From contig NAJO01000023.1 in NCBI GenBank assembly GCA_002077065.1, positions 434,001 to 498,000 of the forward strand: a stretch of 64,000 nt of DNA, written 5' to 3'. The DNA is from Cryoendolithus antarcticus. Taxonomy: Eukaryota; Ascomycota; Dothideomycetes; Cladosporiales; Cladosporiaceae. The notes beneath the pieces were generated by a model. It made no database searches and was not told the origin of the DNA. It saw nothing but the letters and a program-made list of their open reading frames with translations. This document shows positions 1-64,000 of the stretch, one piece after another; position 1 is the first letter of the stretch; the number at the start of each line of letters is the position of its first letter. The translations under genes were made by a program, and so were the position numbers.

Positions 1-1388
1 ATCCGACCAGACCGCGGCAATTCCGAGGACGGACTTATTGGACCTGAGAAGGAGGGATCGTCGGACATTCAGAGTCTGCTGATCCCCCTCCATCTCGACA
101 ACATGTGAGTCTGCGCTTCGGTGTCGATTTCCAAAAGCGATGAAAGCTGACAAATCCTAGGCCCAACACTCTGGCTTTCGTGTCGCTGTTCGGTGGCAGG
201 TCTGTCGAGAAGTTGCATCCGCGCCACGATCTCACAGCGGTCGAAGATGAGAAGCCTAGAACTGTGGTGCAAGTGCACGGGATGCGCTTGGTTCAACTCA
301 CTGCTCGACTCGGCTCAGTCATGACGAGCTCTGAGACCGAAGCACTGTCAGCGTTCGATCCTGTGCTCAACGCCTTCCGTGTGCTGGGACAATTGTACAA
401 CCTTGCCGTAAGTGTAACGCACTCCTCGAGCGTTCTCGTACCCTTACTGATGAGACGCTAGGTTTCCGGAGAAGTCGACATCGTACCCGAAGACTCCTAC
501 GCCGAGAGTCTCACCACAAAAGCCACCGAGGAAGCGTCTGACCTCCTTCTCATACCTTGGACCGAGACCGGCAGCATGAGTGAAGCACCACTAGTCTCCA
601 AGAACACCATCGAGCGTAAGCTACGCAGTGAAGCGTACTCAGCCTTCGTAAACGAAACGTTCAACACCCACAGAGGCGCCACCGCAGTCTTCGTGAACAA
701 AGGCTTCTCCGGCACGCTCGAGCAGTCCCCGGCAGCACTCAGCCGACGTATCCTCTTCAAGTCTGGGCGCGGTCAGGAACGAGGTGCCATCACCGAGATG
801 ACCGAACTGCCAAGTGTAGACCGCAGCCATCACATCTTCGTTCCCTTCTTCGGCGGTGCAGATGCTCAGGCTGCTGTGCGACTAGCGTTGCAGCTAGCAG
901 CAAACCCAGAGATCACCGTGACGCTCATCCACTATCAGATGCGGGGTGAAGACCAGATCACCGAAGAATCCCTCGGCAGTAAGAGTGTGCCAGATGGCAA
1001 GATCAAGGTGGAGACCGCGGGCGAGGAAGGCGACGACGACACATTCTTTGTCACCATCCAACGAAATCTCGTCGAGTCTCTCCGACCTCGAGTGTCATTC
1101 CGAACGACGATCTCGTATGATCCTGTACAAGACGCCATCACCGATGCACAGAACGAGGTCGGACGGGACCGGCGAAATGGCGGTGATCTCATTATCTTGG
1201 GCAGGAATATCAGGATGGCTGATAGTGGCGCGAGTCGATGTCTGGGTCTTGTGGCAGATGTACTGCTAGAGAAGGATATCAGCGCTAGTGTGGTGGTGAT
1301 GCAGGCAAGGGCTAATCCGCTACGGAGAGGTCACAGCGGGAACGGGACGAGATTCGCGGAGGCGTTGCCACCGTTTGAGAGCGCATAG
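1..1388 (+). CDS. KHA1: K+/H+ antiporter, KHA1/CHX-like, C-terminal part (5' end outside window)
   Basis: The gene enters the window in frame at base 1 and is joined from exons 1-104, 161-407 and 462-1388. Both introns carry GTGAGT or GTAAGT donors and CTAG acceptors and leave the frame intact. Only the cytoplasmic C-terminal part is visible. It runs from the linker reading DNMPNTLAFVSLFGGRSVEK, through a part resembling universal-stress-protein folds (HIFVPFFGGADAQAAVRLAL; DLIILGRNIRMAD), to the TAG at 1386-1388. Known family: fungal KHA1/CHX cation-proton exchangers have an N-terminal Na/H-exchanger membrane domain followed by such a tail and act in endomembrane K+ and pH homeostasis. The membrane domain lies upstream of the window, so the transport assignment rests on tail similarity as I recall it. 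Confidence 0.78.
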
Positions 1389-1446
1389 ACAGGTTATATC
1401 CAAGTGCACACTTAGCGGTCCAGAGCATGGCGGCGTTGCTTGCTGC

Positions 1447-3588
1447 TCATCGAATCACGATCTCCTCGAAAGTCCTCTCTTCCGCGAGCACCTCGCCTGT
1501 CATGAAGCCGTGTATGTACGCCTCGCCTACAAACGTGAAAGTCTTGCGCGTGTCTCTTACGTCTAGCCCAGACGTTGGCCGAAGCACATAGCCCATTTTG
1601 CCGCCCTCCAGGAACCACATCTGATCGCCCTTTTGGCTAGAAACAGGCACCAAGCCCACTATACCAGACTGCGTGACCATGAGCTGCCGACGTGCGTATA
1701 CACGGCCAGCGGCTAGCGCGATCACAGCAGAGGGCCCAGCGACCTCCTTTGCCTCGGCGAACGGCAGAACTCGGGTCATGATGAGCCGCCAACGCTCTGC
1801 GAAAGCTGCAAGCTCGCTCGTGCTCGGTATGGCGGTCTCAGCTGCAGGAGCTAGAGCTCGCAGCTGATCGAAATTATCATACGCCGCCCAGGTCGAGTCC
1901 GAAAGTTGTTCGAGGTTATCCTTGAGTCTATCGCCATGATGCACAATTGCAATCTTGAGCTCGAGGATCCGCTTGAAACCTGCTGCAGCTTCGGCGCTCG
2001 CTGGACTACTGGTGCTGTCATTGTCAGCAATCAGCGTGCGCCAGAGAGCCTCAGCTCGATCGTTGCCGTAGTGTGCCATGTGAGCGATGCAGAAGTCGAT
2101 GAGTGGAACGAAAGCATCACGGTTGAACATCTCGTCTAGTGTGTTGGAGGGCATCGCCTCAATGGAGTTGAAGTAGCAGCCCGTGAGAGTCAAGCTGCCG
2201 GTGCGCCGATCAATCGTACATTGCTTATTACGACCTGGCGGCGCGTTGAAGTTGACGCCGGGAATCTCGTTGAAAGGTGAATGAGTAGTGAGAGAATAGT
2301 CCGGCACCTAGGAGAGCAGGCCTTGGGTCTTCGTTGCAGAGCGGTCTTCGACTTCGGACAGAAGATAGAGATCAGACGAGTGTTCTATCATCAATGCTGT
2401 CGTTTCGTTGTAGACTGTCTGCACCAAGACGGTATAGTTCGGATCTGGCAGATTGACGCTGTACGGCGCAAGGGCCTGTCTCACCATCGCCAGAGGTGCG
2501 AAGACCTTGTCTCGAAGGTCAGACGCGGCGAAGGGTCGCGTGCTGATGATGAATTGGGCCAGAAAGTCGAACGCTTGCGCTTGACTGACCGTTGGAGGAG
2601 GTAGTGTAGGGAACACTGACGAGGGCAGACTGATCACGTTGCCCAACGAATGTGGTGCATGCTCTAGCCGGCAAACAGCGCGCAGACTGGCGAAATGCAG
2701 ACCTTGATAGCCGTAGGGGACGCGGTAGCCAGTAGGGTCGATCACGTGCATCATCCCGAATGCCCACCCCGAGGCTTGAAGAAAGATGCATGTCTGTACG
2801 ACATCATCCCACGCCACGACTCTGTCGCCGATGATGACCACGAGGTTCTTCGCAAGTGCAGCTTCTTGTACAATCCAAGCTCGTTGAAACCATTGCCGAT
2901 CAAGCACGGCCATGAGCGCACGCCAGGTCTTGAAGGATTGTGCTGTTATATCTAGCATCGTATACATGGCTGGATCATCCAGGGCATACTGAGAGAAGTT
3001 CTTGGACCAGGCCTTGCCACCTTTCGCTACGTATGCACGCAGTTGCTTCGCAATAAGTACCAGCAGATCTACAGCATACTCCGATGCGTATTCGACTTCC
3101 GGCGCAAGTGGATTGCGACCGTTGTCTGAACCGTTGCCCTGACGATCCCACTCCCATCCAAGCCAGGCCATGACCATGTCAGCTTTGCTGTAGATGGCGC
3201 CCATTTCCTTGACCTGCTGCGTCCGCTCGACAGCATCGCCCTGATCGATGCAGATTGAGTCCACCCAGACCCAACCGTCAGGACGGCTTGATCCTGCGCG
3301 AAGGCGGCGGAGGAAGCCAAGTAGGTTCTTTGTAATGCGATGAAGCTGTCCATTGACAAAGATACTATGCAGCTCTGGATTGCCCCATACATAGCTAAGG
3401 CAACGGAATGGCGGCGCTGCATCTAGTGGGAACGTCTGCATGTTCAATGAGATCGGGACACTCCAATTGCCTTTCGACTTGTCTTCAGGACGGCTGTTGT
3501 TAATTTGCAGTAGACGTATGCTGAATGGAACGGCAGCCAGTGGCACATCCTCGTATAGCCTTGACTTCTCTACTGACGCCGACGCCAT
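1447..3588 (-). CDS. HET-domain protein (heterokaryon-incompatibility type) interrupted by one in-frame TAG
   Basis: The start is ATG at 3588-3586. The first 426 codons contain the HET domain blocks CLSYVWGNPE, VWVDSICIDQ, MGAIYSKADMVMAWLG and QWFQRAWIVQEAALA. A TAG at 2310-2308 then interrupts, and the same frame stays open for 286 more codons to 1447. The downstream part begins VPDYS, and with the upstream LLS it recreates the LPSWVPDYS-type block usual after the HET domain. The TAG therefore sits exactly where a Trp codon is expected (TGG to TAG). There is no other frame damage in about 2.1 kb. HET proteins control allorecognition and cell death between fungal strains. As it stands the gene encodes a 426-residue protein truncated after the HET domain; recent pseudogenisation, readthrough or a sequence error are alternatives. 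Divergent genes of this class are often accessory. Confidence 0.8.
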
Positions 3589-4201
3589 GGTTGCAGAAGT
3601 GACCGGAAGTCCGGTGCACGAGCAATGAGGCTGGCCGAATTACTCTCCGGAGCCTAAAGAGACTGCAGCTATGGCCGAATGATATGAGATAGCCAGTGCC
3701 TGTGTCCGAAAGCTTCTACCGTCCGCCTCAAGAGCATATGACCACAACGTGGATCAGTGAAAGCAGCTTGTAGGTTCTACCACCTTGCACTTCCGTATCG
3801 CAAGTAATAGAGTACGTATGGAGCGCAGTCAGCGCGCTGTATCGACTATGTTGAAACGCTTAGGCGGGCTTGCAGCGTGTTGGGTGCATGGGCCTCGGCG
3901 ACGCCTACTCACGCCACGTTCCTTGGCATTCACGTCCGGCCAGTATTTAGGTCCGCTCTTCCCAGAGCCCGAAGGTTACTCCCGCAAACATCGATCGCGC
4001 CAGGAGTGTGGGCTTGTAGTAGGACCGCCGTCGAGAGAGGCGCCTGCGAACGCGCCTCACGTCGATCATTCGGCGTCGCCTCTCATCGACACAGCATCCG
4101 GCAGAGACGACGTCGCAGCATACTCGATAGTAGTCCAAGGGGCCTCTATGCTCTTGGAAGAGCAGAGGTCGCAGAGATCTGCTCTCCAAGCACCTCTCAC
4201 T
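3589..4201. other. Intergenic region between HET gene and STN1
   Basis: This 613-bp stretch holds the 5' flank of the HET gene and the 3' flank of STN1. Open frames on the plus strand here continue antisense through STN1 and show no recognisable domain. I see no RNA gene or repeat. Confidence 0.5.
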
Positions 4202-5065
4202 TCAGGGCTTCTTCACCAGCTGCTCCCAAGGAGCTCTGATGATCTCACTCCCAGCGAGTGCACCAGCATTAAGGATTGCAGTCTGCTGCTTGTCGAGTAC
4301 ATCCTGCTTCGCTCTGTCGCTTGCCTCACGTGCCAGCAGTTTGGCATCCGCTCGACATTCGTGTCTTACTTTGTCTCGAGCTCTCTTCTCTGCCGCCGCG
4401 GCTTTAGCATCCGCTGTTGCCCGCTGCGCGGGAGTGAAGACCCAAGGCTTCGACAGTACGTCGCGCCGATGCTTCGCAAGTCGAGCCCAGAAACGCACTT
4501 CCTCATCGGTGGATTCGACCAAAAACAGTCGTTTGAGCTCGATCTGACGCTCGCGGAATTTCGTGATGGTTCCCTTGACGCGTACTACTGAGCCGACGGG
4601 TACCGGTCGCTTGTCTAAATACAAGCTTGCAATACTCATGCTGACACCAACTTTGACATTGCTGATCAGTGTCTCTGGCGTGTCTCCGTATGCACCATTG
4701 ACTTCGCCAGATTGACGTGGGATCTTGACCTCGATCGTGCAGCCGCTCCCGTCGTCCAGCTCCAAGATGGCATACTTGTCGGCACCCTTTGCTGGCGCAA
4801 GCCCAAAGCCGACGAGCAGTCCGCAGAGGTACGCATACTGGATCGGATGGTTGAGTATGAAGTAGACATCTTGCCCTGTTGTAAGTCAGCGACATTGGCA
4901 TGGAAAGTAAGCGTTCGCCACCTGCTTGCCTTCAAACCCGGGTTCTTCTCTCAGTGCGAAGACATCTCTGGCTGTAAGGATGTTCCACACGGACCATGTG
5001 CAAGACTCATCAAAGTACTTCTTGGGGTACAATTGGCCAATGTCCGTCGGTCTAGCATTCGTCAT
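4202..5065 (-). CDS. STN1: STN1-like CST-complex subunit (telomere capping, OB fold)
   Basis: Exons are 5065-4930 and 4875-4202, giving 269 aa. The N-terminal half has the Stn1 OB-fold pattern: YPKKYFDESCTWSVWNILTA, then FEGQDVYFILNHPIQYAYLC, KYAILELDDGSGCTIEV and SVVRVKGTITKFRERQIELK. The C-terminus is an Ala/Lys/Arg-rich probable helix (ADAKAAAAEKRARDK). Stn1 with Ten1 and Cdc13/Ctc1 binds the telomeric single strand, limits telomerase and recruits DNA polymerase alpha. The intron (4929-4876, 54 nt) must use a GC donor (G|GCAAGC), a CTGAC branch site and a CAG acceptor, because no GT donor gives the required phase. The frame is open upstream to 5206, but ATG 5065 fits the family N-terminus best. 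I see no winged-helix C-terminal domain, as in many fungal Stn1 proteins. Confidence 0.82.
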
Positions 5066-5698
5066 GTCATCGTATGTCGATGATGGCGAGTGGTGGCAGA
5101 GGAGATGGAGACGCGAGGTATACGCGCGGTCACGTGTGACGTAGACCTTCTCGCCAGCATGCAAAGCACCTCCAAAGCTTATCTTGGGCGGGCATTGGCG
5201 GGGCAACTCATCATGCAGCTCGACTGCGAGTCCAGGCAGTACAAAACCAGGGGAATACGTTGTTGAAGAGGCATTGATTGATCCCTGAGAGACACAAATG
5301 CGTCACGCAGGGTACGAACACATACACCAGCAGCTCCGGCGCAGATCCGACGGCCTTGGATTGGTGAAGGCGAACGCAAACAATCGTGAGTTGATGAGGC
5401 TGGGGTGGTGGTCTTCGAGGAGACAACCTTGATTGCCATGCCGCTATGGCGCACTTGTCCGGCCAGCATCTCACGCCTCTTCCTCTTCTGTGTATCCATC
5501 TCTTAATCTTGTCTAGCTGTCGAATACTACCAGTTCCTCATCGCCTCTACCAAGTCATTTGCGTGCTAGACTTAATACTCAACAAGCAGTCACAGACGAC
5601 ATGCGCGATAGCGCATAGCAACCCTCCAGTGATCGTAGTCAAGAGAGCTTCATTCTAGGACTTTCATTGCGACGAGGTCAACGGGACGCGGCTCTGCG
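5066..5698. promoter_or_regulatory. Divergent intergenic region, STN1 and secreted-protein gene
   Basis: These 633 bp separate the start of STN1 (minus) from the start of the next plus-strand gene, so both promoters should lie here. Several overlapping open frames exist on the minus strand but none has a recognisable motif. I see no clear TATA box or repeat. Confidence 0.4.
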
Positions 5699-6427
5699 AT
5701 GGCACCTCGCCTCAGCCTCGCCGCCTTGCCCGCTAGCCTAGCGACCCTCGTGCTCTTCTCCGCGCAATGTGCCGCGCAAACATACGTCTCCGGGACTTTC
5801 CAGGCCGCGGTCTGGGCTCAAGGCGGCCAGCTACAGAGCGCAGCGCAAGTCCAATGTCCTGCAGGCTATCCGACGTCGTGCGGCTCGATAGGTGAACCAG
5901 ACTAGTATGCTCCTCTTGTCCTCTCCAATATCGAAGACCCTCACTGACAATAATCGCATAGCTGCTGTCCCTCCTCCTTCACCTGCGCCTACACAACCAA
6001 CAAGGTCGTCGGCTGCTGTCCCTCTGGCCAGACCTGCAGCGGCAGCGTCGGCGGCTCCGGTGGCTACCAGCCCTCCTCCTGGTATTCGTCTACCTATGTT
6101 GCCCCCACGACCTACCAGACATACTATACTCCACCTGCGACAACAACAAATTACGGTGGCGTGATAGTGGGCGGCGCCGCGGCGACGACAGTATACCAGT
6201 ACCCGACAACGACGCACCCGGCGACGACAGTAATATATGCTGGGAACTTTTGCACGACGATAACGGCTGTTGGACCGAATCTGCCTACGACTGCTGGAGT
6301 GGCTTGTGGGGTTGCGCTTATAGTTGCGCCAAGTGAGGGCAGGAGAGAAGGAGTAGGATGGAGCATATTCGGGGTGGTCTTGGGAATGCAGGTGCTTGGG
6401 GGAATGGTGTTGGGATTGCGAAGATGA
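5699..6427 (+). CDS. Small secreted Cys-rich protein with Thr/Tyr-rich region and C-terminal hydrophobic anchor
   Basis: Exons are 5699-5904 and 5962-6427, 223 aa; the 57-nt intron is GTATGC...CATAG with a CTGAC branch site. Residues 1-26 form a signal peptide (LAALPASLATLVLFSAQCAA). A Cys-rich module follows with CPAGYPTSCG, CCPSSFTC and CCPSGQTCSG. Next comes a Tyr/Thr/Pro-rich stretch and a hydrophobic C-terminal segment (GWSIFGVVLGMQVLGGMVLG) ending in LRR. This layout suggests a cell-wall or plasma-membrane surface protein. The C-terminus could be a GPI-attachment signal, but the terminal Arg-Arg fits a simple transmembrane anchor equally well. Similar CCPSGQ-containing small proteins are common in Dothideomycetes; no biochemical role is known to me. 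It lies in tandem upstream of MCU with no evident functional link. Confidence 0.75.
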
Positions 6428-6918
6428 GGAGGACATGACATTGGGGTTCTGGCGTTGGAGAGGTGTTTTGATGGGTATTGAGATCGCTGGATGACTTGAT
6501 GTGATTTGAGATACACCATGGGCGAATGTACAGATCACGACTGGAAGTAATGTACAAATGTTGCATACTATTGGTTAGTGTGCTCATCCGTCCCTCAAGT
6601 TGAGTTCTACGAGAGATCGTGGAGGTCATGAACGACATGCTACTTGCACCGTAATCCGACGATTGTAGTCTGTCCGAGAGTACTTTATTGAAAAGTCCTA
6701 CATGTATTGAGTAGCCTCAGCACCCTCTGAACGTGTGCCTTTGGACAATGTTGTTTCCAAGGTTCTGCCAACATGGATCTGCATGGCGTCCTTGGTCTGA
6801 GACTATGACGTTTCAACATGGCTTCCTCTCACGCGTCGATTCAAGGCTTCTAGACCGACGTGATGATTAATTAGCCTTTGAATGTCAAGAATGCTTTGCC
6901 AACACCGCGCCCACAACC
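6428..6918. other. Intergenic region upstream of MCU
   Basis: These 491 bp hold the 3' flank of the secreted-protein gene and the MCU promoter. I see no TATA box, repeat or RNA gene that I would defend. Confidence 0.4.
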
Positions 6919-8494
6919 ATGGAATCCGTCATCTCCCGCCTTATCGTCCAGTCCGCTCCACGCGCGAGGAGGCGGACTGCCGCCATCCTTGCTGACCATC
7001 GAAAGCATGCCTTCACCACCTTCCGGGCCCAAGCAGTCGAACAGCCCAATAAGAACCCGTTTGGCGTTCCCGGAAACGCAGCAGCGTCCTACGCACAGCC
7101 CGCAGCGAATGTCTCCCAGAATGTTTACTCAGAGGAAAAGGACCACTTCGCACGCGTGGAAGCGCAATCGAAAGCAAAGCAGCGCACTTCGCCATGGATG
7201 CGAGAAGGCTCAGATGTCCCGCCAGTCCGTCGAAAGCGCAGCGCTGGGGCGATGACCAAGGGCAAGCTACTCACGACTCCGTCACGCATGCTGAAATTCA
7301 TCCTGCCATTGAGCACCAGGGATGGGAACTCAGATCGCAAGGATGTCGAGCCTTTGGCACTGCTAGTGCATCCTCAACAGCCACTAAGCTATCTCGAACG
7401 ACTTGTGCAGAGCGAGCTACCAGTTATGGAGGATGGACGGGCTCCGAGCGTGACATTCAGGGCCGAGGATAGCGGTGAGAGCGAGGGCAAAAAGGCTGCA
7501 GAACGGGACGAGGAGGCTGAGAAGGAGGACGAGGCGCAGGAGCAGGAGCAGGAAGACGACCTTGCTGAGGGTGCGGAGAGCATGAAGATTGATGGGAAAG
7601 TCGTGAAGATGGGCAAGATCAGTGCAGCGACGAAGGGAGACGAAGAAGTGCCAGCGCATGGGCACGTGAATGCTGCTAAGCCGGGTTCTGACGCTGCGAA
7701 AGCTATAGAGCAGAGTCAGGAGGACGAGGACCCAGCACATGCGAATTTTGTGAGATGGTCGCCGAGCACGGAGATTGGCGATTTCATTCGCGATGCTGCG
7801 AGAGGCAAGGAGTTTGCTGTCGACATTCAGAACTCGCCACCAATTTATGTGGGTGTGCCGAGCTTTGCTGATCGGACTTACTACTTGCGGATGCGGCTGC
7901 GGAAGACTGCCACGCGGATTTCAGCTATGGCGGATGTGAAGAAGCAGAGTGATGACCTCGCGCAGAAGGCAGCGAAGAGGGTCGCACAGGGTGGTTTCGC
8001 TGGGCTAATCGGGTGGTGGGGAGTTGGTGAGCACTCTTGACTAAGGTACCTCCTGCTTCCTTGTTGAGACCTGCTAACACATCTGGACAGTCTACTACCT
8101 AACCTTCAAAACCGACCTTGGCTGGGACGTCATGGAACCGGTGACCTATCTCGTCGGTCTGTCGGGTCTGATAGGCGGTTACATGTGGTTCCTTTACCAC
8201 AATCGCGAAGTCTCCTACCGCAGCGCCATGAACTTCACCGTCTCGAGGCGGCAATCGCAATTGTATGAACAGAAAGGGTTTGATGTGGCGAAGTGGGAGA
8301 TGTTAGTTGAGGAAGGAAACAGGCTAAGGAGGGAGATCAAGTTGGTGGCTGAGGAGTATGATGTGGAGTGGGATGAGACTAGGGATGAGGGGGATGAGAA
8401 GGTTCGGGAGGCGCTGAGGGAGGAGAGGCAGAAGAAGGGAGGGAAGGATGGGAAGGGGAAGGAAAAGAAGAAGGAGGAAGAAGAGGACGATTGA
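6919..8494 (+). CDS. MCU: Mitochondrial calcium uniporter pore subunit (MCU)
   Basis: Exons are 6919-8026 and 8091-8494, 503 aa; the 64-nt intron is GTGAGC...GACAG with a GCTAAC branch site. The N-terminus is basic and Ser/Ala/Arg-rich, as expected of a mitochondrial presequence. A matrix domain follows ([44 protein letters not shown]), then TM1 near residues 357-377 ([14 protein letters not shown]). The selectivity motif WDVMEP is at about 381-386, and TM2 is [19 protein letters not shown]. The WDxxEP motif is diagnostic: its Asp and Glu coordinate Ca2+ in the inner-membrane channel. Two charged additions stand out: an acidic Glu/Asp-rich insert around residues 185-225 within the matrix domain, and a Lys/Glu-rich tail. 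ATG 6919 is the first in frame and gives a plausible presequence. Confidence 0.93.
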
Positions 8495-10319
8495 GGGATT
8501 GCGTCGGTGTGTATAGCGTGATCGCGGTTGTCTTTTGCATAGCGGCAAGATACCCTTCAAATGTAGCAATTCGACATACATGTACATTGGCATCAATTCA
8601 AACGGCGCAGCGCATGTGACTCTAGAGCTTGAGCAGGTGCGCGTCAATGTCGTACCTGCCGGCGGTGATGTCAGTGTTGCCTCGAGGTCAACATCATGCG
8701 GCCTCGCCATCACACTGCCATTGTCCGTGTGCAACCTCTCAAACGCCGACTGTCGCACAACGACGCTCGGCGGCCCGTCTGGGTACATGCAGGTGTCACT
8801 CTTGACGTACACAGTCGCACACGAGCGGTCGATTGTTGTCGTTGACAGCCGCAATTTCGCGCCTGTTGCCACTCGGGGTGTTAGTCGACAGACACATCGT
8901 CAGGGCCAGTAGTCAGCCGGCAGTCGTCGTAGGCTTCTTTGATATACAGTACCGGACAAGGGGACCACGCAACCCGGTTACCAGGCCCTTCCATGTCTCA
9001 AAAGCTCCGAGATCCGATCATGACCGGGTTCCTGGTCAGGTACCAGAAACACCTGGTCTGTGTCTCGACCAGGGCGGCAGAGTGGATCAGGATCCCAGAC
9101 TCCCAGAACCTCACCACTCGAGTCTGTGACACGATGGTGCCTCACTTAACGCTCGCGAACGGACTCACTCGGCCTAGCAACAATCCCGCGCAGCCAAACA
9201 AACAAACAATCCTCCGAGCCGGAGATTTCTCGTATTGCCTTTGATAACGGTGCCGCCAGCCTGGCCGCGTGGCGCGAGGCGCGAAGTCAAACCTACCGGC
9301 GATGCTCTGCAACGACCGCATATGGTCTAAGGCTGTTTTCGCATGGCAAAGTGATTGAGATTGCGCGATGCCTATTTGCTCGCCAGGATGATGGCGATGA
9401 GAGCGGGTACCTGACGGCAAGACCGGCCGAGCCCACATTGGTGCGATGTGGTACTGGAACAGGTCAAGCTTTGAGGCGTAAGGCACATGCATCGGCTCGA
9501 CGTGCCTTGTGGTGATGGTGAGATCAGCAGAGTGTTGTTGTTGTCTGCTGACGAAGGTTAGTGGGAATGGGTAAGAGGTCTCTGGCGGAGGCATTGTGAC
9601 TAGAGGTAGGTGTGCGCTGAGTACTGGACGACCCTTAAGATCTGCACACCGAGTAAGACAAACTACACTACCTTCTACCAATAGCCTCAAGCATCTGTGA
9701 CGGCAGGTCAACGCTCGTCGTCGCCGAAACCCGAAGCGAAAGTATGGGTCGACCATCACCCCACTTCGACTCACTAGCCGCCTTACAAAAGCAGCATTCC
9801 AACGCTATTCGCACCTCAGCCTACGTTGCCAGGTGAACATCAGACCCTCTTCCAACTCCACCACGTTGGCAGAGACTACGGCGCGGTCGAGGTATATCTC
9901 ACTCTCTTCCAGTATTATCACACACTCTCAATCTGAAACGAGTCATCCCTTTGCTCCCCTACCATACTCCTGGGCCCTGTCACTTTCTGCAAGCCATAGC
10001 GGTCTTGCATGTACCACCACTCTTGTGCATATCCGTATTCGAGATCCTCAGGCCTCGTACCTCTTGTGGAGAGCCTGTACCACTCTATCTCATCCCCCAC
10101 CCCTAGCATCCCTGCCCGAACGAACAGCCGCCGCCGCCACGCCGCAGGGCGTCAACACATACTGTCTATCAGAGGACTGTCGTCGGTATCACAAGACGTG
10201 AACGTCAACTGCGCGAAGGCGCACAAGTCAATACTCAAAAAGGCCAAGTGTTCCCCAAGTCCCCAGAGTCTGTGTTGCTGAACTCACTGACGATTACAGG
10301 AAAGTTCCTCCATCTGAGC
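8495..10319. other. Long intergenic region between MCU and GH81 gene
   Basis: About 1.8 kb without a supported gene. Frames 8535-8912 (+), 8324-8872 (-) and 9142-9594 (-, a 150-codon frame starting MPPPETSYPF) are open, but they overlap each other and show no domain or intron logic. A cluster of short inverted repeats lies at 8971-9073. The last few hundred bases must contain the GH81 promoter. A possible 5'-UTR intron acceptor (CTGACGATTACAG) sits just before the GH81 ATG. Confidence 0.4.
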
Positions 10320-13300
10320 ATGGCGAGGCTTCGTGCGAGTCTGCGGACTCCCCAAGTCGTCCCTGCATTGGTGATCCTGCTGCAAGCCCAACAAGCACTG
10401 GCCCATCCGTTCGTGTACCGAAGGGATCCGAACAACGGTACTGGAGCTCGGCAACTTCTTGCACCGCAGAATGCCGTGCCGCAGTCGATCGAAGGTCTAG
10501 AGACGACATCATGGCCTTCGACGACTTGCACCACCATTACGGGGTGGCATACGACGTACACCATTTCTCAAATCCAGGATGGACAAGTTCAAGCTCCCGG
10601 GTTTGGGCCAACCTCCCTACCGGACAAGTCGGTGGTGACGACCAGCACCTCGGAAGCCTTGGTGACGACCGAGACGACGATAATCGAGGGCGTCACGGTC
10701 ACTTCCACGGCGACAAGAGAGGTGACGTCCACGATCTCATCTACTATTGAAGCGGACACGGATTCAACCTCAGCTTTGTCGAGCACTTCCACAGCCGTCT
10801 TGGCGGCTCAAGTGTCCAACTCGACATTGTCCTCATCGTCCACGAATGAGTCATCAAGCACATCGTTGCCATCCTCGACAAATTTCACTACCATCACATC
10901 ATCGACGACTCCTGCATCTGTCGAGGCTTCGCCAACACCAACACCGTCCACATCGACAACATTGTTGGACGTAACAGAAGCCAGCACGACAGTTGCTGTG
11001 TCGACCATTTCGTCCACGACGACCATTGTCGTCTCCACCAGTGTCCCAGATATCTCGCTGACTTCTCTCACGACATCCGCGATCCAGACTGCAACAGTGC
11101 CCGTTTTGACGAACACTACCGGCATCATACAGACTTCGCTTGAAGCAGGAGGCAACCCAACGACTGTGCCCCTTCCAACCTCGGTCGTCAACGTCACTTC
11201 GTCGCTGTCACTGGTGGACACAAGCACTCTGTCGAATGTGGTTCCGACGAATACCGCGAACATCACTAGCATCACGGCTAGCGACATATTCCGGGCTATT
11301 GCGACAAGTGCGCCGCCGCCCCAAATTACAAGCCGCGGTGATCACCCAGTGGCGCAGAAAGGCATACAGCCTCAGAGTGAACGCATCGGGACTAACAGCT
11401 TCCACGCCAACCTCTTCCTCGCCGACCAAGCCTACCCAGTATACACATTCCCATACTCGGTATCATGGTCCAATGGAACTGGTCAGACTGGCAGCTATGG
11501 TATGGCGGTATCGCACACCGAACGCAATCAGCTAGCTTTCGGCGCGGACGAGCCGAACACGGGCGCATGGAAGTTCTATGCTAACCCCATTGGCATCCAG
11601 TCCGTTGTGCTATCTGCCACTCAACTTGGGCAAGGCACGAAGCTGACGACTGACTCCTTGACCTCGTTCTCGGTGAATGTCAACTTGACCCCGGGTGGCG
11701 CCTCCAGTCCGGCCGTCTCGTTCCCGCTGGTCCAAGGCATGGGCTTCATGACTGGAAGCTATCACGGCAGTACCCCTACTGTGTCTTCAGGCATTGGCAT
11801 CAACAGCATAACCTATGGTGGCGCGCTCGCTGGCAATGCAGTGTACAAATACCGTATGGCGCTCGCCAACGGCTTCACTTGGCTGATATATGTCATCCCG
11901 GAGACGACCAATTACAACGTCAACTCCTTCACACTCCTGAGCGCCAACACTGTCCAAGGACCTTCGGGCTTCAACGGCTACATTCAAGTGGCCAAGATCC
12001 CCGGGGGTAACTCGGATGCGGAGAGCATCTACGACAGTGCAGCTGGAGCCTACCCGTTCTCGACAAGCGTATCCGGTGCCGTCGAGGGCAGTGGAGGCAG
12101 CTATTCTCTAACATTCAACAAGACTGGCATGCAGACTCAAGACTTGCTTATGTTCGCACTGCCTCATCACGTTGAATCATTCGCGCAGTCCACAGCCAAC
12201 GGCCTCACGTCGCTTCAGCTCATAACGACTACCAAAGGCTTCGGTATTGCAGTCCGCGCCGACAGCTGGACCCTAGTAGAAGATGACCTGCCAATCGGCA
12301 TGAGCTTTGCTCCCTGGCGTGCTGGACAAGGAAGCATTGCCTCCGTCTCCTCCGCCGCCACAGCTCTCATCAATCAAGTTGGCGCCGCCGAGCTCAATCA
12401 GAACATCACCCTCCAGACAGACCTGGACAGTATGTACTACTCCGGCAAAGGCTTCGCCAAGTTCGCCGCCCTGATCTACGCTCTCCATGACATCGGCGGC
12501 GACAGAACCTTAGCTCTGACCGGACTACTGGAGCTGGAGAATGCTCTCGCGACCTTTGTCAACAATCAGCAACCCTACCCTCTTGTCTTCGACTCGAAGT
12601 GGGGTGGCGTGGTCAGCTCTGCTACCTTCGCCACGGGCGACTCTGGTCTAGATTTCGGCAACACATACTACAACGATCACCACTTCCACTACGGTTATTT
12701 CGTCTATGCTGCTGCCGTCATCGGATATCTCGACCCGACGTGGCTCACGAAAGGCACGAACAAAGCCTGGATCGACACTCTGGTCCGCGACTACGCCAAC
12801 CCGGTGACCAATGACCCAGACTTCCCTTTCTCCCGCAATTTCGACTGGTTCCATGGCCACTCTTGGGCCGCTGGACTCTTCGCAAGCGCAGATGGCAAGA
12901 ACCAGGAGTCCTCGTCCGAAGACACCATGGCGTCCTACGCGATCAAGATGTGGGGCAAGATCACCGACGATACCGCCATGGAAGCGCGCGGGAACCTCAT
13001 GCTGTCTATTCAAGCGCGCTCACTGAGGAACTACTATCTCTACACCAATGACAACGCCGTCGAGCCAGCGCAGTTCATCGGCAACAAAGCCGCCGGAATT
13101 CTCTTCGAGAACAAGATCGACCACACGACGTACTTTGGTACCAACATCGAGTATATTGAGGGTATCCACATGATCCCGCTTATGCCTTTCTCGACGTTCA
13201 CGCGCAACGCTACGTTCGTGCAGCAGGAGTGGGACACGTACTTCTCCAACGGACGCGTTAATAGTATCACTGGCGGCTGGAGAGGGCTGCTGATAGCGAA

Positions 13301-13559
13301 CCAAGCTATCATCGACCCGCAGGCAAGCTACAACTTCTTCTCGGGTTCGGACGGGCTGTACCAAGATAGCTTCCTGGATGGCGGCGCGAGTCGAACGTGG
13401 TATCTCGCCTATTCCGCCGGGCTTGGAGGTGCGCCGGCGGGAACGAAGGTGAAGAGAGAGGACATCCTGGAAGTTGAGCAGGAGACAATGGAGGCGCCTA
13501 TTGAGCCTAAGACGCTCAGGAGGAGAGTCAGTGGACGCAGACGGTCCTCGACTCGGTAG
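10320..13559 (+). CDS. Secreted endo-1,3-beta-glucanase, glycoside hydrolase family 81
   Basis: One uninterrupted frame; ATG 10320 gives 1079 aa and a good signal peptide (VVPALVILLQAQQALA). The frame is open slightly further upstream but has no ATG there. Residues about 90-330 are a Ser/Thr-rich, probably O-glycosylated linker. The GH81 catalytic region follows: FHANLFLADQAYPVYTFPYS at its start, YYNDHHFHYGYF, FDWFHGHSWAAGLF, GKNQESSSEDTMASYA and NIEYIEGIHMIPLMPFS. In the family the Asp of DHHFHYGY and the Glu residues of NQESSSE are the catalytic acids. GH81 enzymes (Eng1/EngA type) hydrolyse beta-1,3-glucan, usually for cell separation, autolysis or wall remodelling. The long Ser/Thr region suggests retention in or passage through the wall. 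The tail is basic (LRRRVSGRRR), with no GPI signal. Confidence 0.93.
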   Translation: MARLRASLRTPQVVPALVILLQAQQALAHPFVYRRDPNNGTGARQLLAPQNAVPQSIEGLETTSWPSTTCTTITGWHTTYTISQIQDGQVQAPGFGPTSLPDKSVVTTSTSEALVTTETTIIEGVTVTSTATREVTSTISSTIEADTDSTSALSSTSTAVLAAQVSNSTLSSSSTNESSSTSLPSSTNFTTITSSTTPASVEASPTPTPSTSTTLLDVTEASTTVAVSTISSTTTIVVSTSVPDISLTSLTTSAIQTATVPVLTNTTGIIQTSLEAGGNPTTVPLPTSVVNVTSSLSLVDTSTLSNVVPTNTANITSITASDIFRAIATSAPPPQITSRGDHPVAQKGIQPQSERIGTNSFHANLFLADQAYPVYTFPYSVSWSNGTGQTGSYGMAVSHTERNQLAFGADEPNTGAWKFYANPIGIQSVVLSATQLGQGTKLTTDSLTSFSVNVNLTPGGASSPAVSFPLVQGMGFMTGSYHGSTPTVSSGIGINSITYGGALAGNAVYKYRMALANGFTWLIYVIPETTNYNVNSFTLLSANTVQGPSGFNGYIQVAKIPGGNSDAESIYDSAAGAYPFSTSVSGAVEGSGGSYSLTFNKTGMQTQDLLMFALPHHVESFAQSTANGLTSLQLITTTKGFGIAVRADSWTLVEDDLPIGMSFAPWRAGQGSIASVSSAATALINQVGAAELNQNITLQTDLDSMYYSGKGFAKFAALIYALHDIGGDRTLALTGLLELENALATFVNNQQPYPLVFDSKWGGVVSSATFATGDSGLDFGNTYYNDHHFHYGYFVYAAAVIGYLDPTWLTKGTNKAWIDTLVRDYANPVTNDPDFPFSRNFDWFHGHSWAAGLFASADGKNQESSSEDTMASYAIKMWGKITDDTAMEARGNLMLSIQARSLRNYYLYTNDNAVEPAQFIGNKAAGILFENKIDHTTYFGTNIEYIEGIHMIPLMPFSTFTRNATFVQQEWDTYFSNGRVNSITGGWRGLLIANQAIIDPQASYNFFSGSDGLYQDSFLDGGASRTWYLAYSAGLGGAPAGTKVKREDILEVEQETMEAPIEPKTLRRRVSGRRRSSTR

Positions 13560-14522
13560 AGGTGAAGGTAGGTAATGATGCTGGAGGGTGGCTGTTACTA
13601 ATTTGCAGATACGAACCGAAACGATGTATATGGTATCCAAGGCTAGGACATACAAAGGTATAATAGGATCGCTCAGGCTACGGCAGCGAGTGAGAGGATT
13701 TAATGGGCAAGGACGGCTAACGGCTATGATGGGAGGACGGGATGGGTTAGAGGTTTGGGATAGACTTGGGGTGGCGTTCGATGAGGGAGGAAGGACGCTG
13801 TACATGGACCTGCGCGATGATACCACGGCGGGATGTATGGAATGTTGATGGACTCAGTCGCTACTTCATCACACGCTTCACGAGTTCCGGACATAATAAT
13901 ATAATAGCTCATTCACATGCAATTATCAACAAGCTTCTGACATTAGCGCTTCCTACTCCTTCGCCTTCCAACCTCAATGCGGCTCGTACTCTAGCTGCAG
14001 ACGGGAGAACTTTATTGCGCACAGGTGCATATGACGCTAACTCCGGTTCGTACGAGGTACTGCGAGGTCAAGAAATCTCGCAGAAGCTAGCCCCGAGTCG
14101 GACAGCATTGTGCTGCCTCGTATTGGACTAACATGAAGTTTCTCCTCGACAGTGTGTGAGGTAAAAGGGAGGAAGTATTATTGGTACGGCAGCATTGACA
14201 ACATGAAGCGAGATTGGAGACGGCGGAGGAATGAAGAAGTACGTCATCCACGGTCGTGAACCGTTCGATGTCAGTAGTACCTTATATCTCATAGCTCCGG
14301 TGGGTTCTGTTCTCAATTAGGTCAGCAGCTCGCGATAGACCTGGAGGCCGGCGTGCATGGTAGCGAGCTTCACGTACACCACCGGCCCAATCTGTTTCCG
14401 TTCAATGTCAATATTGATCAGCTTTCTCTCAACGTCATCCCATCTCCCTATATAACCTCTCTGACCTTTCTAGTATTACCACAAGAACATCTCACCTTAT
14501 TCTGAACGTCCCAGACACCACA
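13560..14522. other. Intergenic region between GH81 and MDR genes
   Basis: About 960 bp, made up of the GH81 3' flank and the promoter of the next gene. The open frames present are antisense extensions of GH81 or short and featureless. A TATA box near the end is listed separately. Confidence 0.45.
14449..14455 (+). promoter_or_regulatory. TATA box of the MDR oxidoreductase gene
   Basis: The sequence TATATAA lies 68 bp upstream of ATG 14523 and is followed by a pyrimidine-rich stretch typical of fungal transcription starts. The position fits a start site about 30-40 bp downstream and a short leader. Confidence 0.55.
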
Positions 14523-15539
14523 ATGGCCTCCTCCCTTGGCACAACAATGCGCGCAGCAGCCTGGAAGTCAACCTCCGGCGGTCTTCCCAAGAACATCCAC
14601 CTTGACACGACTCACCCGCTCCCCAAAAATGCCACCTCTCTACCAGCAGGCAGCACCCTCGTGAAAGTTGCCTACGCCTCTCTGAATCCCGTCGACACCA
14701 AAGTCCCCGAAGCTCCCATCATAGGCCGTACCCTCCTCGCCAAGGGAATCCCAGGCTCAGATTTCAGCGGCACAGTCGTGCAGACCACGGTCTCTAATCT
14801 CAAAGCCGGAGATCAGGTGTACGGCTTTACGGCACTGCCCGCATTTGGCGCCTGCGCGGAGTACCTCATCGCCCCCAAAGCCAATGTCGTCAAGATCCCC
14901 CCGGGCGTGAGCCTCGAGCAGGCTGCTACGCTCGGTATCGCTGGTTTGACGGCCTATCAGACACTCGCGCCGTTCGTGAAGGCTGGCGATAAAGTTCTCA
15001 TTAACGGCGGATCTGGCGGTGTTGGTGCGAACACGGTTCAAATCGGGAAAGCACTTGGTTGCCACATCACTGCTACTTGCTCAGGCGCGAACGTTGATTT
15101 CGTCAAATCACTCGGCGCGGATGAGGTGATTGACTACCGCACTAATGACCTTGTCGCGACGCTCACTCGGAGCGGCGTTCAGTTTGACCACATCATTGAC
15201 AACGTCTTCGCTGATGCGAAACTCTACTGGTCTGCTCACAAGTACCTGAAGCCGGGCAAACAGTACGTCACTATTGCCGGCTCACCAAAGTTGTCTGTCA
15301 TCAAAGACATCCTGTCAATCTACCTGTGGCCGAGATTCCTCGGAGGTGGACAGCGTCATTTTGGCTTCGTCACGTGCACCAGCAAAGTCGAGGAGCACGA
15401 GATCGTGGCGAACATGGTGAAGGACGGGAAAGTGATGGTGGAGATTGAGAAGGTGTATGCGCTTGAAGAGACTGGCAAGGCGTATGAGAGGTTGGCTTCG
15501 GGGAGGGTGAGGGGAAAGCTTGTGGTGAAGGTTGCTTAA
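14523..15539 (+). CDS. Medium-chain dehydrogenase/reductase, quinone-oxidoreductase-like
   Basis: A single exon of 338 aa, normal length for the family. The N-terminal GroES-like fold includes YASLNPVDTKVPE and GSDFSGTVVQ. AGDQVYGFTALPAFGACAEY follows, then the nucleotide-binding segment with the glycine motif INGGSGGVGANTVQIGKALG. I see no structural or catalytic zinc Cys cluster, so this is the zinc-free QOR/RTN4IP1-like branch, probably NAD(P)H-dependent. The likely reaction is reduction of quinones or alpha,beta-unsaturated carbonyls; the true substrate cannot be read from the sequence. There is no targeting peptide. No biosynthetic neighbours are present, so a general detoxification role is inferred. 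Start ATG 14523 follows a leader with a TATA box; the TAA stop is clean. Confidence 0.85.
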   Translation: MASSLGTTMRAAAWKSTSGGLPKNIHLDTTHPLPKNATSLPAGSTLVKVAYASLNPVDTKVPEAPIIGRTLLAKGIPGSDFSGTVVQTTVSNLKAGDQVYGFTALPAFGACAEYLIAPKANVVKIPPGVSLEQAATLGIAGLTAYQTLAPFVKAGDKVLINGGSGGVGANTVQIGKALGCHITATCSGANVDFVKSLGADEVIDYRTNDLVATLTRSGVQFDHIIDNVFADAKLYWSAHKYLKPGKQYVTIAGSPKLSVIKDILSIYLWPRFLGGGQRHFGFVTCTSKVEEHEIVANMVKDGKVMVEIEKVYALEETGKAYERLASGRVRGKLVVKVA

Positions 15540-16101
15540 GGCGTGACAAAGTCATGATGGGATCTGAGTGACGATTGGGTTTGAGTGATGGCGCCATCTG
15601 AGTGATGATGGAGTCTGAGAGATGACGGACTTTAAACAACGATGGGACCTGTGAGTGATAGTAGCGTCTGAGCGACGGCGGAATGGCGTCAGGAGTTCTT
15701 GCCGTATGGGCAGAGTACTGATAATAGATCACGAGCTTGCACAGATCGATTTCCTCACCATCCCTTGGTCATGCCGTAGCCTCTCGCGAAATCGACATAT
15801 TTCGAAGCGATCAGTACGACATCGTAATCCACCTTCCCAAAAGTCTGTAGTGCCTTGTGCTACGTTACTCCTCGCTGCAAGTGTCATATTACTTCCACTG
15901 CGTCGGTGAGAGAGCATATGCCTGACGACGTGTATCTTGTTATTGCAGCACGAGACTTTTCGCACTTCCCGAGAGTGGACTTAGATTGAATGCCCTCTGT
16001 ACAAGATCACATCGCGGTCATATTTGCTTACATTGGCTCGTTACCTGGTATCCATGATTTATATTACACCCGCCCCAATGATCCCATCACCCCAACACTC
16101 C
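15540..16101. other. Convergent intergenic region
   Basis: About 560 bp between two convergent genes. The first 130 bp carry an imperfect repeat of GATGG/GTCTGAG-like words (roughly 15555-15680), a weak low-complexity tract. No gene is seen. Confidence 0.4.
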
Positions 16102-17049
16102 TTACCCCTCCCTCTCCTCCTTCCTCTCCTCCCTCCACGCCAGCCACCCCCCTGCAATCCCCAACTTAACAATAATCGATATCCATAAAGTCCCCGCAAA
16201 CCCAAATTGACTGCTCGCCAACGCCCCTCCACAAACCGCCCCAACAAAGTACATAACCACACCCCCCATCTTCCGATTCCGCGACACATTCCCCGTCAAC
16301 CCTCCAGAAAACAGCCCCGGATCGCTCATAATATCGTTATAAGCGCTCGTCAGCACAATAGTAGGCATGCCGTTGTAAGATAGCATCCGACTCGCAACAA
16401 TCATCCCACTAGCCTGGAAAGACAGCAAAGCAATAGGCACGAGATCCAACCTCGGAAACCCCCATCCGCCGTTCTTAGCCAGCGCTCCCAGCACAGCGCC
16501 CTCCTTCGGCGACGCCGGCGAGCCAGACGTGACGCGCTTCTCAACCATCCATACTGCAATGCCCGTGAGCAGAGCCTGGACCGCGAAATTGGTGACGAGG
16601 ACCCAGCGTTTCTTCTCCCCCGCTCTCCGGTGCAGCGAGCTGAGCACGAAACTCCCAGTCAAAAAGGCGAAGACGGAGGTGACGCTTTTCGTCCACGCTA
16701 AGACCGGACTGGCAACGGGGAGGTCAGAGACGCCGAGGGCGGCGAAAATGGTGTTTCCCGTTTGCATGGAGACGAAGCAGGAGTAGGCGTTATAGGCGCC
16801 TGCGTCCATCATGCCTGATATCAGAAAACATAGCAGTAAGATCCAGTCTGCGTATTTGATGCTCAGGTTGGCGAGGAGGTGGCGCTTCAGCTGCTGGGCT
16901 TTGGAAGTGGCTTTTTGCGACATGGGTGCTTCGGTGTCGTGGATGTGCGGGTTTGGGTGTTGCGTGCTATAACTGTAGCGCTCGAAGTGGAGGAGGCGGG
17001 AGCGTTCATCTGAGGGTGCTGGTGGCGAGTCGCCGTGTAGTGGAGGCAT
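16102..17049 (-). CDS. DUF1275 (YoaK-family) integral membrane protein
   Basis: A single exon of 315 aa from ATG 17049 to TAA. A hydrophilic N-terminus of about 65 residues is followed by membrane segments, including WILLLCFLISGMMDAGAYNA, CFVSMQTGNTIFAALGVSDL, TSVFAFLTGSFVLSSLHR, WVLVTNFAVQALLTGIAVW, LVPIALLSFQASGMIVASR, VVMYFVGAVCGGALASSQFG and a last helix. The SMQTGNTIF block and the late FQASGMIVASR region are typical of DUF1275 proteins. Fungal members are widespread, often in several copies, and their transport role is unknown. A basic, Glu-rich C-terminus (WREERKEEREG) follows the last helix. No neighbour suggests a substrate. Confidence 0.85.
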   Translation of the reverse strand: MPPLHGDSPPAPSDERSRLLHFERYSYSTQHPNPHIHDTEAPMSQKATSKAQQLKRHLLANLSIKYADWILLLCFLISGMMDAGAYNAYSCFVSMQTGNTIFAALGVSDLPVASPVLAWTKSVTSVFAFLTGSFVLSSLHRRAGEKKRWVLVTNFAVQALLTGIAVWMVEKRVTSGSPASPKEGAVLGALAKNGGWGFPRLDLVPIALLSFQASGMIVASRMLSYNGMPTIVLTSAYNDIMSDPGLFSGGLTGNVSRNRKMGGVVMYFVGAVCGGALASSQFGFAGTLWISIIVKLGIAGGWLAWREERKEEREG

Positions 17050-17416
17050 TTTGGGCAGAGTTCCAGAGAATGAGGAGGGGTGGGTTGGGGCTGCCTATGC
17101 GATGCGAGTGATAGGTCGATGTTTCCGAGATCGCGTGTTGTAAAGTATAAGGTTACTGGAAATGCAAGGTACTGTGCATCAAGCAAAATTCTAGACGAAG
17201 TACGATGAGGTCACGCACTAGTGAGAGATCTTGAGATTGAGTTTGGAGGCTTGTTTCCGAGCATCAAAGCTACAAGTACATGTATTTACAGCTCCATCAG
17301 CCCATCGAGTATCCGTCGTGCAAAGCAGCCGTTTCTAGATATAATGATGCAGGGTATATGAATGCTTTCCTCCCTCACAACCATGCCGCCGCATCCCCAG
17401 CACCACTACCACTCCC
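17050..17416. other. Intergenic region between DUF1275 and F-box/WD40 genes
   Basis: A 367-bp stretch with the promoter side of the DUF1275 gene and the 3' flank of the F-box gene. No feature recognised. Confidence 0.4.
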
Positions 17417-20189
17417 TCAAAAGGTCTCCTCAAACCACCCCCCAACCCTCCCCAGCTCCTCATCTCCATTAGCAAAATCCCACCCCACAATCACGCGATT
17501 CTGACTACAACACACTATTCGCCTCGCATCAAATTGCAGCTTAAACACCCTGTTGCTATTCTCCCTGTTAGCCTGTGCCTGTGCCTGCGCCGCGGCATGA
17601 GCATGAGCAGCAGCCGCCTGAGGCCCTGCAGCCGCAGGAGGCGCGTGAGCTGCTTGTGCATTCGGAGTCAAGGTGGCGGTCTGGCCGGGGATGTGAGCGG
17701 CTTGGACGGCGGCGACGGCGGTTGCGGCGGCGCCGGGTGCGAGAGCAGGAGGGGCGATTTGTTGTTGCAGTGCGTTGACGTGAGTGTTCAGGGCTTGTTG
17801 TTGGGCTGTGATGTTTGCGACTTGACCTGGCTGGACGTGGCCTGGTAATGGTCCATTCATCAGGCTATGCGCTTGCAAGAGGGCACCCTGCGCTTGTGCG
17901 AGCGCCGCCTGGGCCGCGCCGTGGGCTTGAAAGTTTGGCTGTGCCAGTGGCTGTGCCGTGAGGTTGTGGAGATTCGCAGGCTGTGCGAGAGCATTGGCCG
18001 GCACAGTACGACGATGGGCGCCGCGATTCATGAGCAGGAAGTCTTGGTGCAGGCGGTGCTTCTGTGTCCAGTTGCCGTCGCGATCCTGCTTCCAAATGAT
18101 GATTGTCTGATCATATGAGCCAGAGACGATCTTGGCCCACCGACTGCCGCCTCCGCCTGGAGGGACTTTCGTACCAGTTGCAAGCATCTTTTCCGGCCGC
18201 GAGGATCCCGCATTGCGCGGTGACCCTCGTCTTGCTCGAGCTGACTCCATGCCAGCGTCTACAGCGTTATAGAACGCCTTGTCAGCGGCTCTGCTCTCTG
18301 CGTGAAGTTCCTCGTCAGTTCTAATGGCGAGGTCACCGAAGCGAGCTTGTACCGTACGGACCAGACTTGTGTGCCCAGTCAGGCTGGCCACCTCTGCAGC
18401 AGTCTCAGCATCGAAGATGCGTACGCTATTGTCAGAGGAACCTGAGATGATACGTCGGCCGTCGTACTGCACGCATGCAATGCCCTTGGTGTGACCAGTA
18501 TACGTGCGCACGGTCTTACCAGTGTGCAAGTTCCAGTTACGGATGGTGCGGTCGCCGGAGGCCGAGACGATAGTGCTCTCGTGAATCATGACTGCGTTGA
18601 CAGCTGCGTGATGGCCTCGTAGAGTAGCTAAGAGTGAGTGCTCAGCGATGAGATCAGTCTTTGACAGTGCAGCGTAGTTATCGACAGTGTGGGCAGGTAG
18701 CAATGGCGACGTTTTGGTCATCGCATGCCTACTCCAGAGCTTGATCGTCTTGTCCTTCGAGCAGGTGACGAGATACCGATCATCGAAGCGGAGATTAAGG
18801 ACAGACTCGGTATGAGCGTCCGTCATCTTCTTGATGATCTCGCCGGTGGAGAACTTCCAGATGATCACCCAGCTGTCACTCCCACCGCTGACGATGATGT
18901 CGTTCTCGGGAGTTGCATCGAATTGCAGGCACAGTACACTCTGCTCGTGCCCAGTCATCGCGCGCTTCAGTCTTGATGTGGCCAGATCCCAGACTCGTAT
19001 ACTTCTATCACGCGAACCGGAAACCAGCCACTCGTTTGTGTGCTGAATCGTGTATACACATTCAGTATGACCCTCATTTTCAAATTGCGGGTGTGGCAAC
19101 TTGAACATCTTGTACTTTCCATCTTCCCAGTTCTTCTCCAGTTGCCTGCGCTTCTTGTAGACGTATGCCCAGCTGAGCTTTGAATCGAGACTGTCCGATA
19201 AGCTTACTTGTCCCTGAAACTCGGTCGGCTCCAGCTTGAAGTCTCGTCGCGGCCGACGGATTGGATACGCATCCATTCGGTCGTGTTGCGGGCTGAGGTG
19301 GCTTGCTGTCGCAACTCTAAGTTCAGATTGTGTGTGGTCCCGCTCACCACGTCCACGCACACCTGCAGCTCCCTGCATCTCCACTCCATCCATCATGTCA
19401 TCTTCCGACTCCGCGTAGGAGCTGCCGCAATCATCAGTACTGCCGTCCATGCCTCGCCGCGACAGCTCGCTCTCGCTGAAAGCCTCCTCCCGACGTCGTT
19501 TTCGGCTGTCCTTGCGTGCAAGCATCTGACTCCCGCTTTTGCTAGCAGCCTTGACTTGCCTTGCGCGTCTCTCATCTCGGACGTGCTCATACCTCCTCAT
19601 CTTTTTGCGATCTACACGCCATCCCTCTCGTGCGACGCAACTCCGCCATAGCTCCTCATCCTGTGTGCGGTCCCCCCATGCGCGATTCACGCCCGATGCA
19701 TGCAGCAGATCTCTAGGTGAGAGATTACCGAGTACAAGCGCCACAAGCTCGACCGGTAAGTAAGCAACCGGGTCAAAGAACATGAGCGAGTCCAGATGCG
19801 CGCTTGCCTGCTGCTTCGCCCATGTCGGTAACAGAGCTAGCAGGCTGTTTGCAAGTTCTAGTCCTGCTGTCAGTACCTTCACCGCTCGACCTGTAATTGC
19901 AAGCAAACATACCAAGCTGGTCCTCCGGCGACAAGCCCAGTGCTGTCTGCCGCACAACATTCACTCTCTGCTCCAGCGTCAAGTTCTCCATGTCGTCCAG
20001 TAATTGATCCACAACATCCGGAAGCTTGACATCAGTCCGCATGTCGAGCTCGATATCACTCTCCGGCTGACTCTGGGTCTCTTCCGAGAAGCCCTCGTCG
20101 AAGTTGGAAGGTGCACGCTGGACTGGGTGAGTGACTGCCATGTTGCGCGGTGGTGGCAGTGACTGATATGCGCGTGAAGGCGTAGCCAT
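17417..20189 (-). CDS. F-box/WD40-repeat protein (SCF ubiquitin-ligase substrate receptor; FWD-1/beta-TrCP, Cdc4 or Met30 type)
   Basis: Exons are 20189-19913 and 19863-17417, 907 aa; the 49-nt intron is GTATGT...CAGCAG and restores EDQLGLELANSLL across the junction. The frame is open to an upstream ATG at 20345. ATG 20189 gives a more ordinary N-terminus, but the choice is uncertain. An F-box lies near residues 121-165 (YLPVELVALVLGNLSPRDLL). WD40 repeats begin near 355 with HTNEWLVSGSRDRSIRVWDL and continue as VSGGSDSWVIIW, VTCSKDKTIKLW, VSASGDRTIRNW, ISGSSDNSVRIF and SGSYDQTIIIW. An Ala/Gln/His-rich low-complexity insert precedes a final CCSQNRVIVGWDFANG repeat. Such proteins link phosphorylated substrates to Skp1-Cullin. 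Neurospora FWD-1, which degrades the clock protein FRQ, is the nearest named model I can suggest, not proven here. Confidence 0.88.
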
Positions 20190-21680
20190 GTCTGCGGGTG
20201 GGGTGTGGCGGTGGTGAATGAGGTTGCTATGGATTAGGTCATGCGGGCTTCTGTTGATGAATGACGGAGGGAGGCGGGGGGTGCTCGGACGGTGGTTGAT
20301 GCAGCACTCCTTGCGTGTACTGAAGTGTCGCGATCGGTGGTACAAGGAGATGTGTCTAGACCGGCGTTGATGTATGTGGAGTCGATGATGTGCACGTGAG
20401 TGGAAGTGGCAGTTGTATGTCTCATGTGTTTGGAAGCAGCGACATGACTAAGGGTACACAAGGTGAGCACAGACGCGCGGGGGCAAGGTTTAGTTGCCTG
20501 AGGCTAGAACTCTGAAGCATCGCATGAGATTCACGATCACTTGCAGCATCTTGAGGTGACATGCTCCTCCGAGCGCGATTGCTCGGTGAGGGTCTCGTTG
20601 GAGAGCTGTGTATAGTGAGCGTCCACATGCAGAGGGTCATGCGTGTAGGGCCCGCGTGATGAGCTTGGCAGCGGCGGACATGATTCTCAGCCCCTATGCA
20701 AACAGCGACTGATTGTGCAGCCACGTGCGGACATGCTTCGTCAAAGACTGGGTGACAAAGGAGTGTACTGCTGACATCCCACTCCACCCCATCTCACAAT
20801 CTCAATCCCCACATGGCAAGGCAGAAGAAGCAGCAAGAAGCAGTGGGCGCATATCTGGTAAGGCATGTATGTCTCAATCCTAGCTGCATATGCAAGTGCC
20901 GACTCGTCTCGTAGAAAGCGTTCGTGCAACCTCATTGGCGCATCTAGAATGCCATGATTCGCTGGTCGCAAAGGGGAGCAGGCGCCGCGGGCCGAGGGGA
21001 ATCGCGACAAAGACTCGTCCCTGGAAGAAGCTGCTTTTGCTGGGCACGCGGATTGGTGTGCGATGTGGCGTGCAGGATGCAGATGCTGTATGCAAAGAGC
21101 GCACACTGCCGAAGCGAACGTCTGTCACCCGCAGCGCCTTGTGCGACGTGACCTTTTCCTCCGACTGCATAGCTTGACTTGCTGCTCATATCGAGTGTTG
21201 TGTTGCAAAGTACCTTGAAGATCGAGTTCTTTGTGCAAGACTGGTGGAGGAACGAGCTTCTCCTTCGAGACCCCTGGCCCCTTCCACACGCGCCGGACCG
21301 AGCGACTCAACACACCTCCCGCCGCTGCGTCTCCCCACAAAACTCTAGCCCAGTGGGTGCAGTGCAGACCCGAAGTTGCACGGTGTGAAACGTGCCGCCG
21401 AACGCCAACGACTCGTCGCCGCCACCCCGTGAAGTGGCCCTACGTGACGATACCCCTCTCCGCCGCCTCTACCCTCTCCTGCCTCCTGTCTGGCTGCAAC
21501 ACCGACACCACCGCCGTCACCACCACCCCTCCGCCCCAGTCACAGCATCGCCTGGCTCATTCATTACCCTGCACCCAGCATTGCATACGGCCAAGTCCAC
21601 CACCTACATGGCCAGACCCGCCACAGCACCCACCTGAATCACCACCAATCACATATCACACTCACACTGCGAACGACGAC
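20190..21680. promoter_or_regulatory. Divergent region between F-box/WD40 gene and CDC24
   Basis: About 1.5 kb separate the two start codons. The CDC24-proximal 300 bp are C-rich (CCACC/CACC runs, 21400-21680) and open in frame back to 21231 but lack an in-frame ATG, which fits a long 5' leader. Short upstream ATGs occur in other frames (for example 21608), so upstream-ORF control is possible. No RNA gene seen. Confidence 0.45.
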
Positions 21681-24600
21681 ATGGAAGTGGCATATGGCAA
21701 CCCTTACTTGATGCGCACTCACACTGCGCCCTCGCGAGGTCTGCAGAACCCCGCCAAGCCGACATCCAACATGAACGGCAACTACGCCCCACCGAATCCT
21801 CACATCCTCTCGCGCGCGCACACCTCGTCGAATCACAGCATGCAGTCAAAGGAGTCATCGCGATCCAGCGACACGACCCAGGGAACCACGAACAGCACGC
21901 TCTTTCCTCCGCCACTCGGATCAGGACCTACGAGTAACGGCGGGGGACCGAATGGGAATGATGTCACGCCAACGGTGAACATCATGAACAGCGTTGCGGA
22001 CGCCTCTGCCTCATTGTTTCAGGTCGGAGTAGCACTCCGTAAGCGGTTACTGGCAGTCCCTGGCTTTGAGGAGGATCTCATGGACGAGGAGGCCGATGCG
22101 GGGGAAGACACGGATCCCGTGACACTGCTATGGAGGTTCTTCCGACGCGGTTTCCCGCTCATATATTTGTACAATGCGCTGGAAATCAGCGCTCCATTAC
22201 AGGTCAATGCTACGTTGAAAGATGAGAAGAAGCCGAAAGCTGCGACGTTGAAGTTCTTGCAGGCTTGCATGAATGAGCTCAAATTCCCGCAGGACGAGTG
22301 CTTCATTGTGATGGACTTGTATGGGGATGACACATCGGGATTTGTGAAAGTGACGAGAGTTGTGAACAGAGTACTGGACATGCTGGTCAAGCGGGGTCTG
22401 ATCGATGATGTACAGCCTACGGAGACAGACTTTGAGAACGCGAATAAGTCGCTGAAGCGGACCCAACGGCAGCACATCGTGAGTGAGCTGGTCACGACCG
22501 AGAGGACGTATGTCCAGCATTTGGAACTCCTGCAGTCGTTCCGACATCTGGTCGAGGAAAAGGGCATCATTCCTGGAGATGCGATCCATGACATCTTCCT
22601 GAACTTGAAGCCTCTCCTCGACTTTCAACGCCGCTTTCTCATCCGAGTCGAACAGACGAATGCCCTACCCGAAGAGGAGCAGAACTGGGGCAAGCTTTTC
22701 CTCCTCTACATGGATGCATTCAAGGTTTACGAACCATACATCGCCAACCAACGGAAATGCGAAAAGACTGTCGTAGCCGAGTACAACAAGCTCAAAGACG
22801 CAGGTGGAAGCATCGAGATGCGACAGATGGTCGAGAGCTCCACTGCATTATACGGCTTCCTTATGAAGCCTTTCCAACGGCTGTCCAAGTATCCTTTACT
22901 GCTCGAGGACCTATATAAGAAGGGTGATCTAGATGAAGCAAGGAGAAACGATCTGCTTGATGGGAAGGAGGCGGCGACTAGTGTGCTTAGTCGGACGAAC
23001 CATGCTGTTGATCGCGAGGAGAAGGCTGAGGCTGTGCAGGAGCTGAAGCTCAGGGTTGAGGACTGGAAGGGTCATCGCGTTGAAGGGTTTGGGGAGTTGT
23101 TGCTTTATGGCACGTTTACTGTGTTGAAGAGTGAGAATCTAGCGGTGGGGAAAGACGCGGAGAGACAGGTTAGTACTGCGTAAGAAGCGATAAGGAGCGC
23201 CACTGACAAGACTGGTAGTACCACGTCTACCTCTTCGAGACCATCCTACTCTGCTGCAAGGACATCGACCCCAGCAAGCCCAAGAATAAGCTCGCCTCGA
23301 AGCCAATGGTCGACAAGCGCGGCAAGCCGAAGCTCCAACTCAAGGGCCGGATCTTCATGCAAAACGTGACTGACTTGATTTCACTCTGCAAACCAGGTAT
23401 GGACCCACATCTCTTGATCAAGAGTACCGAACGGGTATGTTGTGTGTGCAAAGACTGATCTTCACTTGTTTGCGTAGGCTCATATACATGCCAGATCTTC
23501 TGGAAAGGCGACCCTGGAATCGAGAACTTCATCATTCGTTTTGTGAGCGAGGATATGATGAAGAAGTGGGCGCAGCAGATCGAGGTGCAGCGAAGTCAAT
23601 TCAGAGGACGTTCCGCAAGGAACTCGGATGGAAGTCGACTCGGTGGGACGAGTCAGACGGAGTTCGAGTTCATGCGCAACCAGAACGCCCTTGAGAATCC
23701 GTATGCGACACATGCCGAGGAGGACGAGGATGATGCCGAGACACTGGTGGCCAGTGGTCAGCCAAGCTGGGCCAGTAGCTCACAGGCGCCGTATCACTCC
23801 AGTGCCAGCAGCCTTTCGCAGTCTCGGAACGCATCACAGACTTCGCTACGATCGAGGAGTACGACTGGGGACCCGGGAGGACCACCACTGAGCGCTGCAG
23901 CACAATCTCGGGTGCCTCCTCCACGGTTCCAGCCCGGCAGTCTGGCGCAGCAGACACAGCCGCAGCTCTCATTGCGGACGAGAGAGCTGCAGGCACAGAT
24001 GGGATCACCAGCTGAGCGAGGCGGACCAAATGACTCGTACTTCTCACCAACACCCGAATCGCCAATGTCAAGCGCACGAACGAGCTCGAGCTCGAGCATG
24101 TACCCATTCCCTCGCCAACCACTTCCACAACAAGCCCACAATGGCTATTACGACGAGCAACAAGCACACCCTCACAACCAATCTCGCTTCACAGCACCCG
24201 CCATGGGTCGTCCGCCACCAAACGCGAGTAATGGCTACCCACCGCAAGCCATGCGAGGCAACCTTCCCCGCCCGGGCGCAGGCATGCACTCAGCTCAGAG
24301 CGCCGCGCCTCGGAACCGCTCAGCTTCATCCCCTGACGTCCAAGGCCAACAACAACGGGCTCGGAATGGCGTTCCCCAGCCTCCCGTCCCCGAGATGCCG
24401 CAAGCTTACAACTACCCGCCTCACATGCTGCCTCGAAGCCAGTCAAATTCACCCTCACTTGCACAGCAGCAGCGAGCGCCATCGCAGTCACCGCAGATGG
24501 TCCGCTCGGGCAGGCAAGGCTCACATCAAGAGCCTAGCCCAACGAATGGGCCCTATCCGAGTTACCCAACCACCAGCACCCCACTCTCCCGCACCACCAC

Positions 24601-24955
24601 ACCCTCCTCGTCCGCCGGACCTTCAGCCCCAACCCAACTAAAAGTCAAAGTCCACGCGCCCTCAGCAGCACAAGTCCTAACCCTCGTCGTGCCCGTCAAC
24701 ATCTCCTACCAAAGCCTCAAAGACCGCATCGACGCTAAGCTGCAGCGCAGCACGAATTTGAGTCTTGGCGGGGGCCCGGGAAAGAGTACCGGGGAGAATG
24801 TGGTCAAGTTGAAGTATCTCGACGATGAGGACTATGTTACGATTCAGACCGATGAGGATGTTGCGGAGGCGTTTGAGAGTTGGACGAAGGGTGGGGATGG
24901 GGAGGGGGGAGGAGGGATGGGGATGGGTGAGGTGGAGCTGTTTTGTCAGCGATGA
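21681..24955 (+). CDS. CDC24: CDC24, Rho/Cdc42 guanine-nucleotide exchange factor
   Basis: Exons are 21681-23168, 23219-23396 and 23478-24955, 1047 aa. Intron donors are GTTAGT and GTATGG; acceptors are GGTAG and GCGTAG. The order of domains matches Cdc24. A calponin-homology-like CDC24 domain is near 140-245 (DPVTLLWRFFRRGFPLIYLY). The DH/RhoGEF domain is near 265-440 (IVSELVTTERTYVQHLELLQ; LMKPFQRLSKYPLLLEDLYK). A PH domain is near 465-590 and spans both introns (LLLYGTFTVLKSEN; YHVYLFETILLCCKD; CQIFWKGDPGIENF). A long Pro/Gln/Ser-rich linker and a C-terminal PB1 domain follow (LKVKVHAPSAAQVLTLVVPV; YLDDEDYVTIQTDEDV). It activates Cdc42 for polarity and hyphal growth, and PB1 binds the Bem1 scaffold. 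No ATG exists upstream in frame. Confidence 0.95.
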
Positions 24956-25745
24956 TGAGTACTCGGAGGGGAGATGTATGAGGATAAGGATGACTTGGGA
25001 TGCTTATGAGCAGGGAAGCTTACGTTGATGGGAGGATGGGCGTGGCTGGCACGCGACGCCATGCCACTTCACAACGACCCGCCCAGCGATGGACCGTGGC
25101 AGGCGCAGGGCGATTGCATCGCTGCATCCAAGCGCCGTGAGAGACGAAACAAGCCAGGCATTGATCTGATTGCTCTGCAGCGCGGGCAATGCTGCGTGAC
25201 AGACGTAGCTGAATCGACGAGAAGTGCATGCATGAACGATGATATGAAATGACAGACGGGACTTCTGTTCATGAACATGGCGGGAAAGAGTCGGGCGGAG
25301 ACTTTTGACTCGCGAGACCAACTAGCTAGGCGAGGGGGCTTTGCTAGAGGAGAGGCTATGTGTGATGAATTGAAGATTTAGCTACCTATCTGCGTCCATA
25401 TTGGTGTCTCTGTGAGAACCTGTGCCTCGTTCGTGACGATTCCTCGAGCATTACCAGCTCAACATTGCCAAAGGGTTGAAGTGCTCACATGGGCGAGCTT
25501 GCTGCCAAAGCACCTTTCGAGCACGCCACAACGCAAGTGCGTTCAGAGGAGTGAATCGTTTGCGAGACGACTACATGTATTACTGGATGGGGTGTTGCGC
25601 CTCTCGTCAGCGCAGCGGGCACAGAATTAATACTCGCCGTGAGAAAGAATGGCACATGCTCACCGGGATTCTGGCAGTATGGAGATAGGTGGTGGCCGCC
25701 TCACGGCTAGTGAGCCGAATTCTGCTATCTCAGAGGGTCAAGAGG
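24956..25745. other. Convergent intergenic region between CDC24 and NRAMP gene
   Basis: About 790 bp of sequence between two convergent genes. I find no supported gene, RNA or repeat. Confidence 0.4.
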
Positions 25746-27521
25746 CTACTCGACGCCCAGTCCCACGAGCACCAGCAGTGCTACATTCATGATCACCACG
25801 ACTAGCCAGATCACCACTCCCAGCACCGCCACGAACCAATGATTCCGCATTTTCACCAGCCCGCCCACCTCCCCGTTCTCACCCTGCCTGACTTCGACAC
25901 TCATGAACTTGTTCCGGCATGTGAAGTAGATCACCGGCGCAGATACAAACGGCAGTATAACCGAAAGCGCGACCTGGCTTCCTTCCAACGCCGCGGAGAG
26001 ACCTTTGCCACCTACGGCGCCGGCGATGATTATAGACGGCACGATCGATATGGATCGCGTCATCAACCTCCGCAGCCAGGGGCGGATGCGCAGATTGAGT
26101 TGCCCCTCGCTCACCATTTGCCCAGCTATCGTGCAGACTATTCCCGCGCTCGTGCCGCTAAGCAGCAACGCCAACGCGAACACCGTGCCCGCCACTGGCG
26201 CTAAAGTCGAGGCGAGAAGAGCGTGTATCCCGAATAAGTCTGCGTCCTCGGCGCCAGGCGTATTGTAGAGCGCTGCGCCGGCTACGATCAGAATGGCGGA
26301 GTTTACGAAGAGCGCGAAGGTGAAGAGGCAGAGGGCGAGTTCGACTATGCTGTAGGTTAGGCAGCTGTGGATTGCTGTTAGGGAGGGGCGGTATTTCGGT
26401 CCATCGTCGTCGTCGTTGGTCGTATCTGCAGAGGCTTCGGCTTCCCTGTGGTTTGGTGCTGCGTCCGGGCCTGCTGCGGGTGGCATGTGCACTCGATCAA
26501 AGTCCTTGAGTCGCGCTTGTATGATTCCAGAACCCAGGTAAAGCGAGTGCGGCATTACTGTCGCGCCTAGGATCCCGCAGGCTTGGTACAGCCCTTTGCT
26601 CTCTACTAGCGCTTTGGAGGGGAGATACCCGGCGAAGACTTCCCGGGCGGAGGTCGTGGAGCGGTCGATCATGGAGAGCTGGAAGCAGAAGCAGATTACG
26701 ACGCCGAGGACTAGGAGCATGACGAAGAATTCGAAGGCTCGAAGGCCGCGGAGGGAGCCGGTTGTAGGCCGGTAGAAGAGGAGGATGAAGAGGACGTCTA
26801 CGATTGAGATTGCGCAGCCGGCTACGAGAGGGATTTTGAGCAGGAGGTTCAGGGCGATGGCTGTGCCAATTACTTCTGCGATGTCAGTCGCGATGATGGC
26901 TGACTCGGCGAAGAAGTAGAGCAGGTAGTTTAGCCATGGTGGACAATGAGCTTTGATCATCTCGGCTAAATTCATCCCTGTGACTGAGCCGAGTTTGATG
27001 CAGAGGGATTGTAGGAAGATGGCGAAGAGATTTGAAAGTAGGATCATGAAGAGGAGGCGAAAGCGGTAGGATGCTCCGGCTGCGACGTCCGTGGCGTAGT
27101 TTCCGGGGTCGATGTACGCTACTGAGACCATGAAGCCGGGGCCAATGAACTTGCTGAATTTGGTGAGGATGCGGGCGAGAGAGCGGGCTGAAGAGCGGAG
27201 GTGTGCGAGTGGCGTGAGAGGCTTCGAAAGTCCGGCAGCATTGGTACAAGGCGATGTACGACCTGTACTTCCAGTCCTCCCTGGCTCGCTCCTCACGCCC
27301 ACGCCCTCCCCCTTCCCGCCCGCCAACGAGGGCGGTCGCAGTGTGACTGACTCCTCTCGTGGTGCATCCTGATCTTTCTCGTCCAGTCGATGACTCCTCA
27401 GCGATCGAGCGTTCGCTATCCGGCCAAAATCGCTGCGCGTTGTGACGTCCGAAGCCATGGCCGACGGACTTTGATTCATGCCATCGCCAACTATTGGATC
27501 TGTGCGACTAGGGCAGTTCAT
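25746..27521 (-). CDS. NRAMP-family divalent metal transporter (SMF-like)
   Basis: A single exon of 591 aa from ATG 27521 to TAG. About 110 cytosolic residues precede the first membrane segment, FIGPGFMVSVAYIDPGNYAT. It holds the DPGN metal-binding motif of TM1, and the TM6 counterpart is ATVMPHSLYLGSGI with its conserved Met and Pro. Further hydrophobic segments give 11-12 predicted helices. Known role: proton-coupled uptake of Mn2+, Fe2+ and related ions at the plasma membrane, endosome or vacuole, as for yeast Smf1-3. Loop insertions include an acidic NDDDDG segment between helices. The 5' flank (27522-29016) is large. Which yeast paralogue it matches cannot be decided by eye. Confidence 0.93.
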   Translation of the reverse strand: MNCPSRTDPIVGDGMNQSPSAMASDVTTRSDFGRIANARSLRSHRLDEKDQDAPREESVTLRPPSLAGGKGEGVGVRSEPGRTGSTGRTSPCTNAAGLSKPLTPLAHLRSSARSLARILTKFSKFIGPGFMVSVAYIDPGNYATDVAAGASYRFRLLFMILLSNLFAIFLQSLCIKLGSVTGMNLAEMIKAHCPPWLNYLLYFFAESAIIATDIAEVIGTAIALNLLLKIPLVAGCAISIVDVLFILLFYRPTTGSLRGLRAFEFFVMLLVLGVVICFCFQLSMIDRSTTSAREVFAGYLPSKALVESKGLYQACGILGATVMPHSLYLGSGIIQARLKDFDRVHMPPAAGPDAAPNHREAEASADTTNDDDDGPKYRPSLTAIHSCLTYSIVELALCLFTFALFVNSAILIVAGAALYNTPGAEDADLFGIHALLASTLAPVAGTVFALALLLSGTSAGIVCTIAGQMVSEGQLNLRIRPWLRRLMTRSISIVPSIIIAGAVGGKGLSAALEGSQVALSVILPFVSAPVIYFTCRNKFMSVEVRQGENGEVGGLVKMRNHWFVAVLGVVIWLVVVIMNVALLVLVGLGVE

Positions 27522-29016
27522 GATGCCGTCTTTTGGCGTTTCGTAGATTCGTATTCGACGTAAGTGTCGTTCTTGCTACGCGCAAATGGCGGTGCAAGGA
27601 ATGTATCTCAAGATCACAGCGAGGCGGTGTAGGGAAAGGCCGTGTCGCGATACAGAAGAGGAAGGGAATGAGTGTTAAAGAGAGGTACTCAGGCCCTTCG
27701 TAGAATTTACTACTGTCCTAGCAGCAAACGCAATGCCAAAGTCGACACTAATGGTCATTGGGTGACGTCCCTACCTTAAAGGCATTCAGAGCCGCGGCGC
27801 CCGACATCCTCCGATGTTATTCGCGGAGGGGAAAAGGGCTCCATCGAAGCTGCCATGAGTCTGGCCATGGCGCCAAATAAAGAGACTGTTGAAGCTGTCA
27901 TCAGCTGACGCGTCGACGTAAGGTCAGATTCCAAGTTAATCGACGTGGATGTAAGAAGCCGGATGAGACAGCGATGTTGGTTGTTTGTTATGCGGCTGAG
28001 AGATAGGGCTGACTAAGGTCAGGCACGTGATCTGATGAGGAATGCATGTGAAGTCTGAACTATGGTCTTGGAAGCTTTGAGCCTGCTTCGCTGACTACTT
28101 CGCGAAGGTCTGACCACGAATGCAGCTCCTTGCCCTCGCCACCATGTCCGTGTGCCAAGATAAGACGATTCGCACGCAGTATCCTATCTAGCCCCGATCT
28201 GCTGACCGCAGTCCCATGCGTCTAGCCGCTACGGAAGGCTGTATATGTGCACCAACAGCACTGGTCTTGGAATCATTGCAGCACCGTGATATAAACCTGA
28301 CCCGTTCCTGTGTACCGGGACGCGTATGCAGATCTATCGCATTCCAGTCACACGGCTCGGTGCGAGCACTTCTTGCTATAGCCTCGCAAGGCTGCGTTCA
28401 TGCCCATCCTCATTCCCAGTGGCGGGCGGGTCGCTGGTCACCAGGTCTTCTCGGCGAAGACTTGCTTGTGTTGGACCATGTATACATCCTGTGGATACTC
28501 AAGAGTGAGTTTTTCGTTGGTAAAATGAGCCATTCTGGCGTTTCGTGTTTGCGGCCATAGACGCATGTGACACGCCATCCAACTAGAGTGCCTCGAATTC
28601 GCACACCATTCGAGATCGTGCGCCCGTCCAGGACCGCTGGAAAGTGTGCTCGCGCGCACAATCGCATTGTACACCATGAGCTTAGCAGCTTAGCCACATG
28701 AGACTTGTACCCGTGCGACCTCTGAGTGAATTGCCATCGGAGCGGTGAACCCGACTCTTCGGTATGCGGTATCTGGTTCAAGTCCCGTGAATCCCGATGT
28801 GAGTCCCGATCGCGTGGTACGGGAAAGTTTGGACTTCATCGTTTGTGTTCGTGGGATGTAGACGAACGACGTTGCATGAGCTCGCTGTGGCAGCCTGCGG
28901 ATTCCACTACGAAGTAGGTGATGCAGTTCTGTGTTCCTAGCATCTAAGTGAACTTCTGGGCCCCAGTCATCGACTTCTGCGACCTCGACTTGCAGTATCG
29001 TTAGGTTGCGTTTCGA
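27522..29016. other. Gene-poor interval upstream of the NRAMP gene
   Basis: About 1.5 kb. It contains the NRAMP promoter and then sequence without a supported gene. The frames at 28216-28560 (+) and 28410-28781 (-) overlap each other and show no motif. Composition is near the window average, with no strong AT-rich signal of repeat-induced mutation. Confidence 0.4.
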
Positions 29017-29422
29017 TCATACGTCGAAAGTCATGACGACGTGGTACCCGTCCCTGATGAGGTCGTGGTATTCGTCTTCCGAGTCATCGTGTATTGAGGT
29101 GAAGTCGACTGCCTGCAGTCACCTGTGTCGTGTCAGAGCGGAGTTTGAGCTTCCAATTGTTTGAAACACTGACCACACTTCTCGGTCAACCGACATTCGA
29201 TGGCAACGACATTGGGCGCGCAGCGCTTGTGCGTTTCTTGGTATTTGACGCCTATGAGGGGTCAGCGCAAGCTCTTCCAGATGTTGCGTCTACCATTTGC
29301 TGCCTTACACCTGTACGAAAGTCAGCGGACTGTTCTCAAGATGTTTGAAAGTGAACGTACCAGGCGCGAACCGTGAAACGGAGATGACCACACGCATACT
29401 CCACCTGCGTATAATCGCACAT
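29017..29422 (-). CDS. Small Cys/His-rich protein, four short exons
   Basis: I infer exons 29422-29361, 29310-29294, 29251-29174 and 29108-29017, 82 aa. It begins MCDYTQVEYACGHLRFTVRA, continues WCKAANG and VKYQETHKRCAPNVVAIECR, and ends in an acidic tail (DDSEDEYHDLIRDGYHVVM). Introns of 50, 42 and 65 nt have GTACGT, GTAGAC and GTCAGT donors, clear CTGAC branch sites and AG acceptors; the 17-nt second exon is unusual. The start MCxYTQVEYACGH is a pattern I associate with small fungal proteins of unknown function, possibly metal-binding through Cys and His. The last acceptor is uncertain: an AG at 29123 gives a different Ser/Thr-rich end stopping at 29031. No function is assigned. Confidence 0.5.
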
Positions 29423-29525
29423 GGCGTTGGAGTGATGCTGGTGACGAGTAAAGGGTCGGTCGTTGGTCGCTGAACAATGCGATCGAAGACGCCCGGAGTA
29501 TTGAAGAGATCTGGTGTCTGCTCGA

Positions 29526-29900
29526 CTATGACATGCCTGGCTGTCTACGATGGCGAATGATGCGGTACTGACCAGGATCGAGTTCCGCAAGGATCCAGAA
29601 CGGCCTAGCTATCCAATTCTGAAACCTCAAGGGTCGTACATGATGCTTCTCGTGTGCAGTAATAGCCGTGAAGGCGGCCGGGGTATATCTGATATCGTCG
29701 AATGTGACACCGTGATCTGATTGTGCATTCAATCGCACCGCGCTGGCTTTTGGAGACAATGTGCATAGGGCGATCGTGGAGGAAGAACTGTAACCGCACT
29801 GTCGGGTCCGGAGCGATCTTTAGCACGCCTCACCGGCATTGCAGATTGGATGATACGAAGTGCCGGAGATCAGTTTCAACAAGAGCCGAGTTCATGATGC
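29526..29900 (-). pseudogene. Possible decayed coding fragments of an unknown gene
   Basis: Two overlapping minus-strand frames look like consecutive pieces of one protein, one shifted against the other near 29745-29755. One reads PTVRLQFFLHDRPMHIVS and the next VTFDDIRYTPAAFTAITAHE, then FQNWIARPFWILAELDPG. Further upstream another open piece reads YSLLAGIMNSALVETDLRHF, followed by a possible GTGAGG donor. No single frame joins them, and I recognise no domain. Either introns were missed or this is a broken gene. Confidence 0.25.
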
Positions 29901-30495
29901 CCGCTAGCAGCGAATACGGAGATTTCGACCGATCTGAGGGCGAAATGGAGCGAATACGATGCGATCATGCCACTCCTGGGCTGTCATTTGTGGCATGAGA
30001 CTAGCTTCACCGCTTGTCAGTGGTCAATACTCCCCTCGTCGATCTGATCTCTCACTCAGCGCCAGAGCCTCGGGTCAGCAATGTCTGGATAATACCTCCG
30101 GGATCTGGAGCTACAGTTTTACGAGGCTAAGGATCATTGATCACCGTCCTATCAGCGTAGTCAGGCCGGCTCCGCACAACGATGACCGAACCTACTTCTC
30201 ACCGGTTGGTTGTCGAGGAGAGTATTGGCCCTGTGGGCGATCCTGTCATTTTGCCGGCGTCCAGCCAGGCCAGCCCGGCTGCTTACGATCAGGCTTGTAT
30301 CACCGTACTAGTGATGGCGTCCACAATACCCCGGCCGTGCGCATCCAGGGCTGCATATGCGCACAGCCACGGTGGGTGCACGTACCGAGACCTCAAGCAG
30401 AGCGGTGGCGACAACCTACGCTCTTTACGCTTTTCCAACGGCTCGATCTTGTAGCGATCATGCTTACGATCGATCGCCTCGGTAGTGACTAGGAC

Positions 30496-31001
30496 TCAGA
30501 CAGCGGTCAAGTCCGGACAACGACGAGTATTGCAAATCGGCATCCAGTCTCGCGATGCACAGATCGCCTTCGCTACAAGACTGAGACAATACTAGCGCTG
30601 CCGGCAATCATACCGATGCGAAACTTCGAGCCGTGAGCCACGAGCCGAGACCAGGCTTGACGAGTCAAGACCCCAGTACCGTGGCAAGGTTTGGCGATCT
30701 TGCAATCATGACAATTCTCGTGTATATCGTACCGCCTACACGGCCAGCGAAGTGTCCAATCCCGTTGTAGGTGACAGGTCATATAGCCGTGCGTGCATCT
30801 CCCGCCGTCAGGCTGCACGGCTGTAGTGTTCTCTTCGAATTTAGAAGCGTGACGTGCTCCAACGAAGCTGTAGGTGTGATGAGGCTCTTGAAGTCCGCCG
30901 ATAGGTCGAGTTACATGCAGAGGTGAGGTTATCATGCTACACACGTCTCTGACCATCGCCGCTTCCTTGGGAAACAGTGCCAAGCTTTGATCGCGATGCA
31001 T
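30496..31001 (-). CDS. Hypothetical Cys-rich protein, two exons (tentative)
   Basis: ATG 31001 opens a 129-codon exon (31001-30614). A 41-nt GTATGA...TTGTAG intron joins it to 30572-30496, giving about 154 aa. The middle is rich in Cys and His (RCTHGYMTCHLQRDW; RYDIHENCHDCKIAKPCHG), as is the end (ICASRDWMPICNTRRCPD). The style resembles small fungal Cys-rich proteins of unknown function, and it lies 1.1 kb from the better-supported Cys/His-rich gene on the same strand. The intron is at the short limit, no family is recognised, and chance openness cannot be excluded. Confidence 0.3.
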
Positions 31002-31235
31002 ACTCAGACCTCACGTGTTCTCCCAACGTACAGGACGTACAACATAGAGACCCTACGACGGGCTTTTGATGAGGTTGAACGAGTATAGATAGAGGCTTTG
31101 CTAGCATGCGTTTCTCAAGGTCAACTTACGTACATACATGTACCGCACAGTAATTTGTTGCACACCCACGTCCCCGCTCCATACTCAAATTCCATATTTA
31201 CACAACTACTGGCAGCGTGTTACAACCTTGCAGAC

Positions 31236-32392
31236 TCAGTCATCATCTTCTTCTTCCTCCTCCTCGTCCTCATCACTCTTCAGATACCTCCGCCTTGCTT
31301 CCTCTTCGCTCTCGAAGCTGTCATCCTGCGACGAACGCAGTGCCTTGATCCTGTCCGTTGCGCTTGGCAGCGTGCTGATCTTGTGCGAGATCTGGCCACG
31401 ACCGATCAATGAGATCACGATGGATGCACCCACTACGAAAGTGAGCACGAAGCGGTATACGCCGTACCAGGCAGGTGCCCAGCCGCGCTTGGTGGCGCGA
31501 GAGTCGGTGTAGTAGAGGAAGTTGAAGAGCAGGAATTGACTGATCAGCGCGTACTCAACAGGGAGTAGGATCGTCGGCCAGGCGAGTGCTGCACCTGCAA
31601 CACCGATCATGTAGCGTGGGTAGCCGTGGGTGCCGCCGTAGCCGGCCCATTCGAGACCCCAGTGGATGGCACCAAGGAACGAAATGATCTGAGATCTGTG
31701 ATCAGTACGCAGTCTGGTGTACCGCCGGCTTCAGGAGACTCACTGTTGCGCCATATCCAATCTGCAGAGGCTCGAGAACATGCAACGCAAGCTCAGCAGT
31801 CTTGTCTGACATCAGAAGACCGGTCCCGGTCGCGTGGACATGATTGATCTCCCACGCGCAGTAGACGGTGCTAAGCGAAGTTGCGACATAGGGAACGAGA
31901 CCAGCCAGACCGAGGTAGAAAGCTTGTCTGGGCACTTCATCAAGGCTGAAGGTCTCTTTGATCGTTCGCTGCACAGACCGTTAGTATCCACGCTTACTGC
32001 AGCGACTTGTTGTGCAGCCCTACCAGATCATTCTTCACTCCGGCCATCATGTCCGTGTCCTCTTCCTTCTCTGGAGTCGCGACTTCACTCATAAGTGGAT
32101 GAGTTGAGGACGTCGTCGACACAGTCTCTGGGTCCACACGAAGCTTGTCTTTCGCGATCTGAGCCTCCTTCTTGATGTCAATGTCGGGCATTGCACTCTT
32201 CACTTTCTCCGTGATGTTTGATGCCGTGCGAGTTGCCACCAATGCCTTAGTCGCTTGCGCAAGCTGCGGTCTGCGCGAAGCAGTCCATATCTGTGACGCG
32301 AAATGCTTGCTGAAGGGGTTGTTCGTCGCCCTCAGTGCAGCATTGGTGTTGATGGTGCGTAGGACGCTCCGGGGAGCACCGGAGCGGAGCAT
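31236..32392 (-). CDS. TMEM69/DUF3429 mitochondrial inner-membrane protein
   Basis: Exons are 32392-32024, 31968-31744 and 31688-31236, 348 aa. Introns of 55 nt each have GTAGGG and GTGAGT donors and a TACTAAC-like branch site in the first. The N-terminus is basic and Ser/Ala/Thr-rich with few acids over about 60 residues, as in a mitochondrial presequence. Exon 2 starts the membrane part (FYLGLAGLVPYVATSLSTVY; LHVLEPLQIGYGAT). Exon 3 gives IISFLGAIHWGLEWAGYGG, IGVAGAALAWPTILLPVEYA and GVYRFVLTFVVGASIVISLI. FLGAIHWGLEW is characteristic of DUF3429/TMEM69. The molecular function is unknown to me. An acidic run (DEDEEEEEEDDD) ends the protein. The gene is divergent from VPS13, with 742 bp between starts. 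Confidence 0.85.
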
Positions 32393-33134
32393 TGTGGGCG
32401 TTGCAATGCTTGTAGATGGTATTGGTACACCTAGTGAGATTCTGGAGTGTGGCGACCCTGCGGGCTATGGCAATAGAGTGGAGATTGGGACTTCAGGATG
32501 GCCGACGAAGCTCTGGTGAGGTCTTGCGAGCTCTCCCTTCAAATGCCCTGCCAAGCCATTGGAGCTCGAGCCTCAATGATATCTGGTTCGCTCACCCTAC
32601 GCGTTCGAGTCTAACTTTGCTCCCATCAACACTCTACGTGTGCACGCCAGCTTCTCATGGTAAAGTGTCACGCGTCAGGTCCTCTTGCTCCACGGCTCAC
32701 TCTTCCACTCGTGCACATCTCCTGCACACCCTCTTCTTGATCGCAGCCGCGGCCAGTAGACAGCTCCAGCCACAAGCAAGGCGACGTCACTTCCTCGTGA
32801 CGCGGGGCTGCATTTCGTCCTGTTACCTCCATCGTGGCTTGCATTTTGTTTGCTCTCCCGTCTGTCGTCTTGAGATTGTACTGTTCCTTTGCGCGTATCG
32901 AAAGACTGATCGTGAAACAGCAAGGAGAGCTCAGTACAGCCTCCTCGAGTATTTGCCACCAGCTGGGCCACCAGTGTAGCCATCTGCCGCGTTACTCGAA
33001 ATTGAGACGGCAGCCTACGACTTGGCACGCATGTGCAATGATGAGGTGATATAACAACCCGACTCCTCTTACGAGCTCAAGGGAGCGACAAAACACAACA
33101 GTCCCGGCCCGGGTGACGGCCAACCACCGCCGCC
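32393..33134. promoter_or_regulatory. Divergent promoter region, TMEM69-like gene and VPS13
   Basis: 742 bp between two divergent start codons. A long plus-strand frame crosses it but has no recognisable content. No TATA box is evident, as is common for housekeeping genes. Confidence 0.4.
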
Positions 33135-36100
33135 ATGGTGTTGGAAAGCCTGGTGGCCAACCTGCTGAACAGGTTCCTGGGCATGTACGTCCGGAACTTC
33201 GATCCAAAGCAACTCAATGTCGGGATCTGGTCTGGTGAGGTGAAGCTCACGAACCTGGAGCTACGGCGAGAGGCCCTGGATCAATTCCATCTACCACTCA
33301 ACGTGATAGAGGGTCACATAAGTTCCTTGGTCTTGCAGATACCGCTTTCCAACCTGCGAGGGAAGCCAGTGCGGATCAATATCGAAGACATCTTCTTGCT
33401 CGCGGCCCCGAAGGAAGATGAAGAGTACAATGTGGAGGAAGAGGAGAATCGGGCGCACAGTGTCAAGATGGAGAAGCTAGACTCTGTTGAGATGCTGAAG
33501 GAGCGCAATACAGAGGGCATGTCAAAGGAGGAGCAGGCGAAGAATCAGTCCTTCACTGCTGCCTTGACGACCACCATCATCGACAACGTCCAGATCCAGG
33601 TGAAGAATGTGCACATCCGATATGAAGATAGTATCTCCACGCCGGGCCACCCTTTTGCCGCAGGTCTCACACTTCAGGAGCTCAGTGCCGTGTCAACTGA
33701 TGAGAACTGGCGGCCGACTTGGATACAAAGCACGAGTGACACAACACACAAGCTAGCCACACTTGGCTCGTTGGCGTTGTATTGGGACACAGACACGAAG
33801 CTGCTTGGCACTGGTACAGGACAACAAGATGCCAAAGCTCAAGGCATCGACCATGACGACATTCTTAAGAAGTTCCGCGACATGATCGTGAAAAGTGACG
33901 ACCCTGGGATCTCCGAGCATCAGTACATCTTGAAGCCAGTCTCTGGACGAGCTGGCGTCGAAATGGACAAGAGTGGCAAGACGGACCGACCCAAGACGAA
34001 AGCTCGTCTGCTCTTCAACGAGCTCGGCTTCGTACTTGACGATCAACAGTACCGAGACGTGCTCATGCTGGTGGATCTGTTCCACTACTTCATCCGGCAT
34101 CAAGAGTACAGGAAGCTTCAGCCAGCCAAGCGGCCGAAGGAGGATCCAAAAGCCTGGCTGCAATTCGCTGGCAACGCAGTGCTTGATCGTATCCACGATC
34201 GCAATAAACAATGGAGCTGGGCGAACATTGCTAGTCGTCGGGATGACCGCAAGCGCTACATCGAGCTGTTCAAGAAGAAAAAGAAGGAGACGCCGCTCAT
34301 TCCAGAGGAGACGAAAGAGCTAGAGGCACTTGAACGTAAGCTCTCGTACGAAGATCTTCGATTCTGGCGATCTCTGGCTCGCAATCAATTGCGCAAGGAG
34401 AACGTCGGTGTGAAGAAGGCACCCGCTAAAGCGACATGGGGCTCATACATTTGGGGAGCTAAGAAGGAAGAAGAGACTTCGGCAGATGACGGTCAGATGA
34501 CCGAGGAGCAACGGAACGAACTCTACAAAGCCATTGATTTCAGCGAGAAGGAGCAGCTCGCGGAAGCTGTCGACATGCCAAAGGAAGCTATCAAATTGCA
34601 GGTCGATATGAACCTCAAGACTGGTGGCTTCACACTACGAAGGGATCCTCACGGCAAGAAGACTGATATATTGCACCTTTCCTTCGATGACTTCTCGACA
34701 GAGTTTGTGCAAAGGACTGACTCGACTCTCGTCGACTTGAGTCTCGGCGGCATGCGACTATTTGATGGTAGCACAGAGGGCAATTTGTTCGAACAAATGC
34801 TGCGAGTAAAGGACGCGAGTCCAGTACCAAAAGGCAAACGCATTGAGGAGCTCGGAGACGATGACAAGCCCAAGAACGATGAGACTGACGAGAAGATGGA
34901 AGAGTCTGACGGAGACGAGGACGACGATCCTTTCTTCGCGCTCCAGTTCGAGCAGAACCCGATTGATGGGCACGCGGACACAGCTGTAACGGTCAAGCTA
35001 AAAGCCATGGAGATCATCTACAACCCGAATTTTGTCGTGCAGGTGACGAAGTTCTTCAAGCCTCCAACACAGCATATGGAGTCGATCAATGCCCTCATGG
35101 AGTCTGCGGGCTCGACAGTCGAGGGCTTGCGGCAGCAGACTCGGGCTGGCCTCGAGTTCGCACTGACAGAGCATAAGACGGTAGATGTGCAATTGGATCT
35201 GCAAGCTCCATTGATCATCGTCCCCGACTCGGTCATCAAAAAGAGTTCGATCTGCCTCATTCTTGACGCAGGTCACATCAGCGTCCGAAGCGACTTGATC
35301 GACAAGAAGACGTTGGCCGATATACAGAGCAAGCAGAAGCAGCAGTACACAGACAAGGACTTCAAGCAACTTGAGACTCTAATGTACGACAAATTCCGGG
35401 TGAAGTTGCAGGACACACAAGTACTCATTGGAAGCACCGTCGAAGACACGCGCAAGACTCTGGAGCCCGACAACAACTCACGCGCGTACCACATTGTCGA
35501 TCGTATCAATATGGACTTGACTATCGCAGCGTGCATTATTCCCAAAGCAGGAGACTTGACTAAGTTCAGCATCACGGGTCATCTTCCAGTGCTACACGCC
35601 ATGATCTCGGACTCCAAATATAAGTCGTTGATGAAGCTGCTTGACTTCGCGATACCGAAAATGGATGACGCTCCTGACAAGGCCCGTCCTATGTCCCCTG
35701 AAGGCCAGAGAACTCGTCCTAGGCAGAAGAGCATCATGGACCAGAGCGGAAGACCTAGGCAATCTAGCATCTCGTCGACCGACGACGACTCACTCGAAGC
35801 CAATGAAAAGGCAAGTGAAGTGGCGCGCAAGCGCGATCATGATAAAGCAGTACAGTCATCATCTGGCAAGCACGAGGACAAGAGCAAAGGAGATGTCAAT
35901 CCTGAACAGCGTAATTTCGAGTTCAAGTTCACTGTCGACAAGCTGCAAGGCTCGCTGTACCGATCTGATCCTGACGGCAAAAAGCCAGATCAGCTTCTGG
36001 TCGATCTCATCGCAGAGACTTTTGGCCTCGAGTTCTATCAACGAGCATACGACATTGTAGCTGACGTCAAGCTGCGAACATTCACGGTCGAAGATCACGT

Positions 36101-39100
36101 TGAGGCATCACCGCAACCGGAGTTCAGGAACCTGATCTCGAGTGAAGATACCGATACTGATAAGAAGCAAGATCTACTTTCTGTACACTTCCAGAAAGTC
36201 AACAATGATCATCCAGAATTCAAGACCAAGTATGAAAGCATTGCAACCAATCTGGACGTTGCGTTGTCCACGATTAACCTGCTGGTCACACGGAAGACTT
36301 TACTTACACTGCTGGACTTTGTCATGGTCACCTTCGCGGGAGGTGACAATGCACAGGCAGATGACAGTAAGCCCAAACAGCTCGAGGGTCACGATGAGGC
36401 ACAGACAGAGACGAAGAAGCCACAGGACATGGACAAGATTCGTATAAAGGCGCAGCTCAAGCGTGTGGCCGTGATTCTCAATAACGATGGGATTCGCCTG
36501 GCGACACTCAGCTTGAGCTCGGCCGAAGTCGGTGTCTTGCTCATGGGCAAGTCGATGAGTGTCACCGCGAAGCTCGGGAATCTTGGGCTGGTCGACGATA
36601 TCAACCAGGGTGTGGATGAGAAGTCTGCACTTCGCCAGATCGTGTCGATACAAGGGGACGACCTCGCCGACTTCCGCTATAAGACATTCGACGCCGCAGC
36701 CAAGGAGTACCCCGGCCACGACACCGCCATCTTCCTCCGAGCTGGTTCCCTGAAGGTCAACTTCATCACAGAGCCTCTTCGTAAGATCATGGAGTTTGGA
36801 GTCAAGTTTGGCAAGATGCAGGCGATCTTCAATGCTGCTCGAGAAGCTGCCGCGAACCAGGCGACCAAGGTTCAGGAGTCAGCCAGCAAGATGCACTTTG
36901 ATATCTTGGTCAAAACACCAATCGTGTCCTTCCCAAGACTGATTGTGACTGACAGCCCAGAGCGCGACCTGCTCACGGCATATCTGGGTGAGATATATGC
37001 TAGCAACAAGTTCGTTCCTATCGATGACTCGAAAGACGCCGACACTGTGAACAAGTTGTCCGCTGGGATTCACAATATTCGACTTACATCCAGCTTCCAC
37101 TACGATGGCGAAAAGTCTGAAGAGCTTGAGCTCATCGATAAAGTCGACCTCGACTTTAACATCAGTCAAGCTGACCACAAGATTGGGCGCGAGCGGCCTG
37201 ACACTGAGATCGAAGGAGCGATGAGTAACATCAACTTACGCATTACTGAGGGGCAATTGAGATTCATCATGGAGCTCACCCGATCGATACCATCGGCGTT
37301 CGCGCTCGAATCGGACGAGGCACTTGAGGAGGAAGTTAAGGAGGAGATCCCGAACTCTGTCGTCAAACCTGCAAAGGCAATTGAGGACAAGCCAGCAACG
37401 AAGAAGACTGAACCAGAGAAACCGTCACATCTCGGCCCCGAGCTCGGGACGGATTCCGAGACGTGGACGAAGCTGGACTTCATCTTCAAGATCGGCGCTG
37501 TCGGACTGGAGCTGGTGTCTGGACCAGTCGATGCGCCTATCGGTGATCTTGAAGCGGCGAGCTTGTCCAAGTTCTCCTTGAATGAGACGAGTGTGAAGGT
37601 GCGGATGATCAGTGACGGGGCACTGGAGAGCGAGCTGTTGGTGCAGTCGTTCACGATCACAGACACGAGAACGACCGAGAAAAACAAGTTCCGCAAGATC
37701 ATGTCGCTCATCAACACGGATGTCAAGCAGCAATTCATGGCCAGCGTGTCGATCTCAGGCGGGGATGAGAAGAACTTGATTGCTCTGCTAACAGTCGACA
37801 GTCCAAGAGTCATATTGGCGCTTGACTACCTCTTCGCTGTGCTCAACTTCGTCAACAAAGGTCTGGAGCAAGAGACGCCATTGGTCGTCGAAGAGGAGAA
37901 AGAGGATAGCACAGAGCCAGAGAGCGACGCTGCTAGCGTGTCGACACAAGAGCTTGTCAAACGCAAGACGGATCTGCATGCGGCGAAAGAGGACGCGAAA
38001 CCTGCTGATAAGAGCGCTATGAGCATCTCGTATCGGGTGAACGTAGTGGATGCACAGGTTGTACTCATTGCGAATCCTGCTATCAGCAACTCTGAGGCAA
38101 TCGTGCTCGGCACTAAGCAGGTGCTCGTCTCGCAACAGCATGCGATGACTCTACAAGTCGACAAAGTTGGCATGTTCCTTTGCCGCATGGACCGGGAGAA
38201 CGACACGAGGCTGCGCATCTTGGACGACTTTAGCATACAGACATCACTGGACATGCAGTCGCAAGGCAAGGGGTCTTCACTTATGAGCATACATGTTGAC
38301 ATCGAGCCGCTTGTGTTGCGCCTGTCGCTCCGAGACATCCTACTTGCGATGCAGATCGTCAACAGGGCGTCAGCCATGTCCTCGGGCAATGATAACAAGA
38401 AGCTCCAAGATGAGGGGCCGAAAAAGCTGGCACAGATCAAGGGCACCTCGACGAAGCCGAAGGACGTGAAGTCAACTAAGTTGACTGCTGCTTCTACGTC
38501 GAAATTTCAGGCGAAGACTATCAGTACCGCCAAGACAGGAGCGAAGAAGCCGGAAGACAAGAAGGTTGCCGGCTCTGCTGTCATGAAGCGCGAAGAGATG
38601 AAGATTAAGATGGACGGCATCCGCGTGGTGCTCATCGGCGACTTGCATGAGCTGCCGATGCTGGATTGGAGCGTGAAGAAGTTCGACGTCGACGTTCGCG
38701 ACTGGACTGGCAACATGAGCGCGGATACCAGCATCGACACGTTCTTCAATGTGTACAATTTTTCGAAGTCGGCCTGGGAGCCGTTGATCGAGCCGTGGCA
38801 GTTGGGCTTTCACATGACCAAAGAGACTGGCCCGGACAAGCTGGCTGTTGAGTTGTACTCACGCAAGTCGCTTGAGCTTACTATCACATCATCGACGATC
38901 GCACTGGCATCAAAGTCGGCGCAGTTCCTGTCATCGGATGAAGATGTGCTATCAAAGCCTCGAGGCAACGATGCACCATACCGCATTCGCAACTACACAG
39001 GATTTGAGCTCGACGTGTGGAGCAGCGGCGAGGCCGATGAGGACGGTCAAGCTGCGAAGCTTGAAGACGGCGAGGAGAAGCCTTGGCGATTCGAGGATCC

Positions 39101-42100
39101 GACAACGACCCGCGAGACGCTGTCGCCAGAAGGTCAGACTGGTCTCATCGGCATCAAGCTTGAGGGAAGTGGCTTTGACAGTATTGATCGCATCCCGGTG
39201 AACCGCGAGGGCGAGTCGCTGTACAATCTGAAGCCACGGAAGGACAAGGTGCAGCATCGTATGCTTGTCGAAATTACCCTGGGTGCGGACAACGTGAAGT
39301 ACATCACTCTCCGTTCACCGCTGCTGGTGGAGAATCACACTCAGATCCCTCTGGAGCTCGGCGTCTATAGTCCAGATGAAGGGCACTTGCTCAAGATCGA
39401 GAAGATCGCGCCGGGAGAGTCGAGACCAGCACCTGTTGGCGCCGCGTTCATGCATTCGCTTGTGCTGAGGCCTGACCAAGGCTTCGGATATACTTGGTCG
39501 AATGAGAAGCTATTCTGGAAGGATTTGCTGAAGAGGCCAGTCAGGACATTGACTTGTCAGGGCGAGTCGAACGACAGCTCTCCTCCGTTCTACTTCCAGA
39601 TGCAGGCGTCATTTGACAAGAACAACCCTTTGACAGCGTACGTATCGAGGCTCACTGATGATGCTGCTGAATTTACTGACTCTGATAATAGAATCTACCC
39701 CTACATGCGCATTCGCGTCTCGGCGCCTGTCGAAGTTCAGAACCTCCTGCCTTACGACTTCAAGTATCGAATTTATGACAAGAACACCAAGAAGGACTGG
39801 ACCAACTTTCTCCGCAAGGGCGGCGTCAGTCCTGTACATGTCGTTGAGCTCTCCCACCTACTGCTCATGAGCGTGGACATGCAGGACACGCCCTTCAAAG
39901 CCAGCGAATTCGCCATCATCAACTCGCCTAACAATGAAGACTTCCGCCGTGAGCGCACAGTGACAGTCAAAGATCAGAGCGGACTTGATCTACGACTGAA
40001 GTTGCATTACTACAACATTCCCGAAAGTGGTGGTGCGTTCAAGATCACGATCTATGCGCCATATGTCATTCTCAACCGGACTGGCTTGGAGCTAGATGTT
40101 AGGAGCAAAGCTTACTTTGGAGGCGCTAAATCGGCTGCGGGTCAGACAACGTTCACAGACACTGACACCGATGCTGGCAAGCCAAAGCCGTTCATGTTCT
40201 CGTTCCCGAGCGATGATAGGAAGAATCGAGCACTACTGAAGGTCGGCGAATCTTCGTGGAGTCAACCTGTGAGCTTTGATGCCATTGGCGCTGCAATAGA
40301 CGTCAAACTCCCTGCAGACTCCGGGCGATCGGAGATGCACGCTGGATTGACTGTCACTGAGGGCGATGGCAAGTACAAATTGACCAAAGTAGTGACAATC
40401 ACGCCGCGCTTTGTGGTAAAGAACAAGCTCAGTGAGGCAATCCAGATCCGCGAGCCTGGCTCTTCCGAGGCAACGTCACTTAAGCCTGGCGAGCTACACC
40501 CGCTTCGCTTCCTGAAGCAGAGCACAGGCGCTCAGCTCTGTCTATGCTATCCTGGAGTGAACAACACTTGGTCCTCGCCGTTCAACATTGACAACACTGG
40601 CAGTGTGCACGTCAAGATCGCCAAGGCTGGCGAGCGACAGCAGCTCGTCCGTATCGAGATCTTGATGGAGGACTCAGCTATCTTCATTCATCTCAGCAAG
40701 GAGACAAAGCACTGGCCCTTCTCGATGCGCAATGAGAGCGATCAGGAGTTTCTGTTCTGGCAGGCTAATCCTAATGTCGACGATGATGAGGAGGATCGGT
40801 CGTCGGGTTGGAAGCCGATCCGCTATAGGTTGCCAGCTCGCAGCATCATGCCGTATGCTTGGGACTATCCAGCCTCGAAGAACAAGAACCTGATACTAAG
40901 TGCAAACGGTAAAGAGAGGCATGTCAAGATCGCTGAGATTGGCAATTTGATACCGTTCCGCATCCCGGCGCAGGCGACTGGAGGTCAGCAACGACAGAAG
41001 ATCATTGATCTGAACGTGATTGCGGATGGACCCACTCAGACGCTTGTGTTCTCGAACTACAAGCCATCCAAGAGCTTGTACAAGCAAAAGGCCGGGTCTG
41101 CTAGCGCATCTACAAGCACTGGCTTCGAAGTCAAGGATCAAGATGACGATGTGACGATGAAGGCTGGCATCCGCTTCGCTGGTATTGGTATCTCGCTCGT
41201 CAATTCTCAGCTCCGCGAACTGGTCTACGTGACTTGGAGAGACATCGAGCTCAAGTACACGGATTCTCCACTCTACCAGACTGTCGCCTTGACTGTCAAG
41301 TGGATCCAGATCGACAACCAGCTGTACGGTGGGATCTTCCCGCTTATCTTTTACCCCAGCGTTGTGCCAAAGACTGGCAAGGAGATGGAGGCGCATCCGA
41401 TCTTCAGATCCGCGATCACTCGGGTGAAGGACGACTCGTACGGCGTGCTCTACATCAAGTACTTCACCTTCCTCATGCAGCAAATGACTATTGAGATTGA
41501 CGAGGACTTCATCTTCGCTATGCTGGACTTCACGAAGGTTCCTGGAGCCTCTTGGTCTGAGGAGAAGGAGGGGCAGCTTGTGCCCGAGACGCTGGATGTA
41601 CCAGAGCCGCAACAGGAGCAGTCTGGACAGGATATCTACTTCGAGCTCCTGCATCTCCAACCCATGCAATTCGATCTGTCATTCGTGCGCACCGAGCGTA
41701 TCAATGCAGAGGATACTGGCAGCTCATCGACAAACCCCTTCATGTTTGCTGTCAATGTATTGACCATGTCGATCGGCAACGTCAACGATGCGCCGATCCG
41801 CTACAACGCTTTGATGCTCGAGAACGCACGGGTGTCAGTCAATGCACTCATCAGTAACATCAAGAGCCACTACGTGCAAGAGTCGCTACGACAAGTACAC
41901 ATTGTCATTGGGTCCGCCGACTTCCTTGGCAACCCAGTGGGTCTGTTCAACAATATCAGCTCTGGCGTAGCAGATATTTTCTATGAGCCATACCAGGGAC
42001 TGGTCACAGATCGGCCACAGGATCTTGGTGTTGGCATCGCGAAAGGCGCTAGTAGCTTCGTCAAGAAGTCCGTCTTTGGTATCTCCGACTCTGTCTCGAA

Positions 42101-42899
42101 GTTCACTGGCAGCATCAGCAAAGGTCTCGCAGCTGCAAGCATGGACAAGGAGTTTCAGGACTCCCGCCGCAATGCCCGCTCACGCAACAGACCGAAGCAC
42201 GCATTGTACGGCATCACATCTGGTGGTAATGCTTTTGCCAGCAGTCTGGCGAGTGGGATTGGAGGGCTTGCCAGACAGCCGCTTCAGGGTGCTGAGAAGG
42301 AGGGTGCTGCTGGCTTTGTCAAAGGAGTCGGTAAGGGCCTGCTCGGTCTTGCGACCAAGCCGGCTATTGGCGCCTTCGATCTCGCATCAAACATGGCTGA
42401 AGGCGTGAAGAACACCACCACAGTCTTCGATCAAGAGGGTCTCGATCGTGTACGTCTGACTCGCTTTATCGGCAGCGACGGCATAGTTCGACCATACTCC
42501 CAGCGTGAAGCTCTTGGTCAATTCTGGCTCAAGACAATGGATAATGGCAAGTGCTTCAACGAGTCGTACATCGCTCATCTCGAGCTCAACGCTGGTTCGA
42601 AGGGCGACGATCCGCAATCGCCTGTCAGCCGCCAGACTTCGGAGGCAAGTATGTTGGTGCTGGTCACGTATAACAGCATCATGCTCGTGCGGGCCAAGAA
42701 GTTGACGACCGAGTGGGATGTGCCGTTGAAGGATGTGCAAACTATCTCGAAGGAGCGGACGGGTATGAGCATCACATTGAAAGGAGGGACGAATGGCCCG
42801 TTCATTCCTATTGCGGATGAGGGGAGTCGCAATTGGTTGTATAAGCAGGTCGCGGTGGCGGTGAACGCGTATAATGATCGGTGGAATGCGAAGGGTTGA
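33135..42899 (+). CDS. VPS13: VPS13, bridge-like lipid transfer protein
   Basis: The reading frame is open for 9765 nt from ATG 33135 to TGA. I place one 54-nt intron inside it (39638-39691: GTACGT donor, TTTACTGAC branch region, AATAG acceptor). Removing it joins NPLTA to IYPYMRIRVSAPVEV and leaves 3236 aa. The N-terminus is the chorein motif (LVANLLNRFLGMYVRNFDPK; NVGIWSGEVKLTNLELR). The long RBG groove region follows, then the VAB/SHR-binding region (RTGLELDVRSKAYFGG and neighbours) and the ATG2-like C-terminal helices (LGNPVGLFNNISSGVADIFY; GVGIAKGASSFVKKSVFGIS). The end is a PH-like domain (RLTRFIGSDGIVRPYS). VPS13 moves bulk lipid at contacts between ER, mitochondria, vacuole and endosome and acts in sporulation and organelle biogenesis. 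Length matches the family (yeast about 3144 aa). Confidence 0.96.
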   Translation: MVLESLVANLLNRFLGMYVRNFDPKQLNVGIWSGEVKLTNLELRREALDQFHLPLNVIEGHISSLVLQIPLSNLRGKPVRINIEDIFLLAAPKEDEEYNVEEEENRAHSVKMEKLDSVEMLKERNTEGMSKEEQAKNQSFTAALTTTIIDNVQIQVKNVHIRYEDSISTPGHPFAAGLTLQELSAVSTDENWRPTWIQSTSDTTHKLATLGSLALYWDTDTKLLGTGTGQQDAKAQGIDHDDILKKFRDMIVKSDDPGISEHQYILKPVSGRAGVEMDKSGKTDRPKTKARLLFNELGFVLDDQQYRDVLMLVDLFHYFIRHQEYRKLQPAKRPKEDPKAWLQFAGNAVLDRIHDRNKQWSWANIASRRDDRKRYIELFKKKKKETPLIPEETKELEALERKLSYEDLRFWRSLARNQLRKENVGVKKAPAKATWGSYIWGAKKEEETSADDGQMTEEQRNELYKAIDFSEKEQLAEAVDMPKEAIKLQVDMNLKTGGFTLRRDPHGKKTDILHLSFDDFSTEFVQRTDSTLVDLSLGGMRLFDGSTEGNLFEQMLRVKDASPVPKGKRIEELGDDDKPKNDETDEKMEESDGDEDDDPFFALQFEQNPIDGHADTAVTVKLKAMEIIYNPNFVVQVTKFFKPPTQHMESINALMESAGSTVEGLRQQTRAGLEFALTEHKTVDVQLDLQAPLIIVPDSVIKKSSICLILDAGHISVRSDLIDKKTLADIQSKQKQQYTDKDFKQLETLMYDKFRVKLQDTQVLIGSTVEDTRKTLEPDNNSRAYHIVDRINMDLTIAACIIPKAGDLTKFSITGHLPVLHAMISDSKYKSLMKLLDFAIPKMDDAPDKARPMSPEGQRTRPRQKSIMDQSGRPRQSSISSTDDDSLEANEKASEVARKRDHDKAVQSSSGKHEDKSKGDVNPEQRNFEFKFTVDKLQGSLYRSDPDGKKPDQLLVDLIAETFGLEFYQRAYDIVADVKLRTFTVEDHVEASPQPEFRNLISSEDTDTDKKQDLLSVHFQKVNNDHPEFKTKYESIATNLDVALSTINLLVTRKTLLTLLDFVMVTFAGGDNAQADDSKPKQLEGHDEAQTETKKPQDMDKIRIKAQLKRVAVILNNDGIRLATLSLSSAEVGVLLMGKSMSVTAKLGNLGLVDDINQGVDEKSALRQIVSIQGDDLADFRYKTFDAAAKEYPGHDTAIFLRAGSLKVNFITEPLRKIMEFGVKFGKMQAIFNAAREAAANQATKVQESASKMHFDILVKTPIVSFPRLIVTDSPERDLLTAYLGEIYASNKFVPIDDSKDADTVNKLSAGIHNIRLTSSFHYDGEKSEELELIDKVDLDFNISQADHKIGRERPDTEIEGAMSNINLRITEGQLRFIMELTRSIPSAFALESDEALEEEVKEEIPNSVVKPAKAIEDKPATKKTEPEKPSHLGPELGTDSETWTKLDFIFKIGAVGLELVSGPVDAPIGDLEAASLSKFSLNETSVKVRMISDGALESELLVQSFTITDTRTTEKNKFRKIMSLINTDVKQQFMASVSISGGDEKNLIALLTVDSPRVILALDYLFAVLNFVNKGLEQETPLVVEEEKEDSTEPESDAASVSTQELVKRKTDLHAAKEDAKPADKSAMSISYRVNVVDAQVVLIANPAISNSEAIVLGTKQVLVSQQHAMTLQVDKVGMFLCRMDRENDTRLRILDDFSIQTSLDMQSQGKGSSLMSIHVDIEPLVLRLSLRDILLAMQIVNRASAMSSGNDNKKLQDEGPKKLAQIKGTSTKPKDVKSTKLTAASTSKFQAKTISTAKTGAKKPEDKKVAGSAVMKREEMKIKMDGIRVVLIGDLHELPMLDWSVKKFDVDVRDWTGNMSADTSIDTFFNVYNFSKSAWEPLIEPWQLGFHMTKETGPDKLAVELYSRKSLELTITSSTIALASKSAQFLSSDEDVLSKPRGNDAPYRIRNYTGFELDVWSSGEADEDGQAAKLEDGEEKPWRFEDPTTTRETLSPEGQTGLIGIKLEGSGFDSIDRIPVNREGESLYNLKPRKDKVQHRMLVEITLGADNVKYITLRSPLLVENHTQIPLELGVYSPDEGHLLKIEKIAPGESRPAPVGAAFMHSLVLRPDQGFGYTWSNEKLFWKDLLKRPVRTLTCQGESNDSSPPFYFQMQASFDKNNPLTAYVSRLTDDAAEFTDSDNRIYPYMRIRVSAPVEVQNLLPYDFKYRIYDKNTKKDWTNFLRKGGVSPVHVVELSHLLLMSVDMQDTPFKASEFAIINSPNNEDFRRERTVTVKDQSGLDLRLKLHYYNIPESGGAFKITIYAPYVILNRTGLELDVRSKAYFGGAKSAAGQTTFTDTDTDAGKPKPFMFSFPSDDRKNRALLKVGESSWSQPVSFDAIGAAIDVKLPADSGRSEMHAGLTVTEGDGKYKLTKVVTITPRFVVKNKLSEAIQIREPGSSEATSLKPGELHPLRFLKQSTGAQLCLCYPGVNNTWSSPFNIDNTGSVHVKIAKAGERQQLVRIEILMEDSAIFIHLSKETKHWPFSMRNESDQEFLFWQANPNVDDDEEDRSSGWKPIRYRLPARSIMPYAWDYPASKNKNLILSANGKERHVKIAEIGNLIPFRIPAQATGGQQRQKIIDLNVIADGPTQTLVFSNYKPSKSLYKQKAGSASASTSTGFEVKDQDDDVTMKAGIRFAGIGISLVNSQLRELVYVTWRDIELKYTDSPLYQTVALTVKWIQIDNQLYGGIFPLIFYPSVVPKTGKEMEAHPIFRSAITRVKDDSYGVLYIKYFTFLMQQMTIEIDEDFIFAMLDFTKVPGASWSEEKEGQLVPETLDVPEPQQEQSGQDIYFELLHLQPMQFDLSFVRTERINAEDTGSSSTNPFMFAVNVLTMSIGNVNDAPIRYNALMLENARVSVNALISNIKSHYVQESLRQVHIVIGSADFLGNPVGLFNNISSGVADIFYEPYQGLVTDRPQDLGVGIAKGASSFVKKSVFGISDSVSKFTGSISKGLAAASMDKEFQDSRRNARSRNRPKHALYGITSGGNAFASSLASGIGGLARQPLQGAEKEGAAGFVKGVGKGLLGLATKPAIGAFDLASNMAEGVKNTTTVFDQEGLDRVRLTRFIGSDGIVRPYSQREALGQFWLKTMDNGKCFNESYIAHLELNAGSKGDDPQSPVSRQTSEASMLVLVTYNSIMLVRAKKLTTEWDVPLKDVQTISKERTGMSITLKGGTNGPFIPIADEGSRNWLYKQVAVAVNAYNDRWNAKG

Positions 42900-43591
42900 G
42901 CGTGAGTGCTTTGTGGTGACCTGGTGATGCAGGATGGACGACTGCATAGCGTGGTATTTGCATTGGAGAATGAGAGATGCGATGTAGTAATGTTAGCAGA
43001 GTTTTGATCAGATCATTATGCGTGCGTTGTATAGGCCATTCCCGTTTCTACCCAGCCGCTCACCTCGCTGCGGTGAGAGCGTGTCCAGGCCTGGGAAAGC
43101 AGAGGTATATTTGAGCACTTCGATGATGGAGCCCGGGTCGTTCGTTTTATGACACGTGAGCCCAGATCTGCTCCACTGAGATTCTCGGCCATCGCGAGAT
43201 CCAAATGATGCGGCTGCATAGGAGTTCCATATGGCATCTCGGAAGTGACGTTCTGCGTACTTTGAGCTGCACTTTCCTGCTGACTTACTCGCTGTTGCAG
43301 CTGCTTTGGTGATGGTGTGAAGTCAAGAACGCTTTCCTAAGGATCGGTATCATACGAGTGGCGAGCTGAAGAGGCATTTGATGTACGTATGTAGGCAGTC
43401 CAAAGAACGAAAGTGCATCAAAGTGAATCGCGTGTCGAGAGCTTGACCAATCCCGAACTCGCTGTCGAGCGACGTTGCCATTGTCTGCCCAGCGCCCTTT
43501 ATTTCACCGTCACCCGTATGAGCAGAAGCACAATACTCCTCTTCTCCATGCCGTCCCGCAGAGCGAGACAGCGATGATGAGAAGCGTTCTT
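42900..43591. other. Convergent intergenic region between VPS13 and the U2 snRNA gene
   Basis: About 690 bp holding the VPS13 3' flank and the U2 3' flank. The frame at 43350-43661 (-) runs into the snRNA and is not a gene. Nothing else seen. Confidence 0.4.
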
Positions 43592-43832
43592 CGCGTCGCA
43601 AGGCGGCAGTGCAAGGCCAAGGACACGGTGCAAGGATGCTGTGAGGAAGCTCAGGGAGCACCTCGCTGGTGCGAAAAATAAGTATAATCGTAAATCGCCC
43701 GTGGGCGAGTTTCAGCGATTAAACTGAAAAGAACAGATACTGTGGAATTGTTAGCATGCTGTAAAGATGATTGAGAAAGAAGGGTTGACTTGCCTACACT
43801 TGATCTAAGCCAAAAGGCAAAGAGTTGCTGGA
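43592..43832 (-). ncRNA. U2 spliceosomal snRNA, split by an intron
   Basis: Read on the minus strand, the 5' exon (about 43832-43794) gives stem-loop I, TTTGCCTTTTGGCTTAG, and then ATCAAGTGTAG. The 3' exon (43739 on) gives TATCTGTTCTTTTCAGTTTA. Together they match the highly conserved U2 core, including the branch-point recognition element GUAGUA. A stem-IIa-like hairpin (TCGCC/GGCGA, 43708-43695), an Sm-like site ATTTTTCG (near 43679-43672), a GCACC/GGTGC hairpin (43672-43658) and a terminal stem-loop (CGTGTC/GACGCG, 43627-43592) with a TTGCACTGCC loop follow in the expected order. Without the intron the RNA is about 187 nt, the usual U2 size. The 5' end is set by analogy and is uncertain by several bases. 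U2 pairs with the intron branch site in the spliceosome. Confidence 0.88.
43740..43793 (-). other. mRNA-type GC-AG intron inside the U2 snRNA gene
   Basis: 54 nt separate GTGTAG from TATCTG, which are contiguous in U2 of other eukaryotes. The insert starts GCAAGTC after AG, the consensus for GC-AG introns (AG|GCAAGT). It has a pyrimidine-rich middle and a GCTAAC branch site at 43755-43750, and ends CCACAG 11 nt after the branch A. Length and signals match the protein-gene introns in this window. Precise removal regenerates canonical U2. Confidence 0.85.
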
Positions 43833-44358
43833 GAAAAAAGGAAAGCAGATTCAGACTAGAAGGGAAGGGGAATATGTACCAGCAATCGAGCGCCAAGCCG
43901 CAGCTGCACAGTCATCAGCTGACGCCTCAGGATTTCAGGCACAGATGTTTGCGTCTGCTCAATGATGCTCAGATGTCGTCGCAATGACTTGGGGCGTGTT
44001 CGTGTGCTCCAATTCGTTTTGCGAGGAGTCGTCAGATGCCCTTCTCTTATATACAATGTTAGAAGTCCTACCAATACTGAGGTTCAGCATCTTTCACGCC
44101 CTGCTACACGCAACAGCGAGTCCACGTGACCTTCGCCCTTCTACACCGAACGGGGCGATAATCCGCAGATGTTCACCGTACTTGGAAAGGCAGTATGATC
44201 ACAATGCTTCTCTCTGTTGTGGGAAAGCTGCTTGATACACTTCTTTTTGTCATTGTCTCATGAGAGCTTTGCTATTCCTCTCACTCAACCACCCACAGAC
44301 TGTACACAGTTTCGTTACATGTCATGTCAGTCGCCTGACCCACCTTGGTATATTGCAT
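43833..44358. promoter_or_regulatory. U2 5' flank and 3' flank of the AGP2-like permease gene
   Basis: On the minus strand a TACATATT element lies about 40 nt upstream of the proposed U2 start, and a stronger TATATAAG lies at 44053-44046, about 215 nt upstream. A pyrimidine tract ending TTTTTTCTCCAG directly abuts the U2 5' end. This leaves open a longer precursor or a second, leader intron. No protein gene is seen. Confidence 0.4.
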
Positions 44359-46549
44359 TTAAGCGACACTGCTCCTCCGCCTGTCCACACCACCCTTCTG
44401 TCGCTTGATACCGACCATCTGGATGATCTCCGTCCAGAAGCCGACGGGCGGGTCCAAGAAAGTCGATTCGTACGCATCGACGGTGGGACGCTCCCAGGTA
44501 AGATCAGCACGCATCGGCGTGACGATCTTGGTCTTCTTGACAAGCTTCCAGACACCGAACGTGATGGGCGCTACGAGTCCGCGTTAGCCAAAATCGACAA
44601 AATGGAAAGGGGATTGGGACTGCTGCTTACCAAGGATCAACATGGTGTAGTAGATGAAGAAATTCTCGACACTCCATGGCCTGAAGCTGCTGTAGCCGTA
44701 GAAGAATACGATGAACAGCATCCAGCCGAGACCGATGTATGCCTAGAAATATTGTGTTAGCGACAGGACACAGCATTCGAGAAAGATCAGAGACTTACGC
44801 AGTAAGGCTGGAACCATCCCTTGTACGGGAAGGTGCGGCGATCAATGTTCTGAGCCTTGACAGCGCGCCAGAAGAAGATGTACGTCACGCACATCACAAT
44901 GTAGTTGATGACACCACCAGCAGTGACAAGATTGATGAGCCATCCGAGGACCTTGCTCGATCCGCTACTGACTTGCAGGAACGACAGGCAAGGGAAGATC
45001 ATGACGAAGGCGAAGCACCAGATGGGCACACCACCCTTTGTGCAGTGGCGCAGGATCTTTGGCGCACGACCCTCAAGCGCAAGCCCATAGAGTGAGCGCG
45101 TGGCGCAATAGGTGTAGGTGTTGCCGGCGCTGAAGATGGAGGTGACGAGGAGGGCATTGACAATGTGTGGCAAGACACCGATGCCCAGGTTGGACATGGC
45201 AATCACGTAGGGCGAGGCCGCAGCAGTGCCGCCACCGGTTCCAGTGCCGTTGACAACATCGAGGAGAGTCGGGTCCTTGGAAGAGACAACGATACCAGCG
45301 AAGAGGGCGCCAGCGATGAAGAAGATACCGAACCGCCAGTACACAGTCTTGAACGCGTTCTTGATGTAGATGCGGGGGCGCTTAGCCTCAGCGGCGACCA
45401 TCGAGATGTACTCCGGGCCGACGACACAGAAGGAAGCGCTCCACAATGCTGCGAGAAAGCCCTCGAAGCGGCCAATGCTTCCGGTAGACAGATGCTCGGC
45501 GAATGCCAAGGGCGATTTCCAGTACCTGAAACCGTACGCATCGTTCGCAGGGTTGCCGCCGCACATCGTCACGAAGGTGAAGCTGAACAGCAGGAAGATC
45601 AAGATGACCTTGCCACCTGAGAGCCAGAACTCGGCCTCTCCGTATGCCCTGACAGCTAAGACGTTGAGAAGACTGTTTTGTACGTGTCAGCTCTGATATC
45701 GTATTGTCTCACCAAAATCAAGCAAATTGCAACAAGCCTATGGGAGAGTGTGCGCCCGCTGGCTGCACACGCGCAGCTGAATCTGCATCAACCGATACGA
45801 AAGAGACCGGTCGCTGTCGCTCATGAAATTTTCACCGCAAGGAAAAGGTGCTCTGGACGCAATAGCGCTGATCGACAACGCGCGTAAAGGGGAGGGGCAA
45901 TCATTCGGGCCAAAGAGATCTTCTGTGAAAAAGAGTCGCACTGGGAGTTGCCGCATATGGGGAGATCATACCCGTATAGAACCTATGCAATGCGTCAGTT
46001 CCCGATTCGACCGACTGAGATCGAAACATATTCAGATAGTGTACTCACAATACACGCAATGGGGATGCTGTAGGCCGGGATGTGGTCACTCCAGTATCCG
46101 AGCACGGTAGTGAGAGCAGTAATCTCAAAGGGAATCAGAAGCGCCTCGTAGATGAAAAAGTTCCAGCCGGCCATGAATCCGAAAGCTTCGTCTACGAAAT
46201 GGCCTGCCAAGCGAATGAATCCACCAGATACAGGGAATAGTACAGTCATCTCAGCGATGCAGTTGTTGACCAGGCCGAGGAAGCATGAGTAGACGAGGTA
46301 GGCGAGGAACAAGCTTGCGGGTCCTCCGCGCACGAGACCACCGCCGATGGAGACGAAGAGCGCAGTACCAATGGAGCCTCCAATGGCGATGAGCTGGATC
46401 TGTCGATTTCCAAGACGGCGCTGGAGCTGATCGGTGTTCTCTGCTATCTCGCCCTCTTGTGTGTATATGATGTCGCTATCATGGTAGTCCGGCGAGCCAT
46501 CAGCATAGACGCCGGACTTCTCCTTGTCTTTGCTATCCCAGAAAGGCAT
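44359..46549 (-). CDS. Amino-acid/polyamine permease, APC superfamily, AGP2/YAT-like
   Basis: Five exons: 46549-46049, 45982-45972, 45672-44799, 44742-44631 and 44570-44359, 569 aa. The 11-nt second exon encodes VLYG across the junction IACI-VLYG-LLNVLAVRAYG, which continues the fourth helix as expected for the family. Its flanking introns are 66 and 299 nt; the others are 56 and 60 nt. The protein starts with a hydrophilic tail, then RRLGNRQIQLIAIGGSIGTA, the classic YAT first helix. NNCIAEMTVLFPVSGGFIRL, GFMAGWNFFIYEALLIPFEI and FSFTFVTMCGGNP follow. These match fungal AGP2-like permeases, known in yeast for carnitine, polyamine and amino-acid uptake or sensing. Twelve helices are plausible. 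The exact substrate is not decidable. Confidence 0.88.
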
Positions 46550-48317
46550 GGTGGATGTGTCGCCAAAATAATGGCGAGAGTCGGGTTAGTGGTATAGTGC
46601 GCAACGCGCAGAGGGTGTGGTAAAGAAAGAGGAAGATCAGAAAGAATCGCAGAGCAGAGTACTACGCCACGGGACCGCTGACTTTAAGAGAGACATGGGT
46701 TGGCGAGGTGGATGCAGGCTAGCTGGAGTGGTGGAGTAAGGTTTGATGTCACGACCGGGCCTGGGCAGAGGCGTCGAGCGGGCAGGGCACGCGACTCGAC
46801 CAGTACTAGCTTTGCTTTGCGGCCTGGCACCGCATCCTTTCGCCTTTCTTTTGCGCACTAAGGCGGCGATGTGCGTGGCTTGGATCTGCAAAGGTTGCAT
46901 GGTATGGTACTGACAAGGCGGGGTTCCTTATCAAAGGTTCGAGCCTCAGGGTTCCTCTCCCACGCGATCGGTAAGATTTACTGCGCGTTTTGTCAAGCCA
47001 AGCAATTCGCTAACCGGAAGTGCACAGCTCCGATGGTCATCGATCTCGTGCTCTGGATTGAATCTTGCTGGATTCAGGACCGCAATTGGTCTTTGGGCGT
47101 GATAAGCAGATTACAATGCCACCGCAGTGAGTCCGGTTCTGCGCATGGGCAACATGCATGTACACTGTCCGCATCCTCGTCGCATAGTGGCACAGTCATC
47201 ATCCCAACTTTTCCGGGTGCGCGGCAGCACTAAACGGTCTGGGCTCCGAGAGGTACTGGGAAGTGGGGTTGACTTTGAGCCAAGAAATGGTATGGAGTGG
47301 GCGGAGTCAGATGTGACGTCCAAGATATTGGTGTATATGTTGGTTTGCCATCATCGACACTATGCACACGAGATTTCTTGAAGCAGTCCTCCGCTCCTTG
47401 TATGGATCAGCAACGTCCGAAGAAAGCAAAGGACTCCACGCCTCCTCCATGGAGCAGGAAGTAGTATGCTGAGTGGGCAGAAGTCCGCTCCCCAACTCAC
47501 AACTTAGCACTCCGAACAGGTATCGATCGATACGGCCTAGCCGACGCGGCACGAGCCTTCCCTCCACACCCGAGAGATATCACAGCGCCACGCCTACTAC
47601 AACCGAGTGGCTTATCATGCAAGTACAGGAACATGTGTCTGATAAGGGAAGCAGTATCCCCAGTATCGTCTGATCAGCGACATGGATCACGGACGGAACG
47701 CGGTCTACTGCCGTTGAGCAGTCAAAGCTTGACGCAGTATGCAATCTCCAACGAGACCGAAAGTCCAATGGATCAATGCTTTTGTATTACTACAGTATCC
47801 GAGTCGTATGCTCGTCCAAGCGCAGGTAATCGCCTACCGCTTTCGTACGACATGCAGTCGTTGCGCCCTGTGAAGAAAGCTCAGGGGTGCTCAGGGTCCC
47901 CATCCGCGCGTCCTGAGTCTTCTGGTGTCCATGCCAAACGCGAACGCTGCTCTGTCCCACAGGACTATGCCCTCCATTTCGCGCTCGTCATGGCGAGAGC
48001 ATCGTTTTGCTCGAAAAGACATCCGGGCGTTCCGCTCAACAGCTCAGTGTCCTCCGTCTCGCGCTCGTCATGGCGAGACGGTCGCTATACATTGTAAGCA
48101 CCGCGCATAAGTGTGTCCGATAGTGCTTGCTGTTGCGCAACACCGGCATCCAACAAAAGTCGTCGTCGTGGTCGCAATACAATGACACTTTCCTCGTTCA
48201 ATGAGACACCGACAAAACCTCTCTCAACACCGAAACGGCCTGTGCGCATCCCTCGGCGCCCTGTCGTTGTCGTTCGAGATGAGCTGCCTCCTGGCATAAG
48301 CAACCTGCACCACCACG
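46550..48317. other. Long intergenic region between permease and 2EXR-like gene
   Basis: About 1.77 kb. It includes the permease promoter and the 3' side of the 2EXR-like gene. Plus-strand frames at 47633-48097 and 48113-48535 are open, but the first is low-complexity and the second runs antisense through a real gene. The diverged direct repeat listed separately lies near the end. Confidence 0.4.
47971..48078. repeat. Diverged direct repeat, two 28-bp copies 80 bp apart
   Basis: Copies at 47971-47998 and 48051-48078 share CCTCC.T.TCGCGCTCGTCA followed by TGGCGAGA, with two differences. Each copy also contains a short inverted pair (TCTCGC in the second copy, GCGAGA in both). No gene depends on it. 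Confidence 0.55.
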
Positions 48318-49505
48318 TCAGTCTAGCTCTACAATACAAGACGGTAGGACCGAATTCACCTCATCCAGATCCTTCGCCAGGTTGGCGTTCTTGTCCACCA
48401 CACTCCTCACCTCCTCACAGACATTCCCCTCGAGCACAATCTCGCACTGCTTCGGCAGCCATCTCAGAATATCAAAAGCGTTCGCATACACAGTGGTATT
48501 GCCATTCGTCCCGCTCCCGTCTGCGCCCGGGATGACGAACGGCATGTTGATACAGAGCTGCCTCAAGCGCCAACAGTACCGGAAGCTCAGCCTCACGACC
48601 TCAGCGAAGCGCTCCAAGATGTCGTTGTGCGTCGGTATCGTGACGTGGATGCGTTTGATCTGCCCGCGAGAGCGCTGGTGAAGAGCTGAGAGGGTGTACT
48701 GCGCGGTATTGAGGTCGAGCGTGAAGACGTTGTCGCCGTAGAGGATGTTGCGAGCTTCCTTGTAGACAAGCTTGTTGGTGCGGAGGATTGTGACGAGTAG
48801 CGGGTCGGCGTCTTGAGGACGAGCTGCGCGGAGTGGGGTGTGGAGGTCTTCGGCGCTGCTGGAGGCAGGGGTGCTTTGCGGTGAAGGGCGGTGGACGCCG
48901 GCGTAGACAGTGAGAGGATTTGTGCTGTTCGGGTGTCCGGTAGTCGCGACAGGGCCGCGGTGCAAAGAGCGGACTGCACGGCGCCAGGGACGGGGTGGGG
49001 CCGCCGTGAATATGGTGGGGACAGCCATCATGGCGGCGAGAGATCCTGGATCGCTAACACTCGTCAAGGGCTGCTGATTCTCGTCCACGGCCTCACAGGC
49101 TGTTGCCTTGGGGACAGGCGTGAGCTCTTTCGAGAGCATGATGGGGTAAGGTCGAGTCAAACACGCGCGGTAGATCTCCAGGCGCACCTCTGTGGGTAGG
49201 TCCATGAGTCTGAAGGGCTTGAACTCCAGTTCCACCTTCTGCTTTCCCTTGCCCCTCCCAGATACGTGCGAGCCTCCGCTCATCACGCCGTCCGCCATCC
49301 CTTCGATATCAACCCCCAGTTCCCCATCGTGATCCTCTGCTCCCGTGTGTGATCTCAAGCGCATCTTAGACCTCTTGACAATCTCACCAACGGGATGCAC
49401 AGAAGATCTGATCTTGCGCTTCTTCCCAATTCCCTCCTGCCGTAGTGACCTATTCGTCAAGGGCAATTCCATCGTATCTTCCCGTGAATCTGGTACTGCC
49501 GACAT
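48318..49505 (-). CDS. 2EXR/F-box-like domain protein of unknown function
   Basis: One exon; ATG 49505 gives 395 aa, and the frame is open to 49577 without an earlier ATG. A basic N-terminal region (GIGKKRKIRSSVHPVGEIVK), possibly a nuclear signal, is followed by FRLMDLPTEVRLEIYRACL. This is the F-box-like start of 2EXR/DUF7730-type fungal proteins. TILRTNKLVYKEARNILYGD and VFTLDLN are the matching second block of that family. A Pro/Ser-rich insert separates the two blocks. Such proteins are numerous in Pezizomycotina and have no defined role. I rely on the L-P-x-E-V/I-R-x-x-I-Y and N-x-x-x-Y-x-E-A patterns. Neighbours give no hint. Confidence 0.75.
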   Translation of the reverse strand: MSAVPDSREDTMELPLTNRSLRQEGIGKKRKIRSSVHPVGEIVKRSKMRLRSHTGAEDHDGELGVDIEGMADGVMSGGSHVSGRGKGKQKVELEFKPFRLMDLPTEVRLEIYRACLTRPYPIMLSKELTPVPKATACEAVDENQQPLTSVSDPGSLAAMMAVPTIFTAAPPRPWRRAVRSLHRGPVATTGHPNSTNPLTVYAGVHRPSPQSTPASSSAEDLHTPLRAARPQDADPLLVTILRTNKLVYKEARNILYGDNVFTLDLNTAQYTLSALHQRSRGQIKRIHVTIPTHNDILERFAEVVRLSFRYCWRLRQLCINMPFVIPGADGSGTNGNTTVYANAFDILRWLPKQCEIVLEGNVCEEVRSVVDKNANLAKDLDEVNSVLPSCIVELD

Positions 49506-50395
49506 CTCCCTGCGATCTAGCACGCGCGTTGTTGCCCAGAGCACCCAGCGACCATGAGTGGTAGACGAGTGACTCAATAAGGAGCTATGCGGCAGAAGAG
49601 ACCCTGGAATTCGTCCGTTTGGTCGAGCGTTTGCGTGTTAACAGTGGTACGCGGCACGATGCGGGAAGTGCGAAGGAAGTAGCCAGCTACAATGCGCGGG
49701 ATGCAATGCCAGTGTATGATGTTTTGATGAATCCAACAGCCGATCCGAGACGCCCAAGTGTGGCCTCGTGTGGAGGCAAGTGCAAATTAATTTGTTGTGG
49801 TAGTGCTGTGCGGGAGTGTCCGCCATGAGGTTGAAGTCGAGCTGGAAGGAACGCAGGCTTCTAACAGCAAGGAAGGCACGATCACAGCAGGACACCACAC
49901 GAAACTTCCACGCTCTAGGCAATAATGGACCAGTGAGACGCAGACACGGGTCAAAAGCGTCCATACTCTCACACTATCTCGTCAGCCAGACCTCTGGCTT
50001 CGAAGGCACTTCCATGCGCCAGTGGTATTACGCCCTCGATTCCATCTGTTACATTCTAACCGGTTGCGAAACCATCCATTGCACGCCCCACTCCCGTCCA
50101 GAATTTTCAATGCCCGGCTCCTGAAAGAGCCAGGCAGGTATAGTACACCAGCGCCATCCGGGTCGTACACTCGTCAGCTAGAGATGAGAGAAATATCGAT
50201 GCATTATGCCGGCGACGCGCAGCTGTATGGTCGCGCATCGCCGGTAATTAGAAGCCATGTAGAGGCTTAGTCGTGTGGTGATGGTCTAGAGAGACACGTT
50301 GTGACATAGGAAATGATGTCCTGCAGATTGCGCTTCTCGTGAAGCAGCACGCTGCAAGGCGGCACTCCAGAGAGGTGATTGAAGTGCTCAATGAT
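49506..50395. other. Intergenic region between 2EXR-like gene and C2H2 gene
   Basis: About 890 bp covering the 5' flank of the 2EXR-like gene and the 3' flank of the C2H2 gene beyond its possible extension. No gene or repeat seen. Confidence 0.4.
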
Positions 50396-50611
50396 TCAGA
50401 GGGAGTCTTCCTCTGGATCTTCAGTTGTGGCGAGTAGCTCACTCAGCCGACGGATCTTGTCGGGGCTGATAGGCTTCGGTTGTGCGAGCGCAGGGTAGAT
50501 GAGTGATGGATCCACGACATTCTCCGTCTCCTCTTGTTTGATAATCGGCGCAGCAGACGCAGCCTCGGCCTGCGCAGGCGCGATTGGGGCTACACTCGAG
50601 CGTTCATCCTC
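50396..50611 (-). other. In-frame C-terminal extension of the C2H2 gene after TAG
   Basis: 71 codons follow the TAG without another stop, in the same frame, ending at TGA 50398-50396. The composition (Ala/Glu/Pro, an IIKQEE motif, ending SELLATTEDPEEDSL) fits a transcription-factor tail. No intron can remove the TAG: donors of adequate quality either break the frame or delete clearly coding Gln/His-rich sequence. Confidence 0.6.
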
Positions 50612-52269
<1,658 letters not shown>

Positions 52270-54796
52270 TCACGACCGTCTTTCCTATGCGCTCGACACG
52301 TTTTTGATCCAAGGCTTACTGACTGGCAGAGTTTTACGGTCGCACGTGATGACGCGCCACCGGTGAGGCGTGGTGATCTCGGCGCACCGTCACAGATGTG
52401 TTGTTGTTAAAGCAGCGTCGACGTGCTGCTATCATGCGTATAGGTGTGTGCGGGTGTCGATGAAGTATATGTGGTACGTGCGTGATTTATCGAAGTCTTG
52501 ATGATGAGCAAGGACAACAACACTCTGCACACTTTGCGCTCAGTCAGCCAATGTTCTTCTCTCGTCGCAAGCGCCCTGCTGCGTTGCATTTGCCAGTGCT
52601 CTCACCAGGCTCTCTCAAGTCGACTCTGGTGTCCACAGACGCCTCGCATACGCAGAGTCAACTCGAGGGGCCCGTGGGAGAGTCTGGCAGTCGCATACCG
52701 CGCGTCCATCGTGCCTTCCAAAGGAATGATCATCTCACGTACCTTCCTCAACCTGTTCTCAATGCGATCCAGTCCAAATGTAAATGAGAAGAAGCCCAAG
52801 CTGCAGACCGATGCACCAAAATGTCGGTCGTGTTGCTGATGCGCGCTGTGAAGGCGTCCGTGCTGTGTGTTTAAGAGAAGGCCCCTGGATCACTTGCGCC
52901 GCTTGGGGGTCAGTTTCGGGACCGTCCGTCCGGCTGCTTCCTTCTGGCTTCGACCCAAGAATAGCCCTCTGACCTCCTTTCAGTTTCAGATCGCAACACT
53001 CTGATTGCTCGACTATCACAACCCTTCTGTTGATTATTATTTGTCCCCCACGCCGTGATCTGCTGGTAGCTTGAAGCACTCTACTACCACGCCAGCACGC
53101 GCTCTGTACCGTGGTTCGGTACGACCTCGCCGAGTCCGTGTCCCAAGCGGTAGACTCGAGTGCCGGTAGAGAGGATAGCTGACGTCTTAGACCGCGCTGT
53201 AACCAAAGGACAAGCAATGGTGTGCTGCTTCGATGATCGGTATACCCTGTCGGATGTGCCGTTGAGAGTCGAATGAGGATCGACGGATGTCGAGTGTGCC
53301 GGGTCTGATGATCGTTGACGAGCGTTGTTGCTTACTTCGCCAGCGAGAAGGTCAACAACACTGCTGTCCGTCTGGTTGAGCGATCAATTGAATTTCGATG
53401 CGTCTTTCAGATTTCAACCCGCCCTGTGGCCTGTATCGATCGACGCAGCGATTCTTCAGCGTACTCCGCAACAAGGCCCAAATTACAGCAACACGAGAGA
53501 AACAGCGACATGACTGTAGATCCTCTCCACCCCTTCTATATGACTGCGCAAGCGCCACATGGCGTCAATCGAAGCGACCGACTTTTCTAGCATCAGCACA
53601 TGCAACAGGGCTGTTCAAACGACATGGTCTCAGGTTGTAGGGCTGAGCGAACGGATCACTGTACGGTCTACACGGGGCCACGGGCTGCGATGCGAGATTA
53701 AACACGATGACTGTCACGGGACTACGGTCCATAGGGAGCGTCACTGGTTTGGTGATGTATGTAGACGGAGAAGTGGACGCATGATAGCGATGCTTCGGAA
53801 CCCGTTGGTGGAGATTTCGTGAGTCTCACGTATAGCGCATGGACCTATAGTTGTTTCGAAGCAACGCGAAGTTGTACTGTAATCAAGTGATCTCGATTAC
53901 CGGATCGACCGAGTCCGCTGCGTCTATGCGATGCCGTCCGTCTGAGGTTCTCCAACATTTACACTTTGTGGAAGGTACGAGTAGCAAGCCAAGTTCAGGT
54001 CGCTTGGTCGCGGCTTCCAAATGTCGAGTCAGCGATATCGAGCATCCATCTCACCATGAACATCCCGTCAATCCTTACAGTACCACACCCTTGCAACCGA
54101 CATTCACAGGGCATTTAGGGCAGACCTAGAGAATAATCTTCGAAGCACGCTAGAAGACGGCACACAGCCCTCGACAACGGCGGCCATCTTTCTTCGATAT
54201 CCACCTGGGCACGGTCGGGCACTGCTCGCACGCACTAAACCGCTATGTTCCACGCGAGTGAACCTACACGCACCGCCTGCCGGCGCTATCATGGAGCTGA
54301 TCTCGGTTCAACCGTTCGACCATGACGTTGCACGCATTAGCATGAGTAGACTCGACTACATTACAACCGAAAGTGTGCCTGCCCCCGAACGACTCGCGCT
54401 ATGAAGCGATCGATCCGACCGCGATGCGGAGAACGATCTTGATTCGTTGACACGACGGTATTCGCCGAGTCGTCGAGTCAAGACCGGCCGAGCTGCTGCC
54501 ATCGCGGTGTCAGCTCGGGGGCGTTGCTTGCAGACAGCGATCAGGTACGCCCTCGTGCAGTGCCCACGAGTCTTTGGAAGAGTGTGTTGACCGTGCTGTC
54601 ATTGTGAGCAGATGCATGAGAACGCTCGACAATCTTCGACCACAAGCAAACGGTCGCAATCAGCACACCCAGCGATCGTTTGATAGTCGGGGGCACAGAG
54701 CATCTGCAATGGTCCATGTGTTGTACAAGTTCATACTTACACCGGCGGGCCTCCCATGTTCTCGACCTCAGCCTCTGCCATGACGTCTCACATCCC
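52270..54796. other. Long intergenic region upstream of the C2H2 gene
   Basis: About 2.5 kb between the start of the C2H2 gene and the end of the SOD gene. A long promoter is common for fungal regulators. All open frames are short, overlapping and featureless. I looked for small multi-exon Cys-rich genes like the one at 29.4 kb and found none. Confidence 0.4.
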
Positions 54797-55611
54797 TCAC
54801 TTATACCTCCCCTCCACCGCCTTCCAGTTCACCACACTCCAAATCGCCCCGAAATATTCCGCCTTCCGGTTCTGATACTGCAAATAATACGCATGCTCCC
54901 ACGCATCAACGCCCAACAGCGGCCTGAACTGCCCAACCACAGCGTCCTGATTTGCGTACGTCTTGATTCCGATTGCGCCAGTCTGCGTATCTTGCACCAG
55001 CCAGGCCCAGCCCGAGCCTTGGATGCCGGCGAGTGCGGTGTTAAAGGTACTTTTGAAGGAGTCGAGGGAGCCGAAGGAGGAGTCTATGGCTTTTGCGAGG
55101 GCGCCTGATGGGGGAGTGCCGCCGCCGGAGGATGTGGGGGCGAGGTTCTCCCAGAAGAGGGAGTGATTTGTGTGGCCGCCTGCATGATGTTAGCTATGCT
55201 GGCCAATAGAGACTGTGATTCGAGGTTGCTGGGCGGACGTACCTCCGTGGAAGTTGATCAGAGGTTGTGTAGCAAGCTGAGTTGTGATATCACCCTTATG
55301 CTGTGCTTCTTGTAGCTTCTCGATCGCCGTGTTGTAGCTGTTCACGTAGGTTTGGTGGTGTTTGGAGTGGTGCAGCTCCATGATCTGGCCGCTGATCGCA
55401 GGCTCGAGGGCGCCATAGTCGTCTGCATGTATTATTCAGTCGAATGCGATCTGTGTCTTCGGTATGGGAAGCACTTACAGGGCAGATCAGGTAGCGTTGC
55501 CTTTCCGCGGACAAATGTGGTGCTGAGGGTAGCAGCTCGTGGAACGGCGGAAGCTGTGGAAGCGCGCACAGCGCTGCGGAGAGCGTTCGTGCGAAGGAGT
55601 GTGGAAGCCAT
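54797..55611 (-). CDS. SOD2: Mitochondrial manganese (Fe/Mn-type) superoxide dismutase
   Basis: Exons are 55611-55479, 55422-55243 and 55179-54797, 231 aa; introns of 56 and 63 nt have GTAAGT and GTACGT donors. The first 35 residues are basic and hydroxylated ([18 protein letters not shown]), a mitochondrial presequence. The mature protein starts [20 protein letters not shown]. The four metal ligands are visible: His in [13 protein letters not shown], His in [13 protein letters not shown], and Asp and His in [14 protein letters not shown]. It converts superoxide to hydrogen peroxide in the matrix. The length and the order of blocks match the family. ATG 55611 is the only sensible start. Manganese rather than iron is inferred from the eukaryotic mitochondrial type. 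Confidence 0.95.
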
Positions 55612-56202
55612 GATAAGGGACGGGAAATTTCTCGGTTCTCAATGTTCGAGCGTATCCTAGAAATCAGTGCACCGTGGCATGGAGGCGTACTTCGCGGTGG
55701 TTTATGAAGCATTGGAGCTCGGCTCCGGCAGCGGACGTCATATCGGAGCACGGATTATGATTATCACGACGATGACAGAGCAGAGGCATTCGACGGCATA
55801 TGCTTGCAACAGAGCGCACTCATCGGATTAAAATCGACTTATTAGGCCTGAGCATGAAGCGACCTTGTAAGTGCACTACTCTCTTGCAACAACCGTGAAC
55901 CAAGTCACCTAGCTCCTGCCCAGCAACAAACGAGTGATGCGGAGCAGACCACCTCGTGTAGCTAATGGCAGTGGCGATCGAGTCTGGAGAACTACAGCTC
56001 GTAGAATTACAACGAGTAGTGTCGCACCATGCGGAGAAGGCGTGCGGATGGTACAAATGTGTTCAGATTGATGACTATACAGTGCGAATTACTCTGGGGT
56101 GTGACCGAGCTTGGGTCAGAATCGACAATGCTCGCACAGTGGTTTGCTGGTAGGCGAGCGCGTCGTGGGTGGCGTCAAGACCGCAGGATGAGGGACCGTA
56201 GT
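55612..56202. other. Intergenic region between QCR6 and SOD2
   Basis: About 590 bp. This is the 3' flank of QCR6 and the SOD2 promoter, both genes reading leftward. No motif that I would defend. Confidence 0.4.
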
Positions 56203-57122
56203 CTACTTGAGCTGTCGGAAGAGTTTGGGTGCGGCGCAAGCGCTGGCGCAGTGCATCATGTGGAAGACTTTATGGGCGAGTCAGACAGATGTTCATGAAG
56301 CTGCGACAAACGATCACACGTTGGATGAGCTGGGACTGAACTTACATTCTTCCACGCAGTCCTCTTCGGCCTTGCCGTGCTCCTCCTGCTGCTGCTGGAC
56401 GCGCTCGGCGCACTCGTCGTAGTGGTGCTTGAGGGGTGCACATTGCGAAGTACGCAGGCAGTCTGTGATAAGTCAGTATATGTACGGGTATGATCAGAAG
56501 TGCGATCGCTGCAAAGTTGTTGGCTACGCGACAGCTGGCCAAAAGTGGTGTGGCGGGTCGCTCGCAAGGCTCTGAACAGCGCTGCCCAACTGGAATTCGG
56601 GAACCACTCACCCTCTTCAAGCTTGGCCTTAGGATCAACCGGCTCGTCTTCCTCCTCTTCCTCTTCCTCTTCCTCGGCCTCCGGCTCATCATCCCCGCCA
56701 GCCTCCTCCTCATCCTCTCCATCATCCCCACCGAGCCCAGTCTGCTTCACACTCCCCCCATGCGGCCCACTAGCCTCCTTCCCCTTCTGCCCGCTGCTCG
56801 CGCCTCCCTCACCAGGCACATGTCCCTTCTCACCCTCCCCCGCAGTCCGACTCTTAGCCTTATCCGCAGTCTCAGCATTCGCGTCCTTCTCGTCGTCACT
56901 CTCCTCATCCGTCCCAGAATGAGCTAGCGAATCGCTCGCACCGCCCTTCGTGCCAGCGCCACGGCCATGTTGCGCTGTGCCGACGCCGCCGGAGTTCACG
57001 TCGGTGCCGCGGGATTGCTCGCCGCTGGTGTCCTCAGGGCCGGCGTTCTGGCGCTCTTCGGCCTCCGCGGGTTGGAAGGTGGCGGAGGTGTAGAGGTCGG
57101 AGAGGTAGTCGAAGAGTCCCAT
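56203..57122 (-). CDS. QCR6: QCR6, hinge subunit of the cytochrome bc1 complex (long acidic form)
   Basis: Exons are 57122-56612, 56462-56346 and 56267-56203, 230 aa; introns are 149 and 78 nt. The conserved end carries the CHCH-like cysteine pattern of the hinge protein: DCLRTSQCAPLKHHYDECAE, then HGKAEEDCVEE and FFHMMHCASACAAPKLFRQL. The final exon is only 65 nt and uses the acceptor ATAAAG rather than an earlier CAG that would give a stop at once. The N-terminus starts MGLFDYLSDLYTSATFQPAE. In between lies an unusually long Gly/Ser/Glu-rich region ending in about 25 nearly continuous acidic residues. The known role is an intermembrane-space acidic subunit aiding cytochrome c1 interaction. 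Yeast Qcr6 is about 147 aa, so this one is markedly longer. Confidence 0.9.
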
Positions 57123-57398
57123 CGTGGCGGTGTACGATGGGGTGGTTATCAGTGAGAGGTGGTGGATGATGGGAATGTTGGCATTGGCATGAGCTGCAGG
57201 AGATCGGAGCTGGCTGGATTTGTCGGGAGAAGCCGCGTGAGGTGGCCAATGCTTCGTGCACCAAATGTCAATTGACCGAGAGATGGAATTCAGCACTGCT
57301 TCATTGCGAGGCCACTGCAGATATATGGGTGTTTCGAGAAGCTCAATTCGCAGCTACTGCTCTGACGACGATCATATCTACCCGCTGTACAGCACTAG

Positions 57399-59296
57399 CT
57401 ACCGTTTCTCACCCATCATCTCGTCACTTCCCGAACCTCCCTCGGACCCAACCTCCTCGACCCCATTGACAAACTCTACGTTGACACGAGGGCCTACAAA
57501 CCACTTCCGCGCACTCACTCCATACCAAGTCATAGCTAACAGCATCGGACCTCCGTAAATGAGTGCAGTCCAATTCATGGTAAGTGGAGTGAGGTCGATG
57601 CCCTTCACCGCTGGGAAGCACAGAGCTGGAATGATGATGAGCAGCCAGAGGCAGGCGATCGCATTGATAGGTCGGGACCATTTGCCTAGATTCCATGGAC
57701 CTGTAGACCTTCGTTAGTCGTTGAGAGTCTTATGAACAGTGCCCAATGATGCTCACCTGGCTTGAACCTGCCGTTGTCGAAGAACAACTTCAACGCGACT
57801 GGTGTGGTGAACGACACGTACTGCGCAATCGCGCCGATACTGAACACCGCTCCGATCGCGACTGGGGAAGCAAACATAAGCAGGCCGAGCAACGCCGCAA
57901 CGGTTAACACGCCCCATGTGGCGAACACAGGTGTTTTCGTCCTCTTGTCAACATTACTCCACCACCTACTTCCAGGCAGCGCGCCATCTCGACTGAACGC
58001 AAACACGACTCGACTCGCGGTGATTGTGCAGCCTTGTCCGACGAAGAATTGAGCGACAATGTTGAGCGCGAACATCGCTAGGCCAGCGCGCTGACCGAGT
58101 ACTTGCAGACAGAGGCTACCGAATGGCTGGCCGTAGTTGCCCGCTACTACGTCTGTAATGTTTGTGACTGTGTAGGCGATCACGAGTACGATTGGCCAAC
58201 CCAGAAGCAGGCCACTGACCGAGGTCATGACGATGGCTCGGGGAGAGGCGACGTTCGCGTTGCTGCACTCTTCGCTCAAATGAAAGGGCGCATCGTAGCC
58301 ACTCATCGTCCAGATGGTGGTCAGGAAGCCTGCTTCGATGTCAGTCCTGTATGTAGCTGCTGTAACGCCACAGGAACTTCTCACCCATGATTGTAGCCCA
58401 TCCGATCGGCCACTCAGTCCCGTTCTCGAACGTCGTCCAAGTAGCATGTGTCTCAGCCGTCTTCGGTGAGTTGATACTCCCAACAGGAAACCAGATCAAA
58501 AAGATGAAGATAATAATCAAGTTCCAGATCGTTCCGATTTTACTCACCCACCCGATGAATCGTGTACTCTGCATCGTCACAATTCCCTGCATTATCAGGA
58601 GCGCGAGCAGAGTCAAGTAGATATGCCATGTCTGCGGCGTATAATCGGGGTAGGCGATCTGCCCGCACGTAATCAACATCGCAGCCAACGCGTAGTTGAC
58701 AGAGCAGGGGCCGGTGGCGAAACCGCAGAAATTTGACCAGCCAACGAACCAGCTGAAGAAGGGACCCCAGCCTGGAGGCGCCATGACTTGGGCGCAGTAG
58801 TAAAGACCGCCGGCTGTGGGTATCGAGGAGCAGAGTTCGGCCATGCTGAAGGCTGTGGACTGAATGAAGAGCGCGGCGATCAGGTAGCCCCAGATCAGGC
58901 CACCGGTGCCAGAGTAGCCCAGGCCATAACCAAGGGTTGAGGCGATCGAGGGGAGTAGACCGAGGACGCTGAAGGAGACGGAGAAGGACTCGAATAGAGT
59001 GAAGTCACTAGGTAGGGTTAGTGGGAAGCGATGAAGAGTGAAAGGCAGAGGAGGCGAACCGCTTGAACTCTTGCTTGTAGCCCAAGGCGCCTGTGAAGAT
59101 GTTAGAATTGTATCGAGGATAACGTTGCGATGTCGTCGAAGATCGTACCCAATGCCTGCTCGTCCAGCGTGCCATCTTCGACCACAATGGCGAGCTCGCG
59201 ACCTTTGGTCATCACAGACGTGACGTGTAAGGCATCGGGGCGCACGAGATTGGAACTCCTCCGCCGCTCTTCGGTTGAAGCCTTGTCTGCGACCAT
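57399..59296 (-). CDS. Amino-acid/GABA permease, APC superfamily (ACT family, UGA4-like)
   Basis: Five exons: 59296-59149, 59090-59060, 59007-58385, 58329-57757 and 57700-57399, 558 aa; introns of 58, 52, 55 and 56 nt, the second with a weak GTTCGC donor. The hydrophilic N-terminus ends ALGYKQEFKRDFTLFESFSV, the hallmark start of fungal GABA/choline-type permeases. FSVLGLLPSIASTLGYGLGY, SMAELCSSIPTAGGLYYCAQ, GWSNFCGFATGPCSVNYALA, TIWTMSGYDAPFHLSEECSN and GQGCTITASRVVFAFSRDGA follow, all in family order. Twelve helices are expected at the plasma membrane or vacuole. Substrates in this family include GABA, choline and other amines; which applies is not visible. The gene is divergent from RIB3 across 1.09 kb. 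Confidence 0.9.
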
Positions 59297-60384
59297 TGCT
59301 GCGGCGAATTTGATAATGTGACGGACACGGAAAGCTGTGATGAGCTTCGCAGAGAAAGAGAACCGCCTACCTTATTACCTTCGACCTCAGCTGCCCAAAA
59401 GGGCTGGCAGTCGTACATATACATGGCTAGTACGTGTACAGCATACTTTGGACCCGGCGATCCTTATCGCGGGGGGCCAAAGTATCGCTTTTCTACACCG
59501 CAGTGTTGCAACAGTGACAGTTTCCCGTGCGACCTAGAACGCCCACTCGCTTGTTGAGTGCCGAGACAAGGAGTGATTGGGCGATCTTGTCGCGGTGATA
59601 CAGCCAAGAGATAAGGCTTCATCGAGCTGCAGGCGGGGTCGATTGCAGCTGCCACGAGGTGGCCGGCATCGTGGTGGTATGTGGCGGTCTCGCCAAAGCG
59701 GCTTGTCGATTCGAGAGATGTGTTCCATCCTTGGGCGGCGCATTGTTCGACAGATACCTGCAGGCACTTGGTCGTAAGATGGTAAGCTCTGGCAAGCGTG
59801 CGGCCTTCTCCGAAATGATCTGTCCGTACTTTGCATGCATCGTGCTTGCCATTGTCGAGAACAGCGCGACGTGAATTGTCACATGTAATTCTTTACAGAA
59901 GTGACCGCAGAAGCATGCGAGGCCAACACTGGCTTCTTGTACCTCCTCACATCAGCAATCACATCCGCGACCAATATATCGCGCATTGTGGCCTCCTTTG
60001 TGACTCTATCCCCACGTGTCAGCCTTATTCGGCTCTCATTCCGCTACACCGGCCCTCGGCGGTTCGACTTTGTCATCTAGACCCCACTAGCTTTCTAGAA
60101 TGGACTTCCGTCATAGTCATGGATGCTTGCGCGAAGATGTCCGTATATCATTGTCATACCGCGTCGCAACTGAAAGCCCAGGAGTCGTTCGATCCAGGAC
60201 CCTATACTCCAGGCTCATATTGCAGAGGAGCTGGCTCAAAATCGTGACCATCGCAGTCATCTAAAGCCGAAGTCGAAGCCGAGGAACTTTTGCAAGACGG
60301 GCGGAATATCAATCCAAATTGCGCGACGGTGTGCTGGAACGGCTGTCCTAAGCAGTCTCGTTGGTCAAGGGCAACAGCAAGATC
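59297..60384. promoter_or_regulatory. Divergent intergenic region, permease and RIB3
   Basis: 1.09 kb between two divergent starts, containing both promoters. The frame 59831-60247 (+, 138 codons) has no recognisable content. No riboswitch-like or repeat structure is recognised. Confidence 0.4.
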
Positions 60385-61132
60385 ATGGCGCAGCCAAATG
60401 GCGTACCGCACTTTGATACGATTGATGATGCAATAGATTCGTTTGGTATATCGCGGGATCTAAGATCGTAGAGTACAGTCTCTTGTACTGACAAGTGCGA
60501 TAGCTGCCGGGAAATTCATCATCGTTCTAGATAACGAAGACCGCGAGAACGAAGGCGATCTCATCATTGCCGCTTCAGCACTCACACCTGCGAAAGCTGC
60601 TTTCCTCGTCCGGCATACCTCCGGCTATGTCTGTGCCCCTCTCACACCCGCGCGAGCAGCGGAGCTCGAGCTACCCCAGATGGTGACTTCGAATGAGGAC
60701 CCAAATCGGACAGCCTACACAATCACCGTCGACGCCGCAGAGGGCGTGACCACCGGCATCTCCGCGCAGGATCGAAGCTTGACCTGTAGGTTACTTGCTG
60801 ATCGGAGCGCGACGAAAGTGAGCTTTCGAAGACCAGGGCATGTCGTACCACTTCAAGCGCGGGAAGGCGGCGTGAGGGTACGAGCTGGGCACACTGAGGC
60901 GGCTGTGGAGTTCTGTCAATTGGCTGGCATGGAGCCCGTGGGCGTGATCGCGGAGCTGGTGGAAGAGGGAGAGGTACTGGAAGGGAAGGGTGAGCTGGGT
61001 GGGGAGATCGGAATGATGAGAAGAGACTCGTGTTTGAGATTTGCGAGGCGGTATGGGCTGTGTTGTGTGAGTATAGATGGACTTGTGAAGTACTTGGACG
61101 GCAGCGGGAGAGGAGAGGGCAAGGCTTCGTGA
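60385..61132 (+). CDS. RIB3: 3,4-dihydroxy-2-butanone 4-phosphate synthase (riboflavin synthesis)
   Basis: Exons are 60385-60445 and 60504-61132, 229 aa; the 58-nt intron has a GTATAT donor, a CTGAC branch site and a GATAG acceptor. The protein begins MAQPNGVPHFDTIDDAIDSF. KFIIVLDNEDRENEGDLIIA follows, the acidic metal-binding motif of the family. HTSGYVCAPLTPARAAELEL, VSFRRPGHVVPLQAREGGVR and GHTEAAVEFCQLAGMEPVGV complete the fold. It converts ribulose 5-phosphate to dihydroxybutanone phosphate plus formate, the four-carbon donor for lumazine and riboflavin. It is a stand-alone enzyme with no fused GTP cyclohydrolase II. The length is close to that of yeast Rib3 (208 aa), with a short Gly-rich tail added. 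Confidence 0.95.
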
Positions 61133-61500
61133 TACCGTGAGCCCTGTAAGACTAATCCTCACTCTTTGCGAACGCCTCATGCGGTACATTTGTCGCATTC
61201 TGCCATCTGATGGTGTTTTCGAGTTCGAATGACCTCTGAGTGAAGGCAACTTCGACCGACAGACTGAGTGAGTAGAGGGGATGCAGTGATGGAGCAGCGT
61301 TGCACGTACCTCTAGGCTCACGCGGTCTCTTCCACTCGTCACTCTCTTTCCTCTAGTCGACAATTTTACTCAGCGGTGCAGCCACACGACCACTCCTAAT
61401 ACTTCGCATCAACAGAAGGCAACACTATATCACGCAAGAATACCAATTAACTTATTCGCGACCACCACAACACACTGGATCCGTGCAAGGTAACTTCATA
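61133..61500. other. Intergenic region downstream of RIB3
   Basis: 368 bp, RIB3 3' flank and 5' flank of the following F-box-like gene. Nothing recognised. Confidence 0.4.
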
Positions 61501-62410
61501 ATGGCGCCCGAAATGCCACTGGAGATGTGGACGCTCGTGTGCGACTTGCTTGACTGGTCCGCGCCCTTCATCGTTCCTCTACAGAGCAGCCCTTACGGTC
61601 GTTCCGCGCGAGGGTCTCCAGCCGTGGATGGCCCAGGATGATGCGGCGATGGGACTGTGTGACCCGAGTCACATGACATATGAGCAGCACCACTGGTCTC
61701 AGACTAGACTTGATGCGATTCTGAGCACTCTACGCGCGCGTAGGATAGCGATCGGACTGGATACCTTGTGTACAGTGCATCATACGGACGACCATCGATC
61801 GGAGTTTGCTACTCTGATTGGTGTGTTCGTGGCTCTAGGATGTCAGCCGTTCACCATGACTCTCACTGCACCAGACGTACCCGGAATTTGCGAGCTCGCT
61901 GCGGCAAATCCTGGAGCTTTCGAACACTCTGTGGTGCGGATGTGGCGGATCATCATTTACGTTCAAAGTAATACTGCTGAGGGCGTCGACAACGTGGCAA
62001 GCAGTCGGGCTATCCTGACTCGAGCTCGAAAACTGCATGTCCTGTTTCTGCGGTTGGGATCGGTGGTAGCTAATATTAGAGCGGCTATGGGAAGCGTGAC
62101 CACGGTGATTTCGTCCTGCCGGATACGTGTACTTGGGAGGCTCAACATATGCCGAGGCGCTGCTGCGCTGGCACCAGCTTTGAGTGTATTGCGGGCCAAC
62201 ACCTCCACATTGACGACGATTGATCTCATTCAAATACCCATAACTGGACTAGACTTTTGGTCACAGATTTTCATGCACCTCCGCAGAATGCCGCGCCTGT
62301 CTGGCTTACGATGCAGGCTTCTCTTCCTAATGTTGGGCGGTAGGTAATACATGCTGAGCCACGTGGACCCGGAATGGAGGGAACAAGACAGGGGCCGGTC
62401 GCTTTTCTGA
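61501..62410 (+). pseudogene. Degenerate F-box-like gene (frameshift and internal stop)
   Basis: ATG 61501 opens MAPEMPLEMWTLVCDLLDW, a good F-box start. The coding-looking frame then shifts by one near 61550-61570 to a frame open to TAA at 62345-62347. That frame reads SSFLYRAALTVVPREGLQPW, FATLIGVFVALGCQPFTMTL and IDLIQIPITGLDFWSQIFMH. After the TAA the same frame continues YMLSHVDPEWREQDRGRSLF to TGA 62408-62410. A 46-nt intron (61539-61584) could join the two frames but would delete the F-box helix. I therefore favour a broken gene, although a missed intron or sequence error remains possible. No leucine-rich or other partner domain is recognised. Confidence 0.45.
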
Positions 62411-63292
62411 TAGCTCTGACGGACCGAGTCGCAGTTGTTCGGGGCTTGGAGATACTGTACCATCGCCCGTTCTTCATCTCCGAGGCTGCCTGACCATGGA
62501 CTCGCGACGGACAGAGTGTCATGCATCGAACATGTCTCTCGGGCAATGCGGGACTAACTCATGAGGCACAAATATGAGTGTAGACGTCCCTGGAGAATAC
62601 TGCAGACCTGATAACCAGATCGACGACAAGCTTTGCATCTGCGAGGGGGACGGTGGTCAGCTTCAACGTGCCGCAATGCACCGCAAGCTGCGCAACTAGT
62701 ATGAGTCAGTCAAGTTTGCAGGTCTATACTGAGAAGTGCCGAGTAGAAGCCTGGTAGACGATGTCAGAAAAAGCCAGTTGACATCGCGCTTCAATTGAAT
62801 CAAACGTACACCTTATGCCTTCGCTTACCCTCCATTGCGTGACTCGATGGTGACATGCGCTATCGACCTCGTTGTCATTCCACTCATGTAGCACTGCTTC
62901 CACATGCTCACCACATCCCTGGCGACCTGCGTCCAGGGATGCAGTACCACCTGCCGGATGTCAGCGCAGATCCTCGTCGGCAAGTCAATGGTTTCGCTGC
63001 AGGAGCTGAGCCAGACTTACCGTCCGTCGTACATTGCAGTTTTGTCTGTCGTACGGTCTCAGGCCACACAAGGACGGCACAGCAGTACTGCTTGAGCTGC
63101 TGTGGCTGTATGCGCTCCCGCGAGGCATTACCTCATCTCCATCAACTGTGGACAAGGACCGCCAACGAAATGTAGGCATGACGACGTGACAGATGCTCTC
63201 ATGGTAGCTGGTTCATCTCGAACGCAATGTGGAGACAGTGGACATACCCTAGTGCTGATATGCAATTTCAGGGAGATACCGCCCGGATCGAA
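62411..63292. other. Intergenic region upstream of the terminal HET gene's 3' end
   Basis: About 880 bp without a supported gene. Short plus-strand frames (62855-63175 and others) are featureless. Confidence 0.4.
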
Positions 63293-64000
63293 TCACACCA
63301 GAACGATATCCTGTGCCCTAGTCCACTCCGATTTCGCAACATCGCCATACATGACTGCATGCGACTCGACAAAGCATTCGCACAGCAGTCTGTATAGCTT
63401 TGCTGCCTTGGCACCACCCTTGAGAGGCCGCAATACTACTGGCACATCTCCGCCTAGCAGTATTGCAACCACATCTCCGGATTTGATCCCAGGGGTCGCG
63501 AGACCGGTGAAGCCCTTTTGCGTATCGAAGAAGGTACGTCCATAGCGAATTGTACCATTGGCAACCAGAGAGCGTGTCACAGGGGACACTGGGGCGGTTC
63601 CCTTCGCTCCCGGCGACGGCGCTGGCGTTGAAGCTGGTGTAGTGTCGCTCGTGGCAACAATGTGATCAAGTACGATCGCAGAGAGACGCAACCGGGGGCT
63701 GCTAGTAACTTGAGCGGTGATTTCAAGATTATCGCGTCTGTCGCCACCAGCGCGGAAATCGCTGCGGTTTGTGGCCGCCCAATCATTCCGCGTCGGAATG
63801 GCATTGAGGTTCGCTGTCGTGCAAGCCCACAGTGGTGCCAGATGCCAAGAGGACGTCCAGTCTGGAATCCAAGAGGGGAGCTCATAGTGCTGATGAAGCG
63901 ATCCGGCGCTGTATAGGATGCTCATCAGTTGTAGAGTTCGTGACGGGTCGCTTAAGTCTTTCCAATTTGCATACAGCGCCTCGATGGAGTTGACGTAATC
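63293..64000 (-). CDS. HET-domain protein, C-terminal part (5' end outside window)
   Basis: The frame is open from the window edge (base 64000) to TGA at 63295-63293, 235 codons. It begins DYVNSIEALYANWKDLSDPS, passes HQHYELPSWIPDWTSSWHLA, the LPSWxPDW block that follows HET domains, and ends in the usual HET tail. That tail reads RTFFDTQKGFTGLATPGIKS, GDVVAILLGGDVPVVLRPLK and YRLLCECFVESHAVMYGDVA. The HET domain itself lies beyond the window. Unlike the HET gene at 1.4-3.6 kb this copy has its Trp in the LPSW block and no stop. The role is presumed non-self recognition. A Pro/Ala/Ser-rich insert (TTPASTPAPSPGAK) lies between the blocks. Confidence 0.85.
   Translation of the reverse strand, partial: DYVNSIEALYANWKDLSDPSRTLQLMSILYSAGSLHQHYELPSWIPDWTSSWHLAPLWACTTANLNAIPTRNDWAATNRSDFRAGGDRRDNLEITAQVTSSPRLRLSAIVLDHIVATSDTTPASTPAPSPGAKGTAPVSPVTRSLVANGTIRYGRTFFDTQKGFTGLATPGIKSGDVVAILLGGDVPVVLRPLKGGAKAAKLYRLLCECFVESHAVMYGDVAKSEWTRAQDIVLV

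Follow-up and report, generated by a model that had tools for sequence, protein, structure and literature searches.

Spliceosomal-type introns in the U2 and other snRNA genes of Cryoendolithus antarcticus, one of them inside the branch-recognition bases of U2

That new introns can arise by reverse splicing has classically been argued from introns in the genes of spliceosomal RNAs, whose presence there is usually explained in this way. To our knowledge, the recorded cases are few and old. In the basidiomycete yeast Rhodotorula hasegawae the U2 intron reportedly sits a short way downstream of the branch-recognition stretch; the U1, U5 and U6 genes of this yeast are said to have introns too. That the U2 snRNA gene of R. 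hasegawae has an mRNA-type intron goes back to Takahashi et al. (1993, Mol Cell Biol 13:5613), cited in PMC2586383; an earlier note on the locus discussed here had mentioned precedents in basidiomycete yeasts, and this is one. For fungal U6 introns there is the work of Canzler et al. (2016) and, for S. pombe U6, of Tani and Ohshima (1989), cited in PMC5832005. The passages of PMC5832005 on fungal U3 snoRNA describe introns that are short, occupy several positions, cluster in the 5' functional domain and are mostly GT-AG and rarely GC-AG; in some species, paralogues differ in whether they have one. Among the matches listed for a phrase search on introns in snRNA genes, there was only work on S. 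pombe (the capping enzyme Bmc1, and U6) and unrelated literature.

The genome of the Antarctic rock fungus Cryoendolithus antarcticus shares with R. hasegawae a spliceosomal intron in a U2 gene. Here, however, the host is an ascomycete (Dothideomycetes, Cladosporiaceae), the U2 introns occupy three positions among paralogues, one of which lies inside GUAGUA, there are GC-AG introns, duplicates differ in intron position, and U4 has introns as well. As in the fungal U6 genes, we see spliceosomal introns in snRNA genes that were repeatedly gained, and both U6 copies have one; whereas the known system concerns U6, in this genome U1, U2, U4 and U6 are affected jointly. The U3 introns are a further parallel, but U3 is not a component of the spliceosome.

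We analysed a stretch of 64,000 nucleotides, which we call the window. One of its proteins has its best match in B0A48_01440 of C. antarcticus, at 99% identity over 76% of the query. The only Rfam family that reached its gathering score across the window was U2 (RF00004), with 84.4 bits compared with a cut-off of 46 (E = 3.4e-15); the gene lies at 43592-43828 on the minus strand. The match begins within the intron, because the true exon 1 lies beyond it. Read along the minus strand, the order is ...CTTTGCCTTTTGGCTTAGATCAAGTGTAG, then GCAAGTCAACCCTTCTTTCTCAATCATCTTTACAGCATGCTAACAATTCCACAG, then TATCTGTTCTTTTCAGTTTAATCGC..., where the middle segment is the insert. The locus contains the following features:

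43889..43901, minus strand: upstream element GCGGCTTGGCGCT, like the GCGCCTTGGCT that precedes several other U1 and U2 copies at a distance of about 67-80 nt
43794..43828, minus strand: U2 exon 1 (stem I, GATCAAGTGTAG); CTTTGCC...GTGTAG matches six intron copies, and the 5' end is uncertain by a few nt
43740..43793, minus strand: GC-AG spliceosomal-type intron of 54 nt (GCAAGT, GCTAAC, CACAG), with position and donor as in loci L015 and L018
43592..43739, minus strand: U2 exon 2 (TATCTG..., stem II, Sm-type site TTATTTTTCG, 3' stem-loops), with an uncertain exact 3' end
43541..43583, minus strand: 3' element TTCTCATCA (also TTTTCATCA), a variable hairpin and TGGAGAAG, just past the 3' end of the snRNA

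The insert lies between 43739 and 43794 and splits GTGTAG|TATCTG. It starts with GCAAGT, its donor, and finishes with GCTAACAATTCCACAG; the acceptor is CAG, and the branch site GCTAAC has its A 12 nt (inclusive) from the 3' end. When the insert was excised in silico, the branch-recognition region GTGTAGTATCTGTTCTT was restored, and the first 60 nt became identical to those of six other intron-bearing U2 copies, which have their inserts here or elsewhere. Since excision yields this identity, the insert is more than a chance resemblance to an intron. In the alignment, the Sm-type site follows stem II and precedes the 3' stems. The earlier note had thus correctly described a U2 snRNA gene, an mRNA-type GC-AG intron of 54 nt with donor, branch and acceptor at the exact point of exon continuity, and a cut inside the branch-recognition bases (GUAGUA). 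The intron signature it saw is real, but it understated the phenomenon: there are nine insertion positions across U1, U2, U4 and U6, and they vary between duplicates.

Two of the listed features recur at other snRNA loci. The 3' element follows 10 of 10 U2, 11 of 12 U1 and 2 of 2 U4 loci, as counted with a pattern of our own and without a chance control. It is a probable 3'-end processing signal common to U1, U2 and U4, and perhaps serves an RNase III. The upstream element, again counted with our own pattern, occurs at five of ten U2, seven of 12 U1 and both U4 loci and is a possible promoter element. The window also has an uninterrupted frame of 3254 aa for the lipid-transfer protein VPS13 (33135-42899, plus strand), which is separated from the U2 gene by about 0.7 kb.

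In the assembly (46.97 Mb, 149 contigs) we found at least ten U2 loci above the Rfam cut-off, which form five duplicate pairs; all locus counts obtained with Rfam are lower bounds. The U2 loci other than the two intronless ones score between 65.5 and 112.7 bits, intron copies being scored with their introns included, and the scores of the intronless two fall within this range. Eight of the ten loci have one intron each, at one of three positions, and two (L014 and L017) have none. Numbered from CTCTTTGCC, the positions are:

Position A, after nt 20 (GGCTTAG|ATCAAG): L009, L010, L011 and L012, GT-AG
Position B, after nt 42 (TGTTCTT|TTCAG): L013, GT-AG
Position C, after nt 31 (GTGTAG|TATCTG): L015, L016 (the window copy) and L018, GC-AG

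The donor GCAAGT is common to all three position-C inserts, and the intron of L011 has the acceptor GAG. After excision, the first 60 nt are identical in seven of the eight intron-bearing copies. The exception is L018, the duplicate of the window copy on contig C73, which lost one base at the junction and in which four of the ten varying pairs of the consensus fold are broken; this copy is clearly decayed. We did not find a canonical intronless U2 copy among the ten loci. A genome search with the pattern TTTTGGCTTAG(A/G)T(A/C) gave eight U2 loci and one isolated site (C57:461316), which adjoins a Myb-like reading frame; by eye it is unrelated, and we rejected it as a U2 site.

For the position-A duplicates, the exons are constrained while the introns drift. 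L009 and L010 are identical at 174/177 exon positions, 45/57 intron columns, 101/145 upstream and 111/146 downstream positions; for L011 and L012 the respective values are 175/177, 36/53, 99/141 and 95/148. Taken together, identity amounts to 98-99% in exons, 68-79% in introns and 64-76% in flanks. For the window copy and L018 (exon 159/179, intron 35/54) the contrast is weaker than in the other pairs, the partner being decayed. In the consensus fold of the eight copies, none of the ten varying pairs is broken in the window copy, which also has the only double change, from A-U to C-G, with the stem kept; two pairs are broken in L011/L012 and one in L013/L015. Gene conversion could help to keep the U2 exons alike.

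The two intronless loci have to be considered as the possible source of all U2. L014 and L017 (92.1 and 81.9 bits) retain the branch-recognition stretch and the Sm-type site, do not differ from one another anywhere in the first 60 nt, and by eye pair stem II by way of changes on both sides. If they make the U2 of the cell, the intron-bearing loci, including the one in the window, might be silent or decaying, as L018 clearly is. We find this improbable. The first 60 nt stayed identical in seven intron copies while introns and flanks drifted, the 3' element is retained at every U2 locus, and L014 and L017 differ from the intron copies at 14 of 60 positions of the 5' end (46/60 are shared with L009); their predicted single-sequence folds, unreliable as such folds are, do not show the usual U2 layout. 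That the window copy is alive is suggested by its 60-nt match, the absence of broken varying pairs, the double change, and the retention of the shared 3' and upstream elements; the decay of its duplicate counts against it. Judging from the sequence, we are confident that the window U2 gene is genuine and probably working, that its 54-nt intron would be removed by existing spliceosomes, and that it belongs to a three-position family with intron turnover. The primary transcript would carry the GC-AG intron within the branch-site recognition sequence, and it would become U2 when existing spliceosomes excise the intron. We infer such excision for the introns of the other snRNA transcripts as well; both U4 loci and both U6 loci that we found have introns. 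One suggestion of the earlier note has to be given up: with ten loci, this is not the sole U2 gene. A strict loop in which U2 depends on itself is not supported either, as L014 and L017 are divergent but intact-looking and could supply U2 alone.

We compared the flanks of all 28 loci, and all 28 pair up: six U1 pairs, five U2 pairs and one pair each for U4, U6 and RNase P. It follows that these regions are duplicated, whether through doubling or through hybridisation. For other black fungi, a passage of PMC7767062 describes genomes that are duplicated or possibly hybrid; Cryoendolithus is not mentioned in the passages of PMC11412873 or PMC7767062 that concern us. U2 introns that share a position are alike beyond shuffled sequences in nine of nine pairs, across loci and duplicates (at most one of 100 shuffles reaches the observed value); the position-C inserts alone give three of three pairs, with 0 of 100 shuffles. 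Positions A and C thus each look like one old intron common to several loci. Among the pairs of introns from different positions, two of 19 (L009/L018 and L013/L018) are reached by at most one of 100 shuffles and the remaining 17 by 7 to 85. L013 and L015 are duplicates by their flanks, yet L013 has the intron at B and L015 at C. Most simply, the C intron was lost from L013 and the B intron gained after the two split; an ancestor with both introns is also conceivable. For at least one pair of U2 loci, the intron was changed after the duplicates had separated.

In total, we count 16 introns at nine positions in U1, U2, U4 and U6, five of them with GC donors. In the 15 introns that we tabulated, the donor is GT or GC, the last two bases are AG, and a branch-like motif lies at a distance of 11-15 nt from the 3' end (a loose motif, without chance control). 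U1 has 12 loci, none of which attains the Rfam gathering score (E values of 2.8e-14 to 3.7e-4). Seven of them (L041-L047) are uninterrupted, three are cut inside ACUUACCU, within the 5' splice-site recognition sequence ACTTACCT, and L051 and L052 (contigs C90 and C124), a pair of divergent U1-like loci, have no ATACTTACC 5' end that we could recognise. The introns of U1 and U4 are:

U1 L048 (contig C13): cut ATACTTACC|TTG, GT-AG
U1 L049 and L050 (contigs C46 and C73): cut ATACTTAC|CTTG, GC-AG
U4 L055 (contig C106): two introns, after nt 6 and 46, of 105 and 58 nt
U4 L056 (contig C86), duplicate of L055: one intron after nt 65, of 52 nt, and neither of the L055 introns

The intron positions of the duplicates L048 and L049 are one nucleotide apart; of the duplicates L045 and L050, only L050 has an intron. 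Once spliced, L048 and L050 are the same as the intronless L045 over 134 nt, and L049 differs at two positions. The 5' half of the U4 copy L056 is divergent. Both U6 copies have an intron after nt 75, which contains GTTCGAACCCC, a sequence that in our view resembles a pol III B box. All nine positions presumably fall in, or border, segments that pair with other RNAs during splicing, and none in the 3' structural stems. As a non-spliceosomal comparison we took RNase P, which has two duplicate copies with full-model matches of 377 and 374 nt; by eye we noticed no intron in either. Two candidates for U5, L053 and L054 (RF00020, 43.9 and 42.5 bits with a cut-off of 40), were rejected, since by eye they are the end of a protein-coding frame. 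We were not able to find a true U5 reliably: in the genome, one loop pattern led to two unrelated places and another to none.

A different kind of link between U2 and introns appeared when we searched the genome for the branch-recognition stretch GTGTAGTATCTGTTCTTTT. Exact matches occur in the four type-A U2 genes and in the first introns of two genes for the U2 partner protein U2A' (Pfam LRR_9, 6.8e-38; the best PDB sequence match is U2A', 5e-45):

C2:553538-553556, minus strand: U2 antisense in U2A' intron 1, locus L057
C80:123586-123604, plus strand: U2 antisense in U2A' intron 1, locus L060

The perfect antisense of GTGTAGTATCTGTTCTTTT(C) extends over 20 nt in one U2A' copy and 19 in the other. 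By simple arithmetic, about 0.0003 exact 19-mer matches are expected by chance on both strands of 47 Mb. With up to three mismatches there are 16 matches, of which seven with three mismatches look like background; a reversed control pattern gives eight. In viral contigs there were no matches for the antisense pattern and none for the intron-split U2; a U2 pattern matches seven bacterial records. The duplex energies of the U2A' introns with U2 are reached by none of 500 shuffles for each copy. Between the duplicates, a block of 37 nt around the antisense has zero differences, compared with 9/89 in the entire first intron, 20/65 columns in the next intron and 15/54 fourfold sites. A normal branch site has a bulged adenosine, which this duplex lacks, and for this reason we read the antisense as a putative regulatory contact with U2; the branch site is likely GCTCAC, 3' of the antisense stretch. 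Possibly, the antisense acts as a U2 sensor, and binding of U2 might either promote or block splicing.

The intron of the U2 gene L013 (C2:741917-742160) contains a near-complete antisense of U2's own exon 1, exact over 12 nt (TGGCTTAGATCA) and longer with mismatches; GTGTA/TACAC extends it in the predicted exon-intron hairpin. For the 12-nt match alone p is 0.003 (300 shuffles), this being one of 68 intron-target tests. The duplex energy of the intron with U2 is -33.6, compared with -19.9 +- 3.3 for shuffles, none of 500 reaching it, and the predicted fold of the precursor, intron onto exon 1, amounts to -38.5 kcal/mol over 125 nt compared with -23.0 for the window copy. In the shuffle test, no excess pairing with U2 was seen for the remaining seven U2-gene introns. 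Quite tentatively, one may imagine a circuit of U2 supply in which mature U2, which most copies would yield only once spliced, pairs with the antisense in the U2A' and L013 introns; the amount of U2 would then govern how its partner protein and its own precursor are spliced. In the literature on U2 and U2A' autoregulation, none of the matches listed describes such control in its title or the start of its abstract.

How did the introns arise? They may have entered by reverse splicing, or a similar accident at the RNA level, while the snRNAs sat in spliceosomes. We infer this kind of entry from the placement of the introns toward the 5', RNA-pairing parts of the snRNAs and from the lack of a source copy for the one intron that was searched: the window intron with its flanks, compared with the genome at E up to 10, matched only itself. 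The placement fits reverse splicing into working snRNAs; it neither proves it nor separates other routes of gain.

Among these routes, local inverted duplication or template switching would produce an inverted copy of an exon, and the L013 intron, with its near-complete antisense of the adjacent U2 exon, is what one would expect from it. We nevertheless consider this route unlikely, as the antisense is seen in one of the eight U2-gene introns tested, with no excess in the seven others, and an antisense retained for regulation would look identical. Still less probable is an origin from mobile elements of the introner-like kind with snRNA genes as their targets. Introner-like elements are reported from Dothideomycetes (abstract of PMC4457414), same-position U2 introns are alike, and the two different-position pairs that shuffles rarely reach could be counted in their favour; however, many near-identical copies in other genes, which one would look for in this case, were absent for the window intron at E up to 10, the other 17 different-position pairs are unremarkable, and common descent explains why same-position introns are alike. 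Finally, the assembly is a draft in 149 contigs, but an artefact is hardly credible, given that inserts with splice signals occur at eight of ten U2 loci, on eight separate contigs, and in duplicates that match in their flanks.

Such introns were already known from snRNA genes, one U2 case among them. The interest of the present genome lies in the number of positions, in the fact that U1 and U2 are both cut through their recognition bases, and in the ways in which duplicates differ, which concern the presence of an intron (U1 L045/L050), its position by one nucleotide (U1 L048/L049), a different position altogether (U2 L013/L015) or the whole set (U4 L055/L056). Since duplicates differ in this way, gain, loss and sliding of introns are directly testable in relatives. 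The possible U2-sensing introns add interest, and we know of no comparable gauge of U2 levels from elsewhere. For the fungus itself, these introns would mean that the spliceosome depends partly on itself to obtain its RNAs, and through the U2-antisense intron of the U2A' gene cells may have a way to gauge their U2 levels.
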